From NCBI GenBank assembly GCA_943788725.1, contig CALSRJ010000003.1, positions 62,001 through 126,000 on the forward strand: a stretch of DNA of 64,000 nucleotides, written 5' to 3'. Of this stretch, positions 1 to 64,000 are shown in pieces (within the stretch, counting starts at the first letter, position 1; each line of letters opens with the position of its first letter). Source of the stretch: an uncultured Flavobacteriales bacterium (lineage in GTDB: Bacteria; Bacteroidota; Bacteroidia; Flavobacteriales_G; Salibacteraceae). Below the pieces are notes generated by a model. It was not told the origin of the DNA and searched no databases. It saw only the letters and a list, made by a program, of their open reading frames with translations. The position numbers were made by a program, and so were the translations under genes.

Positions 1-2652
1 ACATCAATCACAGTATTTGATACGATGGTTCCTGTAGTCATTGGACAGAACGTTACTGTGTATCTCGACTTTAGTGGAAATGCAACGATCGATACGACGT
101 TCATCAACACGTCGAGCTTTGATAACTGCGCCATAGACACCATGTGGCTGTCGAGATACAGCTTTAGCTGCGCAGATGTAGGTGCGCCGCAGGAGACTTG
201 GCTCCATGCTATAGATATCAGCGGTAACCTTGACAGTAATTCATACTCCGTCACTGTTATTGACTCGTTCGCTCCGGTGATCGTTGCTACGGATACGACA
301 GTCTACCTGAACGCTGCTGGCTCGGCTACCATTGATACGACATATTTGAACGTAGCAAGCTTTGATAACTGTGAGGTCGATACCATGTGGTTGAGTCAAT
401 ACGTCTTCAGCTGCGCTGATACTGCAGCGCCGCAATCGGTGATGCTTTATGTCCAAGATGGCTACGGCAATGTTGATTCTGCCCAACAGCTGGTGACAGT
501 GATGGATTCCAACTCACCGATTATTGCTGTTAACGATACTACTTTATACCTACCAGTGTCTGGCTCGGTTACGGTTACTGCAAATGCGCTGGATAATGGA
601 ACTTCGGACAACTGCTCTATTGCTTCCATGAGCATTGATCAGTCGACCTTTGACTGTGCAGACCTAGGCGTCAACAACGTCATCTTTACGGCAACAGATG
701 TGAGTGGAAATGCATCGACCGAGACCTTCCTAGTAACAGTGATCGATACGCTGACAAACATGACCGTTACGGTTGATACAGCCCTCCTTTGCGCAGGAGA
801 TAGTAACGGTGCCGCTACGGCAAGTGCAACTGGCTTTACTGCCGGATATACTTACCTATGGAGTGATGGTCAAACCACAGCTTCTGCAACGGGACTTGCC
901 TCTGGAACGTATTACGTGACCGCTACATCAGCAGGTGGATGTGAGATCGTTGATTCGGTCACCTTCGTCGGGCCTGCAGGCATGAACGGTGCGTTGACTG
1001 CTCAAGACATCACTTGCTTCGGTGGAAACAATGGGTGGATTGCATCTTCGGTTTCCGGAGGAACAGCATCCTACAGTTACGTCTGGAACTCAGGCGCTAC
1101 GACCGACTCGATCGGAAGCCTTACAGCGGGTCTGTATTCTTTGACGGTCACCGATGCCAACGGATGTACCATTGAATTGGACACGTTGTTGTCACAACCG
1201 ACGCAAGTCGATGCTACAATCAGTGCTTCAGTCACCTCGATATGTTCGAATGATAGCTCGGCTACATTGACCATCAGTGTGACCGGTGGAGCAGGTGGTA
1301 TGTACGATAAGCTTTGGGACATTTATGGTGATACGTCCAGCGCTGATACCATCAACAACGTAGGCGCAGGAACATTCTACGTAATTGTGACTGATTCATT
1401 CGGTTGTATGGATGTGGATAGCATCACCATTGATGAGAACCCGCTTCCAGCGCTTTCCTTTGAGATCCTTGAGGACACCGCTTGTGCTGGTGTGCAAGTC
1501 ACGCTTGACAGCGTATCTCCAGCAGGAGGTGTATGGTCTGGTGCAGGTGTGGATGGAGATACCCTGTTCACCGATACGCTCATTGGAACGCAATACGTGA
1601 CGTACGCATTTACCGATTCAAATGGTTGCAGCAATACGATCATGGATTCGATCCATATTCTACCGCAAGCGATCATCAGCTTCACTTCAGATCCCGTTGA
1701 ACTCTGTGCTGGAGAGCAGATTGCTCTCAATTTTGCTTCGCCAGCAGGTGGGGTGTATACATCTCAGTTTAGTGATGGGGACATGCTTGTAGCTCCGGAT
1801 ACTGTTTACAGTGGAATTGGAGGTTGGTATGTGTTCGAGAATGCCTGCGGGGTTGATTCGGATACGTTCTCCCTTCTAGTACATCCATTGCCAATGGTAG
1901 ACTTGGGTCCAGACACCATGCTTTGCAATGCAACAGGAATGACCTTGACGGCTGGCACTCATGCAGGATATCTCTGGTCTACAGGTGAAACTTCTTCAAG
2001 CATCCTATTGAATGGAGGTGAAGAACCGCTCACGGAAGATCAAATCATTTGGGTGCAAGTAGCAAGTACAGAAGGGTGCCTTGGGTCAGATACCCTCATG
2101 ATCGACGTAATTGAGCAGCCAACCTTCTACCTTGGAGACAACACGGATATATGCTTGGACGAAGAGCTTACCCTCAGTGTTCCGAACGTGTATGACAACT
2201 TCCTCTGGAGCGATAGCTCAACTGGGCTGAGCATTCTTGCGCACGACGGCACAATGAAGATGCCAGGGACCTATCAGTTCTGGGCGCTTGGATACAATGA
2301 GGCGGGATGCAGCTACTCAGACACCCTATACCTGTCACTGATTGATTGCGATGGAACCTATGTAGGTATCGAAGAAGTGGGAGGTGGCGTATTTGGGTTC
2401 GATTTCTATCCTAATCCTGCCGCTGACAATGTCAACCTAGTACTCAATGCTTCTGCAGATGACCTGCGTTCAGTTGGCATTTACGGTGCGATGGGTGAGG
2501 TCGTGAGAACATTTGGAAAGGCAGATTGGAGTTCCAACGGACACGAAGACGAAGTGTTGATTGAGTTAGGCGAGATTGCCAATGGCATCTACCTCATTCA
2601 AGTGAATCACGCAGAAGGTACTTCAACGAAGAGATTGGTCATCGGACGTTAA
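1..2652 (+). CDS. T9SS-exported repeat protein (adhesin-like), 5' end outside window
   Basis: The reading frame is open from base 1, so the true start lies upstream; 884 residues are visible. The first part holds at least three HYR-like repeats of about 85 residues, each with a DTTVYL-type strand, a DNC motif and a closing TVxD strand. SprB-like repeats follow (ITCFGGNNG, YSYVWNSGATT, YSLTVTDANGC), then further Ig-like segments. The last 85 residues form a type A T9SS C-terminal sorting domain (FDFYPNPAADNV near its start, GIYLIQVNHAEG and a basic end). The protein is therefore expected to be exported by the Sec and type IX systems and attached to or released from the surface. The role is probably adhesive; no enzyme domain is visible. 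The stop is 10 bp from the convergent gldH gene. Confidence 0.85.
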   Translation, partial: TSITVFDTMVPVVIGQNVTVYLDFSGNATIDTTFINTSSFDNCAIDTMWLSRYSFSCADVGAPQETWLHAIDISGNLDSNSYSVTVIDSFAPVIVATDTTVYLNAAGSATIDTTYLNVASFDNCEVDTMWLSQYVFSCADTAAPQSVMLYVQDGYGNVDSAQQLVTVMDSNSPIIAVNDTTLYLPVSGSVTVTANALDNGTSDNCSIASMSIDQSTFDCADLGVNNVIFTATDVSGNASTETFLVTVIDTLTNMTVTVDTALLCAGDSNGAATASATGFTAGYTYLWSDGQTTASATGLASGTYYVTATSAGGCEIVDSVTFVGPAGMNGALTAQDITCFGGNNGWIASSVSGGTASYSYVWNSGATTDSIGSLTAGLYSLTVTDANGCTIELDTLLSQPTQVDATISASVTSICSNDSSATLTISVTGGAGGMYDKLWDIYGDTSSADTINNVGAGTFYVIVTDSFGCMDVDSITIDENPLPALSFEILEDTACAGVQVTLDSVSPAGGVWSGAGVDGDTLFTDTLIGTQYVTYAFTDSNGCSNTIMDSIHILPQAIISFTSDPVELCAGEQIALNFASPAGGVYTSQFSDGDMLVAPDTVYSGIGGWYVFENACGVDSDTFSLLVHPLPMVDLGPDTMLCNATGMTLTAGTHAGYLWSTGETSSSILLNGGEEPLTEDQIIWVQVASTEGCLGSDTLMIDVIEQPTFYLGDNTDICLDEELTLSVPNVYDNFLWSDSSTGLSILAHDGTMKMPGTYQFWALGYNEAGCSYSDTLYLSLIDCDGTYVGIEEVGGGVFGFDFYPNPAADNVNLVLNASADDLRSVGIYGAMGEVVRTFGKADWSSNGHEDEVLIELGEIANGIYLIQVNHAEGTSTKRLVIGR

Positions 2653-2662
2653 GTCCGATGGC

Positions 2663-3121
2663 TTATTGCTTCGATTGCTCTAGTTGGAGTCCAACCTCCA
2701 TGAGCAAGGGCAAAGGGTTCGCTGTTTCTTGACGGATGCGAAAGGTGTGTTCGCCTGGAACAAAAGTGTGTCCAACCATAAAGCGATGAGAGATGTCCCA
2801 AAGGTCCACGGATCCTTCGCCTAAATAACCCCCTTGATCATCCTTGATGGGGATTACAAATGAGGTAGTGAGCAGGGTATCCGGAGTCGTGACCTCGCAT
2901 TTCAAGTTAATCGAACTGTATTGAAATCCATGAAGGTGCCGGATTAAGACCGTTGCATCTAAGACCTGGATTTCATCTGTGGTGTAAACGAAGGTTTGTA
3001 CATCGTCCGCTGCCCATGTCCATTCTTCGATCTCGTGATTCTCTCGATACTCCCAAAGCAAACCACATCCAAGAAGAACCGCAGAAAGGGCGGAAATTTT
3101 TAAAAACGAATTGACTTTCAT
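2663..3121 (-). CDS. gldH: Gliding motility lipoprotein GldH
   Basis: 152 residues. A short lipoprotein signal ends in a lipobox LLGC (Cys18). The body follows the GldH family pattern: a W.W strand, LIRHLHGFQYSSINL, a TT.F.IPIKDDQGGYLGEG segment and a closing EVGLQLEQ strand. GldH is one of the lipoproteins needed for gliding and T9SS function in flavobacteria. I chose the ATG at 3121 because it places the lipobox correctly; the frame continues upstream only as a shadow of yqeY. It is divergent from yqeY across 57 bp and far from the gldK cluster at 15-21 kb. Identity rests on family pattern, not on alignment. Confidence 0.75.
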   Translation of the reverse strand: MKVNSFLKISALSAVLLGCGLLWEYRENHEIEEWTWAADDVQTFVYTTDEIQVLDATVLIRHLHGFQYSSINLKCEVTTPDTLLTTSFVIPIKDDQGGYLGEGSVDLWDISHRFMVGHTFVPGEHTFRIRQETANPLPLLMEVGLQLEQSKQ

Positions 3122-3130
3122 ACACTTAGT

Positions 3131-3167
3131 TTGGTCCACAAGCATAAGCATTAAATTCGTGGACCAA
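3131..3167. promoter_or_regulatory. Perfect 9-bp inverted repeat between gldH and yqeY
   Basis: TTGGTCCAC at 3131-3139 is exactly mirrored by GTGGACCAA at 3159-3167 with a 19-base spacer. It fills most of the 57-bp divergent intergenic region. It could be an operator for either gene or a leader hairpin of yqeY. No regulator is identified. Confidence 0.4.
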
Positions 3168-3178
3168 CAAACAGAACA

Positions 3179-3631
3179 ATGAGCATAGTACAACTGATCA
3201 ACGACGACATCAAGAAATCCATGCTTGCAAAGGACAAGGCTAGATTGGAAGCGCTTCGCGCGATTAAAAGTGCCATTCTTTTGATAGCGAGTGAAAAAGC
3301 GGGATCTGAAGTATCGGACGACGACGCCATGACGGCTATGCAAAAACTCGTTAAACAACGAAAGGATGCTGCTACCATCTATGAAGAGCAGGGGAGGAAA
3401 GACATGGCCGAAGTGGAGGTGTTTCAAGCAGAGGTGATCTCATCCTACCTTCCGGAAATGATGGGCGAAGACGAAGTGAGAAAAGTGGTGCAAGATAAGA
3501 TCGCTGCCAGCGGTGCTTCTGGGCCGCAAGACATGGGTAAAGTGATGGGGCCAATCATGGGCCAATTGAAAGGAAAGGCAGACGGTAAGCTGATTTCACA
3601 ATTGGTGAAAGAGGAGCTTGGTAAACTGTAA
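3179..3631 (+). CDS. yqeY: GatB/YqeY domain protein
   Basis: 150 residues, the normal length for stand-alone YqeY. It begins MSIVQLINDDIKKSMLAKDK and contains the family segments RLEALRAIKSAI, QRKDAATIYEEQGR, EVISSYLPEMM and a GKVMGPIMGQLKGKADG C-terminal motif. YqeY resembles the C-terminal tRNA-binding domain of the GatB amidotransferase subunit; its own role is uncertain and may involve tRNA handling. The gene is followed by a strong bidirectional terminator shared with the convergent groEL. Confidence 0.9.
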   Translation: MSIVQLINDDIKKSMLAKDKARLEALRAIKSAILLIASEKAGSEVSDDDAMTAMQKLVKQRKDAATIYEEQGRKDMAEVEVFQAEVISSYLPEMMGEDEVRKVVQDKIAASGASGPQDMGKVMGPIMGQLKGKADGKLISQLVKEELGKL

Positions 3632-3652
3632 TACCCACTATTAACGCATAAA

Positions 3653-3678
3653 AAAAGCCCCGGTACTCCGGGGCTTTT
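3653..3678. terminator. Bidirectional intrinsic terminator between yqeY and groEL
   Basis: Stem AAGCCCCGG / CCGGGGCTT with loop TACT, flanked by A-rich sequence on the left and T-rich sequence on the right, so it can end transcripts from both convergent genes. Confidence 0.85.
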
Positions 3679-3699
3679 CTGTTTGTTGTGGTGAACGAT

Positions 3700-5346
<1,647 letters not shown>

Positions 5347-5361
5347 TTATCTGGTTTTGAA

Positions 5362-5643
5362 TTATGTCAGGCTACCCAAGATGTCGGTTGCTCTCATGAT
5401 CAAATATTCCTTTGCGCCGATTTGGATCTCTGTTCCAGAATACTTTCCGTAATAAACAGTATCCCCTTCTTTGAGCGTCATCGGCTCATCCTTTTTGCCA
5501 GGACCCACAGCTATGATCAAGCCTTGCTGCGGTTTTTCTTTTGCTGTATCAGGAATGATGATTCCTCCTGCTGTTTTTTCCTCTGCCGCAGCTGGTTCTA
5601 CCAGCACACGGTCTTCATTCGGTTTGAAATTCACTTCTGCCAT
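5362..5643 (-). CDS. groS: Co-chaperonin GroES
   Basis: 93 residues. The protein is the heptameric lid of GroEL. It shows NEDRVLVEP at the start, the mobile-loop segment [21 protein letters not shown], and [19 protein letters not shown] near the end. It is the first gene of the groES-groEL operon. The upstream region has no CIRCE element, but it contains TGTCA-N6-TGACA (about 5705-5720). Confidence 0.97.
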
Positions 5644-5726
5644 TTTTAAGAAGGTTTAAGTTACACGCAGCCAATGGTCACAATCTGTGCCACCGGCCTG
5701 TTGTGTCATGATTTTGACATTTGGAC

Positions 5727-5762
5727 AAAAAAAATGTCAGCTGGCCGTGACAAGCTGACATT
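5727..5762 (-). terminator. Intrinsic terminator of the miaB-secG operon
   Basis: Perfect 10-bp inverted repeat AATGTCAGCT (5733-5742) and AGCTGACATT (5753-5762). On the minus strand it is followed by a run of eight T. It lies 25 bp after the secG stop and separates that operon from groES. Confidence 0.75.
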
Positions 5763-5787
5763 CAATCCATGTTTTGGGTGACGTTTC

Positions 5788-6111
5788 CTATTCGGGAAGT
5801 GGCACTGAGCTCTCATCAACTCCTTGCACTGGAGCACCGACCTGATCACCGATCATGCCTTCAATCTGACTTGAAGCTTCCTCCGTAGATGAAGTGCTGA
5901 TCATAGCGGTAGATACTAGGCAAAGGGATAAAAGCGCGATGGCTAAGATCCAAGTGCCTTTTTCAAGGAAGTCTGTGGTTCGCTGCACACCGGCAATCTG
6001 ATTGCTGGAGGAGAAACCTGAGGCCAACCCGCCTCCTTTTGAGTTTTGTATCAGAACAATACCCATCAGTAGAAGGCTGACGATAAAGATGAGGATAGAA
6101 ATGACGATCAT
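5788..6111 (-). CDS. secG: Preprotein translocase subunit SecG
   Basis: 107 residues. SecG is the small accessory membrane subunit of the SecYEG translocon. Helix 1 covers about residues 1-22 ([20 protein letters not shown]). The conserved [12 protein letters not shown] segment follows, then [10 protein letters not shown] and helix 2 ([17 protein letters not shown]). The acidic C-terminal tail is variable in the family. It is the last gene of an overlapping operon and starts 12 bp after the TPR protein ends. A hairpin with a U-tract lies downstream. Confidence 0.92.
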
Positions 6112-6123
6112 GATCTATATATT

Positions 6124-7179
6124 TTAATCTGTCTTCAATTTTTCAATAAGGGCGGCAAAATAACTGCTTTTTTCAGGATGCAGCAAGCTAAGTTTTTCAT
6201 AGGTCGAAATTGCCTTAGAAATGTTGCCTTGTTGTGCGTAAACTTTAGCAAGGGTCTCGGTTACAATGTCTTCACGGTCTAGTAGACTAGACTTCGCTGC
6301 CTTGGCAGGATTGAAGAATTCGGCTCGCTTTGGAACGATGTCATCCTCTTTTTCAATGAAATTGTCAATGATCGAAGCGGCTTCTTTAAACGATTGAGGC
6401 GTATTGATGACCCTTGAGGGGTCGCTTGGCTCGGCTGCTGAAGGACTGGAAGTTTCAACATCCTTTTGAATGTCAACAACGTCAGACAAGGTGGTCATCC
6501 AGCGCGAAAAACTTTGTTTGGCCGGCACGGCGTCTACTGCATACTCAACTTCTTCTTCAATTGCCTCCGTCACCATAGGCGTGGATTCATTTTTTGCGAG
6601 CTGCGCATCGTCTTTTTCTGGAGCGACTTCCTCAGCAGTCTTGCTCGTTTCAGGAACGTCTTCTTGGATAAGCGTATCGCGCTCATCCAAGGCGTCTAAC
6701 CGATCGATCAAGTCTAAGGCGGCCCCTGCGTTCAATGCCTCTGCTAGGTACTGCAACTCAAAGGGGTCGTCTACTTCTTGGGCATCAACATCGGAGGTTG
6801 ATTCCACTTCCTCTAATGCTTCCATCGGCAGTTGTTGGGTGCCGTCCGCGTCTTCATCAACACGCGAAATCAATTCGATCGGTTCGTCATCTGGTATTTC
6901 AGCCAGCGCCGGATCGGAAGTGTCTATGGTGTCAGTGAGGCGTACTTCTGTCTCTTCTTCAAATAAGAACGAATGCAACTGCCGTCGACTGTTGCTCAGC
7001 AGCGCTGCACGTTGAATCAAGGATTCGTAGCGCACATCACCCTTCGCTTCGTAGGCCTTGGTCAACGCGATGGCCAGGGTGGATGAATAAGGATGTTTTT
7101 GCAGGGTTTCTGACAACAGCGTCAGCTCTGTACTATCCAATCCATCTAATCGGTCGATATTTTCTTCGGTGATCTTCAT
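6124..7179 (-). CDS. Uncharacterised acidic protein with TPR-like ends
   Basis: 351 residues, no signal peptide. The N-terminal 65 residues (LSETLQKHPYSSTLAIALTK) and the last 45 (TETLAKVYAQQGNISKAIST) look like tetratricopeptide helices; the middle is long, acidic and probably disordered. The ATG at 7179 overlaps the lptE stop by one base (TAATG), which points to translational coupling; an upstream in-frame TTG at 7185 is less likely. A gene of this kind between lptE and secG seems to be a Bacteroidota trait, but the function is unknown. A scaffolding role would be only a guess. Confidence 0.75.
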   Translation of the reverse strand: MKITEENIDRLDGLDSTELTLLSETLQKHPYSSTLAIALTKAYEAKGDVRYESLIQRAALLSNSRRQLHSFLFEEETEVRLTDTIDTSDPALAEIPDDEPIELISRVDEDADGTQQLPMEALEEVESTSDVDAQEVDDPFELQYLAEALNAGAALDLIDRLDALDERDTLIQEDVPETSKTAEEVAPEKDDAQLAKNESTPMVTEAIEEEVEYAVDAVPAKQSFSRWMTTLSDVVDIQKDVETSSPSAAEPSDPSRVINTPQSFKEAASIIDNFIEKEDDIVPKRAEFFNPAKAAKSSLLDREDIVTETLAKVYAQQGNISKAISTYEKLSLLHPEKSSYFAALIEKLKTD

Positions 7180-7703
7180 TACCAATTTCCGAGTGTTCGG
7201 TTGAAGATGTCTTGGGTGAGTTTTTCATTGATCGCTTCGATCAGTTGTTCTTCGACTTCGGCCAGAGTTTGAGAAGATGCATCAAACTGTTCCATGTTCG
7301 AGAAAGATTGCTCATAGCTGTTCTCCTCATGCTTAGTATCTATGAAACGTACCTTCACGGAAATCGTCAATCGACTCAAGGTTGTGACCGATGCTGTTGT
7401 CCCAGTGGCGGCCTCATCGCGCTGCACGTACCCAGTGATTTCACCGTCGATCATCAAGTCTCCATTATTCTTGACCAAGGTGAGACTGGTTTGACGTAAA
7501 AAACGATCCTTGAGCGCTTCCGTAAAACTGAGACTCAAACTAGGTGGAGCGAGGGGTGTGCGGGTGGCATCGAAGGTTGCGATAGAGATGGTGTTGACAT
7601 CTGGCGAAACGCTGGCTCCGGTAAAGGAGTAATTCACCTTGCACCCTCCTAGAAGGAGCAAAGGAAGGCACAGCCATATTCCCCTGAGGTCAATTGAGGC
7701 CAT
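7179..7703 (-). CDS. lptE: LPS assembly lipoprotein LptE
   Basis: 174 residues. A lipoprotein signal ends in LLGGC (Cys21), followed by KVNYSFTGASV. The body has the pattern ISIATFDATRTPLAPPSLS, FTEALKDRFLRQTSLTLV, DLMIDGEITGY and a final QDIFNRTLGNW. LptE plugs the LptD barrel that places lipopolysaccharide in the outer leaflet. It overlaps the end of the sigma-54 activator gene by 14 bp and touches the next gene by one base. The family is poorly conserved, but the Bacteroidota pattern and the operon fit. Confidence 0.82.
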   Translation of the reverse strand: MASIDLRGIWLCLPLLLLGGCKVNYSFTGASVSPDVNTISIATFDATRTPLAPPSLSLSFTEALKDRFLRQTSLTLVKNNGDLMIDGEITGYVQRDEAATGTTASVTTLSRLTISVKVRFIDTKHEENSYEQSFSNMEQFDASSQTLAEVEEQLIEAINEKLTQDIFNRTLGNW

Positions 7704-8928
7704 ATTCTTTGATCTTTCGGTACAACGTCCTTTCCGATATTCCCAATTCCTGAGCGGCGTTTTTTCTTCTGCCTCGATGCTTGTCTAAGGCCTTCTTGAT
7801 CAACTCCTTCTCTTTTTCTTCAATGCTGAGCGACTCTTCTACCACTTCCGATTCGTAGATGGTGCCATCTGCAGCATAATCTTGGTCATAGCGTTGGATC
7901 TCATACTCCATTACTTCTGGGGTAGAAGTTCCACTCGAAGCCGATGTTCTTCCCTCCAACAATGGGTAGAGACGCTTGATGGCATCAGTGTCTAAATCAG
8001 AACCGTTGTTTTCTATGATTTCCATGACCAACTTCTTCAAGTCATTCATGTCGTTCTTCAATTCAAACAAGACTTTGTAAAGGATCTCGCGTTCGGACAT
8101 GTCCTGCTGCTCTTCCTTTTCGAGTACCATAGGCAGCCTGCTCGCACTGGCATTGGGAAGGTACCGAGCCAGGGTAGGGCCGTTGATCTCGCGATCACTT
8201 TCGATGACCGAGACCTGCTCTGTCACATTTTTCAATTGACGAATGTTTCCGGGCCAGCGATAACTCTCTAGCATCGTCACCGCATCTGGTGAGAGTCGAA
8301 CAGGAGGCATGCGGTATTTCTCACCGAAATCCGATGCGAACTTTCTAAATAAGAGATGAATATCTTCTTTGCGTTCTCGAAGAGGCGGGAGGTGAATCGG
8401 AACCGTGTTCAATCGGTAATAGAGGTCTTCCCTGAACTTTCCTTTCTTAATCGCCTCAGGAATGTTCACGTTGGTTGCAGTCACAATGCGTACATCTGTC
8501 TTTTCAACCTTGCTCGATCCTACTTTGAGAAATTCGCCCGTTTCCAGCACACGAAGCAAGCGTACCTGGGTCGAAACGGGTAGTTCTGCTACTTCGTCCA
8601 AAAATATGGTTCCGCCGTTTGCAACTTCGAAATATCCTTTTCGAGCCTCATGAGCGCCTGTAAAGGAACCTTTCTCGTGACCAAACAGTTCGGAGTCAAT
8701 CGTTCCTTCAGGAATGGCGCCGCAGTTTACAGCGATGTAACCAGCATGCTTGCGGGTGCTGTTGTGGTGAATGATCTGCGGCATCCGCTCCTTTCCAACG
8801 CCGCTCTCTCCTGTGATGAGAACCGAAAGATCAGTAGGTGAAACACGCAGCGCGGTCTCTATCGCTCTGTCCAATATCGGGCTGACCCCAATGATTCCAA
8901 AACGTTGTTTCGCTTGTTGTATCGTCAT
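7690..8928 (-). CDS. Sigma-54-dependent transcriptional activator without receiver domain
   Basis: 412 residues. The AAA+ domain covers about residues 10-250: Walker A GESGVGKE, the sigma-54 loop as GSFTGA instead of the usual GAFTGA, Walker B GGTIFLDE, and REDLYYRLN and [12 protein letters not shown] roughly 120-residue linker follows, then a Fis-type helix-turn-helix at the C-terminus ([18 protein letters not shown]). There is no N-terminal response-regulator domain, so it is probably controlled by partner proteins or by level. Start and stop overlap the neighbours (ATGA with miaB, 14 bp with lptE). Regulatory targets are not visible. Confidence 0.9.
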
Positions 8929-10355
8929 GCTTCTTCTACGATTTCGCCGATCAGTGTAGCTGAGGTACAGTCGGTAATCTTAACCTGCACATAGTCCCCA
9001 AGCGCATGGTTGCCTTTCGGAAAGACACACATTACATTCTGCGTATTTCGGCCACAAAATTGGGCGTCGCTGCGCTTGGACGAGCCTTCTACCAATACTG
9101 TGAATGTCTTTCCGACCGACCGTTTGTTGCTTTCTAAGGAATGTTCCATTTGCAATTGAATGATCTCATTCAATCGTCGTTTCTTTTCTTCTAAGGGCAC
9201 ATCGTCTTCAAACTTCCGTTCGGCAAGGGTCTTTGGACGTTCGCTGTAAAAGAACATGTAGGCGAAGTCATACTTTACTTCCTGCATCAAACTCAATGTA
9301 TCTGCATGCTGCTCTTCTGTCTCTCCGCAAAAGCCAGCAATGACGTCAGTGCTGATTCCACAATCCGGCATGATCCTGCGGATAGCGTCAATTCTATTGA
9401 AATACCATTCGCGGGTATAGCCCCGGTTCATGCGATGCAAGACATCGCTGTTTCCTGACTGAACAGGCAAGTGGATGTATTCGCAAATATTTTCGTGCTT
9501 GGCCATCGCATACAGTACTTCATCAGTCATGTCTTTTGGATGGGATGTGCTGAAGCGTATTCTTAGGTCCCCATGCACCTGGGCAACTTTTTCAAGTAAT
9601 TGCGCGAAGTTGACGCTCTCTTTTGCAGCGTCGATCACCTCGCCTTTCTTACTCATGTTCCAGCGGTAGCTGTCTACGTTCTGTCCCAGAAGGGTGACTT
9701 CTCGATAACCGCGGCTGAAAAGGTCAGCTGCTTCAGCAACGATAGATTCAGGATCACGACTCCTTTCTCTTCCTCTCGTAAACGGTACCACGCAAAAACT
9801 GCACATGTTGTCGCAGCCCCGCATGATGGAAATGAAGGCGCTGATGCCATTTGAATCGAGTCGAACGGGCTTGATTTCAGCATACGTCTCTTCTCTAGAG
9901 AGCAATACGTTCACCGCCTTTTGTCCGGACTCTACTTCTTGTATCAATCCTGGAAGTTCTCTGTACGCGTCAGGACCCGCAACCAAGTCGACGAGTTTTT
10001 CTTCTTCAAGTAATTGAGACTTGAGTCGTTCAGCCATGCAGCCGAGAACTCCAATCACTTTGTCGGGATTCGCCTTTTTTTCTTGATTGAATTGCTTCAA
10101 CCGATTGCGCACACGTTGCTCCGCATTGTCACGAATAGAGCAGGTGTTAATCAATACAACATCGGCGTCTTCGGGAGATGCAGTGGTCTCGTATCCGGCT
10201 TGCCCCATAATAGACGCTACGATTTCGCTATCAGAGAAATTCATCTGACAGCCATAACTTTCTACATAGACCTTCTTTCCGTTCAGAAGTTCACTCTGAG
10301 TCTCGATCACTATTGCCTCTCCTTGCCGTTGTTCTTCTAGCATTTCTTCGCTCAT
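8925..10355 (-). CDS. miaB: tRNA-2-methylthio-N6-dimethylallyladenosine synthase MiaB
   Basis: 476 residues. This radical-SAM methylthiotransferase adds a methylthio group to i6A37 of tRNAs. The N-terminal UPF0004 domain has [16 protein letters not shown] and [13 protein letters not shown] with cluster-binding cysteines. The radical-SAM motif is [20 protein letters not shown], and STSHPKDM and HLPVQSGN follow. A TRAM domain occupies the C-terminus. It is the first gene of the operon that continues through lptE to secG. About 20 N-terminal residues before KVYVESYG are variable, so the exact start is less certain. Confidence 0.95.
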
Positions 10356-10516
10356 CGCGCTCGCTGTTTTTTAAAGGTCAGCAAAGGTACGGAATCGACT
10401 TGTCTGCAAAAATGTCAGGTGTTAAAAACGCTTTTGAAGGGGGTACTATACCATAAAGAGAATCGAAGCAAATTATTTTGCGTTTTATTTGCACTCATCG
10501 AAACGCGAGGATGCAT

Positions 10517-12820
10517 ATGAATTTGGTGATCGTTGAGTCTCCTGCGAAAGCAAAGACAATTGAAGGGTATTTAGGAAAGGATTTTGTCGTACGGTCCAGC
10601 TATGGGCACGTTCGGGATCTTCCGACGAAGGGGCTTTCGGTAGACCTTGAGAATAATTTTAAGCCCGATTATGTGGTAATGCCTGATAAGAAAAAGGTGA
10701 TTACCGAATTGAAAAAGCTGAGTAAAGACGCCGAAATGGTGTGGCTCGCAACGGATGAGGACCGTGAAGGAGAGGCTATTAGTTGGCATTTATTCGAGGC
10801 ACTCGGATTAAAAGAGGATAAAACCAAGCGCATTGTGTTTCATGAGATTACCAAGCCGGCGATCATGAGCGCAATCGAAAATCCGAGGCAGATCGACAAG
10901 AATTTGGTGGATGCCCAGCAGGCTCGTCGAGTTCTAGACAGGATTGTCGGATTTGAATTGAGTCCAGTTCTTTGGAAAAAAGTGAAGCCGTCTCTTTCGG
11001 CAGGGCGGGTTCAGTCTGTTACGGTTCGTTTGATCGTGCAACGGGAAAAAGAAATCGATGCCTTTACTTCCAAAGCATATTTTAAGGTCAAAGCTGTTTT
11101 TTCCTCCGATGGAAAGGTCTTTTCTGCGGATTTATCCAAGCGATTGGAGTCTGAAGCAGAGGTCAAGGATTTTCTGAAACGATGTGAGAATGCCTCATTT
11201 ATTGTGAACTCAGTGGATAAGAAGCCGGCAAAGAAATCTCCTGCGCCGCCGTTTACTACCTCCACCTTACAGCAAGAAGCGGCAAGGAAGCTTGGGAACT
11301 CCGTAGCGCAGACCATGCGTTTGGCCCAAAGCCTCTATGAAGCGGGTAAGATTACCTACATGCGAACGGATTCAGTCAACTTGAGTGCTACCGCTATTGA
11401 AGGCGCCAAGGTAGAAATCATGAGTCAGTACGGTGATGACTACATGAATCCGAGAAAATATTCTACCAAAACAGCAAACGCACAAGAAGCCCACGAGGCG
11501 ATTCGACCAACTTATTTCAATCGCCTCCAGGTGTCAGATGACAAGCGCGAGCAGCGATTGTATGAGTTGATTTGGAAACGCGCCATCGCCTCACAGATGA
11601 GCGACGCGAAGTTGTTGCGCACAACCATTCGCATTGGTGCCGAAGGATTGGAGGAGCAGTTTGAGGTGAAGGGAGAAATCATCACGTTCGATGGTTTTTT
11701 GAAAGTTTACTTGGAAGGTTCGGATGACGAGAATGAAGAGGAAAACAACGCCAACCTGCCCAATGTGAATGCAGGAGACAAGTTGGATCAAGAATCATTC
11801 GAAGCGACGCAACGCTTTACCCATCATCCTCCCCGCTATTCGGAAGCTAGTCTCGTAAAGAAATTAGAAGAATTGGGTATCGGCAGACCTTCTACCTATG
11901 CGCCTACCATCAGCACTGTTCAAAAGCGGGGCTACGTGGTGAAGGAAGACCGCGATGGCCATGAGCGCAGTTATACCGTCATAACCCAAAAGGGGGCGGA
12001 GGTCACTCAAGAAGAACGCAAGGAGAATACCGGTGCGGAGAGAAATAAGCTCTTTCCAACAGACATCGGAGTCGTTGTAAACGATTTTCTCGAAGAGAAT
12101 TTCCCCAACATTTTAGACTACCACTTCACGGCAAGCGTGGAGGAAGAGTTTGACCATATATCTCGAGGTGAACTTGAATGGGCAACGATGCTCTCTAAGT
12201 TTTACAAGCCCTTTCATACCACAGTTGAGAATACGTTAGAGCATTCCGAACGCGCAACAGGAGAACGAAAGTTGGGAGACGATCCAAAGACCGGAAAACC
12301 CGTAATCGCACGACTCGGTCGGTACGGGCCGATGGTTCAAATAGGCGTAGTAAGCGATGAAGAGAAACCACAGTTTGCAAAACTTCGAGATGGGCAAAGC
12401 ATTCAAACCATTGAATTGGCGGATGCCTTAGACTTGTTCAAACTGCCGAGAAGTTTAGGCGAGTATGAAGATAAAGAGGTGATTGCCTCAGCGGGTCGCT
12501 TCGGTCCGTTCGTGCGTTTTGATGGAGGTTTTTACAATCTTGGAGAATTGGATCCACTGGAAGTGACTTTGGAGCAGGCAATTGAAGTGATTGTAACGAA
12601 AAAGGAAGAAGCGCAAAAAGCGATCATCCACGAGTTTGACCATGATCCGATCATCAAAGTCTTGAAGGGGCGTTTTGGTCCCTATATGACCTTAGGCAAG
12701 GAAAACTATAAACTTCCAAAGACGGAAGATCCTGAGGCGCTCACCCTAGAGCGTTGCTTGGAAATCATTGAGAATTCTGAGCCGACCAATAAGGGTAAAA
12801 GAAAAAAAGGCAAGAAATAA
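10517..12820 (+). CDS. topA: DNA topoisomerase I
   Basis: 767 residues. The type IA enzyme relaxes negative supercoils. The Toprim domain starts with NLVIVESPAKAKTIE and has ATDEDREGEAISWH. The catalytic Tyr is in KITYMRTDSVNLS. The RPSTYAPTISTVQKRGYV segment is intact. The C-terminal repeats (LGRYGPMVQIG, GRFGPFVRFDGG, GRFGPYMTLGK) are of the short cysteine-free type usual in Bacteroidota. I chose the ATG at 10517 because GAGG lies six bases upstream; the ATG at 10511 abuts that site. It leads into the arginase-like gene after 9 bp. Confidence 0.96.
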   Translation: MNLVIVESPAKAKTIEGYLGKDFVVRSSYGHVRDLPTKGLSVDLENNFKPDYVVMPDKKKVITELKKLSKDAEMVWLATDEDREGEAISWHLFEALGLKEDKTKRIVFHEITKPAIMSAIENPRQIDKNLVDAQQARRVLDRIVGFELSPVLWKKVKPSLSAGRVQSVTVRLIVQREKEIDAFTSKAYFKVKAVFSSDGKVFSADLSKRLESEAEVKDFLKRCENASFIVNSVDKKPAKKSPAPPFTTSTLQQEAARKLGNSVAQTMRLAQSLYEAGKITYMRTDSVNLSATAIEGAKVEIMSQYGDDYMNPRKYSTKTANAQEAHEAIRPTYFNRLQVSDDKREQRLYELIWKRAIASQMSDAKLLRTTIRIGAEGLEEQFEVKGEIITFDGFLKVYLEGSDDENEEENNANLPNVNAGDKLDQESFEATQRFTHHPPRYSEASLVKKLEELGIGRPSTYAPTISTVQKRGYVVKEDRDGHERSYTVITQKGAEVTQEERKENTGAERNKLFPTDIGVVVNDFLEENFPNILDYHFTASVEEEFDHISRGELEWATMLSKFYKPFHTTVENTLEHSERATGERKLGDDPKTGKPVIARLGRYGPMVQIGVVSDEEKPQFAKLRDGQSIQTIELADALDLFKLPRSLGEYEDKEVIASAGRFGPFVRFDGGFYNLGELDPLEVTLEQAIEVIVTKKEEAQKAIIHEFDHDPIIKVLKGRFGPYMTLGKENYKLPKTEDPEALTLERCLEIIENSEPTNKGKRKKGKK

Positions 12821-12829
12821 CCGCTTCCA

Positions 12830-13966
12830 ATGGAACTCAGCCATTATTTCAAAGGAATTGAGATTGAGAGCGATCGAGAAGGTACGTTAATCGATTGCAT
12901 CACACCTTATTCAGATGCGGTAGATTGTCGCGAGTTTGACCTCGCTATTTTATTCGTTCCCGAAAATCGATGGATGAGTAACGAGCGTGCTGATCACACC
13001 TATCAGATCGCAGCCGTACTCAACGAGTTTGCCTCACTTTTTGTGCATGATTACGAGCCCAAGATCCTGTATTTTGGAGAATTCATTCTAGGCAATGAAA
13101 TTGCCGATACGGAAGCCGGTCTATCCGAAGTGATTGGTCAACTCGTCCAATCCAAGGTGATTCCAATCATCCTCGGTGGAGGACGGAATTTGACCTATTC
13201 GGTGTACAAGGCCTTTGAGGCGCAGGAACAGATTGTCAACATCACTTCGGTAGACAACTATTTGAACTTGGACGAGAGTACCGTGCAGAACTACATCGGA
13301 AGAATCATCAAGGAGCAACCCAACTATTTGTTCAACTACTCCAACATTGGGTACCAGACTTATTTTGTTTCACCAAGGGAGCTTGAATTGGCCGATGAAC
13401 TTTATTTTGACGCCTATCGCTTGGGCTTAGTAAGAGGCGAAGTGTATAGTGTTGAACCTGTGCTTCGCAGCGCAGAAGTGACCTCCTTTTCAATGGACGC
13501 TATCAAGTCGAGCGATTTCGGAGCAAACTGCGAACCTCAACCAAACGGTATCTACGCTGAAGAAGCCTGTCAGATGTTTCGATACATCGGTCTGGCAGAG
13601 AAGACCAAGGTGGTCCTCCTCACTGAATTGACGGGAGAAGGGGCAACACGAAGAGATGATTTATTGCTTGCTGAAATGCTCTGGTGTATTGTGGATGGAT
13701 TCTACGGACGTCGCTCGGAGATTCCGGGTGCGAAGAAAGAAGGCTTCCTCAAGTACCGCGTTCCGTTGCGCAACGACGAGTTTCAATTGATCTTCTATAA
13801 AAGTGCGGCTACAGATCGCTGGTGGATGGAGGTTCCTGTACCCCCTCAATACGCCAATAAGTATCGGAAACACCATTTGGTTCCTTGTGCTTACGAAGAT
13901 TACTTGATAGCTACTAGGGATGATCTGCCAGAAAGGTGGTGGAAGGCCTATAAAAAGATGCTCTGA
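12830..13966 (+). CDS. Arginase/formiminoglutamase-fold protein with degenerate metal site
   Basis: 378 residues. The fold pattern of the ureohydrolase family is visible: IPIILGGGRNLTYSVYKAF where enzymes have GGDHS, VNITSVDNYLNL where they have DAHxD, and SFSMDAIKSSDFG where they have SFDxDxxDP. Most of the Mn-binding Asp and His residues are therefore replaced, and hydrolase activity is doubtful. It follows topA by 9 bp and precedes porP and gldK. To my knowledge this gene order also occurs in gliding flavobacteria, which suggests a link with the T9SS, but that is inference. No signal peptide, so cytoplasmic. Confidence 0.8.
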   Translation: MELSHYFKGIEIESDREGTLIDCITPYSDAVDCREFDLAILFVPENRWMSNERADHTYQIAAVLNEFASLFVHDYEPKILYFGEFILGNEIADTEAGLSEVIGQLVQSKVIPIILGGGRNLTYSVYKAFEAQEQIVNITSVDNYLNLDESTVQNYIGRIIKEQPNYLFNYSNIGYQTYFVSPRELELADELYFDAYRLGLVRGEVYSVEPVLRSAEVTSFSMDAIKSSDFGANCEPQPNGIYAEEACQMFRYIGLAEKTKVVLLTELTGEGATRRDDLLLAEMLWCIVDGFYGRRSEIPGAKKEGFLKYRVPLRNDEFQLIFYKSAATDRWWMEVPVPPQYANKYRKHHLVPCAYEDYLIATRDDLPERWWKAYKKML

Positions 13967-14030
13967 AAAGGCTTTCATCGGGGAAGTGAACCGATTGATG
14001 TTGAAAAACTGCACCGTTCGTGGAAAAATC

Positions 14031-14060
14031 TTGACTCCATTTGAATTTTAAGTAATTTAG
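14031..14060 (+). promoter_or_regulatory. Candidate promoter of porP-gldKLMN
   Basis: TTG at 14031-14033, a 19-base spacer, then TAATTTAG at 14053-14060, one base off the Bacteroidota -7 consensus TAnnTTTG. It lies 34 bp before the porP start. Confidence 0.4.
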
Positions 14061-14094
14061 CGACTCTCAAAAATCTAGACCTCTAGTACGTCCT

Positions 14095-15111
14095 ATGAAT
14101 TTTAAGACTGGAATACTTTTCGCGGCTATAGCGGTTTTCACAACAACGGCAACCCAAGCACAGCAGGATCCTCAGTTCAGTATGAACATGAATAATAAGC
14201 TGTTCTTCAATCCGGCCTACGCGGGAATGAATGACGGGATTTGTGTTTATACCTTAGGTCGACAGCAGTGGGTTGGCTTTGAAGGGCGTCCTGAATCCTA
14301 TTTATTAGGTGGTCATGGAACATTTACCATTCCAGGTATTAACCTGAGAAGCGGTGGTGGATTGGTGGTCTTAGGTGATGCCCTGGGGCAGATGCACTTT
14401 ACCACGGTGAAAGGAATGTACAGTGCGCATATTCCGCTGAATATTATTGGAAGTGATCCTGGGCACTTGGGTGTTGGTCTCTCTGTTGGCGCCATTCAAT
14501 TTGGAATCGGAAACAACTGGAGATCCGTAAGCCCTTCTTACAGCGATCCTCTCATTCCTGATGGCGGCTATCAAGCAACCTCCTTCGATATGGATTTTGG
14601 GCTCTGGTATCAGACCAGCAAATTGTATGTTGGTGCATCTATGTCTCACCTCAACCAAGCGTCTTTTTCTGATACGGGAAGATTAACTGGGTTCGATGAC
14701 AATCCAGATGTGGTGAATTGGAATACAAGTTTTAAAATGAAGTCACACATGTTTGTGACGGCTGGGTATGATTTTCCGCTTCCGAACCCATTGTTTGTTT
14801 TGAAGCCCTCGATCTTTGTAAAGTCTGACCTAGTCACCGCGCAGATTGACCTCAATGCAATCGTTGAATACAATAATTTTATCTGGGGAGGGTTAACGTA
14901 TAGGTACATCGATGCTGTCGCAGTAATGGCAGGCGTCAATTGGGCTCCAGGTTATGTCCCTGGAACTGTGCGCGCCGGTTATGCGTATGATGTTACTACT
15001 AACAGGCTTGCGAGCGGAAGCAGTGGATCTCATGAGATCTTTCTTCAATACTGTTTGCAGCTGAAACAGAAATCCCCAGTTTCTAGACATAAGAGCGTCA
15101 GGTTCTTATAG
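14095..15111 (+). CDS. PorP/SprF-family type IX secretion outer-membrane protein
   Basis: 338 residues. A signal peptide ends near ATQAQQDPQFSMNMNN. The family hallmark QDPQFS..M.N.LFFNPAYAGM follows, then alternating beta-strands of an outer-membrane barrel of about 14 strands. PorP/SprF proteins work with PorK/PorN rings or help secrete and anchor SprB-type adhesins. Here it is the first gene before gldK and probably shares a transcript with it. Several PorP/SprF paralogues normally occur per genome, so the specific partner cannot be named. Confidence 0.9.
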   Translation: MNFKTGILFAAIAVFTTTATQAQQDPQFSMNMNNKLFFNPAYAGMNDGICVYTLGRQQWVGFEGRPESYLLGGHGTFTIPGINLRSGGGLVVLGDALGQMHFTTVKGMYSAHIPLNIIGSDPGHLGVGLSVGAIQFGIGNNWRSVSPSYSDPLIPDGGYQATSFDMDFGLWYQTSKLYVGASMSHLNQASFSDTGRLTGFDDNPDVVNWNTSFKMKSHMFVTAGYDFPLPNPLFVLKPSIFVKSDLVTAQIDLNAIVEYNNFIWGGLTYRYIDAVAVMAGVNWAPGYVPGTVRAGYAYDVTTNRLASGSSGSHEIFLQYCLQLKQKSPVSRHKSVRFL

Positions 15112-15119
15112 GATTCGCT

Positions 15120-15127
15120 TACTTTTG
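15120..15127 (+). promoter_or_regulatory. Exact Bacteroidota -7 box before gldK
   Basis: TACTTTTG matches TAnnTTTG exactly, about 55 bp before the gldK ATG. No good TTG -33 element is seen, so a separate gldK promoter is only a possibility. Confidence 0.3.
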
Positions 15128-15181
15128 TAACTTTTGAGATCAACCCTCAAGAAAGATCTAAACCAAAAAAAAGGAGATAAT

Positions 15182-16507
15182 ATGAAAAGATTGCTCAAAT
15201 ACTCAGTGGCGGCTGCACTCGTGTTGCCTTTCCTTCTGAGCAGTTGCGGAAACTCCGGAAATGGTCAGTTGATTGGTGTTCAGAACAGGATTGCCTGGTA
15301 TCAACCCGATCCATATGGTATGCTCTACCTTCCAATGGGCTCTTATAATATGGGACCCAGCGACCAGGACGTGCCTTATGCAACCACAGCTAAGTCAAAA
15401 ACCGTTTCGGTGCAAGCATTCTACATGGATGAGACCGAGGTTACCAATAATGAATACCGTCAGTTTGTTTACTGGGTACGCGATAGTATCGCGCGCCGCA
15501 TCCTTGGTGAGGAAGTAGATGAGGAGGAATACCTCATTACGGTAAACTATTATGATGAGGACATAGATCCTCCCCATATCAACTGGAATTCTCGCATTGA
15601 GTGGGAAGATCCTGATCAACGTGAAGCGTTGGAAGTAATGTACTATCCAGAATTTGAGCGCTTCAGAGGTCGAAGAGAAATCGATGCCAGAAAACTCGAT
15701 TTTGAGTACTTCTGGATTGACTATCGTGATGCGGCTAGAAAAGGCGGTCCCGGTGCTCCTCTGCGCCAGCGAGGTATGACCGACCGATCTATTTTCATCA
15801 AGCGTGATGTGATCAATGTTTATCCGGATACATTGTGCTGGGTACATGATTTCACCTACGCCTTCAATGAGCCGATGACCAAGATGTACTTCAGCCATCC
15901 TGCGTATGATGATTACCCTGTTGTGGGAGTTACGTGGAAGCAGGCGAGAGCTTTTGGTATTTGGAGGACAGAATTGCTCAATCACTACTTGAGAGAGATT
16001 GGTGGTGGTCGTATTCAAGATTTCCGACTTCCTACGGAATCAGAATGGGAATACGCTGCTCGAGGTGGACTGGACTTGGCTCCTTATCCATGGGGCGGTC
16101 CATACATTAGGAATACACGCGGTTGTTTCCTTGCCAACTTTAAGCCGATGCGTGGTAACTATGTGGATGATGGTGGATTCCATACCGTACCTGTAAATTC
16201 TTATTCTCCTAACGATTACGGATTGTACTGCATGTCAGGAAACGTATCGGAATGGACTAGCAATGCATTTGATGAGTCTTCTTTCGACTTCGCCCATGAT
16301 CTGAACATGGACTACGTCTACGAAGCAAAGGATGATGATCCTCCTGTTCTGAAGCGAAAAGTTATTCGCGGAGGTAGCTGGAAGGACATAGGATATTATC
16401 TTCAAACAGGTACGCGTACTTACGAGTATCAGGACACCGCTAAGAGTTACATCGGTTTTAGAAACGTAATGACTTTCCTTGGCCGCGCCAAGGGTGATGA
16501 TATTTGA
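15182..16507 (+). CDS. gldK: T9SS ring lipoprotein GldK (PorK)
   Basis: 441 residues. The ATG at 15182 has AAGGAG about seven bases upstream; the frame opens earlier but without a signal. A lipoprotein signal ends in LLSSC (Cys20). The body is a formylglycine-generating-enzyme-like (sulfatase-modifying) fold: YNMGPSDQD, FYMDETEVTNNEYRQF, RLPTESEWEYAARGG, CMSGNVSEWT and VIRGGSWKD. GldK and GldN form the periplasmic ring under the outer membrane in the type IX system. The gene order gldK-L-M-N is intact. Confidence 0.95.
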   Translation: MKRLLKYSVAAALVLPFLLSSCGNSGNGQLIGVQNRIAWYQPDPYGMLYLPMGSYNMGPSDQDVPYATTAKSKTVSVQAFYMDETEVTNNEYRQFVYWVRDSIARRILGEEVDEEEYLITVNYYDEDIDPPHINWNSRIEWEDPDQREALEVMYYPEFERFRGRREIDARKLDFEYFWIDYRDAARKGGPGAPLRQRGMTDRSIFIKRDVINVYPDTLCWVHDFTYAFNEPMTKMYFSHPAYDDYPVVGVTWKQARAFGIWRTELLNHYLREIGGGRIQDFRLPTESEWEYAARGGLDLAPYPWGGPYIRNTRGCFLANFKPMRGNYVDDGGFHTVPVNSYSPNDYGLYCMSGNVSEWTSNAFDESSFDFAHDLNMDYVYEAKDDDPPVLKRKVIRGGSWKDIGYYLQTGTRTYEYQDTAKSYIGFRNVMTFLGRAKGDDI

Positions 16508-16568
16508 TGATTTTCAACGCCTTTTTTAACTATCACTATATACACAACAACCCAAATCGTTATTAATT

Positions 16569-17417
16569 ATGTCTCAAGAAGTTAAAGGATTCAGGCCAGG
16601 AAGCGCCAGCTGGAAAAAGTTTATGGCTAAGCTTTATGGAATTGGTGCCGCAGTGGTAATTGTCGGTGCCTTGTTTAAAATTATGCACTGGCCATTTTCT
16701 GGACCTCTATTGGTAGTGGGTCTTAGTACAGAGGCGGTGATTTTCTTCTTCTCTGCGTTTGAACCACTTCACGACGAGCCAAAGTGGGAATTGGTTTATC
16801 CAGAACTTGCTGATCACGGTAGTGATGATGATGAGCATGATGAAATTGCTGAGACTTCATCTGATGACGGCAAAGAAGAGCTTCCAATTACGGAGCAACT
16901 CGACAACATGCTTGAAGAGGCGAAAATTGGTCCAGAGCTTATTGAGAGCCTAGGATCAGGACTTCGCTCACTTTCTGACAATGCAGGCAAATTGAGCAAT
17001 ATATCTGATGCTTCAGTCGCTACCAACCAATACGTGGACAGTGTGCGAAATGCAGCTACAAGCGTTGATCAGTTGACTCAGAATTATTCTAAGGCATCTG
17101 AAAGTCTTGCGAGCATCAGCATGACATCTGATGATGGAAATAGTTATGCAGACAGCTTGCGAAGTGTTTCTGCAAAGCTTCAAGAATTGAATCAAGTATA
17201 TGACCTTCAGTTACAAGGTAGTAAGGAGCAAATGGAGACAAACAAGCAGTTTTATGCTGGCATCTCTGAACTGATGGGTAACCTTCAAGCTTCAGTCGAA
17301 GACACCAAGAGCTACAAAGAAAACATTGCTGAGCTTTCAAGCAACTTGTCGGCCCTCAACCGAGTGTATGGCAATATGCTAGCTGCAATGAACATGGGTG
17401 GCGGTAATAACGGTTGA
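16569..17417 (+). CDS. gldL: T9SS motor stator protein GldL (PorL)
   Basis: 282 residues. Two inner-membrane helices lie at about residues 20-40 and 46-63 (KLYGIGAAVVIVGALFKIMH, SGPLLVVGLSTEAVIFFF). Glu55 in helix 2 corresponds to the conserved membrane glutamate thought to couple proton flow. A long cytoplasmic region follows, with acidic and coiled-coil stretches. GldL pentamers surround GldM dimers and form the proton-driven motor of secretion and gliding. Downstream gldM starts 34 bp later. Confidence 0.95.
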   Translation: MSQEVKGFRPGSASWKKFMAKLYGIGAAVVIVGALFKIMHWPFSGPLLVVGLSTEAVIFFFSAFEPLHDEPKWELVYPELADHGSDDDEHDEIAETSSDDGKEELPITEQLDNMLEEAKIGPELIESLGSGLRSLSDNAGKLSNISDASVATNQYVDSVRNAATSVDQLTQNYSKASESLASISMTSDDGNSYADSLRSVSAKLQELNQVYDLQLQGSKEQMETNKQFYAGISELMGNLQASVEDTKSYKENIAELSSNLSALNRVYGNMLAAMNMGGGNNG

Positions 17418-17451
17418 TAGTTTCATATAACTCCAGAAAAGATTAGAATAA

Positions 17452-19095
17452 ATGGCAGGAGGTAAAGAAACCCCGAGGCAGAAGATGATTGGTATGATGT
17501 ACCTGGTACTCACCGCACTTCTCGCTATGAACGTATCCAAAGACATCCTTGATGCATTCGTAATCATCAACGAAGGTCTTGAAGTGACCAATGCGAACTT
17601 CATGGCCAAGAATGAGTTTACTTACAGTCAGTTCGAGAAAGCTAAGGCGAATGATCCAGCGAAAGTTGCTGAGTTCTACAACAAGGCTATGCGAGCAAAA
17701 GGATTGACCGAGGAAGTATACTTACACATTGAAGAGCTAAAAAAGTATTTGATCGCAACAACCAGTGGAAAGAGTTCCATTGAAGAAGTTGAAGCTGATT
17801 CGCTTTTCAAGCTGAAGAATGTGGATTCGAAGGACAACTACGATATCCCTACGCTGCATTTGATTGGGGGTGACCCGGCAAAGCCAAGAGACGGCGAGTG
17901 GTCTGCTACTGAGTTGAAGACGAAGATTGATAATTTCAAGCAGGAACTGTTGTATTTGTTCGAAGATGAGACAGAGCGCAATGCGCTTTCTTTAGGACTT
18001 AATACGGATGGTGAGTTTAAGGATGCTAGTGGTGTCAAGGAGACTTGGATTTCTGCGAACTTCTATCACCTACCCTTAGCGGCTGTTGTAACCAACTTGT
18101 CTAAGATTCAGGCGGATATTAGAAACGCAGAGGCAGATATCATTAAAGCACTTTATCGCAATATCAGCGCGGATGACTTTAAGTTTGACACGCTTGCGGC
18201 CAAGGTGATCCCTCGTTCTACTTATGTAATTCAAGGCGATAGCTTCATCGCGGACGTAATTGTTGCTGCATTCAGTACAACTCAGCCACCGCGTATGCGA
18301 TTGGCCACTGAATTTAATGACAGCAACGATATGCCTATCTATGAGGATTTTGACCAGCTTGATAGCACCAATATTTCTATGGTTGGAGGAGCTGCTCGTT
18401 ATGCACTCCAGGCTAATACTACTGGCCTGCAGGAGTGGGGTGGTGTAATCCAGATCAAAGGTCCTGATGGATCGTATCGATCTTTCCAGATTCCAAAGCA
18501 AACGTATACTGTAGCAAAACCTGCATTGGTAGTTTCGCCTACCAAGATGAACGTATTCTACAGGGGATTAGATAATCCTGTTGAGGTTTCTGTTCCAGGT
18601 GTGCCAACTGAGAAGCTAGAGATTAGTATTTCTAATGCGAGTAAGTCAGGAAGTAACGGAGTATTCATGGTTAAACCAGGAAACGGGCAAACATGTGATA
18701 TTTCTGTAAGCGCCGAGTTGAATGGCAAGAAACAAAACTTTGGTAAGAAGGAGTTCCGCGTAAAGAACGTACCGGATCCAAAGCCATTTTTTGGTGGAAA
18801 GACTGGTTCTGATGCGATTCCAAAGCGCGACCTTTTGGCAGCAGGTGGTATCATCGCTGAAATGGAGAATTTTGAATTTGACTTGCGTTTCACCGTAGTC
18901 AGCTACGTTGTATCCGCTACCATTCGAGGTAATGTTGTAGAAGCCAATTGTGGTGGACCAGCTTTATCATCTGATGCAAAGAAAATTCGTCAAGAATTGA
19001 AATCTGGTCAGAAAATCTATTTTGAGAAGATCAAGGTGAAAGGTCCTGATGGGTCGGTACGAGACCTAGGTACACTTTCATTGAAGGTCATCTAA
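17452..19095 (+). CDS. gldM: T9SS motor shaft protein GldM (PorM)
   Basis: 547 residues. The start MAGGKETPRQKMIGMMYLVL holds the conserved Arg9 and a single inner-membrane helix (about residues 13-30). A large periplasmic part follows, folded in four beta-rich domains in known structures. The C-terminal segment ends with GPDGSVRDLGTLSLKV. GldM spans the periplasm from GldL to the GldK/N ring and passes on motor torque. All visible segments are intact and of normal length. Confidence 0.95.
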   Translation: MAGGKETPRQKMIGMMYLVLTALLAMNVSKDILDAFVIINEGLEVTNANFMAKNEFTYSQFEKAKANDPAKVAEFYNKAMRAKGLTEEVYLHIEELKKYLIATTSGKSSIEEVEADSLFKLKNVDSKDNYDIPTLHLIGGDPAKPRDGEWSATELKTKIDNFKQELLYLFEDETERNALSLGLNTDGEFKDASGVKETWISANFYHLPLAAVVTNLSKIQADIRNAEADIIKALYRNISADDFKFDTLAAKVIPRSTYVIQGDSFIADVIVAAFSTTQPPRMRLATEFNDSNDMPIYEDFDQLDSTNISMVGGAARYALQANTTGLQEWGGVIQIKGPDGSYRSFQIPKQTYTVAKPALVVSPTKMNVFYRGLDNPVEVSVPGVPTEKLEISISNASKSGSNGVFMVKPGNGQTCDISVSAELNGKKQNFGKKEFRVKNVPDPKPFFGGKTGSDAIPKRDLLAAGGIIAEMENFEFDLRFTVVSYVVSATIRGNVVEANCGGPALSSDAKKIRQELKSGQKIYFEKIKVKGPDGSVRDLGTLSLKVI

Positions 19096-19117
19096 TACTG
19101 AATTTAATTCATTTGTC

Positions 19118-19972
19118 ATGAAACGATTGATCGTATCCTTACTGACAGTAGCAAGCTTAGCAGCCATTCCTGCTGAAAGTGTTGCTCAGGATGTCCTGGA
19201 TGGTATTTACCGCCCAGAGCACACCCTGGAACGTCGTGTGATTCCTTACGCTCCCCTTCGAGAAGCCGATGTTATGTGGCTTCAAAGAGTTTGGAGAAGG
19301 GTTGACCTTCGGGAAAAGATCAATCATCCTATGTATTATCCGGAGAAAGCAGCACAAGGTCGAAAGTCACTTTTTGATGTCATCAAAGATGCCATCATGA
19401 ATGATGGAACCCTCACTGCGTATTATCCTGGAGCATTGGGAGACAATGATATGTTCACCGAGCGAATGACCACCGACGAAGTGCGTGACCTACTCTTTAA
19501 GAAGGATACGGTTTTCACGCAAGATCTCAACACAGGAGAGATGGTGCAGAAAGTGGTTCCGATCGAGGTGAAATCAAATGAGGTGAAGTGGTATGAAATC
19601 AAAGAAGAATGGTTTTTTGACCGTCAGCGATCTGTAATGGACGTTCGTATCATAGGTATCTGTCCTATGAAGGCGAAAATCGATGGGCTTACCGGTGAGT
19701 ACCGTGGTCTGCAGCGCTTGTTCTGGATTTACTATCCTGAAGCACGTTATGTCTTCGTCAAATCTGAGGTGTTTAACCGAGGCAATGATGTAGAGCGAAG
19801 AACGTATGAGGATGTATTCTGGAAGCGTCAATTTGGTAGCTATATCGTGAAATCAAGTAATGTGTACGATCGTCAGATCGTTGAATACAAGACGGGATTG
19901 GAAGCGTTGTTAGAATCTGAAAAAATCAAAGGTCAGATTACCAATATGGAACATGACTTGTGGAGCTATTAA
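19118..19972 (+). CDS. gldN: T9SS ring protein GldN (PorN)
   Basis: 284 residues with a signal peptide ending near ESVAQ. Family marks are VMWLQRVWRRVDLREKINHP, a MYYPE segment, ALGDNDMF, EEWFFDRQRSVMDVRIIGIC, RLFWIYYPEAR and VSNVYDRQ-type SSNVYDRQIVEY near the end. GldN binds GldK to form the periplasmic ring and contacts GldM. A terminator follows and a second GldN-like gene lies behind it. Confidence 0.95.
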   Translation: MKRLIVSLLTVASLAAIPAESVAQDVLDGIYRPEHTLERRVIPYAPLREADVMWLQRVWRRVDLREKINHPMYYPEKAAQGRKSLFDVIKDAIMNDGTLTAYYPGALGDNDMFTERMTTDEVRDLLFKKDTVFTQDLNTGEMVQKVVPIEVKSNEVKWYEIKEEWFFDRQRSVMDVRIIGICPMKAKIDGLTGEYRGLQRLFWIYYPEARYVFVKSEVFNRGNDVERRTYEDVFWKRQFGSYIVKSSNVYDRQIVEYKTGLEALLESEKIKGQITNMEHDLWSY

Positions 19973-20000
19973 GCTTCTGTTTATAGAGAGTTAAAAGATG

Positions 20001-20028
20001 AAAGGGAGGCATGAGCCTCCCTTTTTTT
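20001..20028 (+). terminator. Intrinsic terminator after gldN
   Basis: Stem GGGAGGC (20004-20010) and GCCTCCC (20015-20021) with loop ATGA, extended by A-T pairs and followed by a T-run. It separates gldN from gldO, so the paralogue is either read through or has its own promoter. Confidence 0.85.
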
Positions 20029-20067
20029 GTGCCAATACTAGTTCTTCCCGACGCACGTTCATGGTTT

Positions 20068-20928
20068 ATGATTTTCGTTATCCGCCCGAAGCAAGCACCC
20101 CAAATCTTGTTGTCGCTCGGATTGGTTATTGGAATGGCGTTTCAAGTAAAGGCACAGTTTAAACCCTCCCCAAATAATCCTTTGGACGGCCGACCTGCTC
20201 CTAGACAAAGCGTTCGACCGAACGACATGCTATGGATGCGTACCGTATGGCGCAGGGTCGATTTGAGGCAGAAGATGAATCAAACCATGTATTTTCCAGA
20301 AGACCCATCCCAGGGGCGAAAGTCCCTGTACCAATTCATGTTGGATGGATTGCTCCAAGAACAAACGTTGACGGCTTATTCTGTAGGTCCGCTCGGCATG
20401 GATGATATGTTCTCCACTCCTTTGGGAAAGGATGAAGTACTCGCTGTTGTCCGTAAGCTTGATACAGTGCTTTCCATCGATCCTTTTACGCTCGAAGAAG
20501 GCTACGTTTCCATTCCTACATGGATTGAGTCAGAAGACATCGTCGCCTTTGATATCAAAGAACGATGGTACATAGATGCGCAACACGCAACCATGAAGGT
20601 CGGAATCGTGGGAATAGCTCCAGTAGCCATGGTCATAGATCTGGAAACGGGTGAATACCGGGGAACTAAAAGATTGTTTTGGGTCAACTATGATGAGGCT
20701 CGCTCTGCCATGGCTACCTGGCCAGTATTCGTACGTTCTAATGACCTGCAATACATCTCTTATGATGACTTCTTTGTCCAACGCAGGTTCGATGGAACCA
20801 TCACCAAGGTGTCGAATGTGTACGACCGAGCTTTTGTAGAATACCTAGGGCCGGAGGACGCCCTTTATCAAGCGCGTCAGGAGCACGAAAAGATCAGGGA
20901 GCTAGAGTTGGATATGTGGAACTTCTGA
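20068..20928 (+). CDS. gldO: GldN paralogue (GldO-like)
   Basis: 286 residues. The ATG at 20068 gives a signal peptide that ends near FQVKAQ; an earlier ATG at 20011 would lie inside the terminator. It is collinear with GldN: MLWMRTVWRRVDLRQKMNQT, MYFPEDPSQGRKSLYQF, PLGMDDMF, KERWYIDAQHATMKVGIVGI, TGEYRGTKRLFWVNYDEAR and VSNVYDRAFVEY. Flavobacterium johnsoniae also has a gldO just after gldN with partly redundant function; this looks like the same arrangement. It ends 4 bp from the convergent rfbB. Confidence 0.85.
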   Translation: MIFVIRPKQAPQILLSLGLVIGMAFQVKAQFKPSPNNPLDGRPAPRQSVRPNDMLWMRTVWRRVDLRQKMNQTMYFPEDPSQGRKSLYQFMLDGLLQEQTLTAYSVGPLGMDDMFSTPLGKDEVLAVVRKLDTVLSIDPFTLEEGYVSIPTWIESEDIVAFDIKERWYIDAQHATMKVGIVGIAPVAMVIDLETGEYRGTKRLFWVNYDEARSAMATWPVFVRSNDLQYISYDDFFVQRRFDGTITKVSNVYDRAFVEYLGPEDALYQARQEHEKIRELELDMWNF

Positions 20929-20932
20929 GGGT

Positions 20933-21994
20933 TCAGCGATTAGTATATTGCTGCTCGTAGTACTCCTGATACGCTCCTGTGCGCACACGTTCGATCCATT
21001 CAGGATTCGATAGGTACCAGTCGATCGTCTTGGTCAGCCCTTCTTCGAAGGTCATGGACGGTGACCAGCCTAAGGTATCTTTGATCTTGGTGCAATCGAT
21101 GGCATACCTGAAATCATGTCCCGCGCGGTCTTTGACGTAAGTGATGAGGGCATCGCTCTCACCAGCGGGTCGACCCAGCTTTTGATCCATCTGGGTGCAG
21201 AGAAGATTGATCAATGCAATGTTGCTCCACTCATTTTCTCCACCGATGTTGTATGTCTCGCCGAGCTTGCCTTCATGGAAAATAAGATCAATGGCTTCGG
21301 CGTGATCCTCAACGTATAACCAGTCGCGTACATTCTCACCTTTTCCGTAAACGGGGAGCGGTTTCTTCTCTACGATGTTGCTGATGAATAAAGGAATCAA
21401 CTTCTCTGGAAATTGGTGGGGACCGTAGTTGTTGCTGCAGTTAGATAGCACAACCGGAAGGCCATACGTATGTCCAAATGCCCGTACCAAGTGGTCAGAG
21501 CTTGCCTTGGAGGCGGAATAGGGACTTTTTGGATCGTAGGAGGTCTCCTCTGTAAAGAATCCTTCATCACCCAGCGATCCGTAGACCTCGTCCGTTGAGA
21601 CATGGTAGAATCGCTTTCCTTCGAGGACATCTCCCCAAGCCACTCGAGCACATTGAAGCAAGTTCGCCGTGCCTACAACGTTGGTGTTGATGAAGGCCAG
21701 TGGATCAAGAATAGAGCGGTCCACGTGCGATTCTGCCGCTAAATGAATGATGCTGTCAACGTTATACTGACTAAAAACGCGCCCGACTTCCTTAGCATCA
21801 CATATGTCTACCTTCTCAAAAACGTAGTTAGCCGAGGATTCAATATCGGTGAGATTTTCGAGGTTGCCGGCATACGTCAGAAGATCTAAGTTGATGATCC
21901 GATAGTTTGGGTAGCTCGAAACAAGTCGGCGAACAACATGAGAGCCGATGAAGCCAGCTCCTCCGGTGACGATGATGTTTTTTTCAAATGCCAT
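20933..21994 (-). CDS. rfbB: dTDP-glucose 4,6-dehydratase
   Basis: 353 residues. The enzyme makes dTDP-4-keto-6-deoxyglucose from dTDP-glucose for deoxysugar synthesis. Extended SDR fold: TGGAGFIGSH (NAD binding), STDEVYGSLG, and the catalytic YSASKASSDHLV. NCSNNYGPHQFPEKLIPLFI and WLYVEDHAEAIDLI are typical of RmlB. It is the last gene of the nucleotide-sugar operon and touches the preceding gene. No rmlA, rmlC or rmlD lies in the window. Confidence 0.93.
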   Translation of the reverse strand: MAFEKNIIVTGGAGFIGSHVVRRLVSSYPNYRIINLDLLTYAGNLENLTDIESSANYVFEKVDICDAKEVGRVFSQYNVDSIIHLAAESHVDRSILDPLAFINTNVVGTANLLQCARVAWGDVLEGKRFYHVSTDEVYGSLGDEGFFTEETSYDPKSPYSASKASSDHLVRAFGHTYGLPVVLSNCSNNYGPHQFPEKLIPLFISNIVEKKPLPVYGKGENVRDWLYVEDHAEAIDLIFHEGKLGETYNIGGENEWSNIALINLLCTQMDQKLGRPAGESDALITYVKDRAGHDFRYAIDCTKIKDTLGWSPSMTFEEGLTKTIDWYLSNPEWIERVRTGAYQEYYEQQYTNR

Positions 21995-23296
21995 TAAAGA
22001 CTCCAGTAAATCAATTCGTTGATCTTTCCTTTGAAGATGCCTTTCACATCCACGAAAATACCCTTGTCATCCGTCATCATTTTGCGAAAATCTGACTCTT
22101 GCATTTTTTCGTATTCATCGTGGTTTACGGCAACGATGATGGCATCATACGCGCCTTCTTTAATCTCCGAAAGGCCAAAGCCGTACTCGTGCTCTAATTC
22201 AGCACTGTCAGCATAAGGATCGGCAACTTCCACATCTACCATGAAAGAACGAAGTTCCTTGATGACGTCCGCAACTTTCGAGTTTCGGATATCGCTTACG
22301 TTTTCTTTGAAGGTGGCTCCCATCACTAAGACCTTGGCTCCTGCAACATTCTTGCCTTGGGCAAGGATCTTTTTCACCGTTGTCTTAGCAACGTAGAATC
22401 CCATGCTATCGTTGACATAGCGACCAGAGTTGATGATACGCGCGTGGTACCCCCAATTTTTCCGCCTTATAGGTCAAATAATAAGGGTCTACTCCAATGC
22501 AATGTCCCCCCACTAACCCAGGGAAGAATTTGAGGAAGTTCCACTTGGTGCCCGCAGCTTCAAGGACCTCGAATGTATTGATACCGATGCGGTTGAAGAT
22601 GATAGAAAGCTCATTCATCAAGGCAATGTTCACGTCACGCTGGGTATTCTCAATGATCTTGGCGGCTTCAGCCACCTTGATGCTGGATGCTTTATGCACA
22701 CCAGGTTCAACGATGATCTTGTACACATCGGAGATGATGTCTAGAGATTCTTCATCACATCCAGAAACTACCTTCAGAATCTTCGTGATGGTGTGTTCCT
22801 TGTCTCCTGGGTTGATTCGCTCTGGGGAATAGCCAACCTTGAAATCACTGATGAACTTCAATCCTGATTTTTCTTCCAGCACGGGTACGCAATCTTCTTC
22901 CGTACATCCAGGGTAAACCGTTGATTCGTATACGACGTAGTCGCCCTTTTTCAAGACAGCACCCACCGTATTAGAAGCACCGATAAGCGGCCTAAGGTCA
23001 GGCGTATTGTGCGCATCAATGGGGGTTGGAACTGCGACGATGAAAAAATTCACATCCTTCAGGTCTTCTGTTTTTGCAGTGAAGGTGATGTCGCTGTCTG
23101 CGAAATCAGAGGCTTCCAATTCATCGCTTGGATCCACGTGATTCTTCATCATCTCAACACGCTCTGCATTGATGTCGAATCCAACAACCGCTACTTTTTT
23201 CGCGAAGGCCAGGGCGATGGGCAGGCCAACGTAACCAAGACCGATCACGCCGATCTTCCCTTCTTTCTTCAGAATCTGCTCGTACAAATTGCTCAT
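21994..23296 (-). pseudogene. UDP-HexNAc 6-dehydrogenase (WbpA/TviB type), frameshifted
   Basis: The N-terminal part (23296 to 22406) and C-terminal part (22404 to 21994) belong to one gene of about 433 residues. The break is at the C5 run 22450-22454: removing one base joins TYKAEKLG to [20 protein letters not shown]. The frame otherwise is intact: [19 protein letters not shown] motif, [13 protein letters not shown], and the catalytic Cys in [12 protein letters not shown]. Such enzymes oxidise UDP-GlcNAc to the uronic acid, the first step toward di-amino uronates. A homopolymer error in the assembly is as likely as a true mutation. Confidence 0.85.
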
Positions 23297-23306
23297 ATCT
23301 ATTTTC

Positions 23307-23888
23307 TTACGCTTCTATTTTTGTGACCCGTCCATTGTCGAGTCGATATTTTTCATTGGATTCAGGACAGATGGAGATCCCAGCTTCGTCAAAATGAAGA
23401 CGATGGCCGTGGGTGCTCATCCAACCGATTTGCTTTGCCGGATTGCCAACAACGAGGGCAAAGGCTAAAACCTCCTTGGTCACCACTGCCCCTGCGCCTA
23501 TAAACGCATATTCTCCGATGTCATGACCGCAAACGATCGTAGCATTTGCGCCAATTGAAGCTCCTTTTTTTACAACCGTGCGGGTGTATTGACCGCGTCG
23601 GTTCACGCCGCTCCTAGGGTTGACAACATTGGTAAATACCATGCTCGGGCCCAGGAATACATCATCCTCACAAATCACACCTGTATACACCGAGACATTG
23701 TTTTGGATCTTTACGTTCTTACCCAATACTACGTTGGGTGAGATCACGCAATTTTGGCCGATGTTGCACGCCTCTCCAATCACGCAATCAGGCATGATGT
23801 GACTGAAGTGCCAGACCTTGGTACCTTCTCCGATGTTGCATCCTTCATCGATCACTGCTGTTTCATGTGCGTAGTACGACTGGCTCAT
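23307..23888 (-). CDS. Left-handed beta-helix acetyltransferase (WbpD/WlbB type)
   Basis: 193 residues. Hexapeptide repeats run from about residue 15 to 145 ([24 protein letters not shown]-type). [13 protein letters not shown] and [10 protein letters not shown] are typical of UDP-2-acetamido-3-amino-2,3-dideoxyglucuronate N-acetyltransferases. The product would be a UDP-diacetamido-uronic acid for surface polysaccharide. It overlaps the UDP-glucuronate decarboxylase gene by four bases and is followed after 10 bp by the frameshifted dehydrogenase. Substrate assignment rests on motif and context. Confidence 0.85.
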
Positions 23889-24868
23889 CTGAAGTAGGCT
23901 TCGAAATTCTTATGCTCGTTCTTGTACAGCTCATCCTTCGAAAGGCTTTTGAAGTAATCGAACGTGATACTCAATCCTTCTGCGCGATGCACCTTAGGCT
24001 CCCATTTTAAAATGTCTCTTGCCTTGGTAATGTCTGGTTGACGTTGCTCAGGGTCGCCTTCTGGTAAATCCATGTGAACTACCTTTTGGGTCGTGCCCGT
24101 TAATTTGATGATCTCTTGAGCGAAATCTTTGATGGTAATCTCGTCGGGATTGCCAATGTTCATCGGCATGGAATAGTCGCTCAGCAGCAAACGGTAAATG
24201 CCCTCGATCAGGTCATCTACATAACAGAAAGAACGCGTTTGACTGCCGTCTCCAAAAATGGTGAGGTCTTCACCTCGAAGTGCTTGACCGATGAAGGCGG
24301 GCAATACCCGTCCGTCGTTTAGCCTCATCCGTGGACCATAAGTGTTAAAGATGCGGACGATTCTAGTTTCGAGGTTGTGAATGCGCTGGTAGGCCATGGT
24401 CAACGCTTCCTGAAATCGCTTGGCCTCGTCGTAAACGCCTCTTGGACCCACTGGATTCACATTGCCCCAATATTCCTCCGTTTGGGGATGTACCTGTGGG
24501 TTTCCGTATACTTCAGAGGTGGAGGCTACCAATATCCTAGATCGCTTAGCACGCGCTAATCCGAGCAGGTTGTGCGTTCCAAGCGAACTCACTTTCAAGG
24601 TTTGAATGGGAATCTTCAGGTAGTCAATCGGGCTCGCAGGCGAAGCAAAGTGAAGGATGTAGTCTAATTCGCCCGGTACGTGCACAAACGAACTCACATC
24701 ATGGTTGTAGAACGTGAAATGTTCGTTGGAGAAGAGATGCTGAATGTTCTTCAGGTCTCCAGTGATAAGATTGTCCATCCCGATCACTTTGTACCCTTCT
24801 ACAATGAATCTGTCGCAGAGATGGGATCCTAGAAATCCAGCTGCACCTGTTATCAGAACACTTTTCAT
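23885..24868 (-). CDS. UDP-glucuronate decarboxylase (UDP-xylose synthase type)
   Basis: 327 residues, extended [16 protein letters not shown] binds [18 protein letters not shown] is a strong UXS signature, [14 protein letters not shown] contains the active-site Ser/Thr region and [11 protein letters not shown] the catalytic Tyr-Lys. [15 protein letters not shown] and [12 protein letters not shown] follow. It converts UDP-glucuronate into UDP-xylose. Its substrate can be made by the UDP-glucose dehydrogenase encoded 4 bp upstream, so the two form a coupled pair. Confidence 0.92.
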
Positions 24869-24872
24869 CGTC

Positions 24873-26189
24873 TTACTTATTGCTTACGGTTTCACGGCCG
24901 ATGCTCTTGTAATGGTATCCACGCTCGCGCATCTTGGCTGGAGCGTAAAGGTTTCTTCCATCAAAGATGGTCTTCTCTTTCAAACGGCTATCTAATTCAC
25001 GGAAATCCGGCGTTCGGAAAACAGACCATTCGGTACAAATGATCAAGGCATCTGCTCCGTCAAGGGTCTCGTACTCATTGCTCGCATACTGAATGCTCTC
25101 GCCGATCTTGTGTTGGACGTTGCTCATCGCTTCAGGATCATACGCCTTAACGGTGGCTCCGAGCTTGGTGAGCATTTCAATGATGTACAAAGCGGGTGCT
25201 TCACGAATGTCATCTGTGTCTGGCTTGAACGCTAGTCCCCACATCGCAAAGTGCTTTCCTTTCAGATCGCCACCGTAGTAATCGACAATGGAAGGAAGCA
25301 GAACGGTTTTTTGATTTTCGTTCACGCGCATAACCGACTCGAGGATTTCGAGGTTGTACCCGTATTCCTTAGCGGTTTTTACAATGGCCTGCACATCTTT
25401 TGGGAAACAGCTTCCTCCGTAACCGATTCCGGGAAAGAGGAAGCGATTTCCAATGCGTGAATCTGAACCAATGCCAATGCGCACCTTATCTACGTCTGCC
25501 CCAACGCGTTCGCAGAGGTTGGCGATTTCATTCATGAAAGAGATCTTGGTTGCCAAAAAGGCATTGGCCGCATACTTGGTCATTTCTGCGGATTTCTCAT
25601 CCATGAACAAGATGGGGTTGCCTTGACGTACAAACGGCTTAAAAAGCTCGTCAAGTACCTGCTGTGCCCGATTTGACTCCGTCCCGATCACAACGCGATC
25701 CGGCTTCATGAAATCATCTACGGCAAAGCCTTCACGTAAAAACTCTGGGTTGGAAACCACATCGAATTCACCTGCGTAATTCGCAGATACTGCAGCCTGA
25801 ACGCGATCTGCGGTTCCGACTGGTACCGTACTCTTATCAATGATGATGGTGTAGTCTTGAATCATCTTTCCAAGGTCTTCCGCGACTTTGAGGATGAATT
25901 GCAAGTCCGCAGAACCGTCTGCACCTGGGGGTGTCGGCAGCGCAAGGAAAATCACGTTGGCGTGATCTACGGCGTCTTGCAGCACAGTGCTAAAGGACAA
26001 GCGCTTTTGCTTAATGTTCCGTTCAAAGAGATTGTCAAGGTGGGGTTCATAAATGGGAATGATGCCGTTGCGCATCTTTTCCACCTTCGCTTCGTCGATG
26101 TCTATGCAAACCACATGGTTTCCCATTTCAGCCAGGCATGTGCCCGTTACAAGTCCAACGTATCCAGTTCCTACTACAGCAATATTCAT
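24873..26189 (-). CDS. ugd: UDP-glucose 6-dehydrogenase
   Basis: 438 residues. [18 protein letters not shown] is the NAD motif; [26 protein letters not shown] and the catalytic Cys in [13 protein letters not shown] are all intact, as is [15 protein letters not shown] in the C-terminal domain. It oxidises UDP-glucose to UDP-glucuronate. It overlaps the upstream aminotransferase gene by four bases and stands 4 bp before the decarboxylase, which uses its product. Confidence 0.95.
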
Positions 26190-27316
26190 CCGTTGATAAA
26201 GCTTTTGATGTGTGTTGTGATATGATTGAGCTGCTCCTCGCTGAGTTCTGTGTGAATCGGCAATGAAATTACCTGTCGCGTCAAGTCTTCTGTCCTTGGC
26301 ATATCGCCCTCTTTCATTCCGTATTGGGTATATCCCTTCTGCAAGTGAACCGGCACCGGATAGTAGATGTTTGCGGGAATGCCATTCTCCTGGAGGTAGC
26401 TAAGCAAAGCGTCGCGATCAACCCCTTTCAGCTTCATCGTATACTGATGAAAACCGTGGTCGGAGTATGGAGCTCGATAAGGTGTGGTGATGGCTTCTAC
26501 GTCTGCAAATGCGCTGTCGTAATAGGCAGCAGCTTCTCGACGAGCATGGGTGTATTTATTCAAATGACGCAATTTGATGCGCAGCACCGCCGCCTGAATG
26601 GAATCCAGTCGTGAGTTGCATCCGATCTCATCGTGGTAATACCTCACGCGCTGGCCATGATTCGCCATCATGCGGAGTTTATTCGCTAAGGTGTCGTCAT
26701 TGGTCATGATGGCTCCTCCGTCTCCATAGCAGCCTAAATTCTTGGATGGAAAGAAGGAAGTAGTTCCAATATCGCCAATGCATCCTGCCATCTTCGTCGT
26801 TCCGTCATTCGAATGAAAAGAGCTTCCTATTGCCTGTGCCGTATCTTCAATCACACGCAAGTTGTTCTCCTTGGCAAAGGCCATTACCTCATCCATTTGG
26901 GCGCATTGACCGTAAAGGTGAACGGGAATGATTGCCTTGGTTTTGGAAGAAAGCTTTGTTTTAGCATCTGCAATGTCAATGGTGAAGGTGTCTTCATCTA
27001 CCTCCACAAATACAGGCTTCAGTTGCAGCAAGGCAATTACCTCGGCAGTAGCGATGTAGGTGAAACTCGGCGTGAGGATTTCGTCTCCAGGTTGCATGCC
27101 CAATGCCATCAATGCAATCTGAAGTGCATCGGTTCCATTGGCGCAAGGAATCACGTGTTTGACGCCTAGGTAGGACTCAAGGTCTGAGGCAAAGGCTTTC
27201 ACTTCTGGACCGTTGATGAATGCGGTGCTTTCGATGACATCGATTACCGCTTTATCAATCTCTTCTTTGATCTTCAGATACTGCGTGTGCAGATCAACTA
27301 ATTGGATGGGCTTCAT
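26186..27316 (-). CDS. DegT/DnrJ/EryC1/StrS aminotransferase (WbpE-like)
   Basis: 376 residues. PLP-dependent sugar aminotransferase. It shows PCANGTDALQIALMALG, the PIHLYGQ-type PVHLYGQCAQMDEV, EDTAQAIGS and the PLP-lysine motif TSFFPSKNLGCYGDGGAIMT. With the dehydrogenase and acetyltransferase downstream it fits the WbpE step, which transfers an amino group to a 3-keto uronic acid. It is the first gene of the minus-strand operon. The keto-forming oxidoreductase WbpB is not seen here. Confidence 0.9.
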   Translation of the reverse strand: MKPIQLVDLHTQYLKIKEEIDKAVIDVIESTAFINGPEVKAFASDLESYLGVKHVIPCANGTDALQIALMALGMQPGDEILTPSFTYIATAEVIALLQLKPVFVEVDEDTFTIDIADAKTKLSSKTKAIIPVHLYGQCAQMDEVMAFAKENNLRVIEDTAQAIGSSFHSNDGTTKMAGCIGDIGTTSFFPSKNLGCYGDGGAIMTNDDTLANKLRMMANHGQRVRYYHDEIGCNSRLDSIQAAVLRIKLRHLNKYTHARREAAAYYDSAFADVEAITTPYRAPYSDHGFHQYTMKLKGVDRDALLSYLQENGIPANIYYPVPVHLQKGYTQYGMKEGDMPRTEDLTRQVISLPIHTELSEEQLNHITTHIKSFING

Positions 27317-27438
27317 TCACTTAAAAATGGGGTGCGAAGATACTCTTTTCGTCGGCTCTTTTTAGCCGCATACTAGTTGGTATGAGTACAAAGCTTGGTG
27401 CTAGAACTTCCGGTGGCTGGCTTTCGTATTTTTGTGCT

Positions 27439-28191
27439 GTGAAAAGATCGCTTTTATGCATTGCACTGCTCTTCTTTGGACTCACGTCTGCCGCACAGAA
27501 GACCATCCAGGATACTACGATCCAGTTCTTTGCCATTGGTGGAGAAATTGGCTTCCATCAGCCGTTTGGTGACCTACATCAGCGCTTCGGTTCCGGCGGA
27601 ATTACGGGAGGCTCATTCATGTATAAATTCAGGACCAACTGGACGATTGAAGGGAATGTGGGGTTCTTTTTTGGCAATCAAGTAAAGGAAGATTCCATTT
27701 TGAACAATCTCCAAATGGAAAATCAGAATTTTATCGGACGCGATGGAAATCCGGTTGATGTGTTCTTGTATGAGCGGGGGTTTGTGTCCACCGTTCGCGT
27801 TGGTAAGATATTCCCGATTGTCGGTCCGAATCCAAATTGCGGGGTGCATTTAGCTTTGGGGGGAGGGGTGATGCAACATAAAATTCGGATCCAACCCGAG
27901 TTCGAAACACTTCCCCAATTAGAAGGCGCTTACAAAAAGGGATATGACCGATTGACCAATGGGCTGTGCTTGAGTCAGTCATTGGGATACCAGCATTTTG
28001 GAAATTTTCGCTTCGTGAACTTTTACGTCGGCGTGGAGGTCTATGAAGGATTCACCCAGAACCGAAGGACGCTCAATTTTGACACCCAGATGCGTGATAC
28101 CCAGGAGCGGATGGACATCATCGGGACCTTCGTTGTCCGGTGGTATTTCCCCATCTACAGGCGCCAGGCAAGGGACTACTACTTCTATTGA
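27439..28191 (+). CDS. Outer-membrane beta-barrel protein, unknown function
   Basis: About 250 residues with a GTG start at 27439, which gives a good signal peptide (KRSLLCIALLFFGLTSAAQK). An ATG at 27382 would add 19 unlikely residues. The body alternates short beta-strands with turns (IGGEIGFHQPFGDLHQRFG, GGSFMYKFRTNWTIEGNVGFFFG) and ends in aromatic strands (VVRWYFPIYRRQARDYYFY), as outer-membrane barrels do. An exact TATTTTTG box lies just upstream (27427-27434). waaA follows after 15 bp, so a role around lipopolysaccharide or envelope is possible but not shown. Confidence 0.7.
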   Translation: MKRSLLCIALLFFGLTSAAQKTIQDTTIQFFAIGGEIGFHQPFGDLHQRFGSGGITGGSFMYKFRTNWTIEGNVGFFFGNQVKEDSILNNLQMENQNFIGRDGNPVDVFLYERGFVSTVRVGKIFPIVGPNPNCGVHLALGGGVMQHKIRIQPEFETLPQLEGAYKKGYDRLTNGLCLSQSLGYQHFGNFRFVNFYVGVEVYEGFTQNRRTLNFDTQMRDTQERMDIIGTFVVRWYFPIYRRQARDYYFY

Positions 28192-28206
28192 TTTAATTTC
28201 GCGCGG

Positions 28207-29451
28207 ATGCTGTTGCTCTACACGTTCGTCACCCGGGTCTTTCTGGGCCTTGCTCCGCTTTTCAAGTGGACAAGCCCAAAGTTTGCGAAATGGGTAGCTA
28301 CAAGAGGGCAATGGAAGGAGGATACCCAGTCCTTCAAAAAAACAGGTAAAGTCGTTTGGTTTCACTGCGCGTCAGTAGGTGAGTTTGAGCAAGCGCGACC
28401 CTTGATTGAGGGGATGAAGAAGGAGAATGAAAGTGTCCAAGTAATTGTCACCTTCTTTTCTAGCAGTGGCTACGAAGTCCGAAAGGATTATGCGTTGGCG
28501 GATGTAGTCACCTATTTGCCGGCCGATCTTCCAGGACGTATACAGGACTTCATCGAATGTGTTCAGCCGGACTTGGTCGTTTTCGTGAAGTATGAGTTTT
28601 GGTTCAATACCATGGAGCAATTGCACAAAAAAAGTATTCCCATGATCCTTGTATCTGCTTACCTTACGGATAGGCATTGGACAACACAGTGGCCCGGAAT
28701 CTACCTCGGACGGCGACTGAATCAATTCACGCGCATATTCGCCCAAGATGAAGCTACTGTTAAACGCCTAGAGCGTATTGGAATATTCGACGCAGTAGCG
28801 GTGGGTGATACCAGGGTGGATCGGGTGATTTACAACGCTGAACAAGGCTTCGATTTACAAGGAATAGAAACTTTCAAAGGCGACAACCAGTTGTTGGTTA
28901 TCGGTAGCAATTGGCCTTCAGACGACGGTGTAATCTTGAATGTTGTCAAGGCACGAAGCGACCTGAAGCTGATTGTGGCACCCCACGAAGTCAATGCAGC
29001 CCAATTGGCTGTTTGGAAGCGTCATTTTGGAAGTACGTTGGTCAAGTTTAGCGATATCGAACAGACCCCCGGTTGGGAGAAAGCCACCGTTATCTACGTT
29101 GACCGAATTGGGCTATTGTCGAAACTCTATCGCCTCGGAGATGCAGCGTACATTGGTGGAGGTTTTGGTAAGGCAGTTCACAATACCCTCGAAGCTTCGG
29201 TTTATGGAATTCCAGTGTTTTTTGGACCAAAGAATCAACGTTTTCAGGAGGTACAAGAATTAAAGGTCCTGGGTGCAGGACTTGAAATTGATTCTGAGGA
29301 GTCTTTTCGCAATTCATTAGTGAAAGCGTTGGATGATGCCGGATTTAGAAAAAGGGTGAAAGAAGCTACAGAGCATTATTTTGAAAGGCAGCGTGGCGCG
29401 TCCACTGCTATATTGAGCTGGGTCAATGATTGCATACAAGATCGGGATTAA
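28207..29451 (+). CDS. waaA: 3-deoxy-D-manno-octulosonic acid transferase
   Basis: 414 residues. It transfers Kdo to lipid A. The N-terminal membrane anchor (LLLYTFVTRVFLGLAPLF) is followed by the GT30 marks WFHCASVGEFEQARPL, VTFFSSSGYEVR, YEFWFN, LVSAYLTDRHW and, in the C-terminal domain, GDTRVDRV, VIGSNWPSDD, DRIGLLSKLYRLGDAAYIGGGFG and HNTLEA. All are intact. A barrel protein gene lies directly upstream. Confidence 0.95.
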   Translation: MLLLYTFVTRVFLGLAPLFKWTSPKFAKWVATRGQWKEDTQSFKKTGKVVWFHCASVGEFEQARPLIEGMKKENESVQVIVTFFSSSGYEVRKDYALADVVTYLPADLPGRIQDFIECVQPDLVVFVKYEFWFNTMEQLHKKSIPMILVSAYLTDRHWTTQWPGIYLGRRLNQFTRIFAQDEATVKRLERIGIFDAVAVGDTRVDRVIYNAEQGFDLQGIETFKGDNQLLVIGSNWPSDDGVILNVVKARSDLKLIVAPHEVNAAQLAVWKRHFGSTLVKFSDIEQTPGWEKATVIYVDRIGLLSKLYRLGDAAYIGGGFGKAVHNTLEASVYGIPVFFGPKNQRFQEVQELKVLGAGLEIDSEESFRNSLVKALDDAGFRKRVKEATEHYFERQRGASTAILSWVNDCIQDRD

Positions 29452-29527
29452 GATGCTTTCCACACGGGTTAAATGCACTAACTTCGTCGTCATCTAACCC
29501 AACGCCACCACCATGAGCAAATAGTCT

Positions 29528-30412
29528 TTGATACTGTTCATCTCAACTGTATTTCTTTGCTTCATTGTAGTTTCCTGCTCGGACGATACTGAGCGATTGG
29601 AATCGGAGAATAAAGAACTCAAAGAGGAGCTTCAAACCCAAGAAGACCAGATCATATCTCTATCGCTAGGTACCAAGTTTGTGGATCGCTATGTTGACTC
29701 ACTTGAACAATTGGAAGCTAGCATTCGTGACCGTATGAGTGGAGGGGAAGAGGATACGATCCTTATGCAAATGATTAACGACCTCACGCAGTTGGTGCAT
29801 ATGAACAATTCCATTGTTGCTGAGATTGAAACGCGTTTGGGGGGTAAGAATAAAGTCGTGAAATTGTTGTTGGAGCATGTGGTTAAACTCGACAATAAGG
29901 TCCAGCACCAAGAAAAGCAGATCGCTCGATTGTATAGCGAATTGGATGATATGGGTATTGAATTGGACAATGCCAAGCAGCTGTATGCGGCCTTGCAAGA
30001 TAAATTCAAGGGAGAGCAGGTAAAGGGCGTGGAGCAGTCGCACAAAATCGAAGACCTGAAGCAATCTTTGGTAGCATTGGATAAAGAACTGCAACGAAAA
30101 GATGCGCAGATGAACGAGGCGTTTTATTTCTTTGGAAGTAAGAGTGAACTGATCAGAATGGACCTCATCACACGCAACTCCATCTTGTCATGGCAGATCA
30201 ACGAAGAAGCCGATCTCAACTACTTGACCAAGGTAGATATTCGCCACTTCGCCAAATTAACAATACCCTCAGAAGAGTTGGAATTACTTTCTGAACATCC
30301 GCATCAATCCTATCGTCAAGTTGCAGAAAATATCACCTCCGCTCTCTATATTGACGATTACGAGCGCTTTTGGTCCCTGTCTAAGGTCTTGATCGTCAAA
30401 ACAGGGAAGTAA
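29528..30412 (+). CDS. Coiled-coil lipoprotein, apparent N-terminal amber codon
   Basis: 294 residues from the TTG at 29528. A hydrophobic segment ends in a lipobox VVSC, then an acidic linker and long coiled-coil stretches (ENKELKEELQTQEDQI, KQIARLYSELDDMGIELDN). The C-terminal 90 residues are globular. An ATG at 29513 is in frame 15 bp upstream, but its fourth codon is TAG (29522-29524). With a sense codon there the signal would be normal (MSK before the hydrophobic run). Either a nonsense mutation with reinitiation at TTG, or a sequence error. Function unknown. Confidence 0.65.
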   Translation: MILFISTVFLCFIVVSCSDDTERLESENKELKEELQTQEDQIISLSLGTKFVDRYVDSLEQLEASIRDRMSGGEEDTILMQMINDLTQLVHMNNSIVAEIETRLGGKNKVVKLLLEHVVKLDNKVQHQEKQIARLYSELDDMGIELDNAKQLYAALQDKFKGEQVKGVEQSHKIEDLKQSLVALDKELQRKDAQMNEAFYFFGSKSELIRMDLITRNSILSWQINEEADLNYLTKVDIRHFAKLTIPSEELELLSEHPHQSYRQVAENITSALYIDDYERFWSLSKVLIVKTGK

Positions 30413-30457
30413 GTGTACGTCTTCAAAGATTTCGGACACAACGGGTTTAAAATTAAG

Positions 30458-31019
30458 TTAGATTTTGATCATTTCCAATCGATGATTTCTTCGTCTTTTT
30501 TGCATTGATTTTCGTTTGATTCTTTTTCTTCTTTCCAAGATCTGATATTGCCTTCCCAGATAGACATCTTCAGGGGTGCAGTTTTGTAGTGATTCGTGGT
30601 ATCTCTTGGTGTTGTAGTATTCGACGAACTCAGCCATGCGATATTCTAACTCCTGAGACAAATAGTAGTGCTCGAGCTTTACCACATTTTTCATGGTTCT
30701 ATGATACCGTTCGATTTTTCCTTGTGTCTGAGGATGGAACGGTCTTCCTCGCACATGTTTTATTTCTTGTTCCCCAAGGAACTTTTTGAGATCATCGCTC
30801 ACATAACAAGGCCCATTGTCAGAGAGTAGGGTTGGCCGTTGTTTTCGGATCAGACCTGCCTTCCGTAACGCCTGGTTGATAGTACGCTCTACATCGTTCG
30901 TTCCCATTGAGTTACACAGCTCCCAGTGGACGATAAACCGGCTGAAGTCATCCAAAACAGTCGATAGGTAATACCATCCCCACCCCTGGATCTTCATGTA
31001 GGTGAAGTCGGTTTGCCAC
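30458..31019 (-). pseudogene. IS3-family transposase orfB, C-terminal part only
   Basis: About 187 residues of a DDE (rve) integrase domain: YLSTVLDDFSRFIVHWEL, LLSDNGPCYVSDDL (second catalytic Asp) and HPQTQGKIERYH (catalytic Glu), with a basic tail. The N-terminal half, which carries the helix-turn-helix, is missing because the element is cut at 31019. The portion is nearly identical to the copy at 40532-40938, with only a few residue changes (for example EQEIKH against EKEIKH). Confidence 0.8.
30613..31019 (-). repeat. 407-bp inverted repeat, left arm
   Basis: This stretch is nearly identical, in inverted orientation, to 40532-40938. The arms are the overlapping parts of two truncated copies of one IS3-family element and enclose about 9.5 kb. 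Confidence 0.8.
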
Positions 31020-31087
31020 TGTAATACTCCCCGATTTTCAGACCAGCGGCTTAGTTAAAATCAGAACTTCTTATTTTATCAAAAGTC

Positions 31088-31354
31088 ATGGGAAGAACAA
31101 GAAGAAAATTTTCGTCTCAGTTCAAGGCAAGAGTTGCTTTGGAAGCTCTTCGCGAACGCGAGACATTGGGAGAGCTTGCTGCTCGATTTGAAGTAAGTCC
31201 GGTAATAATCTCCAGGTGGAAGAAAGAGTTCGTTGAGAACGCTTCAGATGCCTTTGGAGGTAAGAAAGAAGAGAAACCTGAAGTCGATGCAGAGAAGTTG
31301 TACGCTCAAATCGGACAGCTTAAAGTGGAGAGTGACTTCTTAAAAAAAGCTTGA
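31088..31354 (+). CDS. IS3-family transposase OrfA
   Basis: 88 residues. Helix-turn-helix protein of the IS3 type: [40 protein letters not shown] and a C-terminal leucine-zipper-like stretch ([17 protein letters not shown]). It ends in a run of seven A (31342-31348). orfB lies in the +1 (or -2) frame relative to orfA, so the usual -1 shift would not join them; a one-base slip at the A-run would. Confidence 0.9.
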
Positions 31355-31367
31355 AGAAAACCGGGTT

Positions 31368-32249
31368 GTGAGCGAGCGAAAGTCATTGGTCAGCACCAGA
31401 AGCAGGCTGAGTGTCCGAAAGCAGTGTGAGTTGCTGACGGTCAATCGCAGCAACTTGTACTATCACCCGGTTGAAGAGTCTCCAGAGAACTTGAAGATCA
31501 TGCGCATCATGGACGAGCACTCGATCAAGCACCCAGGAGAAGGAGTTATGTCCATGGTCTACATGCTTCGGCGGAAAGGACATGGAGTGAACCATAAACG
31601 GATCCGGCGACTGCTTCGAAAGATGGGCCACAGAACGGTTTATCCGAAAAAGAACCTGAGCAAGCTTGGAGAAGTGAAGTACATCCGCCCTTACTTGTTG
31701 AACAAAGTGAGCTTTACTCACGCCAATCAGGCGTGGAGCGTAGGCATCACCTACATCCCAATGGAAAGGGGCTTTATGTACTGCACAGCCATTATCGACA
31801 TCTATAGCCGAAAGATCGTTGGCTGGGGTGTGTCGAACAGCCTGGAGGCAAAATGGTGCTTAGATGTGTATCAGAGAGCTGTTGAGAAGTATGGTAAGCC
31901 TGAGATCATCAACTCGGATCAGGGAAGTCAGTTTACCTCAAGCCAATGGACTGGAATGATAGAAGACATGGGAGTAAAGGTGTCTATGGACGGAAAAGGA
32001 AGAGCTGTGGACAATCGCTGGATCGAACGCTTCTGGAGAACCCTGAAGTACAAACACATCTATCTGAACCCTCCAAAAGATGGCTTAGAGCTTTATGAAA
32101 ACATCAGATGGTATATCGATTACTACAACAAGGAAAAAGTACATCAAACCTTTGGAGAAGTGCCTGCAGAGAGATACTTCGAATCAAGAATGAAAACAAC
32201 CAATAAATCAATCCAATTATTAACTAAGACTGAGTCTGTTTTGGTCTAG
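31368..32249 (+). CDS. IS3-family transposase OrfB
   Basis: 293 residues from a GTG; the frame is open back to 31344 within the A-run, as expected for an OrfAB fusion. The N-terminal HTH_21 segment (HPGEGVMSMVYMLRRKGHGVNHKRIRRL) precedes the rve domain with catalytic residues in WSVGITYIPMERG (normally WxxDITY; here Gly replaces the first Asp), INSDQGSQFTS and DNRWIERFWRTLKY. The D-to-G change in the first catalytic motif suggests that this copy is inactive. The C-terminal YYNKEKVHQTFGEVPAERYF is typical. Confidence 0.88.
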   Translation: MSERKSLVSTRSRLSVRKQCELLTVNRSNLYYHPVEESPENLKIMRIMDEHSIKHPGEGVMSMVYMLRRKGHGVNHKRIRRLLRKMGHRTVYPKKNLSKLGEVKYIRPYLLNKVSFTHANQAWSVGITYIPMERGFMYCTAIIDIYSRKIVGWGVSNSLEAKWCLDVYQRAVEKYGKPEIINSDQGSQFTSSQWTGMIEDMGVKVSMDGKGRAVDNRWIERFWRTLKYKHIYLNPPKDGLELYENIRWYIDYYNKEKVHQTFGEVPAERYFESRMKTTNKSIQLLTKTESVLV

Positions 32250-32365
32250 AAAATGGGGGAGTATTACAATGAAACAACTCTCAGTGGACCTAAATCCTAG
32301 ATTAACATATCTATGTAATTTGAGAAAGAGCTTCGAATTTAGCAATTTTTGTTAAAATCACCTGA

Positions 32366-35300
32366 CTATTCAAGGTTGATGAGAACATCTTGGTACTTCC
32401 CAAGCATAGCAGAAGTTTCAATCCCAATGTTTCTGAGACTATCAGAAAATCTATCAGCATTTTCTTTGTCATTAAAGTCTCGGTTCACTACTAAGTAGTT
32501 GTTTAAGACGTCAATTTTGATTTGATTGCCTTTAACCACATCAAGCATTCGCTCTAAATCTTCGTTTTTTAGATAGTCTTTGTAGCGACCGATTACTACC
32601 CGATATTCAATTTTCGTTTCGAAATCGGCACCAATTTGTTCAATAGCCTCTTGTCGAGAAATCGTTTTTTCAGGGTATGCATACGGTTCTAATTTATCGC
32701 TCTGTATTTCGTTAGCCAAAGACTGTGAAAAATCTGCTGCTTCGTTGGATTTGGGAGCGCTTTTCAATTCATCGATTACTTGCCTTTCCTCTGCTTGCTT
32801 TTCCTCAAGCTTAGATCCCGGGAAATTAATCACACGGTCCTTCTCATAGTATATAAAATCGAAGTTGAATTCTTTCATCCCGTTAAAATCAACTAAAGTC
32901 TCATCATTTTTAGTTTCCAGGATTTCTCCATAGCCATGTTTGCAGGTCAGCTTGTAAACACCCGCACCAGGGATAGTTAAATTATAGTTTCCAAACTCAT
33001 CTGTCAATGTTCTATAAACTTCACCCTTCTCAGACTCTGCGATGATAATAAGACCTTCTATATTGAAGGATGAAACTCGCGACCTCTTTGATTTTATAAT
33101 GGATATTTTGCCTCGGACGTGATAATTCTTAATAAACGGAACTTCGATCGTTTTATCATCATTTAGCAATATTTCCTGCACGAATCCATAAGTTGGATGC
33201 AAATCGGATACACTAAAAAGCTCATAGAATTTAACATCATAGGTGGCTGCAGGAATCTTGTTGAATTTTACCCTGCCCGAAACGTCTGTGATTAGATCGG
33301 TATTGGGTGAACGCGAATGCTTTTTGTCAATAAAATCTTCTTTTTCAGCCTTTAAGTTAATATTTATGTTGGGCAATACTGGTTCATGGGGTTCTCTATT
33401 TCCATTTCCGTTCAGGTCCTCATAACATAAAATGTTCATTTTGTAAAACTTCTCGTAAGGTTGCTGCCAATAGAAGGACTTTGTAATAGCTGCGTTGATG
33501 TTGATGTTTTTATTACTAATCTCTCCTGAACGGCTTTCATAGGAAGATGCGAACCAGTTAATATAGCTGCTTATTCTTATTCCTTGCGGAAGTGAGGCAA
33601 TGGCATTGGCCCCAATATTCAATTGCTCCGCTTTGGTATTAACATCCAAGCCATAAAAGGCTCTTAAATTTAGGTTTAAATTAATATTCGAAATTTTAAA
33701 GTCTTTATTGTATCCGGCAGATAATCTTATTAGACCTGAGGAGAATGGAATGAGTAAAGTGTCGGAAGTGGATACGGAATAATTGTAGATGAAGAAAGGA
33801 CCTCTAAATATGTCTCCTGATATGTTTAATGCATTATTTCTGGAATAGCGAAGCCCCAAATTATATGCAGGACTCAGCTCGGTTCGCATAGTGTAACTAC
33901 CAGATTGACTTGATTCAAAATCATAAACTGCATTCGTGATCATAGGGTTCGCGAAAACAGAAACTACTTCTAAGGGGTTTAGCCTTTTACTTAGTCCAAA
34001 GGATGATCCATAGTAAAATGTACTTAATCGGGTAGTAACGGATGGCAACACACTCTCCCTAACTATACTGCGATACTGAGGATTGAGACTTATCATCCAG
34101 TTTGAAGCAGTATTGTAGGTTGTTGTCCAAGATGCAAAACGATTTTCTAAATTATTAGAAAAATCACCGCGAGTAAAGTCTTGACGAATGTCAGTAGCGT
34201 TAAAACGGTGATGGAAGGCCTTATCCGTCTTTATTTTCCCGGAGATCACCAATGAACTGCGGTCACCTGAAATAGCAAACCCATTGGTGGGTCTAAAGTT
34301 CCAACGTCCGGACATTGATAGCCTTCCTGCATTAAAGTCTCCTGCGGCATAATAGCCAAGCCGATTAATATTTCTTGGCGCAACTGCACCGGGCGAGGTT
34401 ATTTCTCCTAAATAATATGTGGCGCCAACACCCAATCTTAATAAACGAGATACTGGGGTTTTAACGCCTGCTTCGAATGCACTTACATTGAAATTATTAT
34501 TTCCAAAGGTTGTGGAATATCCTAAGTTAAAGGGTAAAGCAAATGAATTGATGCTTAGCGAAGTGCTGGACACATATGTGTCGGGTAAGTAACTTTTACC
34601 CGCCTCCGTGGCGAATACGATTTTTTTCCCTTGGTAATTATATCTCAAACCCTGATATCTCAAAGGAATATGCTTATTGTAAAAATTACTGCTCAAGTCA
34701 ACACGGCTCAATCCCCTCCTAATTCCAAGTCTATACTGGTAAATACTTCGAGTCGTTCCTTCTCCAAGTGATGCAATTCCAACCTGACCTAAGTTAAAAC
34801 TTCCTAAATAATAATTAACATCCGTTTTGGCATTTAATTGAAGCTTGCCACCTGCAGCAGACATGTACCGCTCTCCACCCGGATTGCCAATGTTAAATAC
34901 TCCTGCAGTGATGAATAAAGGTGAGAGCTCTTTATAGGTTTCGTCTATTAAACTTGATTGATAGTTTTCAATTATAAAGCTGCCTTCTATTTGGCGGCCT
35001 GATCCGTATATAGAATATTTTAAGCTTTCTTGAGGTAAATTTTCACTTCGCAATGAATCCGTCAATACTGTCCGCTTAAGTTTAATAAGAATCACAGTGT
35101 CTGATTTTGCTTTTAAGTTGAAAGAAGTTGAAAAACTTGTGACAGGTGCAATTAACTTATAGTCCAAGGGATAGTTAAATGAGAGATTGATATTTTCACT
35201 CACATTACCTTGATTAATGATTCGTATTCCTGTCTCACCAGATAACTCTATCGGATTGATAAGAATTGAATTATTTTGATTTATCACACTCAAATCAAAA

Positions 35301-35848
35301 CGGGCTGCTTTTTGGATGTATGCATAAGCCTTTATTTTTTTATCCTGGTCAAGACTCACAGTGGCGCCTATTATGTAAGATTTTCCCCCTTCCATATTTT
35401 TAGGAGCAATCAATCGCATTGGAATGTAAATAGTTTCACCGGGATTAGCCATAAACTCCAGTTGCTGGGAGACTAAATGAATCCAACCGTTTGGTAGTTG
35501 CAAATTGATCTTGCCTGAAACGAGCTTATTCGTTTTATTTACAAAAACCAAGCTATTAAAAACAGAAGTTTGGTCGTCAATATCTTGTTTATAAATCGAA
35601 AATTTCAACTCTTCCCCAATGCTATCGGATGAGTTGATTGAATCTTGAGAATTTAGACTATTCGATTGATCAAAAAATGGGTCAACAGATTTAGCAATGC
35701 TATCTATAAATGACAAACTGTCTGTTGCAAGATCATTCAACAAGCTGTCGCTTAATTCAAGAACATTGTCGTTAATACCTTGCGAAAAGGCAGGAAAAAA
35801 CACAGCCGGATATAAAATGAACAAGGCTATGATATGACCGAGACGCAT
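32366..35848 (-). CDS. Large usher-like outer-membrane protein with SPOR-like end
   Basis: 1160 residues. Signal peptide (to about residue 22, FPAFSQ). Residues about 50-290 look like Ig-like domains (NGWIHLVSQQLEFMANPGET). Residues about 300-790 are dense in alternating beta-strands ending in aromatic residues and look like a large barrel. About 800-900: SdrD-B-like domain (CYEDLNGNGNREPHEPVLPN). About 920-1010: carboxypeptidase-regulatory-like domain (TLTDEFGNYNLTIPG). The last about 90 residues resemble SPOR (YRVVIGRYKDYLKNED). Together with two secreted subunits and a PapD-like chaperone next door, the layout resembles a fimbrial usher, but homology to PapC is not demonstrated. Confidence 0.75.
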   Translation of the reverse strand: MRLGHIIALFILYPAVFFPAFSQGINDNVLELSDSLLNDLATDSLSFIDSIAKSVDPFFDQSNSLNSQDSINSSDSIGEELKFSIYKQDIDDQTSVFNSLVFVNKTNKLVSGKINLQLPNGWIHLVSQQLEFMANPGETIYIPMRLIAPKNMEGGKSYIIGATVSLDQDKKIKAYAYIQKAARFDLSVINQNNSILINPIELSGETGIRIINQGNVSENINLSFNYPLDYKLIAPVTSFSTSFNLKAKSDTVILIKLKRTVLTDSLRSENLPQESLKYSIYGSGRQIEGSFIIENYQSSLIDETYKELSPLFITAGVFNIGNPGGERYMSAAGGKLQLNAKTDVNYYLGSFNLGQVGIASLGEGTTRSIYQYRLGIRRGLSRVDLSSNFYNKHIPLRYQGLRYNYQGKKIVFATEAGKSYLPDTYVSSTSLSINSFALPFNLGYSTTFGNNNFNVSAFEAGVKTPVSRLLRLGVGATYYLGEITSPGAVAPRNINRLGYYAAGDFNAGRLSMSGRWNFRPTNGFAISGDRSSLVISGKIKTDKAFHHRFNATDIRQDFTRGDFSNNLENRFASWTTTYNTASNWMISLNPQYRSIVRESVLPSVTTRLSTFYYGSSFGLSKRLNPLEVVSVFANPMITNAVYDFESSQSGSYTMRTELSPAYNLGLRYSRNNALNISGDIFRGPFFIYNYSVSTSDTLLIPFSSGLIRLSAGYNKDFKISNINLNLNLRAFYGLDVNTKAEQLNIGANAIASLPQGIRISSYINWFASSYESRSGEISNKNININAAITKSFYWQQPYEKFYKMNILCYEDLNGNGNREPHEPVLPNININLKAEKEDFIDKKHSRSPNTDLITDVSGRVKFNKIPAATYDVKFYELFSVSDLHPTYGFVQEILLNDDKTIEVPFIKNYHVRGKISIIKSKRSRVSSFNIEGLIIIAESEKGEVYRTLTDEFGNYNLTIPGAGVYKLTCKHGYGEILETKNDETLVDFNGMKEFNFDFIYYEKDRVINFPGSKLEEKQAEERQVIDELKSAPKSNEAADFSQSLANEIQSDKLEPYAYPEKTISRQEAIEQIGADFETKIEYRVVIGRYKDYLKNEDLERMLDVVKGNQIKIDVLNNYLVVNRDFNDKENADRFSDSLRNIGIETSAMLGKYQDVLINLE

Positions 35849-35862
35849 CCTTCAATAACTAT

Positions 35863-36555
35863 TTAATATGACACGTCTGTGCATGTTGTGCATTCTGGAA
35901 CTAAAGTGAAGGAGACGGTTACATAGTATGAGTCAGGTACATATCCTCCCGCTGCATCTATGAAAGGTACAGCTAGAGTACAACCACCAATCCCCGGAGC
36001 TACTCCCATAAAGTAATCGATGCTTATTTGGTCAGTTGTCCAAAATCGATCAGTAATCACATTAATTCCATTATCTTCTTTAAAGATTGCCCCCCCTAAA
36101 GTTGGTATTTGACCCAAGGCCACTTTGGTATTAGAAATCGTCACTGCAGAGGCTGCGAATCCCGATGATATGTTTGCTAATGCTTCAAGGGCGCAAAGTG
36201 GGAGTGAATTTGAAGGACTCAAACCTGTGAATTGTGCATCATCGGTGTCAAAATATATTGAATAACCCGTAATGGTCGAACCACCTACAGGGTCTAGAGA
36301 AGTCCCCCCCTCTGAATTACAATTACAAACCGATATACCCATAACTGTACTATTGGTTTTTGATATTCCATTCTTATAGTCATCTATGGTCTGAAAATTG
36401 AATTCAACACTTGAACCAGCGAGCACACTGATTCTGGCACTATTAAAATCAATAATACCAACCGGTGCAGGATCATTACATGGAGAGCATTGACCAAAAG
36501 CCTGGTTTATCGAAAAAAGTGCAAAAAGAAAAATAGAGTGACGGAGACAAATCAT
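35863..36555 (-). CDS. Secreted subunit-like protein 2 of the usher-like cluster
   Basis: 230 residues with a signal peptide ending near NQAFGQ. After a Cys-containing start (CSPCNDPAP) comes ISVLAGSSVEFNFQTIDDYK, shared with its neighbour (GGNIEFVFNTIDDYRDG), so the two are paralogues. It ends in an alternating strand YYVTVSFTLVPE followed by CTTC. The pattern of a conserved early strand and a strong last strand resembles pilus or coat subunits. It starts 5 bp after a perfect hairpin and stands 14 bp before the usher-like gene. It could be a minor or tip subunit. Confidence 0.65.
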   Translation of the reverse strand: MICLRHSIFLFALFSINQAFGQCSPCNDPAPVGIIDFNSARISVLAGSSVEFNFQTIDDYKNGISKTNSTVMGISVCNCNSEGGTSLDPVGGSTITGYSIYFDTDDAQFTGLSPSNSLPLCALEALANISSGFAASAVTISNTKVALGQIPTLGGAIFKEDNGINVITDRFWTTDQISIDYFMGVAPGIGGCTLAVPFIDAAGGYVPDSYYVTVSFTLVPECTTCTDVSY

Positions 36556-36560
36556 GGTTA

Positions 36561-36598
36561 AAATAAAGGAGAATCAATTTATTGATTCTCCTTTATTT
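36561..36598 (-). promoter_or_regulatory. Perfect 18-bp hairpin between two subunit genes
   Basis: AAATAAAGGAGAATCAAT (36561-36578) is exactly mirrored at 36581-36598 with only TT between. On the minus strand an A/T-rich stem lies directly before the ATG of subunit 2, and the stem includes an AAGGAG-like ribosome-binding sequence. It may attenuate transcription, protect the upstream mRNA or control translation so that subunit 1 exceeds downstream products. Confidence 0.7.
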
Positions 36599-36606
36599 CG
36601 AAATGT

Positions 36607-37272
36607 TTAGTTATCTGAAATCTGTAATTCGAAAAGTACGTTTACTACGTATCTATCCGGATCAACCCCTGTTTGCTCTATTAATGAAACAGCATTCATG
36701 TCATCTTCAGCGGTACCGCATCTCCATTGGATAGTAAAATCATTATCGGCCTCGTCTCCTGCATTGGAGGCTCCAGTGTTATCCCAACCAAGTAATTCTT
36801 GAGGATATAGGTCCAAATCAGCCACAGTCGCACCCAGTGCCGTTGGGGCGCTAATGATTTCACCTGTTCCTAGAGTGTGGGCGCCATTTGCAACAATCTG
36901 TAAACCAACATTATCCAAGGCTAGAGTATTCGGAGTTGTTCCATCATCTACTCCAATAAAGGTTGCATTTTCAGCTCCGTACATCAAATCCCATTCAGTG
37001 GATGATGAAATTGTAAAAGATGACTGATAAAACCCGGCAGACGTGGCATCATTAGCAGCTCCAGCGGGATCACCTGAAAGACCATCACGGTAATCATCTA
37101 TGGTGTTAAATACAAACTCAATGTTACCACCATCGTAGATAGACATTCTGAGTACTTGATTGAGATTCACCGCCACTGGAATTACATTCCGATCTCGCAC
37201 CGCTTGAGCTTGGGAGCTAACTCCTGCAAACATCAAGGCTGCTGTTAAGCTTGTTAAAGTAATTTTTTTCAT
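36607..37272 (-). CDS. Secreted subunit-like protein 1 of the usher-like cluster
   Basis: 221 residues with a signal peptide (MKKITLTSLTAALMFAGV, cleavage near SSQAQA). It shares the EFVFNTIDDYRDG motif with the next gene and ends in the alternating strand DRYVVNVLFELQISDN, the kind of terminal strand that chaperone-assembled subunits use. It is the first gene after the divergent promoter region with the chaperone gene. Position before a strong hairpin suggests a highly expressed major subunit. No T9SS sorting domain is seen. Function is inferred from context. Confidence 0.65.
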   Translation of the reverse strand: MKKITLTSLTAALMFAGVSSQAQAVRDRNVIPVAVNLNQVLRMSIYDGGNIEFVFNTIDDYRDGLSGDPAGAANDATSAGFYQSSFTISSSTEWDLMYGAENATFIGVDDGTTPNTLALDNVGLQIVANGAHTLGTGEIISAPTALGATVADLDLYPQELLGWDNTGASNAGDEADNDFTIQWRCGTAEDDMNAVSLIEQTGVDPDRYVVNVLFELQISDN

Positions 37273-37323
37273 GGTTAATTGTTTATTGATTGACGAATGT
37301 AGTTTTATTCAGAGTATATTCAC

Positions 37324-38097
37324 ATGCAAAAAAAAACTTTTTCTATGAAGTATTTATTTCTGTTTTTCTTTTTTTCTCAATCGCTTTTTGCGCAAGATTT
37401 TGAGGTGAGTCCCGTATTGATAGAGGCTAATGCTAGCCAAGGGCGTTTTGTAAGAGATGTTATGATTTTTAACCATACCGACTCCCCGAAAATTTTTAAT
37501 GTCAAGGAATATGATTTTATCATAGAGGAGGGAGGGAAAAAGATGCCAGCCGAGTTTGGTTCGACATCCCACACATTAAAAGGTGAAATGAATATTTCAC
37601 CTTCAACGATTTTATTACAACCAAATGAAAAAGGTTATTTTACGCTCTCTATAGAGCCTGTAATCGCATCTAAGATGAAGTGGGCTAAGCTCTCAGTAAT
37701 TGCTGAAAACGAAGTTTCGGTCCTTGAAGAAGTTACTTCGTTGGGGGCGGGCGTCAAAATAAAACCTGCAATCTCGATAATGGTTTATATGCACAGTGAT
37801 GAGGCTCAGCCTGATGCCGAAATTTTCACCCCTGAGAAGACCGATTTAGGATATGACGTTAGGATTGCAAACACCGGTGACGCAAGAGTAAAGGCAAAGG
37901 TTACTTTTCTTCTAACAAATATTTTGACCGGGGAGGAAATGGAATTTGATGAAGAGGTGGTTAATTTATTGCCTGGGGTAGAGAAGACTCTTTCTATTGT
38001 GATTCCTGAACACGACTATGCTAAAGCGATGTTAAGCGTTTTGATGGATTACAGCCCAAATGCTGATTTAAAAGGGGTACAAACCATCTTGAATTAA
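37324..38097 (+). CDS. PapD-like periplasmic chaperone
   Basis: 257 residues. A signal peptide ends near QSLFAQ (a second Met, at 37345, is an alternative start). Two Ig-like domains follow. Domain 1 has DFEVSPVLIEANASQGRFV, VMIFNHTDSPKIFNV and ISPSTILLQPNEKGYFTLSI, the order of strands found in fimbrial chaperones. Domain 2 has VRIANTGDARVKAKVTFLLT and LLPGVEKTLSIVIP. It is divergent from the subunit genes (51-bp gap) and overlaps the MORN gene by one base. A PapD-like chaperone beside an usher-like protein is unusual for Bacteroidota. Confidence 0.7.
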   Translation: MQKKTFSMKYLFLFFFFSQSLFAQDFEVSPVLIEANASQGRFVRDVMIFNHTDSPKIFNVKEYDFIIEEGGKKMPAEFGSTSHTLKGEMNISPSTILLQPNEKGYFTLSIEPVIASKMKWAKLSVIAENEVSVLEEVTSLGAGVKIKPAISIMVYMHSDEAQPDAEIFTPEKTDLGYDVRIANTGDARVKAKVTFLLTNILTGEEMEFDEEVVNLLPGVEKTLSIVIPEHDYAKAMLSVLMDYSPNADLKGVQTILN

Positions 38098-39041
38098 TGT
38101 CTGTTTTATCCATTTATTTTGGGATATTGTTTTCCTCAATTATTCCAATGGAACCCGACACCATAGCTGTAAATTATTCGGGGGACACTATAGTGAAGGA
38201 AGTTTATTTGGCTAAAATAAATTCAAGAGGAGACACTATCCGATCTGGCTTTTATCATTCGTTTTACAGAAATGGATTCCCTGACCAAAGGGGGTGTTAC
38301 AGAAAAAATAAACTCTCGGGGGAATGGATACTATCGGATCAAAATGGGTTTGTTGAGCAGAAGCTGACCTATAAAAAGGGTAAACAAAACGGTCCTTTTG
38401 AAAGGTTTTATACGCAATCGCAAAAACCGAGGTATACGGGTAAATACCGTAAAAATTTACTTCACGGCAAAGTAATCTTCTATTATGAAACTGGCGAATT
38501 GATGGAGAAAAGCAGCTATAAACGGAATGTAAATGAAGGAATTACGATAAACTATTTTAAATCTGGAAAAATAAAGGAGGTCTCAAGGTTTAAAACTGGA
38601 TTAAGAGACGGAATGCGCTCTTTCTATTCAGAATCTGGTTTTCTATTGAAAAACGAAAAGTATCATCTTGGTTTGCTCGAAGGTCAATCATTTATATACC
38701 ATATTGACTCAAAAATTATTTCTCAAAAATTGAGTTATCGAAATAATCTTCTTCATGGCCCTCACTTGACCTATTATCCGAGCGGTCAAATCAAATCCGA
38801 GTGCAATTACATAGAGAATCAAAGAATAGGGAGTTATGCTTCGTATCATGAAAATGGCGAATTGATGGAAAAGGGAAACTACATCAACGGAAAGAAGCAT
38901 GGATACTGGGAGGTTTTTGATAATAAGGGCATCCTTGTTAGCTCTGCATTTTTGAATGATGGAAAGATTTCAGGGGATCTGAAAATCTATAATAGTCAGG
39001 GTGAATTAATGAATAAAATCGAATATGAAAATATTGAGTAA
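38097..39041 (+). CDS. MORN/YwqK-repeat protein
   Basis: 314 residues. A hydrophobic start (SVLSIYFGILFSSIIPM) is probably a signal sequence. At least eight MORN_2-type repeats follow, each of the form YYETGELMEKSSYKRNVNEG or YHENGELMEKGNYINGKKHG. Such YwqK-like proteins are often described as antitoxins, but here the gene is translationally coupled (TAATG) to the chaperone gene, so a structural or envelope role within the cluster is more likely. It overlaps the next gene by 17 bp. Confidence 0.75.
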   Translation: MSVLSIYFGILFSSIIPMEPDTIAVNYSGDTIVKEVYLAKINSRGDTIRSGFYHSFYRNGFPDQRGCYRKNKLSGEWILSDQNGFVEQKLTYKKGKQNGPFERFYTQSQKPRYTGKYRKNLLHGKVIFYYETGELMEKSSYKRNVNEGITINYFKSGKIKEVSRFKTGLRDGMRSFYSESGFLLKNEKYHLGLLEGQSFIYHIDSKIISQKLSYRNNLLHGPHLTYYPSGQIKSECNYIENQRIGSYASYHENGELMEKGNYINGKKHGYWEVFDNKGILVSSAFLNDGKISGDLKIYNSQGELMNKIEYENIE

Positions 39042-39360
39042 CAAGAAATCTAAATTGATCAAAGCTTCGCTTTACATCAGTTTCACCCTTGTTAACTTGA
39101 GTCATATCGGTTGTAAAGATTCAGTTGCTGAATGTTCAGAAACTTATGTCCTTGTTAGAACGAATATCTCGAATGATTGTACTTTTATAATAATCTCCGA
39201 CAAGTTGATTTATGAGCCTGCTAATATTTCTCAGTTTAATTTCACTGCATCACTCGGAGATTCTACTCAAGTTCAAGCCGATTTTAGGATATCTGATCAG
39301 TTGTTCCCGGAATGTTTAGGAGACTACAGGGTGGAGTTGTTTTGCCTAGAACCAATGTGA
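39025..39360 (+). CDS. Small lipoprotein of the usher-like cluster
   Basis: 111 residues. A basic N-region (KKSKLIKA) and hydrophobic run end in a lipobox LSHIGC. The mature part is short and rich in Cys and Thr/Asn (ECSETYVLVRTNISNDCTF). Its start overlaps the MORN gene by 17 bp, so they are co-transcribed. No family is recognised. It ends about 20 bp before an IS remnant. Confidence 0.65.
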   Translation: MKILSNKKSKLIKASLYISFTLVNLSHIGCKDSVAECSETYVLVRTNISNDCTFIIISDKLIYEPANISQFNFTASLGDSTQVQADFRISDQLFPECLGDYRVELFCLEPM

Positions 39361-39381
39361 ATTGTTTTGAGATGATACAAT

Positions 39382-39675
39382 TGTAATGCACCCCATATTT
39401 AAGATAGGGAGTTAAGTTAGGAAAAGACCTAAATTTAACAACCTGAACAATGAAAAGAAGTAGACGCAAGTTTAGCAGTAAGTTCAAGACGAAGGTCGTC
39501 TTGGAAGTCCTTAAAGAGCGCGAGACGGTCCAGCAGATCGCAGCTCGCCATGAGATCCATCCCAACCAGATCAGCGTGTGTAAGCGTCAGTTTTTAGATG
39601 GCGCTGAAGGTGTGTTTAACGGAGACGTAAAGGCTCCAGAGAAGCGCTCAGAGGAAGAACAAGCCAAGCTGTATA
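39382..39675 (+). mobile_element. IS3-family remnant, 5' part only
   Basis: The left end TGTAATGCACCCC resembles the terminus of the element at 31020 (TGTAATACTCCCC). It contains a shortened orfA and is cut at 39675 by a second insertion sequence that starts TGTAAC. Confidence 0.75.
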
Positions 39676-39680
39676 TGTAA
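39450..39680 (+). pseudogene. IS3-family OrfA, truncated
   Basis: 76 residues: RRKFSSKFKTKVVLEVLKER, QIAARHEIHPNQISVCKRQF. It is clearly related to OrfA at 31088. The frame ends in LYM-stop because the inserted element supplies TGTAA; the normal zipper and the whole orfB are missing. Confidence 0.8.
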
Positions 39681-39765
39681 CTCGTCAGCACAATTCGGAC
39701 ACAACTTAGTAAATTCTTAATCATAGTTTTAGTCTTTTGGCTAGAGCTTTTAAAACTTAGTTGTT

Positions 39766-40113
39766 ATGGGAGCAAAGAAGAAGTCCGAGTCCATTATCAA
39801 GGACATTAAAAGAAGAACACGCAGAGCCTTTTCATCCGAAGAGAAGATCGCCATTGTGCTGGAAGGTCTTCGTGGTGAGGAGAGCATTGCTGCGATCTGT
39901 CGAAGAGAAGGTATTGCTCAAGCGTTGTACTACCGGTGGAGTAAGACCTTCTTAGAGGCTGGTAAACAACGCTTGTCGGGAGATACCTTGCGGGAAGCCA
40001 ACACCGAGGAGGTCGATAGTCTCCGCAAAGAGAATGCAGCCCTGAAGGAGGTTGTAGCAGAGTTGACCTTGCGAGAGCGGGTGCTAAAAAAAAGCTTGAC
40101 TGGACTCGAATAA
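39766..40113 (+). CDS. IS3-family transposase OrfA
   Basis: 115 residues. Basic start (GAKKKSESIIKDIKRRTRR), then the helix-turn-helix FSSEEKIAIVLEGLRGEES and AAICRREGIAQALYYRWSKTF, and a zipper-like end (LRKENAALKEVVAELTLRER). Its 3' end holds a run of eight A (40086-40093), and orfB lies in the -1 frame, so the usual programmed -1 frameshift is possible here. Confidence 0.88.
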   Translation: MGAKKKSESIIKDIKRRTRRAFSSEEKIAIVLEGLRGEESIAAICRREGIAQALYYRWSKTFLEAGKQRLSGDTLREANTEEVDSLRKENAALKEVVAELTLRERVLKKSLTGLE

Positions 40114-40127
40114 ACTTTCACAGGTAT

Positions 40128-40961
40128 ATGCGATACAGTCCGGAAGAGAAGATGGAGATCATCCGTATGGTGGATGGTTCAGAACTGGGGGTCAAGCGTA
40201 CCCTTCAGGAGCTTGGCATAGCCAGGAGCACTTTCTATGGGTGGTATGAAAAGTACCTCAATGAAGAGCCTCTGGAAAAGCAGACCAGGGCGAGTTACTG
40301 GAACCGTATTCCTGATGAGTACAAAGCCAAGGTGATTGAGACTGCTCTTGAACTGACCCATCTCTCGCCTCGCGAGATCGCTACCCACATGACCGATCAC
40401 TCGGGTCACTTCATCTCAGAGAGCAGCGTTTATCGCATCCTTAAAAGAGCGGGGCTGATCACCTCTCCAGCACATATTCTACTGGCAGCTGAGAAGGAGT
40501 TCAGCAATAAGACCACCCGGGTACATCAGATGTGGCAAACCGACTTCACCTACATGAAGATCCAGGGGTGGGGATGGTATTACCTATCGACTGTTTTGGA
40601 TGACTTCAGCCGGTTTATCGTCCACTGGGAGCTGTGTAACTCAATGGGAACGAACGATGTAGAGCGTACTATCAACCAGGCGTTACGGAAGGCAGGTCTG
40701 ATCCGAAAACAACGGCCAACCCTACTCTCTGACAATGGGCCTTGTTATGTGAGCGATGATCTCAAAAAGTTCCTTGGGGAAAAAGAAATAAAACATGTGC
40801 GAGGAAGACCGTTCCATCCTCAAACACAAGGTAAAATCGAACGGTATCATAGAACCATGAAAAATGTGGTAAAGCTCGAGCACTACTATTTGCCTCAGGA
40901 GTTAGAGTATCGTATGGCTGAGTTCGTCGAATACTACACCACCAGCAGCTGCATGCACTAG
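40128..40961 (+). pseudogene. IS3-family transposase OrfB, C-terminally truncated
   Basis: About 270 native residues. Helix-turn-helix region ELGIARSTFYGWYEKYL, HTH_21-like segment, and rve domain with catalytic residues in WQTDFTYMKIQGW, LLSDNGPCYVSDD and TQGKIERYH. All three acidic catalytic residues are present, but the sequence leaves the element after EYY (40938) and reads a few foreign codons (TTSSCMH) before a stop. The lost tail is seen in copy 1. Confidence 0.82.
40532..40938 (+). repeat. 407-bp inverted repeat, right arm
   Basis: Inverted and nearly identical to 30613-31019. Recombination between the arms would invert the 9.5-kb segment that holds the usher-like cluster. Confidence 0.8.
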
Positions 40962-41393
40962 CACCCGATCTCCTTTGTGTAAATTGATCATGTGACACGC
41001 TGAAAACCATGCGGTGCAATATTGTGTTGCCAAAGCGGTCGCTTCTTCTCTGTTTGTTCCATGAGCTAATTGCACAACTCCGCGGTAATCTGCAACAGCA
41101 TATTCAGCGTATCCGCCAAATTGGGTGAATCCTAAAACTAGATCACCCACTTCATAACGCTTAGCGTTTTCTCCCACAGCTTCAACTTCACCCACTACTT
41201 CGTATCCTAAAACGCATGGAAGAGGTGGACGGTCATTGTAAAGGCCCTTCCGCGCCATAATGTCAGCATAGTTCAATCCGAAATGACTCACCTTGATGAG
41301 CACTTGATTGGCGCTAGGACTTGGTTTGGGTATATCTTGAAATTCGAATGCTTCAGCAGCAGACCCTTCTTTGGTTACAACAATGGCTTTCAT
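40939..41393 (-). pseudogene. NAD(P)H:quinone oxidoreductase (zinc-free MDR family), N-terminal half
   Basis: About 152 residues of a protein usually near 330. Visible: MKAIVVTKEGSAAEAFEF, the GroES-like fold with VSHFGLNYADIMARKGLY and LGYEVVGEVEAVG, and the start of the cofactor domain DRVLVHAAAGGV, which normally continues GxxAxQ. The gene is broken exactly there by IS copy 2 and the remaining half is not in the window. It was a medium-chain reductase of quinones or enones; it is now inactive. Confidence 0.85.
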
Positions 41394-41442
41394 GTTGCAA
41401 AGATGGACAAGAGATCAACTAGTTCGCTAATGATCTTCTCGT

Positions 41443-42714
41443 CTAATCACTGACCTGAAGTAAAGTCGAAATATCCAAAACATTGCCCGTTTTCATGGCA
41501 ACTACAAAGCATGACACACCCCTGTGCTCTAAGCTCTGTTTTTTCAGCAGAGCTTCACGATAGGTGCTGAAGTTTGGCACAAAATATTTGTATAAACCAG
41601 CAATTGATTTTCTTTCAACGTGTTCATTTAGGCCAAGGATTTTTTCGACTTCTTGAGTTGATTTGGGAGACGATAAAGCAGCGACTTGTAAATAAAATGA
41701 CACCCCTTCAAAGGTGGTGTCGTAGAGTGCCCCCTCATCTATTGTTTCATTCACGCTTGTTCTTTCAATGGGCTTAACTTCTTTCTCTTTGCTTGCAATG
41801 TCAGTAATCGGCCTCACCTTTACTGGCGTCTCAACGTGCTGTTCTTGGAGGGGTTTATTTGGTAATACTGTCTCGCTCGAAGAGGAGTTTGAGTTGCTTT
41901 GGTTTGAAAGCACAATTGCAGAGTCTTTTTTAGTTTGAGAAGTAGTGATTTCTTCAAAAGCATTAAGCTCCAAGGTACGTTTTACGGGGTCATCCAGTTT
42001 TAAGATTTCGTAATTGTTTTCACTCTTAATTTCAGACTGTTCATTGGTTGAATCAGCTTGATTTTGCGTCTCAGAGGGAGTTTTTTCAGCATGACTCTGC
42101 TCAGAACTTATGGCTTCTTTCTCATCTTTATTTTCAAACGAAATATTTGCCAAAAACGGAGAATGCGTTTCTACAACAATTTGTTTTGGAGCATCACTTG
42201 AAGGGCCTTCAGCACTACTTTTTTCTTTAGCAATAGTCGGGGTGTTTAGATGGGCTTTTTTACCCAAAAATGCTGCTATTTCTGAGGCTTGCTTATCGGT
42301 GTATTCGTTGATTGCGAGTGGTGGTAATTTTGCTATCGAAGATTTTTGAATACTTGTTAGTGGGGTTCTGTTTTTATGAATTTCTTCAGCAATTTGAACC
42401 GCTTTTTTAGATGTTGATTTGGAGATTTGAGATTGATATTTTCGGGTTATAGTCTTCTGAGAAGTAGAAGGTATGATTGGTTTGCTGAATGCAGATTGTT
42501 GCGCAACGATATTTTTTAAGTAGTTCTCAAGGGAGGTCCTGCGCAGAGTAAGCAAGGTTCCTATATCAATGCTGTTTTGTTCAATGTAGGATGCTTTTTT
42601 GACTTGGTGGCTTTGAATTATTCGAGAAGCAACGTCTTGCTGTATCCCAATAGTTTGCGACACACCATGGATGCTGCCCACAATTATAATTAGTATCGAT
42701 GCGAGTATTCTCAC
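41443..42714 (-). CDS. SPOR-domain protein
   Basis: 423 residues from a GTG. Signal peptide (ILASILIIIVGSIHGVSQ). A long low-complexity middle rich in Ser, Thr, Lys and Glu follows. The last about 80 residues are a SPOR domain (VSFYLQVAALSSPKSTQEVE, AGLYKYFVPNFSTYREAL, GVSCFVVAMKTG), which binds denuded peptidoglycan. The usher-like protein at 32.4 kb also ends in a SPOR-like domain, which may link the two. A hairpin terminator lies upstream between this gene and the lipoprotein gene. Confidence 0.75.
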   Translation of the reverse strand: MRILASILIIIVGSIHGVSQTIGIQQDVASRIIQSHQVKKASYIEQNSIDIGTLLTLRRTSLENYLKNIVAQQSAFSKPIIPSTSQKTITRKYQSQISKSTSKKAVQIAEEIHKNRTPLTSIQKSSIAKLPPLAINEYTDKQASEIAAFLGKKAHLNTPTIAKEKSSAEGPSSDAPKQIVVETHSPFLANISFENKDEKEAISSEQSHAEKTPSETQNQADSTNEQSEIKSENNYEILKLDDPVKRTLELNAFEEITTSQTKKDSAIVLSNQSNSNSSSSETVLPNKPLQEQHVETPVKVRPITDIASKEKEVKPIERTSVNETIDEGALYDTTFEGVSFYLQVAALSSPKSTQEVEKILGLNEHVERKSIAGLYKYFVPNFSTYREALLKKQSLEHRGVSCFVVAMKTGNVLDISTLLQVSD

Positions 42715-42725
42715 TGATTAATTTT
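42706..42725. repeat. 20-bp direct repeat, copy A
   Basis: Covers the start region of the SPOR-protein gene (the GTG and the bases before it) and is repeated without mismatch at 43582-43601. Confidence 0.8.
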
Positions 42726-42730
42726 ACGAC

Positions 42731-42790
42731 TGAAAAAAGGCAAGTTACAAGGGCTCGCTGTGATGAATGAGCCGTTGAAACTTGCCTTGT
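42731..42790 (-). terminator. Two-stem terminator after the lipoprotein gene
   Basis: Outer stem AAGGCAAGTT (42737-42746) with AACTTGCCTT (42779-42788) and inner stem GGCTC / GAGCC. On the minus strand a T-run follows. It lies between the lipoprotein gene and the SPOR gene. Confidence 0.65.
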
Positions 42791-42808
42791 TATTAATAAA
42801 TCAAACCT

Positions 42809-43537
42809 TTATCTGCATAATTTACGCAAAACAGGTAATCTTCCGAGTGTTTTGCAATATAAATTGAGAATAAAACCTCTTTTATTTTCTGTAATGTTTA
42901 TCCCCACGTTGAGATCCGTGCAATTTCCAGAGCCACCTTCTGTTAGTTCCAAGAATTTTTCGAATTCATCAACTAGAGAAGTTGCGTTTTCTGATGCGTG
43001 CAGTAAGTGTGTGCTCCCAAAACTAGACCCATCCGTGTTTCCATCGCAGCAGCCTCTTGTGTCAATGGCATATGAAGCTTCGGTCAAACCACCTTGAACG
43101 CCTTCTATTTTTGCAAAACGCTCTAATTGTCCAAGACGGTCAGATACCGTTGCAGAACTTGAACCTTCCGCTCCTGCGCCTGCGATACGAGGATTTTCAT
43201 ATAATGCCCCAAATCCGAAAACTTTAGCGGTGCTAGTTGACCCAAAAAGCCTTTTGGTAGAGCTGACACTGTAAATAGGATCTACTAATACATGGACATT
43301 ATTAGCAGAGATAGCATTAAAATATGCTTCTTGTTTCGCTTGCGTCTCAGTTTTGTGTTGACGGGAAGTCTCTCCAGAAATAGATTTTTTGAAGTTAATG
43401 TCTAAATCTGCTACATAGTTATCAGCTACCATTATACCTGAAGGCTGAACATCTTGCGTGCGATACGTGTGCTTCATACTCACGCATGACGTAAGAAATG
43501 TTGCCGTTACTAAAAAGATAATAGAGTAATTTTTCAT
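42809..43537 (-). CDS. Lipoprotein of unknown function
   Basis: 242 residues. Lipobox FLTSC (Cys18). The mature part starts VSMKHTYRTQDVQPSGIMVADNYVADLDINF, a pattern seen in some outer-membrane lipoproteins of Bacteroidota, and includes DPIYSVSSTKRLFGSTSTAKVFGFGALYENP. Several Cys residues lie near the end (TRGCCDG, LRKLCR). The gene and its terminator are flanked by 20-bp direct repeats. No enzyme motif is seen. Confidence 0.65.
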   Translation of the reverse strand: MKNYSIIFLVTATFLTSCVSMKHTYRTQDVQPSGIMVADNYVADLDINFKKSISGETSRQHKTETQAKQEAYFNAISANNVHVLVDPIYSVSSTKRLFGSTSTAKVFGFGALYENPRIAGAGAEGSSSATVSDRLGQLERFAKIEGVQGGLTEASYAIDTRGCCDGNTDGSSFGSTHLLHASENATSLVDEFEKFLELTEGGSGNCTDLNVGINITENKRGFILNLYCKTLGRLPVLRKLCR

Positions 43538-43581
43538 AAGTTAAATTTATTAGTTAAAGAATTGATCAAATGTATTTAAAT

Positions 43582-43601
43582 TATTCTCACTGATTAATTT
43601 T
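43582..43601. repeat. 20-bp direct repeat, copy B
   Basis: Exact copy of 42706-42725; on the minus strand it reads into GTG AGA ATA ATT TAA, a dead start of the SPOR gene. Confidence 0.8.
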
Positions 43602-43610
43602 GAGTGTGAA

Positions 43611-43640
43611 TTTGTGTCCGAATTGTGCTGACGGGTTACA
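43611..43640 (-). mobile_element. 30-bp IS end remnant
   Basis: On the minus strand this reads TGTAACCCGTCAGCACAATT and then CGGACACAAA, nearly identical to the left terminus of the IS at 39676. Nothing of the rest of that element follows. It closes the truncated IS982 gene. Confidence 0.65.
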
Positions 43641-44238
43641 TATCATGTATGTTGGCGGGTAGAATTTGCATTTCATTGGTCACTCCATGCTCATCTACCA
43701 TCAGATGGAGCTTGTATCCAATGAAGTAGCGTTGGTCAACCGCCGAATATCCTTTACGTGGCGAGGTTTGTTCCTCTTGCTTACATATTCGGTAACTCCG
43801 CTCTCGGCTATTCTTCACAACAGGTATGGGTACAGAATCTATCAGGTCAATGATCGTTTTCTGTTTTCCCAGGCACATACCGATGCGCTTGCAAAGCTCT
43901 TCGATGCGCTCACGGTGTCTGCGTCGTCTTACGTTGAACCGCGAACGGTCTGGCAGATTTGGAAAGTCTTTTTGGTAGTCGCTTCGAAGAATTGAGAACA
44001 GCAAGTTCTCACTATCTATGGAAGCCGACTCAGCCATCAATGAAAGTGCTATAATGCCGATGTCACTGAATGCAGGTGGATTGGGATAGAAGTCAAAGTT
44101 GCCCAGTTCGTCGATCTCATCTTCATACATCTGCTCGGTTAATTCCAGACACTTTTCGTACATTGTTCGCAAGTCATGCATAGGGTCGTAGATTAATGAT
44201 TTAGTACCCTTAAGATACTGACCATCAATACTATGCAT
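43636..44238 (-). pseudogene. IS982-family transposase, C-terminally truncated
   Basis: About 200 of a usual 290-300 residues. N-terminal part LTEQMYEDEIDELGNFDFYP, FSDIGIIALSLMAESASIDS; core with the first catalytic Asp in LIDSVPIPVVKNSRER and GYSAVDQRYFIGYKLHLMVD. The C-terminal part with the other acidic residues is missing: the frame ends in a stop supplied by a foreign IS end at 43640. Upstream ends of the element are not defined. Confidence 0.8.
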
Positions 44239-44319
44239 GACTTTTTATTTCAATTGTTTTTAACATTTTCAACCGCACAACGCGTTAACGAATATTACGT
44301 TCTATCATATTATATGAAC

Positions 44320-44353
44320 AAAAAAAGCACCTTAATTTCTTAAGATGCTTTAA
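44320..44353 (-). terminator. Intrinsic terminator of tRNA-Leu
   Basis: Arms AAAGCACCTTAA and TTAAGATGCTTT (one G-T pair) around TTTC; on the minus strand followed by a T-run. It lies just behind the tRNA 3' end. Confidence 0.7.
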
Positions 44354-44355
44354 TG

Positions 44356-44440
44356 TACCCGGGGCGGGACTTGAACCCGCACGACCGCAATGGTCACGGG
44401 ATTTTAAGTCCCGCGTGTCTACCAATTCCACCACCCGGGC
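44356..44440 (-). tRNA. tRNA-Leu (TAA)
   Basis: 85 bases on the minus strand. It starts GCCCGGGTGGTGGAATTGGT, has anticodon loop CTTAAAA (anticodon TAA), a long variable arm as expected for class II, T-arm GGGTTCAAGTCCC and acceptor end CCCGGGTA. CCA is not encoded. First acceptor pair is G-T. Confidence 0.95.
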
Positions 44441-44522
44441 AAGTGACAAACTTGCGTTTGTCACCCGCACTCAAGCACCCTGCCTGAGTACTGGGTTTGG
44501 CACCTTGATCTTTGCCGTAAAA

Positions 44523-44550
44523 AAGCCCTCCACCGATTGGAGGAGGGCTT
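44523..44550 (-). terminator. Intrinsic terminator between tRNA-Gly and tRNA-Leu
   Basis: Stem AAGCCCTCC / GGAGGGCTT with a ten-base loop and A-run on the left, i.e. a T-run on the minus strand. It would end the tRNA-Gly transcript. Confidence 0.75.
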
Positions 44551-44557
44551 TCTAGGC

Positions 44558-44640
44558 TTTGAGCGAGAGTCGGGATTACTCCCTTCGGTCGTGAACCACT
44601 GAAGTTCACTTTGAACCTGTGTCCAGCTGTTCTGTAACAC
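44558..44640 (-). other. Decayed tRNA-like copy next to tRNA-Gly
   Basis: 20 bases at 44558-44577 repeat the 3' end of tRNA-Gly (44657-44676) with one mismatch, and CCAGCTG recurs at the D-arm position about 70 bases further. The length fits a tRNA, but arms do not fold well. It may be a tRNA pseudogene or a relic of integration at the tRNA 3' end. Confidence 0.4.
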
Positions 44641-44660
44641 AAAGACTCTTCACACTTTTG

Positions 44661-44733
<73 letters not shown>

Positions 44734-44796
44734 AAAAGGACGGCAAAAATAAAAGTTTCTAGCATATTCAGTGCTTTCCAGCGAAAAATATCCAGC

Positions 44797-47403
44797 TTAC
44801 TTCGAACCCGTCAATTTTTTGATCTCATTCAGCTTGAACAGCGCCTCTACAGGGGTAAGCGAGTTAATGTCAATGTTGGCGATCTCATCCCGAATTTGAG
44901 AAAGTACCGGATCGTCGAGTTGAAAGAAGCTCAATTGAAGGTCTTTGCTGGCTTCGTTTAAAGATTCTTTCGCCAATTCGCTGCGTTGTGATTTTTCTAA
45001 TTCACGCAAAATCACCTCTGCTTTTGCTATCAGGCTGTTGGGCATTCCGGCCATTTTGGCTACATGGATTCCAAAGCTATGTTCGCTGCCGCCTGGAATC
45101 AGCTTCCTCAGGAAAATGATCTTGTCCTTGGTCTCTTGGATGGAAATGGTAAAGTTCTTGACACGGTTGAATTTATCCGCCATCTCATTGAGCTCGTGAT
45201 AATGGGTAGCGAAGAGCGTCAAGGGCTTGCCGCCGTGCTCGTGCAAGTACTCAGCAATAGACCAGGCAATGCTGATGCCGTCATAGGTACTGGTGCCACG
45301 TCCAATCTCGTCGAGAAGGATCAGACTGCGTTGCGAAAGGTTGTTCAAGATGCTCGCCGTCTCGTTCATCTCTACCATGAAGGTGGATTCGCCCTGAGAG
45401 ATATTATCACTCGCCCCGACCCGCGTGAAGAGCTTGTCGATCACGCCCAGCGAAGCTTGAGACGCGGGTACGTAGCTTCCGATTTGTGCCATCAGGGAGA
45501 TCAGCGCTGTCTGCCGAAGCAAAGCGCTTTTACCTGCCATGTTTGGACCCGTGAGCATGATGATCTGCTGCGACTCCTTATCCATGTACACATCGTTTGG
45601 AATGTAGCTTTCTCCCAATGGCATTTCGCGCTCGATGACGGGATGTCTGCCATCTTTGATGTCTATACAGTAGGAGGCGTTCAGCTCCGGTTTGCAATAG
45701 TTGTATTCCGAGGCGTTCCTTGCGAAGGCGCAGAGGCAATCGATCACGGCAAGGCATTTCGCCGTGCGTTGTATCGCAGACATGTGCGTGCTCAGTTCAT
45801 TCAACAAGGCCTCGTACAGGCGCGTTTCGAGAACAAGAATCTTCTCTTCTGCACCCAGTATCTTCTGCTCGTATTCTTTGAGTTCCTCCGTGATGTAACG
45901 TTCTGCGTTGGTTAGCGTTTGCTTGCGTGTCCATTCGACCGGAACTTTGTCTTTGTGCACGTTAGTCACTTCCAAGTAGTAGCCAAAGACGTTGTTGTAT
46001 CCCACTTTCAGCGAAGAAATGCCCGTGAGTTCGGATTCTCTTTGCTGAATATCTAGCAGTTTGTCCTTACCCGAAAAAGCGATGTACCTCAATTCATCCA
46101 ATTCCTCGTCTATGCCGTTTGCAATGACGTTTCCTTTGCTTACTAGCGCAGGAGGCTCAGATTGTAATGTCTTATTGATCAACTTGATAACAGGACCGCA
46201 GTCACTGAATCCTTTGGCGAGTTCAGCGCCGGGTTTGAATGCTTTTAACCCTTCTTCTATAGGAATTGATTCGGATAAGGAGCGCGCGAGCTGTACGGCC
46301 TCTTTGGGGCCTAACTTGCCGATGGCCAAGCGGGAAGTCATGCGCTCTAGGTCTCCGACCTTTTTGAGCTGGTCGTAAATGGATTCAGCAAGGGCAGTTT
46401 CATGGGAGAACATGTCTACATACGAAAGCCGCTGATGTATGCCTTGGAGGTCGTTGAGCGGGAATGCAAGCCAATGCTTCATGAGGCGAGAACCCATCGG
46501 TGTCACAGAAGTATCGATGATATCCAACAATGACTTTCCTTTTTCCGAACTGCTGAAGAAGAGTTCGAGGTTGCGTTGGGTAAACCGATCCAGCCATACG
46601 TGATCGTTCCCGTCAATGCGCGACAATTGTCCGATGTGCTGAATGCGATCGTGTTGGGTTTCGCTTAGGTAGTGCAGCGCTGCACCAGCTGCAATGGTTG
46701 CGTGCTGTTGATCTGAGATGCCAAATCCCTTGAGTGAATGGGTTTTGAACTGGCGCGTCAGGGTTTCCTCTGCGTATTCTTTTTGAAACACCCAATCCTC
46801 CAAGTGAAAGGTGTGGTAAGTGTTGCCGAAGAGACTGTAGTAGCGGTCTTTCTTGTTGCGTTCGAAAATGACTTCGCTTGGGTTGAAGCCCGCGACCAAT
46901 TTTTCGACGTAGTGGTCTGGACCTTCTGCGACAAAGAATTCGCCTGTTGAAACATCCAAGAAGGCAGCGCCAATCGATTTCGGCTCGAAGTGAAGGGCGG
47001 CTAGGAAGTTGTTGCGGTTACTGTCTAGGTGGGTGGTGTTAAAGCTAACACCAGGTGTCACCAGTTCAGTAACTCCTCTCTTGACAATGGTCTTCGTCAG
47101 CTTCGGATCTTCCAACTGGTCACAGATGGCAACGCGTTCTCCCGCGCGGACGAGCTTCGGGAGGTACACATCAAGACTGTGATGGGGAAACCCTGCCAAT
47201 TCGATGGTCGCGGCGGCGCCGTTCTTGCGTTGGGTCTGCACAATGCCGAGGATCTTGGCGGCTTTGATGGCGTCTTCACCAAAGGTTTCGTAGAAGTCAC
47301 CCACGCGAAACAAAAGCAGCGCATGCGGGTGCTTTGCCTTGATCGCATTGTACTGCTTCATCAAGGGGGTTTCTTTCGGATCTTTCTTCTCTTTGGTGGC
47401 CAT
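44797..47403 (-). CDS. mutS: DNA mismatch repair protein MutS
   Basis: 868 residues, full-length MutS1. It recognises mismatches and starts strand-specific repair with MutL. The mismatch-reading motif is in ALLLFRVGDFYETFGEDA (Phe-Tyr-Glu). The ATPase has Walker A TGPNMAGKSALLRQ, ASDNISQGESTFMVEM, Walker B LILLDEIGRGTSTYDG and the LFATHYHELNEM switch. It is divergent from a TrmH-type methyltransferase gene. It lies outside the IS-rich island. Confidence 0.97.
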   Translation of the reverse strand: MATKEKKDPKETPLMKQYNAIKAKHPHALLLFRVGDFYETFGEDAIKAAKILGIVQTQRKNGAAATIELAGFPHHSLDVYLPKLVRAGERVAICDQLEDPKLTKTIVKRGVTELVTPGVSFNTTHLDSNRNNFLAALHFEPKSIGAAFLDVSTGEFFVAEGPDHYVEKLVAGFNPSEVIFERNKKDRYYSLFGNTYHTFHLEDWVFQKEYAEETLTRQFKTHSLKGFGISDQQHATIAAGAALHYLSETQHDRIQHIGQLSRIDGNDHVWLDRFTQRNLELFFSSSEKGKSLLDIIDTSVTPMGSRLMKHWLAFPLNDLQGIHQRLSYVDMFSHETALAESIYDQLKKVGDLERMTSRLAIGKLGPKEAVQLARSLSESIPIEEGLKAFKPGAELAKGFSDCGPVIKLINKTLQSEPPALVSKGNVIANGIDEELDELRYIAFSGKDKLLDIQQRESELTGISSLKVGYNNVFGYYLEVTNVHKDKVPVEWTRKQTLTNAERYITEELKEYEQKILGAEEKILVLETRLYEALLNELSTHMSAIQRTAKCLAVIDCLCAFARNASEYNYCKPELNASYCIDIKDGRHPVIEREMPLGESYIPNDVYMDKESQQIIMLTGPNMAGKSALLRQTALISLMAQIGSYVPASQASLGVIDKLFTRVGASDNISQGESTFMVEMNETASILNNLSQRSLILLDEIGRGTSTYDGISIAWSIAEYLHEHGGKPLTLFATHYHELNEMADKFNRVKNFTISIQETKDKIIFLRKLIPGGSEHSFGIHVAKMAGMPNSLIAKAEVILRELEKSQRSELAKESLNEASKDLQLSFFQLDDPVLSQIRDEIANIDINSLTPVEALFKLNEIKKLTGSK

Positions 47404-47432
47404 TTTACAAAGCTTAAAAATATACAGGTGCC

Positions 47433-47461
47433 TTGGGGTTCTTCAATTCTGACTATCCTTG
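47433..47461 (+). promoter_or_regulatory. Candidate promoter of the TrmH-type gene
   Basis: TTG at 47433-47435, an 18-base spacer and TATCCTTG at 47454-47461 (one base from TAnnTTTG), ending 12 bp before the ATG. Confidence 0.4.
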
Positions 47462-47473
47462 TTTTTAATACTT

Positions 47474-48007
47474 ATGAACAAGAAACGCACTTCAGCCGAA
47501 CTTCAACGCCCAGATATAGAGACCTATCTGGGACAGGATAAATTTTCAATCGTTGTTCTGCTCGACAATATTAGAAGCTTGTCAAATGTTGGCTCCATCT
47601 TCCGAACCTCGGATGCGTTCAAGGTAGAAGAAGTGATTCTATGCGGAATTACGGGCACGCCTCCGCACAGAGAGATTCAGCGAACAGCTTTAGGCGCTAC
47701 CGAGAGTGTAGCTTGGAAGCATTGTCCTGATGCCAAAGAAGAGGTTGATCGACTCAGGATAAAAGGTTACCGCATCTTTTCCTTGGAACAATGCGAAGCG
47801 CATATGGCTCCGCACGAGGTCAAGGTGACGGCAAAGGATAAAGTATGCCTAATTCTAGGCAACGAAGTGGAGGGGGTGAGTCAGGACTTGGTCGACCTCT
47901 CTGATGAAGTCATAGAAATACCACAGTCAGGAACGAAGCACAGCTTGAACGTGACCGTTGCGGCCGGAATAGCCCTTTGGGAGCTCTACAAGAAATTTGG
48001 GGAATAG
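47474..48007 (+). CDS. SpoU/TrmH-family RNA 2'-O-methyltransferase
   Basis: 177 residues from the ATG at 47474. SPOUT fold: VVLLDNIRSLSNVGSIFRTSDAF (motif 1), LILGNEVEGVSQDLVDLSD (motif 2) and IEIPQSGTKHSLNVTVAAGI (motif 3, SAM-binding knot). These enzymes methylate ribose 2'-OH in tRNA or rRNA with SAM. The small size without an extra RNA-binding domain fits TrmH- or TrmL-like proteins; the target nucleotide cannot be told. It is divergent from mutS. Confidence 0.88.
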   Translation: MNKKRTSAELQRPDIETYLGQDKFSIVVLLDNIRSLSNVGSIFRTSDAFKVEEVILCGITGTPPHREIQRTALGATESVAWKHCPDAKEEVDRLRIKGYRIFSLEQCEAHMAPHEVKVTAKDKVCLILGNEVEGVSQDLVDLSDEVIEIPQSGTKHSLNVTVAAGIALWELYKKFGE

Positions 48008-48027
48008 AACAAGATTGATCGCGAGGA

Positions 48028-48237
48028 TCAGTTCTGCTCAACACACTCCCATCCGGAACGCGTGTAGATGGTGATAGCGTCATCGTAATCACGACCACTA
48101 GCACAAACGTCGTTTTCAATTACATCGCCAAATGTGGCTGGATCCTCAGAAATAGTGGTGCAGGTTGAGCACTTTTCGCAGGATGTAAATGCGATACCAA
48201 AGAATGCTGCTAGAGCGAGTGTGTAGACTTTCTTCAT
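48028..48237 (-). CDS. Small Cys-containing lipoprotein
   Basis: 69 residues from the ATG at 48237. Signal MKKVYTLALAAFFGIAFTSC with lipobox FTSC. The mature part is short with several Cys (CEKCSTCTT, DVCASG, WECVEQN). It converges with the methyltransferase gene 20 bp away. Family unknown. Confidence 0.6.
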   Translation of the reverse strand: MKKVYTLALAAFFGIAFTSCEKCSTCTTISEDPATFGDVIENDVCASGRDYDDAITIYTRSGWECVEQN

Positions 48238-48312
48238 GTTGCTAGAGATTTCCAAGGACAAATATATGCGAATATCCATGGGATGTTCATTTGATTGAGA
48301 ATGTGGCTAAAT

Positions 48313-48343
48313 AAAAAGGGGCGTGTCAAACACGCCCCTTTTT
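48313..48343. terminator. Bidirectional intrinsic terminator
   Basis: 14-bp stem AAAAAGGGGCGTGT / ACACGCCCCTTTTT with loop CAA. On the minus strand it ends the OmpA/TPR lipoprotein gene. Confidence 0.85.
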
Positions 48344-48362
48344 CGAAAACCAAATATTGGAT

Positions 48363-50093
48363 TTATTCGCCTACGATCTCCGTGAAGCTCGCGTTCGCGC
48401 GGTAATCCATGAACTCAGCGTCTTTCTTCGCCTTGTCCTTAAGTCCTGCGTCTTTTTCAACAGCAGCTTTCAGGTTTTGAACAACCATGTCTTCAGTGCC
48501 CTTGCGTGCTCCGATGATGGCTTTCAAATAGTAACCTTCAGCAGTTGCTTTTGCTTCAGAAGCCTCAACCGTGTTGAGTGCCTCGTCATTGGATCCGTTA
48601 AGAACCTTTGCAAGAGCAGAGTTGAATGTGTTGTAGCCTCCCATGTTACTGACAGCATCTTCGTATGCGCCATCCATGATGTTGAGGATTCCAATGTTGT
48701 AGTTTACCTCTTTGCCAGCACCTTTTGCTTTTTCGTAGTAATCAGCAGCCATGTCTTCGTCACCCATCAATCGGCTGACAACACCCATGTTGTTCATTAC
48801 TATCTTTTCATTGGCGCTTGCTTTGTCGGCAGACTCAAACTGAGCTTTTGCCTCGGCAACTTTGTTCTGCATTACGTAAACGTAACCGACGTTGTTGTGG
48901 CCTCTCCAGTCAGTAGCGTGCACTTGAGCACATGCCTTGTACACTTCAAGCTTGTCGTTAAGGTTGTTGTAAAGGGTAGCTGTATAAAGGATCTCCTCTG
49001 CAGTAAGCTCAGATGGATTCTCCTTCACAAGTGCCTTCAACTCATCGTCCGTTTTGGCTTCTTCTTCTGCGTTGATCTTGATAACAGAACGACGCAGTGG
49101 AGGAAGGATTTGCTCAGCAATTACAGTGTAAGTAGCTGCGAGGTTCTTGATCTCTTCTTCACGCTTCTTATCGTCACTGTACATGCCAAGGATACGGAGG
49201 ATCATGTCCTTGTCTGCGATGTCAGATGCTTCCATCTTGGACTTGAAGCCCATCCAGTCTTCACCTTTTGGCATCTTCTTGTACATCTCGTCCTTGCGTC
49301 CGGCTTCGATCTTCTTGCGAGAGAAAATGCGCATGATAGCGTTTGCTGTGCTGCTTGCACGATCACCAGCAAGGTTTTCGTTCAGTGCAGTCTCACCGTC
49401 AGGAGAAGCATAAGACGTTACATCCACGCTCTTCCAAGTGTATTCGTATGTAATACCCTTGTCCATGAAAGCCTCAACAGCCTTGATGTCGTCTTGCGTA
49501 AGCTCTGATGGCTTTACATAGCTAGACTGGATGTCATAATTGATCTCAGCGCTAATAGAACGCGGAGACACTTTAGTGAATTTGTCAGCTCCAAGGATCG
49601 GCATATCGTCGCTCTGTACCCAAAGTGGTGTAGTGACGGTTCCTTTTCCGATTGGCACTGCATCAAATTCCAAAGTCTTGGTCTTAAAACCAGCAGTAAC
49701 ACGAACTTCCAAGGTTACGTTCTCCATGGAAGATTCGTAAGGGACCTTGTTTGAAACGCTGAAACTTCCTCCGGCTTTGTTGATGCGGGTTCCTTCGCCT
49801 TCAGCGACCTCTCCAATCAAGCGGATGGTTTCAAATTCTTTGACGACGTTGCCGCTTGCGTCTACCATTACTGGCTTCACGTTAGCAACAGCCTTCTTGT
49901 GGAAGTACTTTTCAGGGTAGCGTCCTCTAACATCTATAGCAACGGAATCTCCATGCATCTCCAGTGGATCTGGTGATAAGGTGTATTTCACGATGCCGTG
50001 TTTCTTGTTCATCTTGTTCAGCGGGTTACATCCCGTCACTGTAACAAGGGCAATCGCGCCGAAGAGCGCAATGGCAGAGTAGGTTGATCTCAT
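48363..50093 (-). CDS. Lipoprotein with OmpA-like and TPR-like regions
   Basis: 576 residues from the ATG at 50093 (another ATG at 50117 is possible). Lipoprotein signal to VTVTGC. After about 180 residues of beta-rich sequence comes an OmpA-like segment (VTSYASPDGETALNENLAGD, RASSTANAIM). The C-terminal half is alpha-helical with TPR-like units (HNNVGYVYVMQNKVAEAKAQ, VMNNMGVVSRLMGDEDMA). Such proteins occur in the Bacteroidota envelope; binding to peptidoglycan through the OmpA-like part is plausible. Codon use is very regular, which suggests strong expression. Confidence 0.75.
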   Translation of the reverse strand: MRSTYSAIALFGAIALVTVTGCNPLNKMNKKHGIVKYTLSPDPLEMHGDSVAIDVRGRYPEKYFHKKAVANVKPVMVDASGNVVKEFETIRLIGEVAEGEGTRINKAGGSFSVSNKVPYESSMENVTLEVRVTAGFKTKTLEFDAVPIGKGTVTTPLWVQSDDMPILGADKFTKVSPRSISAEINYDIQSSYVKPSELTQDDIKAVEAFMDKGITYEYTWKSVDVTSYASPDGETALNENLAGDRASSTANAIMRIFSRKKIEAGRKDEMYKKMPKGEDWMGFKSKMEASDIADKDMILRILGMYSDDKKREEEIKNLAATYTVIAEQILPPLRRSVIKINAEEEAKTDDELKALVKENPSELTAEEILYTATLYNNLNDKLEVYKACAQVHATDWRGHNNVGYVYVMQNKVAEAKAQFESADKASANEKIVMNNMGVVSRLMGDEDMAADYYEKAKGAGKEVNYNIGILNIMDGAYEDAVSNMGGYNTFNSALAKVLNGSNDEALNTVEASEAKATAEGYYLKAIIGARKGTEDMVVQNLKAAVEKDAGLKDKAKKDAEFMDYRANASFTEIVGE

Positions 50094-50568
50094 TGTATTT
50101 GGTTTTCGTTTAGTCATAAATGAGCTTATGTCTTGCGAGGTGCAATGTTAAGGATTTTATCCATGTACTATGCGAGTTTCGGACACATTCAATTTTCTGT
50201 ATTTACCGAATAACCCGTGATCCTGTTTGGTCATCTTGTTTTCATCGCTCAATGACTAGATTGCAGGCCCCATCGTTGTTTCGCTCTGTTTCTTTCCTCT
50301 GTTCTAGGCTCAAAATAGGCAAATGTTTCTAATCTTTCATAGGGATACACACGAAGTTTCCTTCGTGGAAAAGTGTTTTGCCTCGATCGATTCCGCAGGT
50401 TTCTCTCAAATTCGCTGGTTTGTTGGGCGGTTTGTACCTCGTGCAACTACCGATAACCTTGATCTTGGGGGCTTCTATTCATCAAGCTTTCTGAAGGCTG
50501 GTTGGGCAAGGCGAACATCATAATTCTGCGGTTGCCTTCCATCCTCAGCTGATACCCGATGGGTGAGT
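50094..50568. other. Gene-free stretch upstream of the OmpA/TPR lipoprotein
   Basis: About 475 bp. Only short frames without a plausible start or composition occur. One small hairpin (CACGAAG / CTTCGTG near 50350) is seen. No tRNA, RNase P, tmRNA or 6S-like motif was recognised. It likely contains the promoter and leader of the minus-strand lipoprotein gene. Confidence 0.5.
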
Positions 50569-51060
50569 TCAGGCCAATTCTAAGAAGGATTGATCTGGAC
50601 AGGTTTTGAGGAGTTCAAATTGGGTCTGATGCAAAATGGGATGCACGTAGCTGGCATTTAGCTCGACCATTGGGGCAAGGGCGAATCTCCTTTCCTGTAT
50701 ACGCGGATGTGGAATGGTCAAGGTGGCGTTGTTGATGACCTCGTCGTCAAAGTAAAGAATGTCGATGTCGATGGTGCGTGAAGTGTAACCCTCTCCTGCG
50801 TCCGCAGAACGAACGCGTCCCAGGGATTGCTCGATTTCAAGGATTTGCTCTAGCAGGTCCTGCGGTAGGTAGTCGGTTTCTAGTTCTACGACCTGATTGA
50901 AAAACCACTGAGACGCATCCATTTTCCAAGGTTCGGTTTTATAGACACCGCTCTTGGCCGTCATTTCTCCCAAAGCGCGAAGCTTACCATTCGCTTTCTC
51001 TATATGCGCTGCGCGGTCGCCCATGTTCGACCCCAGTAATAAGTATGCCTTATGCTTCAT
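50569..51060 (-). CDS. folK: Hydroxymethyldihydropterin pyrophosphokinase FolK
   Basis: 163 residues from the ATG at 51060 (AAAGGA just upstream). It transfers pyrophosphate from ATP to 6-hydroxymethyl-dihydropterin in folate synthesis. Family marks: AYLLLGSNMGDR, TAKSGVYKTEPW, FFNQVVELET, LEIEQSLGRVR, SRTIDIDILYFDDEVI (metal-binding Asp pair) and IPHPRIQERRFALAPMVEL. It is divergent from sppA. Confidence 0.95.
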   Translation of the reverse strand: MKHKAYLLLGSNMGDRAAHIEKANGKLRALGEMTAKSGVYKTEPWKMDASQWFFNQVVELETDYLPQDLLEQILEIEQSLGRVRSADAGEGYTSRTIDIDILYFDDEVINNATLTIPHPRIQERRFALAPMVELNASYVHPILHQTQFELLKTCPDQSFLELA

Positions 51061-51157
51061 TTTCCTTTTAGATTCCTTTATCAACCACTTGTCAAATACC
51101 TCACAGTCTTACGATGCGCTCTCGGTAAGTTTGATGCGAATATTAAAAACCATATCG

Positions 51158-52972
51158 ATGAAGCAATTTCTTAAATACTTATTCGCCTCCACGCTAGGGA
51201 CGATGGTAGGATTCGTCCTGATCATCTTCCTCGGAGGTATCATTCTTACTGGCATCATCGGCTCTGCCGTGATGATGGCAGGCAAAGAGAAGATCTCAAA
51301 GGTCGAACCAAAGAGCGTTTTGCTCATCGACTTGAGTAATGAAATCGCAGAGCGAACCCCTCCCAACCCCTTTGAGCAGTTTCACATCGAAGGACTGGAC
51401 GGTCAAAATGGCATTGAATTGCGGGATTACCTAGCTGCGCTCAAAGAAGCACAGACGGATACCAATATCCGCGGGGTACTGATTCGTGGAAGCTATTTCA
51501 ATGGCGGATTATCCACTATGCAAACGGTACGCGATCACCTCCAGCAATTCAAAGACAGCTCGGGAAAATTTGTCATGGCATATGAAGAGATGATGACCCA
51601 GGGGGCGTACTATGTCTCTTCAGTCGCGGATGAGACCTATATCTTCCAAGAGGGAGGGTTAGACTTTCGCGGGTTGAGATCGGAGGTTCCATTTTTCAAA
51701 GGAGCCATGGAGAAGCTCAATATTGATGCGACCATTATCAAAGGGCCGAACAACATCTACAAAAGCGCCGTAGAGCCTTTCTCGCGAAAAGACATGAGCG
51801 AGCCGAACAAGGAGCAGGTGACCCGCATTTTGAACAATGTTTGGGCAGAAATGCTCGCAGACATCAGTGAATCTCGAGGGATTTCGAATGCTGAGTTGAA
51901 CGCGATTGCGGATGAGCTCAGTTTGAAGAAGCCTGAAGATGCCGTGAGCCACAAATTGGTCGATGGACTCGCTTACTACGATGAGATCCAAGCAAAGCTG
52001 AGGACGAAACTCGGTTTGGAAGAAGACGATGAAATCGAATCCATCAGCATAGAAACGTACGCCCGATCCATGCACAGCCCATTGAAGATGGACGACAAGA
52101 AGTCGTGGGATCAAAAGTCTGAGATTGCTGTTGTGTATGCCGTTGGGGGCATTTCAAGCGGCAAAGGGGATGAGCAAAACATCGGTTCTGAGACATTGGC
52201 CAAGGCGATTCGCGAGGCGCGCCTGGATGAAGATGTCAAGGCCATCGTGATGCGGGTGAACTCGCCAGGTGGCAGCGCCCTTGCCAGTGAGGTGATTTGG
52301 AGAGAGACCATTTTGGCGGGTGAGGCGAAGCCATTCATAGTTTCCTTCGGAGACGTTGCTGCCTCGGGTGGCTATTACATCAGCACACATGCGGATCGCA
52401 TTTTCGCACAACCCACCACCATTACAGGTTCAATTGGAGCCTTTGGGTTGATCCCGAACATGCGGGGATTCTTCAACGAGAACCTGGGCATCACCTTCGA
52501 CGGGGTGAAGACGAACAAGCACGCAGACTTTGGTTCGCTGTCCCGTGACTTTGATGAGGCAGAGCTTGGACTGCTCGAAGGATACCTCGAACAAGTGTAT
52601 ACGGAATTTGTAGCCAAGGTGGCCGAGGGAAGAGGGACTACCTATGCCGTGATCGATTCCATTGGACGCGGCAGGGTTTGGACCGGTTCTGACGCATTGA
52701 ACATCGGTCTGGTGGATGAGATTGGAGATTTAGGTGCTGCGATCTCTTATGCGGCTGAAGCTGCCGAGTTGAAAGACTACGACATAATCGAGATGCCTAA
52801 GAAGCGAGATCCATTCGAAAGTTTCATGAGTGACCTAACCGGTTCTACCAAGGCGGTTGTAGCAGGATGGGTACTAGGTGAGCAAGAAATGGAGATGTGG
52901 AGTAAAATTGAGGAAATGCGCAAGATGGATGGCATTCAAGCACGTATGCTCTACGATTTCAAGATTTATTGA
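51158..52972 (+). CDS. sppA: Signal peptide peptidase SppA, 67K type
   Basis: 604 residues from the ATG at 51158. An N-terminal membrane helix lies at about residues 15-40 (GTMVGFVLIIFLGGIILTGI). Two ClpP-like domains follow. The general-base Lys is in SEVPFFKGAMEKLNI (about residue 180) and the nucleophile Ser in FGDVAASGGYYIS (about residue 400). The enzyme degrades cleaved signal peptides in the membrane. It is followed by a terminator and the PHP protein gene. Confidence 0.94.
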   Translation: MKQFLKYLFASTLGTMVGFVLIIFLGGIILTGIIGSAVMMAGKEKISKVEPKSVLLIDLSNEIAERTPPNPFEQFHIEGLDGQNGIELRDYLAALKEAQTDTNIRGVLIRGSYFNGGLSTMQTVRDHLQQFKDSSGKFVMAYEEMMTQGAYYVSSVADETYIFQEGGLDFRGLRSEVPFFKGAMEKLNIDATIIKGPNNIYKSAVEPFSRKDMSEPNKEQVTRILNNVWAEMLADISESRGISNAELNAIADELSLKKPEDAVSHKLVDGLAYYDEIQAKLRTKLGLEEDDEIESISIETYARSMHSPLKMDDKKSWDQKSEIAVVYAVGGISSGKGDEQNIGSETLAKAIREARLDEDVKAIVMRVNSPGGSALASEVIWRETILAGEAKPFIVSFGDVAASGGYYISTHADRIFAQPTTITGSIGAFGLIPNMRGFFNENLGITFDGVKTNKHADFGSLSRDFDEAELGLLEGYLEQVYTEFVAKVAEGRGTTYAVIDSIGRGRVWTGSDALNIGLVDEIGDLGAAISYAAEAAELKDYDIIEMPKKRDPFESFMSDLTGSTKAVVAGWVLGEQEMEMWSKIEEMRKMDGIQARMLYDFKIY

Positions 52973-53002
52973 TCGGTAAACGCAACGTATACAATTTGCA
53001 TG

Positions 53003-53039
53003 AAGCGGGACTCGGGTTTTTAACCGTGTCCCGCTTTTC
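53003..53039 (+). terminator. Intrinsic terminator after sppA
   Basis: AAGCGGGAC (53003-53011) pairs with GTCCCGCTT (53028-53036), followed by T residues. It lies 30 bp behind the sppA stop. Confidence 0.75.
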
Positions 53040-53073
53040 TTTTCGAGGCACTAGAAGTTTATTTTCGTCGACG

Positions 53074-54594
53074 ATGGAGAACAAAGAAATCGCATCGGTT
53101 TTTAAGCTAGTTGGGCAAATCATGGAGTTGCACGGAGAGAACAAATTCAAAGCGCGCTCCTATGCCAATGCTTCCTTCCAAATCGGACGTTTGTCAGAGC
53201 CGATACGTGAGATGGACCCAGGCGCCTTTGAACACATTCCGGGGATTGGAAAAAACCTTGTTCCCAAACTGCTGGAGCTTGTGCAAACTGGTCAGATGAC
53301 CTACTTGACCGATTGGCTCGAGAAAACGCCCGATGGCGTGCTGGAGATTTTGAAGATCAAAGGACTAGGGCCAAGTAAAGTCCGTTTGATCTGGCAGGAG
53401 ATGGGGATTGAATCGGTCGGTGAATTGCTCTACGCTTGCCACGAGAACCGCTTGATCGACTTGAAGGGGTTTGGGGAAAAGACCCAGCTGCAAGTGCAAG
53501 AGGCAATCGAGTTCATGCTGCAGAACCGCGACCGGTTCTTATACGCCAGCATTGAACCATTGATGCTCGAGATCAAGCAGTGGGTCGGTGAGCATTATCC
53601 GGATGCCTTGGTTTCAGAAACGGGGGGCATGCTGCGGCGAGACCTAATCGTGGAATCACTTGAAATGGTGATCAGTGAAGATGTGGAATCGTTTCCGGAT
53701 ACCTCGATGAACAAGATTGATGTACACTTTCACCGCGTGTCGAAAGCGTCGTTTGAGGATGAAGTCTTCAAAAGGTCCGGGGAAGGAACGGTGGATGAAG
53801 GACTGGTTCCAGAAATGCGCAATGTGCCTTGGGCGAAGGAATGGAAGTTACAGTACAGCAACGAGGAGCTGATCGCTGACGCTGATTTAAAGGGCTGCCT
53901 GCACAATCATTCCACCTACAGTGACGGCATGCACTCGCTGGAAGTCATGGCAACCCACTTGCGGGACCTGGGTTATGCTTACTTCGGGATTTGCGATCAC
54001 TCCAAAACGGCGGTATACGCCAATGGCTTGCATGCCGACAGGATAGAGCAACAACACACAGAGATTGAAAGCCTCAATGCCCAATTGGGGCCTTTTCGAA
54101 TATTGAAAGGAATTGAAAGCGACATCCTGATGGATGGTTCGCTGGATTACGAGGAGGATGTGCTGAAATCGTTTGACTTGATCGTGGCTTCGGTGCACTC
54201 CGTTCTGAAGATGGACGAGGCCACGGCGACGAAGCGTTTGATCACGGCGTTGGAGAATCCTTATACCAAGATCTTAGGGCACCCAACGGGTAGGTTGCTT
54301 CTGTCTCGTCCCGGTTATCCGATTGACCATAAAAAAGTGATTGACGCTTGTGCTGCCAATGGCGTGGCGGTGGAGTTGAATGCAAATCCGATGCGATTAG
54401 ACATTGACTATACGTGGATCCCCTACTGCATGGAAAAAGGGGTGATGGTCTCGATTAATCCGGATGCGCATCGAAAAGAAGGGGTTGATCACATGCGTTA
54501 TGGCGTTATGGCGGCCCGGAAAGGTGGATTGGTCAAGGAAATGACCTTGAACGCTTTGTCCTTGGAAGATCTTTTGGCTTGGCTGCAGCGATGA
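53074..54594 (+). CDS. PolX-like protein: HhH plus PHP domain, palm degenerate
   Basis: 506 residues from the ATG at 53074. Helix-hairpin-helix regions (HIPGIGKNLVPKLLEL, LKIKGLGPSKVRLIWQEMGI) start the protein. The nucleotidyltransferase palm should show GSxRRG and two metal-binding Asp; here GGMLRRD and VESLEMVISED stand instead, so polymerase activity is probably lost. The C-terminal PHP domain keeps its metal ligands: HNHSTYSDG, ICDHS, GIESDI, ASVHS, GHPTGRLL, ELNANP and NPDAH. The protein may be a 3'-5' exonuclease or phosphoesterase in repair. Confidence 0.9.
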   Translation: MENKEIASVFKLVGQIMELHGENKFKARSYANASFQIGRLSEPIREMDPGAFEHIPGIGKNLVPKLLELVQTGQMTYLTDWLEKTPDGVLEILKIKGLGPSKVRLIWQEMGIESVGELLYACHENRLIDLKGFGEKTQLQVQEAIEFMLQNRDRFLYASIEPLMLEIKQWVGEHYPDALVSETGGMLRRDLIVESLEMVISEDVESFPDTSMNKIDVHFHRVSKASFEDEVFKRSGEGTVDEGLVPEMRNVPWAKEWKLQYSNEELIADADLKGCLHNHSTYSDGMHSLEVMATHLRDLGYAYFGICDHSKTAVYANGLHADRIEQQHTEIESLNAQLGPFRILKGIESDILMDGSLDYEEDVLKSFDLIVASVHSVLKMDEATATKRLITALENPYTKILGHPTGRLLLSRPGYPIDHKKVIDACAANGVAVELNANPMRLDIDYTWIPYCMEKGVMVSINPDAHRKEGVDHMRYGVMAARKGGLVKEMTLNALSLEDLLAWLQR

Positions 54595-54611
54595 GGGAAG
54601 CGCAGACATAT

Positions 54612-54690
54612 TGCGTGAGGGATAGAAGCGGCAGCTCTCACGCCGCAGGCGTGGGACTAAAGCGGATAGCCCGGTCTCGCGTCAGCGAGG
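54612..54690. repeat. Structured intergenic element, repeat-like
   Basis: TGCGTGAGGGATAGAAGCGG and, further on, AAAGCGGATAGCCCGG flank two hairpins (CACGCC-GCA-GGCGTG; CTCGC-GTCA-GCGAG). I recall similar segments between genes in many Bacteroidota genomes, so it is probably a dispersed palindromic element, but only one copy is in this window. Confidence 0.45.
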
Positions 54691-54748
54691 CACGCCCATT
54701 CACTTTAGAGTACCATCTTCATACCCATCATTTTAACGCGGCAGACGT

Positions 54749-56263
54749 TTGAGCATCATCAATTCCATATTCGGTTGGTTCATCAAGAAGCGCATCCATC
54801 AGATCGACTTGTTCATGAAGTATCCGCACGATGTGCAGAACGAATGGTTCGAGCGATTGGTGCAGACGGCCAAGAATACCGAATGGGGAAAGGAATTTGG
54901 CTACCGCGACATCAACTCGATGCCGCGGTTTAAGGAGCAAGTTCCGATCAGTAGCTATGAGAACCTTGAACCTCGGATTCAACGGATATTGAAAGGAGAG
55001 CAAAATGTCTTGTGGCCATCGGAGATTAAAATGTTTGCAAAGTCAAGTGGCACCACCAGCGCGAAGAGTAAGTTCATCCCTGTTAGCGAAGAGTCTTTGG
55101 AGGAATGTCACTACAAAGGGGGGAAAGACCTGATGAGTTTGTACTACAATGAATTTCCCGAATCGAAACTGATGTCAGGACGAGGCTTGGCAATGGGAGG
55201 TAGTTCGAACTTTGTGCCTTTGAACGACGATACGTATTACGGAGACCTTTCGGCCATCATCATCAAGAACCTCCCGTTTTGGGCGCATCTGCACCGGACG
55301 CCGGATTCAGACGTGGCCTTGAATCCTTCTTGGGAGGAGAAGATCGAGCAGATCGCGCAGATTACGGTCAAGCAGGATATCACCAATATTTCAGGCGTCC
55401 CCAGTTGGATGCTGGTGTTGCTGGATCGTGTGATGGAGATGACGGGAAAAGCTTCCATCCTAGAAGTGTGGCCGAACTTGGAGTGGTACGTGCACGGAGG
55501 GGTGAATTTCGCTCCTTACCGCGATCGCTTCTCACACGTGATGGAGGGTAAGATCAACTATTCTGAAACCTACAATGCTTCAGAAGGATTTTTCGGCATC
55601 CAAGAAAGCACTTCGCGAGACGACATGTTGCTCATGTTGGACTACGGCATTTTTTATGAATTCATGCCGATGAGTGAATTGGACCGGGATCACCCGAAGA
55701 CGTTGCAGCTGGATGAGGTGGAAGAAGGGGTGAACTACGCGATGATTATTTCAACCAATGGTGGTTTGTGGAGGTATAAGATTGGAGATACCATTCAGTT
55801 TACTTCTTTGGAACCGTACCGGATCAAAGTCAGTGGACGTACGAAGCATTACATCAATGCGTTTGGGGAGGAAGTGATTGTAGAGAATGCGGAACAGGCG
55901 ATTGCCACGGCAAGCGCTAAATCGGGTGCCATTGTGAAAGAATATACAGCCGCTCCGAAGTACATGGAGGCTTCGGCGGCGGGTGCGCACGAGTGGTTGA
56001 TTGAGTTTGAGCGGGCGCCCGATGACCTGGAGTTTTTTGTTGAGATGCTGGACAATGCCTTGAAAGGCTTGAACAGCGATTACGAGGCGAAACGATACCA
56101 CGATAAGGTGTTGCGCATGCCGATCGTGCATGTAATGAGCAGTGGCTCGTTTTACCGATGGATGAAGTCAAGGGGAAAGCTCGGGGGTCAGAACAAAGTG
56201 CCGCGCCTGTCGAATACCCGCGACTATGTCGAAGACATCTTATCTTTCCAACATGGTGCATAG
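54749..56263 (+). CDS. GH3 auxin-responsive-promoter family protein
   Basis: 504 residues from a TTG at 54749. The GH3 group belongs to the acyl-adenylate-forming superfamily; bacterial members are of unknown substrate. Visible: FAKSSGTTSAKSKFIPVSE (nucleotide-binding P-loop-like motif), EWYVHGGVNFAPY, YNASEGFFGIQ, GLWRYKIGDTIQF and SGRTKHYINAFGEEVIVENA. It joins the following gene by an 11-bp overlap. An ATP-dependent conjugation to an amino compound is possible. Confidence 0.88.
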   Translation: MSIINSIFGWFIKKRIHQIDLFMKYPHDVQNEWFERLVQTAKNTEWGKEFGYRDINSMPRFKEQVPISSYENLEPRIQRILKGEQNVLWPSEIKMFAKSSGTTSAKSKFIPVSEESLEECHYKGGKDLMSLYYNEFPESKLMSGRGLAMGGSSNFVPLNDDTYYGDLSAIIIKNLPFWAHLHRTPDSDVALNPSWEEKIEQIAQITVKQDITNISGVPSWMLVLLDRVMEMTGKASILEVWPNLEWYVHGGVNFAPYRDRFSHVMEGKINYSETYNASEGFFGIQESTSRDDMLLMLDYGIFYEFMPMSELDRDHPKTLQLDEVEEGVNYAMIISTNGGLWRYKIGDTIQFTSLEPYRIKVSGRTKHYINAFGEEVIVENAEQAIATASAKSGAIVKEYTAAPKYMEASAAGAHEWLIEFERAPDDLEFFVEMLDNALKGLNSDYEAKRYHDKVLRMPIVHVMSSGSFYRWMKSRGKLGGQNKVPRLSNTRDYVEDILSFQHGA

Positions 56264-57059
56264 GAGCTTGGCTTTGGTGATGTTTTTTGCACTGTGGCTC
56301 CAGGTGACAGCCCAGGACATGGTTACGTGGAGGTTGGTCAAGCAGCTGGAGCAGCCTGCGGTGGGCGTGCGTTTGGATCAGTTGAATAATATGTATGCCG
56401 TGCAACGCGGGGAGGTTGTGAAGATGGATCCGACGGGCAAGGTGTTGACGCGGTACAGCAATAAGATGATCGGAGAGCATGTAGCCATTGACGTCAGTAA
56501 TCCGATGAAGGTGTTGATTTTTTCTGCGGAGCAGATGCGATTGATCTTTCTCGATTCACGCATGTCTGAATTGCGCGAGGAGGTCAACCTCTATGCGGAG
56601 GGTTATGAGCAGATTTCGTTGGCAGCGACTTCTCACAGCAATGGGTTTTGGCTGTATGATCCGATTGAATTTCGATTGATTCGCTATGACCAGTATTTTA
56701 AGAAGGAACGTGAATCACTGAATATTGCGCAGATGCTCAGGGTAGAATTCTTTCCAGAAGACTTGATAGAAGTGGACAACCGGGTCTACCTGACAGACCC
56801 GAAACACGGGATTTACGTGTTTGACGTGTTCGGAAATTACTTGAAGCGCATACCTCTGAAAGGGGTGTCACGCTTGAGAATATCGGATAAACGATTGTTT
56901 TTCCAGAAGGGAGATGAGCTCATTGCATTTCATTTGACGAATGCCACCGAAGAGTTGGTTCCACTGGAAGCAGATCTGCCTGAGCGATTTGACGTGAACC
57001 GATCGCGTATTTGTGCAACCGGCCAGAAAGGGATATTTATTTTCGAGCCGAAGCGCTGA
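56253..57059 (+). CDS. Exported beta-propeller-like protein
   Basis: 268 residues from the ATG at 56253. Signal peptide (VHRSLALVMFFALWLQVTAQ). Repeating beta-strand units (VGVRLDQLNNMYAVQRGEVV, GKVLTRYSN, FWLYDPIEFRLIRYDQ, GIYVFDVFGNYLKRI) suggest a beta-propeller. It overlaps the GH3 gene by 11 bp and lies upstream of a nucleoside kinase. No catalytic motif is seen; function unknown. Confidence 0.7.
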   Translation: MVHRSLALVMFFALWLQVTAQDMVTWRLVKQLEQPAVGVRLDQLNNMYAVQRGEVVKMDPTGKVLTRYSNKMIGEHVAIDVSNPMKVLIFSAEQMRLIFLDSRMSELREEVNLYAEGYEQISLAATSHSNGFWLYDPIEFRLIRYDQYFKKERESLNIAQMLRVEFFPEDLIEVDNRVYLTDPKHGIYVFDVFGNYLKRIPLKGVSRLRISDKRLFFQKGDELIAFHLTNATEELVPLEADLPERFDVNRSRICATGQKGIFIFEPKR

Positions 57060-57149
57060 AAGCTTTTTATTTTCAACGGGTTTGACTTAATTCGTAAGCT
57101 CATTCCAGGGACCCACCTTGGAGGAGTCAACGTAGTTATCGATAGTATT

Positions 57150-57785
57150 ATGGAGGATAAGAATAGCAACCTACACGTAGCAGTTTCCGGGAACATCGGT
57201 TCTGGGAAAACAACATTGACTGGGTTGCTAGCGAAGCACTACGGTTGGGAGACGCACTATGAGGATGTAGACGGGAATCCGTACATCAACGATTTTTACG
57301 CAGAGATGCAGCGTTGGTCATTCAACATGCAGATCTATTATGTCAACAACCGCTTCAATCAGATTTTAGAGATCCGCGAGGGCAAGAAGAACGTCATCCA
57401 AGACAGAACCATCTATGAAGACGCGTACATCTTTGCGCCGAACTTGCATTCGATGGGCTTGATGACCACGCGCGATTTTGAGACGTATTTCTCGCTTTTT
57501 AACCTGTTGGATCGCTTTGTTCAGCCGCCAGATCTATTGATTTACTTGCGGGCAAGCGTACCGCGATTGGTAAGTCAGATCCAGAGCCGTGGTCGTGAGT
57601 ACGAAGAAGCGATCCGCCTCGACTACCTCAAACGTTTGAACGAGCGCTATGAGGCGTGGATTTCTACGTACGACAAGAGCAAGCTCTTGATCATTGACGT
57701 GGACAACAACAATTTCATCGACAGTCAGGAAGACTTGGGTGAGATCATCCAGAAGATTGATGCGGAATTGCACGGTCTCTTCTGA
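57150..57785 (+). CDS. Deoxynucleoside kinase (dGK/dAK type)
   Basis: 211 residues. P-loop VSGNIGSGKTTLTG, then YEDVDGNPYINDFYAEMQRW, QIYYVNNRFNQ, QDRTIYEDAYIFA (the DRS/ERS-like motif) and the lid LVSQIQSRGREYEEAIRLDYLKRLNERYEA (split here by type). Such enzymes phosphorylate deoxynucleosides in salvage. Specificity for dG/dA or dC cannot be told. Followed by a bidirectional terminator. Confidence 0.9.
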   Translation: MEDKNSNLHVAVSGNIGSGKTTLTGLLAKHYGWETHYEDVDGNPYINDFYAEMQRWSFNMQIYYVNNRFNQILEIREGKKNVIQDRTIYEDAYIFAPNLHSMGLMTTRDFETYFSLFNLLDRFVQPPDLLIYLRASVPRLVSQIQSRGREYEEAIRLDYLKRLNERYEAWISTYDKSKLLIIDVDNNNFIDSQEDLGEIIQKIDAELHGLF

Positions 57786-57813
57786 GAACAGCTTGAGAAA
57801 ATATGGAAAACGA

Positions 57814-57839
57814 AAAAGCCCCGAGTGATCGGGGCTTTT
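57814..57839. terminator. Bidirectional terminator between the kinase gene and atpC
   Basis: AAAAGCCCCGA and TCGGGGCTTTT with loop GTGA, shared by the two convergent genes. Confidence 0.9.
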
Positions 57840-57864
57840 CTATTTGTCGGCGCGTTGTCTTGAC

Positions 57865-58098
57865 TTAGTCAGACAGAACGATCACTTTATTATTAAGAAC
57901 CTCAACCACACCGCCTGCAATCTCGAACAATTGTTCTTCGCCGTCTTTCACGATGCGCACGGCACCTGATTGAAGAGTGGCGATGATCGGAGCGTGGTTT
58001 TCGAGGATTCCAAAGGAGCCGTCCTTACCTGGAAGCTGAATAACATCCGCTTCACCTCGAAAGATTTGTCGTTCTGGAGAAAGGATCTCTAGGGTCAT
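57865..58098 (-). CDS. atpC: ATP synthase F1 epsilon subunit, short form
   Basis: 77 residues, only the N-terminal beta-sandwich (LEILSPERQIFRGEADVIQL, GKDGSFGILENHAPIIATL, GGVVEVLNNKVIVL). The helical C-terminal domain that inhibits rotation in E. coli is missing, as is common in Bacteroidota. It lies 2 bp behind atpD and is co-transcribed. Confidence 0.93.
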   Translation of the reverse strand: MTLEILSPERQIFRGEADVIQLPGKDGSFGILENHAPIIATLQSGAVRIVKDGEEQLFEIAGGVVEVLNNKVIVLSD

Positions 58099-58100
58099 GA

Positions 58101-59624
<1,524 letters not shown>

Positions 59625-59678
59625 TTATGCTGAATTTTAGATAATTACGTTGTTATACAAATCGTTCTAAAACGGGTG

Positions 59679-59706
59679 CAAATCTAGGTATTTCAATTTG
59701 TTACAA
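59679..59706 (-). promoter_or_regulatory. Promoter of atpD-atpC
   Basis: On the minus strand TTG, 17 bases, then TAGATTTG (exact TAnnTTTG). The leader to the ATG is about 50 bases. This is a textbook Bacteroidota sigma-A promoter. Confidence 0.6.
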
Positions 59707-59810
59707 CTCGCGCGAATTCATTTTTTTAATTGCATACATTTGGAGTGCGTTAAGAATGACGCTAAGCATCATTAAATCAAGCGATTAACAAATCAACAGG
59801 CGTTAATAAA

Positions 59811-60734
59811 TTGCGGGTATTCAAAGGGATAGATCAGTACGATCGGAGCGAAGAGACGTGCTTGACCACAGGAACGTTTGACGGTGTGCACGTAGGTCAC
59901 CGAAAGATCATTCAGATGCTCAACGATATTGCAGGGCGAGAGGGGAGAAGGAGTGTAATGTTGACCTTTCATCCTCATCCTAGGAAGGTGTTATTTCCAG
60001 ACGATCACGGGCTTGAGTTGCTCACTACGATGGAAGAGAAGCTCGAATTGTTGGAAGCTGCAGGGCTGGATGATGTGATCATTCATCCGTTCTCAAAAGA
60101 TTTTTCGCGCTTCAACGCCGTGGAATACGTCCGAGATTTGCTGGTAAATGGCTTGCGCATGAGGCACATGGTTATCGGTTACGACCATCATTTCGGTCGC
60201 AACCGAGAAGGCGATATTCATCAATTACGCGACATGGCTCCGCTTTACGACTTCAAGGTCACGGAGATCTCTGCCCAGGACATCGACGATGTGAACGTCA
60301 GTTCAACCAAGATCAGAACGGCCTTGCAAGAAGGGGAGGTGGCAACTGCCAATACCTACCTAGGGTACAAGTATTCTTTTAGAGGAAACGTAGTGCGAGG
60401 AAAGAACCGCGGAAAGGACCTTGGCTTTCCCACGGCCAACGTCGAAATCTTGGACGATACCAAGTTGATACCTAAGAATGGGGTGTATGCAGTAGACGCC
60501 CACCTCAATGGTGTGGCCTGCCGAGGTATGATGAACATCGGGCACAATCCGACCTTTGAAAAGGAAGGCGCGCGATCCATTGAGGTCAACCTTTTTGATT
60601 TCGATCGCGACATATACGGTATGCAGGTCAAAGTGGAATTGCTGAAATACTTACGTTCGGAAAAGCGTTATACTGATGTTTCAGCTTTGAAAGCGCAGAT
60701 GGAAATAGATAAACAGGATGCCCAGGTTGGTTAA
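59811..60734 (+). CDS. ribF: Bifunctional riboflavin kinase/FAD synthetase RibF
   Basis: 307 residues from a TTG. The N-terminal FAD synthetase has TTGTFDGVHVGHRKII (HxGH-type motif), VIGYDHHFGRNREGD and ISAQDIDDVNVSSTKIR. The C-terminal riboflavin kinase has YSFRGNVVRGKNRGKDLGFP, PTANVEI, GMMNIGHNPTF and IEVNLFDFDRDIYG. It makes FMN and FAD. It overlaps the LRR gene by 17 bp. Confidence 0.96.
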   Translation: MRVFKGIDQYDRSEETCLTTGTFDGVHVGHRKIIQMLNDIAGREGRRSVMLTFHPHPRKVLFPDDHGLELLTTMEEKLELLEAAGLDDVIIHPFSKDFSRFNAVEYVRDLLVNGLRMRHMVIGYDHHFGRNREGDIHQLRDMAPLYDFKVTEISAQDIDDVNVSSTKIRTALQEGEVATANTYLGYKYSFRGNVVRGKNRGKDLGFPTANVEILDDTKLIPKNGVYAVDAHLNGVACRGMMNIGHNPTFEKEGARSIEVNLFDFDRDIYGMQVKVELLKYLRSEKRYTDVSALKAQMEIDKQDAQVG

Positions 60735-61308
60735 GCTTTTCATGGTACTCATGGCATGCGGTTCGGCGGGATCCGCTTTCTCGCAAGCGGTGGAAGACCC
60801 TGTGGTTTACACGCGTTTGGAGCGTGCCTTGTTGGTGCCAGAGCAAGTGGAGGTGCTGAAGCTGAGAAGGGATGGATTACGTGAATGGCCAGCAGAACTC
60901 GCTTCTTTTCCGAACCTGAGGGTGTTAGATCTAGGCCATAACAAGTTGACCGAGCTGCCAAACGACCTTACTGCCTACTCCAAGTTAGAACGTTTGGTAT
61001 TGACACGAAACAAGTTAGACTCCCTGCAAGGTTCTATCGGTGACCTGAAAGCACTCAGGGAGTTGCTGGTTGGAAATAATCAGATCTATTACGTGACAGA
61101 GCGAATTGGTGAATTGAAGGAGCTCGAATACTTGGAACTGTGGAGCAATAACATTTACTACCTGCCCAACAGCGTCGCTGAATTGACAAACCTCAAGGAG
61201 GTCGACATCAGGGCGATTCAGATGGGAGAAGCTTATCAGATGGCCATTAAGGATCTACTTCCTCCTTCAGCCAAACTACGCATATCACCAAGTTGTAATT
61301 GTGATTAA
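60718..61308 (+). CDS. Secreted leucine-rich-repeat protein
   Basis: 196 residues. Signal peptide (VKLFMVLMACGSAGSAFSQ). Four or five LRRs of 23 residues (NLRVLDLGHNKLTELP, KLERLVLTRNKLDSLQ, ALRELLVGNNQIYYV, ELEYLELWSNNIYYLP). A Cys-containing end (PSCNCD). It overlaps ribF by 17 bp, so it is co-transcribed. It likely binds a protein or glycan outside the cytoplasm; no sorting domain is seen. Confidence 0.8.
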   Translation: MPRLVKLFMVLMACGSAGSAFSQAVEDPVVYTRLERALLVPEQVEVLKLRRDGLREWPAELASFPNLRVLDLGHNKLTELPNDLTAYSKLERLVLTRNKLDSLQGSIGDLKALRELLVGNNQIYYVTERIGELKELEYLELWSNNIYYLPNSVAELTNLKEVDIRAIQMGEAYQMAIKDLLPPSAKLRISPSCNCD

Positions 61309-61327
61309 ACGCGAAGCCTTACTTTTG
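61299..61327 (+). promoter_or_regulatory. Promoter of the 45-residue lipoprotein
   Basis: TTG at 61299-61301, 18 bases, TACTTTTG at 61320-61327 (exact consensus). The ATG comes only 8 bases later, so the mRNA would have almost no leader. Confidence 0.5.
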
Positions 61328-61334
61328 AAGAATA

Positions 61335-61472
61335 ATGAAAAGGAGACGTAAAATATTGAGTGCCCTGCTCTTAGCCATGCTCTTCTTAGGAGCCATGGTA
61401 TTCCAAGGCTGCGCTTCATCGTCTGGCTATCATACCAAACCGCTTGGTGGAAAGCACTTCAAGTGCAAGTAA
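61335..61472 (+). CDS. 45-residue lipoprotein
   Basis: MKRRRKILSALLLAMLFLGA followed by a lipobox FQGC (Cys26). The mature peptide is only 20 residues: CASSSGYHTKPLGGKHFKCK, basic with a second Cys near the end. It stops one base before the stop of the convergent cyclophilin gene and has its own good promoter. Function unknown. Confidence 0.65.
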   Translation: MKRRRKILSALLLAMLFLGAMVFQGCASSSGYHTKPLGGKHFKCK

Positions 61473-62279
61473 TTATTCCAAGACCTCATAATCAATGATT
61501 ACGTCGTTAATGGGCCAATCGCCTGTATCTCTCTTCTCATTGGAAATCGCCTCTACTACACCCATTCCTTCTACTACTTCTCCAAAGACTGTGTGTACCC
61601 CGTCTAAATGAGGCGAGCCCCCCATGTTTTTGTATACCTCCCGCGCTGATGCGGGTATTTGAATGTTGTACTCCTCCTCTACAGCGTCTAAGCCATCCTC
61701 ACTGAGCGGTTTACCGATCACGATGTAGAAGCTGTATTGTGCTGATTTTTGCTTTGGGTTGTCCTTGTAGCTCATCGCCATGGCAATGGCACCTCTCTTA
61801 TGGATCAGCTCGGGCGTCGTTTCATTGGGGATGTAATAGGCACCTGCTTCTTCTCTTTTTTCAAGGGTCTGGTAATGATCGGAATTTCCTCCCTGGATCA
61901 TGAATTCAGGAACAACCCGGTAGAAGATGGTGTGGTGGTAGAGCTCTTCATTGACATTATAGAGAAAGTTGGCCCGGTGGATCGGCGTTTGTTCGTAGAG
62001 GCGAATCTTGATATCCCCCAGTCGCGTCTTGAGTAACACAAGCGTTTCTGGATGAGCAGCACCATAGTCTTCGAAGAATTGCCTGACCTTTCCTTCTCGT
62101 GGACGTGGCGCATTCTTCTTTGAGGGGATCTCTTGCTCTACCACGTGTTTCGGTTCTTCCGCTTTGGGTTCAATTGTTTCCTTCTTTTCAGGCGGTGGTC
62201 CAGCACAAGCAAGCAGGAGGGCAGCAGATAAAATCGTTAAAATGATGTATCTACCTTTCGATGTAACGGGGATGTTCAT
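61473..62279 (-). CDS. Cyclophilin-type peptidylprolyl isomerase lipoprotein
   Basis: 268 residues from the ATG at 62279. A lipoprotein signal ends LLLAC; a charged linker with Pro and Lys follows. The cyclophilin domain covers about residues 95-268: TRLGDIKIRLYEQTPIHRAN, FYRVVPEFMIQGGNS (the Arg-Phe region of the active site), ISNEKRDTGDWPINDV. VFGEVVEGMGVVEAI is typical. It catalyses proline cis-trans isomerisation in the periplasm. The insertion around DAVEEEYNIQIPASAREVYK is usual for Bacteroidota members. Confidence 0.9.
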   Translation of the reverse strand: MNIPVTSKGRYIILTILSAALLLACAGPPPEKKETIEPKAEEPKHVVEQEIPSKKNAPRPREGKVRQFFEDYGAAHPETLVLLKTRLGDIKIRLYEQTPIHRANFLYNVNEELYHHTIFYRVVPEFMIQGGNSDHYQTLEKREEAGAYYIPNETTPELIHKRGAIAMAMSYKDNPKQKSAQYSFYIVIGKPLSEDGLDAVEEEYNIQIPASAREVYKNMGGSPHLDGVHTVFGEVVEGMGVVEAISNEKRDTGDWPINDVIIDYEVLE

Positions 62280-62301
62280 GAATGAGAATACCTTTGCTGC
62301 A

Positions 62302-63054
62302 ATGTTCGGAAGATTAGCCAAACTATTCGGAAAGAAAGAGCAATTGCTCGATCCTGCAGACCTAGGAAAGTTGCGCGTAGATGTGCATTCCCATTTTATC
62401 GATGGCATTGATGACGGCGCGAAGACGATTGAGGATTCGCTTGGCATGCTCGCTGGCATGAAGGGGTTGGGCTATCAAAAAGTAATTACCACGCCCCATG
62501 TGATGAGCGATTACTACCGCAATACCACCGAGATCATCACCACCGGAAGGGATCGGATTGCGGAGGCTGCCGGCAAGGCTGGGATTGATATTGAAATCGA
62601 GTGCGCCGCCGAATACTATTTGGATGCCGATTTGATGCCGAAGATCAAGGCGAAGGACATCCTGACTTTCGGGGATGGCTATGTCTTGTTTGAACTCCCT
62701 TTTCTCAGTGAGCCGCCTAACCTGGCCGAAATCGTTTTTGAAATGCAGTTAGCGGGCTACAAACCGGTGTTAGCGCATCCAGAACGATATGCTTTTTGGC
62801 ACCAAAAATTCGAGAAATACCAAGAATTGGCGGATAAGGGTGTGGTGTTGCAACTCAACATCAATAGCCTTACTGGACATTACTCTCCTGAAGTAAAGCA
62901 GATTTCCAAGCGACTTGTAGACAAAGGACTCATCAGCCTACTCGGTTCAGACTGCCACCACGATAGACATATTACGCTGATGGATCATGCGCGAAGACTC
63001 CCCACCCTTCATCAACTGATGGACAGTGGGCTACTGATCAATCAGAAGCTTTAA
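62302..63054 (+). CDS. CpsB/YwqE-family tyrosine-protein phosphatase (PHP)
   Basis: 250 residues from the ATG at 62302; an ATG at 62278 is the alternative, but the shorter start gives the usual length. PHP metal motifs: VDVHSHFIDGIDDG, TTPHVMSDYYR, ECAAEYYLD, LAHPERYAFW, LNINSLTGHY and GSDCHHDRHI. These Mn-dependent phosphatases act on tyrosine kinases of polysaccharide export; no kinase or Wzc is in this window. A TACCTTTG box at 62289-62296 precedes the start. Confidence 0.88.
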   Translation: MFGRLAKLFGKKEQLLDPADLGKLRVDVHSHFIDGIDDGAKTIEDSLGMLAGMKGLGYQKVITTPHVMSDYYRNTTEIITTGRDRIAEAAGKAGIDIEIECAAEYYLDADLMPKIKAKDILTFGDGYVLFELPFLSEPPNLAEIVFEMQLAGYKPVLAHPERYAFWHQKFEKYQELADKGVVLQLNINSLTGHYSPEVKQISKRLVDKGLISLLGSDCHHDRHITLMDHARRLPTLHQLMDSGLLINQKL

Positions 63055-63926
63055 GCTTGAGCCACTTCTGCCTCGCGGTGGATTTTCTTGACCAATCCAG
63101 ACAATACCTTACCTGGGCCTACCTCCACGAAATGCGTGGCGCCATCGGCAACCATTTGCTGCACGCTCTGCGTCCAGCGGACCGGAGCGGTGAGTTGTGC
63201 CATCAGGTTTTTCTGGATGGCTATCGGATCGCTTACGGCGCTTGCGGTGACGTTCTGATATACCGGACAGGTTGGCTCGCTGAAGACTGTGTTTTCAATA
63301 GCTTGCGCCAATTCAGCCCTTGCGGGTTCCATCAGAGGTGAATGGAATGCGCCACCAACGGGCAGCTTGAGTGCGCGCTTCGCTCCTTTTTCGGTCAGTG
63401 CGGCGCATGCTGCATCGATGCCAGCGTTGCTTCCGCTGATGACCAACTGGCCGGGACAATTGTAGTTGGCCGCTACCACTACCTCGTCGATTGAGGCACA
63501 AGTCTCTTCAACGATACTGTCTTCCAATCCAAGTATCGCTGCCATGGTGGAAGGGTTCATTTCACAGGCCTTTTGCATGGCCATTGCCCTTTTATACACC
63601 AAGTTGAGTCCATCCTCGAAACTAAGGGTCTTGTTCGCCACCAATGCTGAAAGCTCGCCGAGACTATGTCCTGCGACCATGTCGGGTCGAAAATTATTGA
63701 GGGTAGAAGCAAGTACTACGGAATGAAGAAAAACGGCCGGTTGGGTCACCTTGGTCTGCTTGAGCTCGTCGTCGCTTCCCTCGAACATGATCTTAGTGAT
63801 CTCGAATCCAAGGATATCATTGGCTTGGTGAAAAAGTGCTTTGGCGGAAGGATTGCTGTCGTAAAGTTCTTTTCCCATTCCTGAGAATTGGGCTCCCTGT
63901 CCGGGAAATACATAGGCTGTTTTCAT
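63051..63926 (-). CDS. fabD: Malonyl-CoA:ACP transacylase FabD
   Basis: 291 residues. It loads malonyl groups on acyl carrier protein for fatty acid synthesis. AYVFPGQGAQFSGMGKELYD starts the protein; the nucleophile Ser is in VAGHSLGELSAL; KLPVGGAFHSPLMEPA holds the catalytic His; ATHFVEVGPGKVLSGLVKKI closes the domain. It overlaps the phosphatase gene by four bases at its 3' end and starts 1 bp after the stop of an upstream gene. Confidence 0.96.
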   Translation of the reverse strand: MKTAYVFPGQGAQFSGMGKELYDSNPSAKALFHQANDILGFEITKIMFEGSDDELKQTKVTQPAVFLHSVVLASTLNNFRPDMVAGHSLGELSALVANKTLSFEDGLNLVYKRAMAMQKACEMNPSTMAAILGLEDSIVEETCASIDEVVVAANYNCPGQLVISGSNAGIDAACAALTEKGAKRALKLPVGGAFHSPLMEPARAELAQAIENTVFSEPTCPVYQNVTASAVSDPIAIQKNLMAQLTAPVRWTQSVQQMVADGATHFVEVGPGKVLSGLVKKIHREAEVAQA

Positions 63927-63927
63927 C

Positions 63928-64000
63928 TTAGCTAAGTTTTGCGGAAATCAAACTGATAAATTCTTTGCGGGTTGAGTCTTTTAGGAACTCTCCGGTGAAT
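63928..64000 (-). CDS. C-terminal end of an unidentified gene upstream of fabD
   Basis: A frame is open from the window edge to a TAA at 63928-63930 and gives 23 residues ending KEFISLISAKLS. The stop lies one base before the fabD ATG, the tight spacing of an operon. The protein cannot be identified from so few residues. Confidence 0.4.
   Translation of the reverse strand, partial: FTGEFLKDSTRKEFISLISAKLS

Follow-up and report, generated by a model that had tools for sequence, protein, structure and literature searches.

The window, a 64,000-nucleotide stretch of a contig from an uncultured Flavobacteriales bacterium, contains a compact cluster of six genes that its list of open reading frames resolves into two divergent transcripts (Table 1). 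The short intergenic stretch between them would have to hold the promoters of both. A preliminary description had placed these six reading frames here in this arrangement, and most of its assignments stand. The two small secreted proteins, sub1 and sub2, are indeed paralogues with 22–23% identity, the MORN-repeat protein carries MORN_2 repeats, and the Ig-like and SdrD-like domains ascribed to the largest protein are recovered as a weak NEW3 Ig domain and an SdrD_B-like domain (E=2.3e-7), together with CarboxypepD_reg-like domains (Pfam). Of the lipoprotein that had been proposed, a small secreted protein of 111 residues is present; its lipobox is poor and it was found only in the same genus. 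The signal peptides of the cluster proteins were judged by eye.

Table 1. Genes and other features of the cluster, in window coordinates
Feature	Position	Strand	Basis
Whole cassette	32269..39381		blastn against two sister genomes (L031 and L032), 96–98% alignment ending at these limits
Usher-like barrel protein, 1160 aa	32366..35848	-	ORF, Pfam, AlphaFold2 model, Foldseek, VIA, family alignment
sub1, 230 aa, small secreted subunit, proposed tip pilin	35863..36555	-	paralogue of sub2
sub2, 221 aa, small secreted, donor-strand-like N-terminal extension, proposed shaft pilin	36607..37272	-	TLP-1/TLP-2 link by profiles
Intergenic stretch, 51 bp, between the two divergent transcripts	37273..37323		sequence
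Two-domain PapD-like periplasmic chaperone, 257 aa	37324..38097	+	family profile, PapD_N in relatives, fold of relative L144
MORN_2-repeat protein, 314 aa, directly 3′ of chaperone	38097..39041	+	Pfam MORN_2 6.8e-19
Small secreted protein, 111 aa, possible lipoprotein	39025..39360	+	ORF; same genus only

Searched as single proteins against Pfam, NCBIfam and the PDB, the window chaperone and subunits returned no match, and neither they nor the 111-residue protein matched Pfam even at E=5; the remote relationships of the chaperone and subunits emerged only with family profiles. For individual window proteins, the earlier remark that PapC and pilin homology had not been demonstrated is still correct.

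Conservation and spread of the cluster

The order subunit–subunit–barrel, usually accompanied by a divergent chaperone–MORN pair, recurs across many Bacteroidota families and is kept at 70–98% identity within the genus and at approximately 20–30% in other families. The subunit genes are directly followed by the barrel gene in 57 of 63 loci, a further subunit and barrel gene are found downstream of the second subunit in 54 of the 63 independently fetched loci, and the MORN protein follows the chaperone in every one of the 33 divergent loci. Judged from these comparisons, the conservation of the cluster is far beyond chance, and the MORN_2-repeat protein is a conserved partner of the chaperone. 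The preliminary description had proposed a search for the same gene order in other Bacteroidota, where the order proves to be widely conserved. At close range, the 7.1-kb cassette aligns at 96–98% with two sister genomes, the alignment stopping at the cassette ends, and this nucleotide pattern indicates that the cassette has recently moved between species. No relative of the cluster was found in the viral contigs and plasmids searched.

Chaperone and subunit families

The proposed two-domain PapD-like chaperone is borne out at the level of its family. A profile of the chaperone family compared with seven E. coli K-12 chaperones of the FimC family gave E=5.8e-8 over both domains, and E=3.1e-5 over 196 of 204 columns when the mature parts without signal peptides were used, as against 0.028 for reversed and 0.34 or worse for shuffled controls. 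The signal became clear only with 73 chaperones, hhalign with small chaperone alignments being weak. Twelve of the 73 family members match Pfam PapD_N directly (best 8.2e-8; the window chaperone gives none at E=5), and in a genome scan PapD_N matches the same ORF that the window chaperone retrieves. The G1 strand displays an alternating pattern in which columns 144, 150, 152, and 154 are hydrophobic in 88–100% of the 73 sequences and column 146 in 75%; an Arg frequent in this strand (47 of the 73), a possible anchor for the subunit carboxylate, is Ala in the window chaperone.

The two-domain PapD fold rests on a model of the chaperone of a relative, L144, rather than on the window protein itself. 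This model superposes on FimC with a VIA Z score of 14.1 (rmsd 3.2 over 186 residues) and on CsuC with a Z score of 13.3 (Foldseek E=1.6e-10), and its chaperone matches in Foldseek are CsuC, CfaA, Caf1M, and FimC. Weak matches to Cep192/ASH and sperm-axoneme Ig domains were put down to generic PapD-like Ig folds. Taken from family profiles and the L144 model, the chaperone is a very diverged member of the PapD superfamily and a remote homologue of FimC/PapD.

In this model the L144 chaperone and subunit are joined by reading through the stop codons between the in-frame neighbouring genes, a device used for the fold alone. The single parts are confident, with a pLDDT of 82–96 in the subunit half, and no confident complex is formed; the pTM of 0.54 is approximately that expected from the chaperone alone, and a chaperone–subunit complex is therefore not predicted. 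Chaperones fill the match list of the fold search with the joined model, which gave no library match for the subunit fold.

The N-terminal extension of sub2 is strictly conserved and alternates in hydrophobicity (I29, V31, V33, and L35 are hydrophobic in 12 of 12 sequences), in which it resembles the pilin donor strand of chaperone-usher pili; a C-terminal strand motif is also seen in the subunits. The extension is absent from the sub1 counterpart in most other families. In the genus of the window, sub1 carries a 25-residue N-terminus of its own, and a simple rule of a tip subunit without extension therefore fails there.

Profiles link these subunits to TLP-1 and TLP-2 (PDB 9IKJ, 9IKK), entries with 16 chains each that we infer to be filaments. 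Type B sub2 matches 9IKK over its whole length at E=6e-46, and the sub2 group of the window matches type B sub2 profiles at 2.3e-12, or 2.6e-7 without signal peptides; the relation is remote and visible through profiles, the window sub2 finding no TLP match in the PDB as a single sequence. By this chain of profile comparisons, sub2 is homologous to TLP-1/TLP-2, in which residues NVTVTMDLQPVL may fill the groove of the neighbouring subunit. Compared by hhalign with ten E. coli K-12 pilins, the subunits showed no homology to the FimA type; one weak full-length match (E=6e-4) was obtained to PDB chain 10ss_a, which looks like a FimA-type pilin.

The predicted outer-membrane barrel

The AlphaFold2 model of the 1160-residue protein (pLDDT 69.9, pTM 0.48) comprises two Ig-like domains (~80–300), a barrel of approximately 24 strands (311–792), two beta domains (801–1002), and a SPOR-like tail (~1062–1158). 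The protein is thus predicted to be an outer-membrane barrel, as had been proposed. The plug that would accompany it in an usher, and the lack of which the preliminary description had named as counting against its reading, is not seen, which tells in part against that description: no folded insert is present in the barrel model, and a 45-residue stretch of low confidence (~406–452) lies near the corresponding place. The best barrel matches in Foldseek are FimD and PapC, spanning approximately 800 columns. VIA ranks MtrB (18.2) and FhuA above FimD (13.4) and PapC (13.3), and the match to the ushers is therefore generic. The usher family PF00577 was matched by nothing in the window and by none of 60 relatives above the cut-off, and profile comparison with 22 and then 54 sequences gave only a local usher similarity (E=7.5e-4 over 96 columns). 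With respect to PapC/FimD, the barrel part may thus be either “independent” or “very diverged”.

Assembly, alternative readings, and known systems

With good confidence, we take the locus to encode a Bacteroidota system that assembles fibres in the chaperone/usher manner and has diverged very far from those already known. The earlier suggestion of an independent or very diverged system of this type gains support from the chaperone homology, gene order, predicted barrel, and relationship of sub2 to the TLPs. In the assembly route that we infer, Sec would export all parts to the periplasm, where the two-domain chaperone would use its amphipathic G1 strand to complete the Ig-like fold of each pilin subunit, which would be one strand short, and would carry the subunit to the barrel protein. 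There, the Ig domains would receive the chaperone–subunit complex, and the chaperone strand would give way, in a donor-strand exchange, to the N-terminal extension of the incoming sub2. A fibre of repeated sub2, capped at its tip by sub1, would exit through the large barrel, the C-terminal domains of which would hold the growing fibre base as the SPOR-like tail tied the pore to peptidoglycan. Tentatively, and with somewhat less than an even chance of being right, we further propose a chaperone-usher branch proper to Bacteroidota, combining a PapD-related chaperone with a separately recruited, plugless, SPOR-tied pore, as one of the widespread unrecognised pilus systems of the phylum; DUF4402 and related proteins would serve as its pilins.

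The same components could be arranged into a surface complex resembling WxL/WxLIP, with the PapD-like protein a stable partner tying small beta-sandwich proteins to peptidoglycan and the barrel an anchor or pore rather than an usher. The SPOR-like tail would suit such a complex, WxLIP outscores FimC against the chaperone family in both structure and sequence (the best match being WxLIP of Enterococcus faecium, E=6e-10), and 32 of the 73 family members match WxLIP_PGBD. We nevertheless consider it very improbable: the subunits match the 16-chain TLP entries and bear a donor-strand-like extension, none of 63 subunits matches a WxL domain at E up to 0.05, and, to our knowledge, WxL proteins are confined to Gram-positive bacteria and their clusters lack a large co-encoded barrel.

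It is very improbable, in our estimation, that the barrel is an ordinary porin- or MtrB-like protein, with subunits that self-polymerise outside in the manner of TasA and a PapD-like protein that only blocks early polymerisation. The barrel gene is co-transcribed with the subunits and immediately behind them in nearly all loci, and the Foldseek ranking places the ushers foremost, against which stand the VIA preference for MtrB and the missing usher homology and plug. A type V (FimA/Mfa-type) pilus or a T9SS cargo cluster, already disfavoured, is scarcely credible; the phylum and the small secreted paralogues are all that recommend it. The six proteins lack FimA/Mfa or Por_Secre_tail matches (Pfam and NCBIfam, E up to 5), the subunits are unlike lipoproteins, and type V pili are not known to use a PapD-like chaperone or a co-encoded barrel.

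The systems attributed to Bacteroidota are type V pili and the T9SS, and the strategy of building surface fibres with a chaperone and an outer-membrane pore is established for E. coli and for other groups. The cassette considered here, which is widespread in Bacteroidota, very probably builds thin surface fibres by that strategy. If so, a chaperone–pilin–barrel cassette conserved in Flavobacteriales, Bacteroidales, and other branches of Bacteroidota would constitute an added pilus class that concerns many environmental and animal-associated bacteria. DUF4402-type proteins would gain a function, the TLP-1/TLP-2 structures would be explained genetically, and gating could be tested in an usher that has no visible plug. 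Chaperone-usher pili have been described in Proteobacteria, Cyanobacteria, and Deinococcus-Thermus (PMC4654587). The literature searched, which was thin on subscription journals and preprints so that earlier publication is possible, contained no description of Bacteroidota chaperone-usher systems, of DUF4402 with a chaperone, or of the TLP entries.

Among known systems, type 1 and P pili (FimC/FimD/FimA, PapD/PapC) share chaperone homology at the profile level over both domains and a barrel protein of similar predicted outline; they differ in that profiles reveal no pilin homology and the usher is not homologous by sequence. TLP-1/TLP-2 are whole-length homologues of type B sub2, to which the sub2 of the window is only remotely related. 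WxLIP resembles the chaperone in fold and, weakly, in sequence over both domains, and differs in being Gram-positive, peptidoglycan-bound, and devoid of an outer-membrane barrel or fibre. Compared with the archaic (sigma) Csu pili of Acinetobacter (CsuC chaperone, CsuA/B pilin, CsuD usher), the window system stands apart in its phylum, its additional MORN protein, and a barrel with no detectable usher homology or visible plug, Ig-like N-terminal domains, SdrD_B/CarboxypepD C-terminal domains, and a SPOR-like tail. What it has in common with Csu is a two-domain chaperone of PapD fold, small paralogous subunits with a donor-strand-like extension, a compact gene cluster, and a large outer-membrane barrel, here predicted, with N-terminal and two C-terminal domains.

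The cassette and its surroundings

The six open reading frames of the cassette are present exactly where the preliminary description had placed them, forming two transcripts that diverge from a 51-bp intergenic stretch. Pfam finds SdrD_B and CarboxypepD_reg domains and, as a weak match, the Ig domain NEW3 in the large protein and MORN_2 repeats in the 314-residue protein; the other four products have no Pfam match even at E=5. The two small secreted proteins, here sub1 (proposed tip pilin) and sub2 (proposed shaft pilin), are indeed paralogues.

Positions of the cassette, its genes and neighbouring elements in the window
Feature	Position	Strand	Length	Remark
Transposase gene(s)	30458-32249			integrase core
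Inverted repeat, first copy	30607-31019		413 bp	98% identical to second copy
Cassette	32269-39381		7.1 kb
Barrel (large protein)	32366-35848	-	1160 aa	usher-like
sub1	35863-36555	-		small secreted protein, paralogue of sub2
sub2	36607-37272	-		small secreted protein, paralogue of sub1
Chaperone	37324-38097	+	257 aa
MORN-repeat protein	38097-39041	+	314 aa
Possible lipoprotein	39025-39360	+	111 aa
Transposase gene(s)	39766-40961			integrase core
Inverted repeat, second copy	40532-40944		413 bp	98% identical to first copy
Alcohol-dehydrogenase-like gene	40902-41393		163 aa	ADH_N, cut off

The cassette has undergone recent horizontal transfer, because it is 97.6% identical in the sister genome L031 and 95.8% in L032, both alignments break exactly at its ends, and in L031 its neighbouring genes reach only 65–68% identity to their counterparts here, which are on a different contig. 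In the window, it lies between transposase genes, and parts of two of these form the inverted repeat. Because its end overlaps a transposase gene, the alcohol-dehydrogenase-like gene was probably broken by insertion.

A chaperone family remotely related to PapD

The window chaperone is recognised by no single-sequence search; its family is a remote relative of PapD. A PapD profile search, as proposed in the preliminary description, matches some of its relatives. Run over whole genomes, PapD_N found G055:C66:1314-1658 (E=3.4e-4, model positions 16–124 of 126), which falls inside an open reading frame found independently with the window chaperone. Twelve of 73 family members are matched by PapD_N (best 8.2e-8) and 32 by WxLIP_PGBD. 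The family profile matches seven E. coli K-12 chaperones at E=5.8e-8 over 212 columns, and at 3.1e-5 (196 of 204 columns) without signal peptides, as against 0.028 for a reversed and 0.34 or worse for shuffled-column controls of the signal-peptide-free profile; further controls came out at 0.005 and 0.046.

The fold was taken from a relative, locus L144, whose neighbouring in-frame subunit and chaperone genes were combined in one joint model with stops read through. The chaperone half is confident, with WxLIP as the top Foldseek match, followed by CsuC, CfaA, YadV, Caf1M and FimC; VIA-align gives Z 16.3 for WxLIP (rmsd 6.0) and 14.1 for FimC (rmsd 3.2, 186 residues). Hydrophobic positions alternate in the chaperone strand corresponding to donor strand G1. 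The placement of subunit against chaperone is not fixed (pTM 0.54), so their complex is hypothetical. In sequence and in fold, the family is intermediate between the WxLIP proteins of Gram-positive bacteria and PapD, hinting at a common ancestry of these two. A match to WxLIP_PGBD above cut-off occurs at L140:5542-6342.

Subunits and the large protein

The evidence that the subunits are pilins is indirect and strong. From the apparent signal-peptide end to a conserved GGNIEF-type motif, sub2 has a near-constant 25 residues, compared with 10–12 in its sub1 counterparts in most families. The sub2 stretch is the longer in 28 of 39 measurable pairs, and sub1 of the window's genus has 25 residues there too, but of another sequence that includes cysteines. 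The sub2 extension is patterned like the donor strand of a pilin: in its extra residues, A-V-x-D-R-x-V-I-P-V-A-V-x-L-N-Q, positions I29, V31, V33 and L35 are hydrophobic throughout the sub2 alignment, with small or polar residues between. The C-terminal subunit strand likewise alternates (wider-family consensus roughly PxGxYtxxVtYt), and several distant subunits end in a penultimate tyrosine, a familiar pilin feature. DUF4402 is matched by 8 of 63 subunits, and PapD-like chaperones and large proteins are encoded beside DUF4402 proteins at several loci, L171 and L172 among them, which together suggests that DUF4402 is a pilin family.

Structures exist, in entries of 16 chains, for a homologue of sub2, the proposed shaft subunit. 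The subunit-family profile matches PDB 9IKK ('TLP-2') and 9IKJ ('TLP-1'), of 16 chains apiece, at E 1e-14 to 1e-13. Type B sub2 alone matches them over its whole length at 6e-46, and profiles link it to the window sub2 group (2.3e-12; 2.6e-7 without signal peptides), which also matches type C (7.9e-12; 8.7e-7). We infer that both entries are fibres. The PDB chain 10ss_a belongs to a 14-chain entry named 'Ferrous iron transporter B', a label that looks wrong since the sequence is that of a fimbrial subunit.

The barrel with plug envisaged for the 1160-residue protein stood in part: a barrel is predicted, but no plug is visible in the model. Two Ig-like domains (residues 80–300) precede about 24 long strands (311–792), of which one stretch is uncertain. 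These are followed by a pair of C-terminal beta domains, a disordered linker and a final domain whose elements come in the SPOR order, beta-alpha-beta-beta-alpha-beta. Pfam finds no more than a trace of SPOR in the window protein and strong matches in relatives. FimD and PapC are the best outer-membrane barrel matches in Foldseek; in VIA-align, MtrB (18.2) and FhuA (about 16) score higher than FimD (13.4) and PapC (13.3), the PapC match spanning barrel and C-terminal domains. The suggested search with usher profiles found no usher homology in its sequence. The large protein would work like an usher but is not assigned to that family, given that no sequence homology was found and no plug is visible.

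Gene order across Bacteroidota and known systems

Among 60 related genomes, 19 hold the large protein and 26 the chaperone. The order [MORN]-chaperone divergent from sub2-sub1-barrel, whose conservation in other Bacteroidota the preliminary description had proposed to examine, is kept, with proteins about 20–50% identical, beyond the genus and the family. A sub2-family scan of genome contigs yielded 65 loci, which belong to Flavobacteriales, to Bacteroidales and to unclassified Bacteroidetes. Over the 63 with a called sub2, the barrel gene lies downstream of it in 57 (54 with another subunit in between), and the chaperone is present in 41, divergent upstream in 33. In type B, chaperone, sub2, sub1 and barrel genes all run in the same direction. 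The third layout, type C and beyond, includes tandem near-identical 181-residue subunits at L140, L142 and L144; at these loci and L151, several such pilin paralogues stand upstream of the chaperone gene. Its proteins of about 340 residues match the subunit profile and share its C-terminal motif, as would a two-domain tip adhesin.

Across the phylum, 53 of 395 sampled genomes carry the chaperone, including all 11 with a real barrel-profile match; two further matches, spanning the SPOR-like tail only, were set aside. In distant lineages, which show the third layout, the chaperone usually still adjoins one to four small secreted proteins and a protein of 890–1490 residues, locus L165 being an exception. 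In L037 (genome G005, same genus), the system may be dead, since a frame change and a stop split the barrel gene at about 7034-7082.

The cassette system was not found described in the available literature searched, and the TLP entries indicate that close relatives of the subunit have been studied by somebody. The MORN gene lies directly behind the divergent chaperone gene in 33 of 33 loci, a constant partner; we know of no MORN-type part in known chaperone-usher systems. The earlier inference of a very diverged chaperone/usher-type system holds, with a chaperone homologous to those of known systems, candidate pilins, and a barrel that is predicted but not homologous to theirs.
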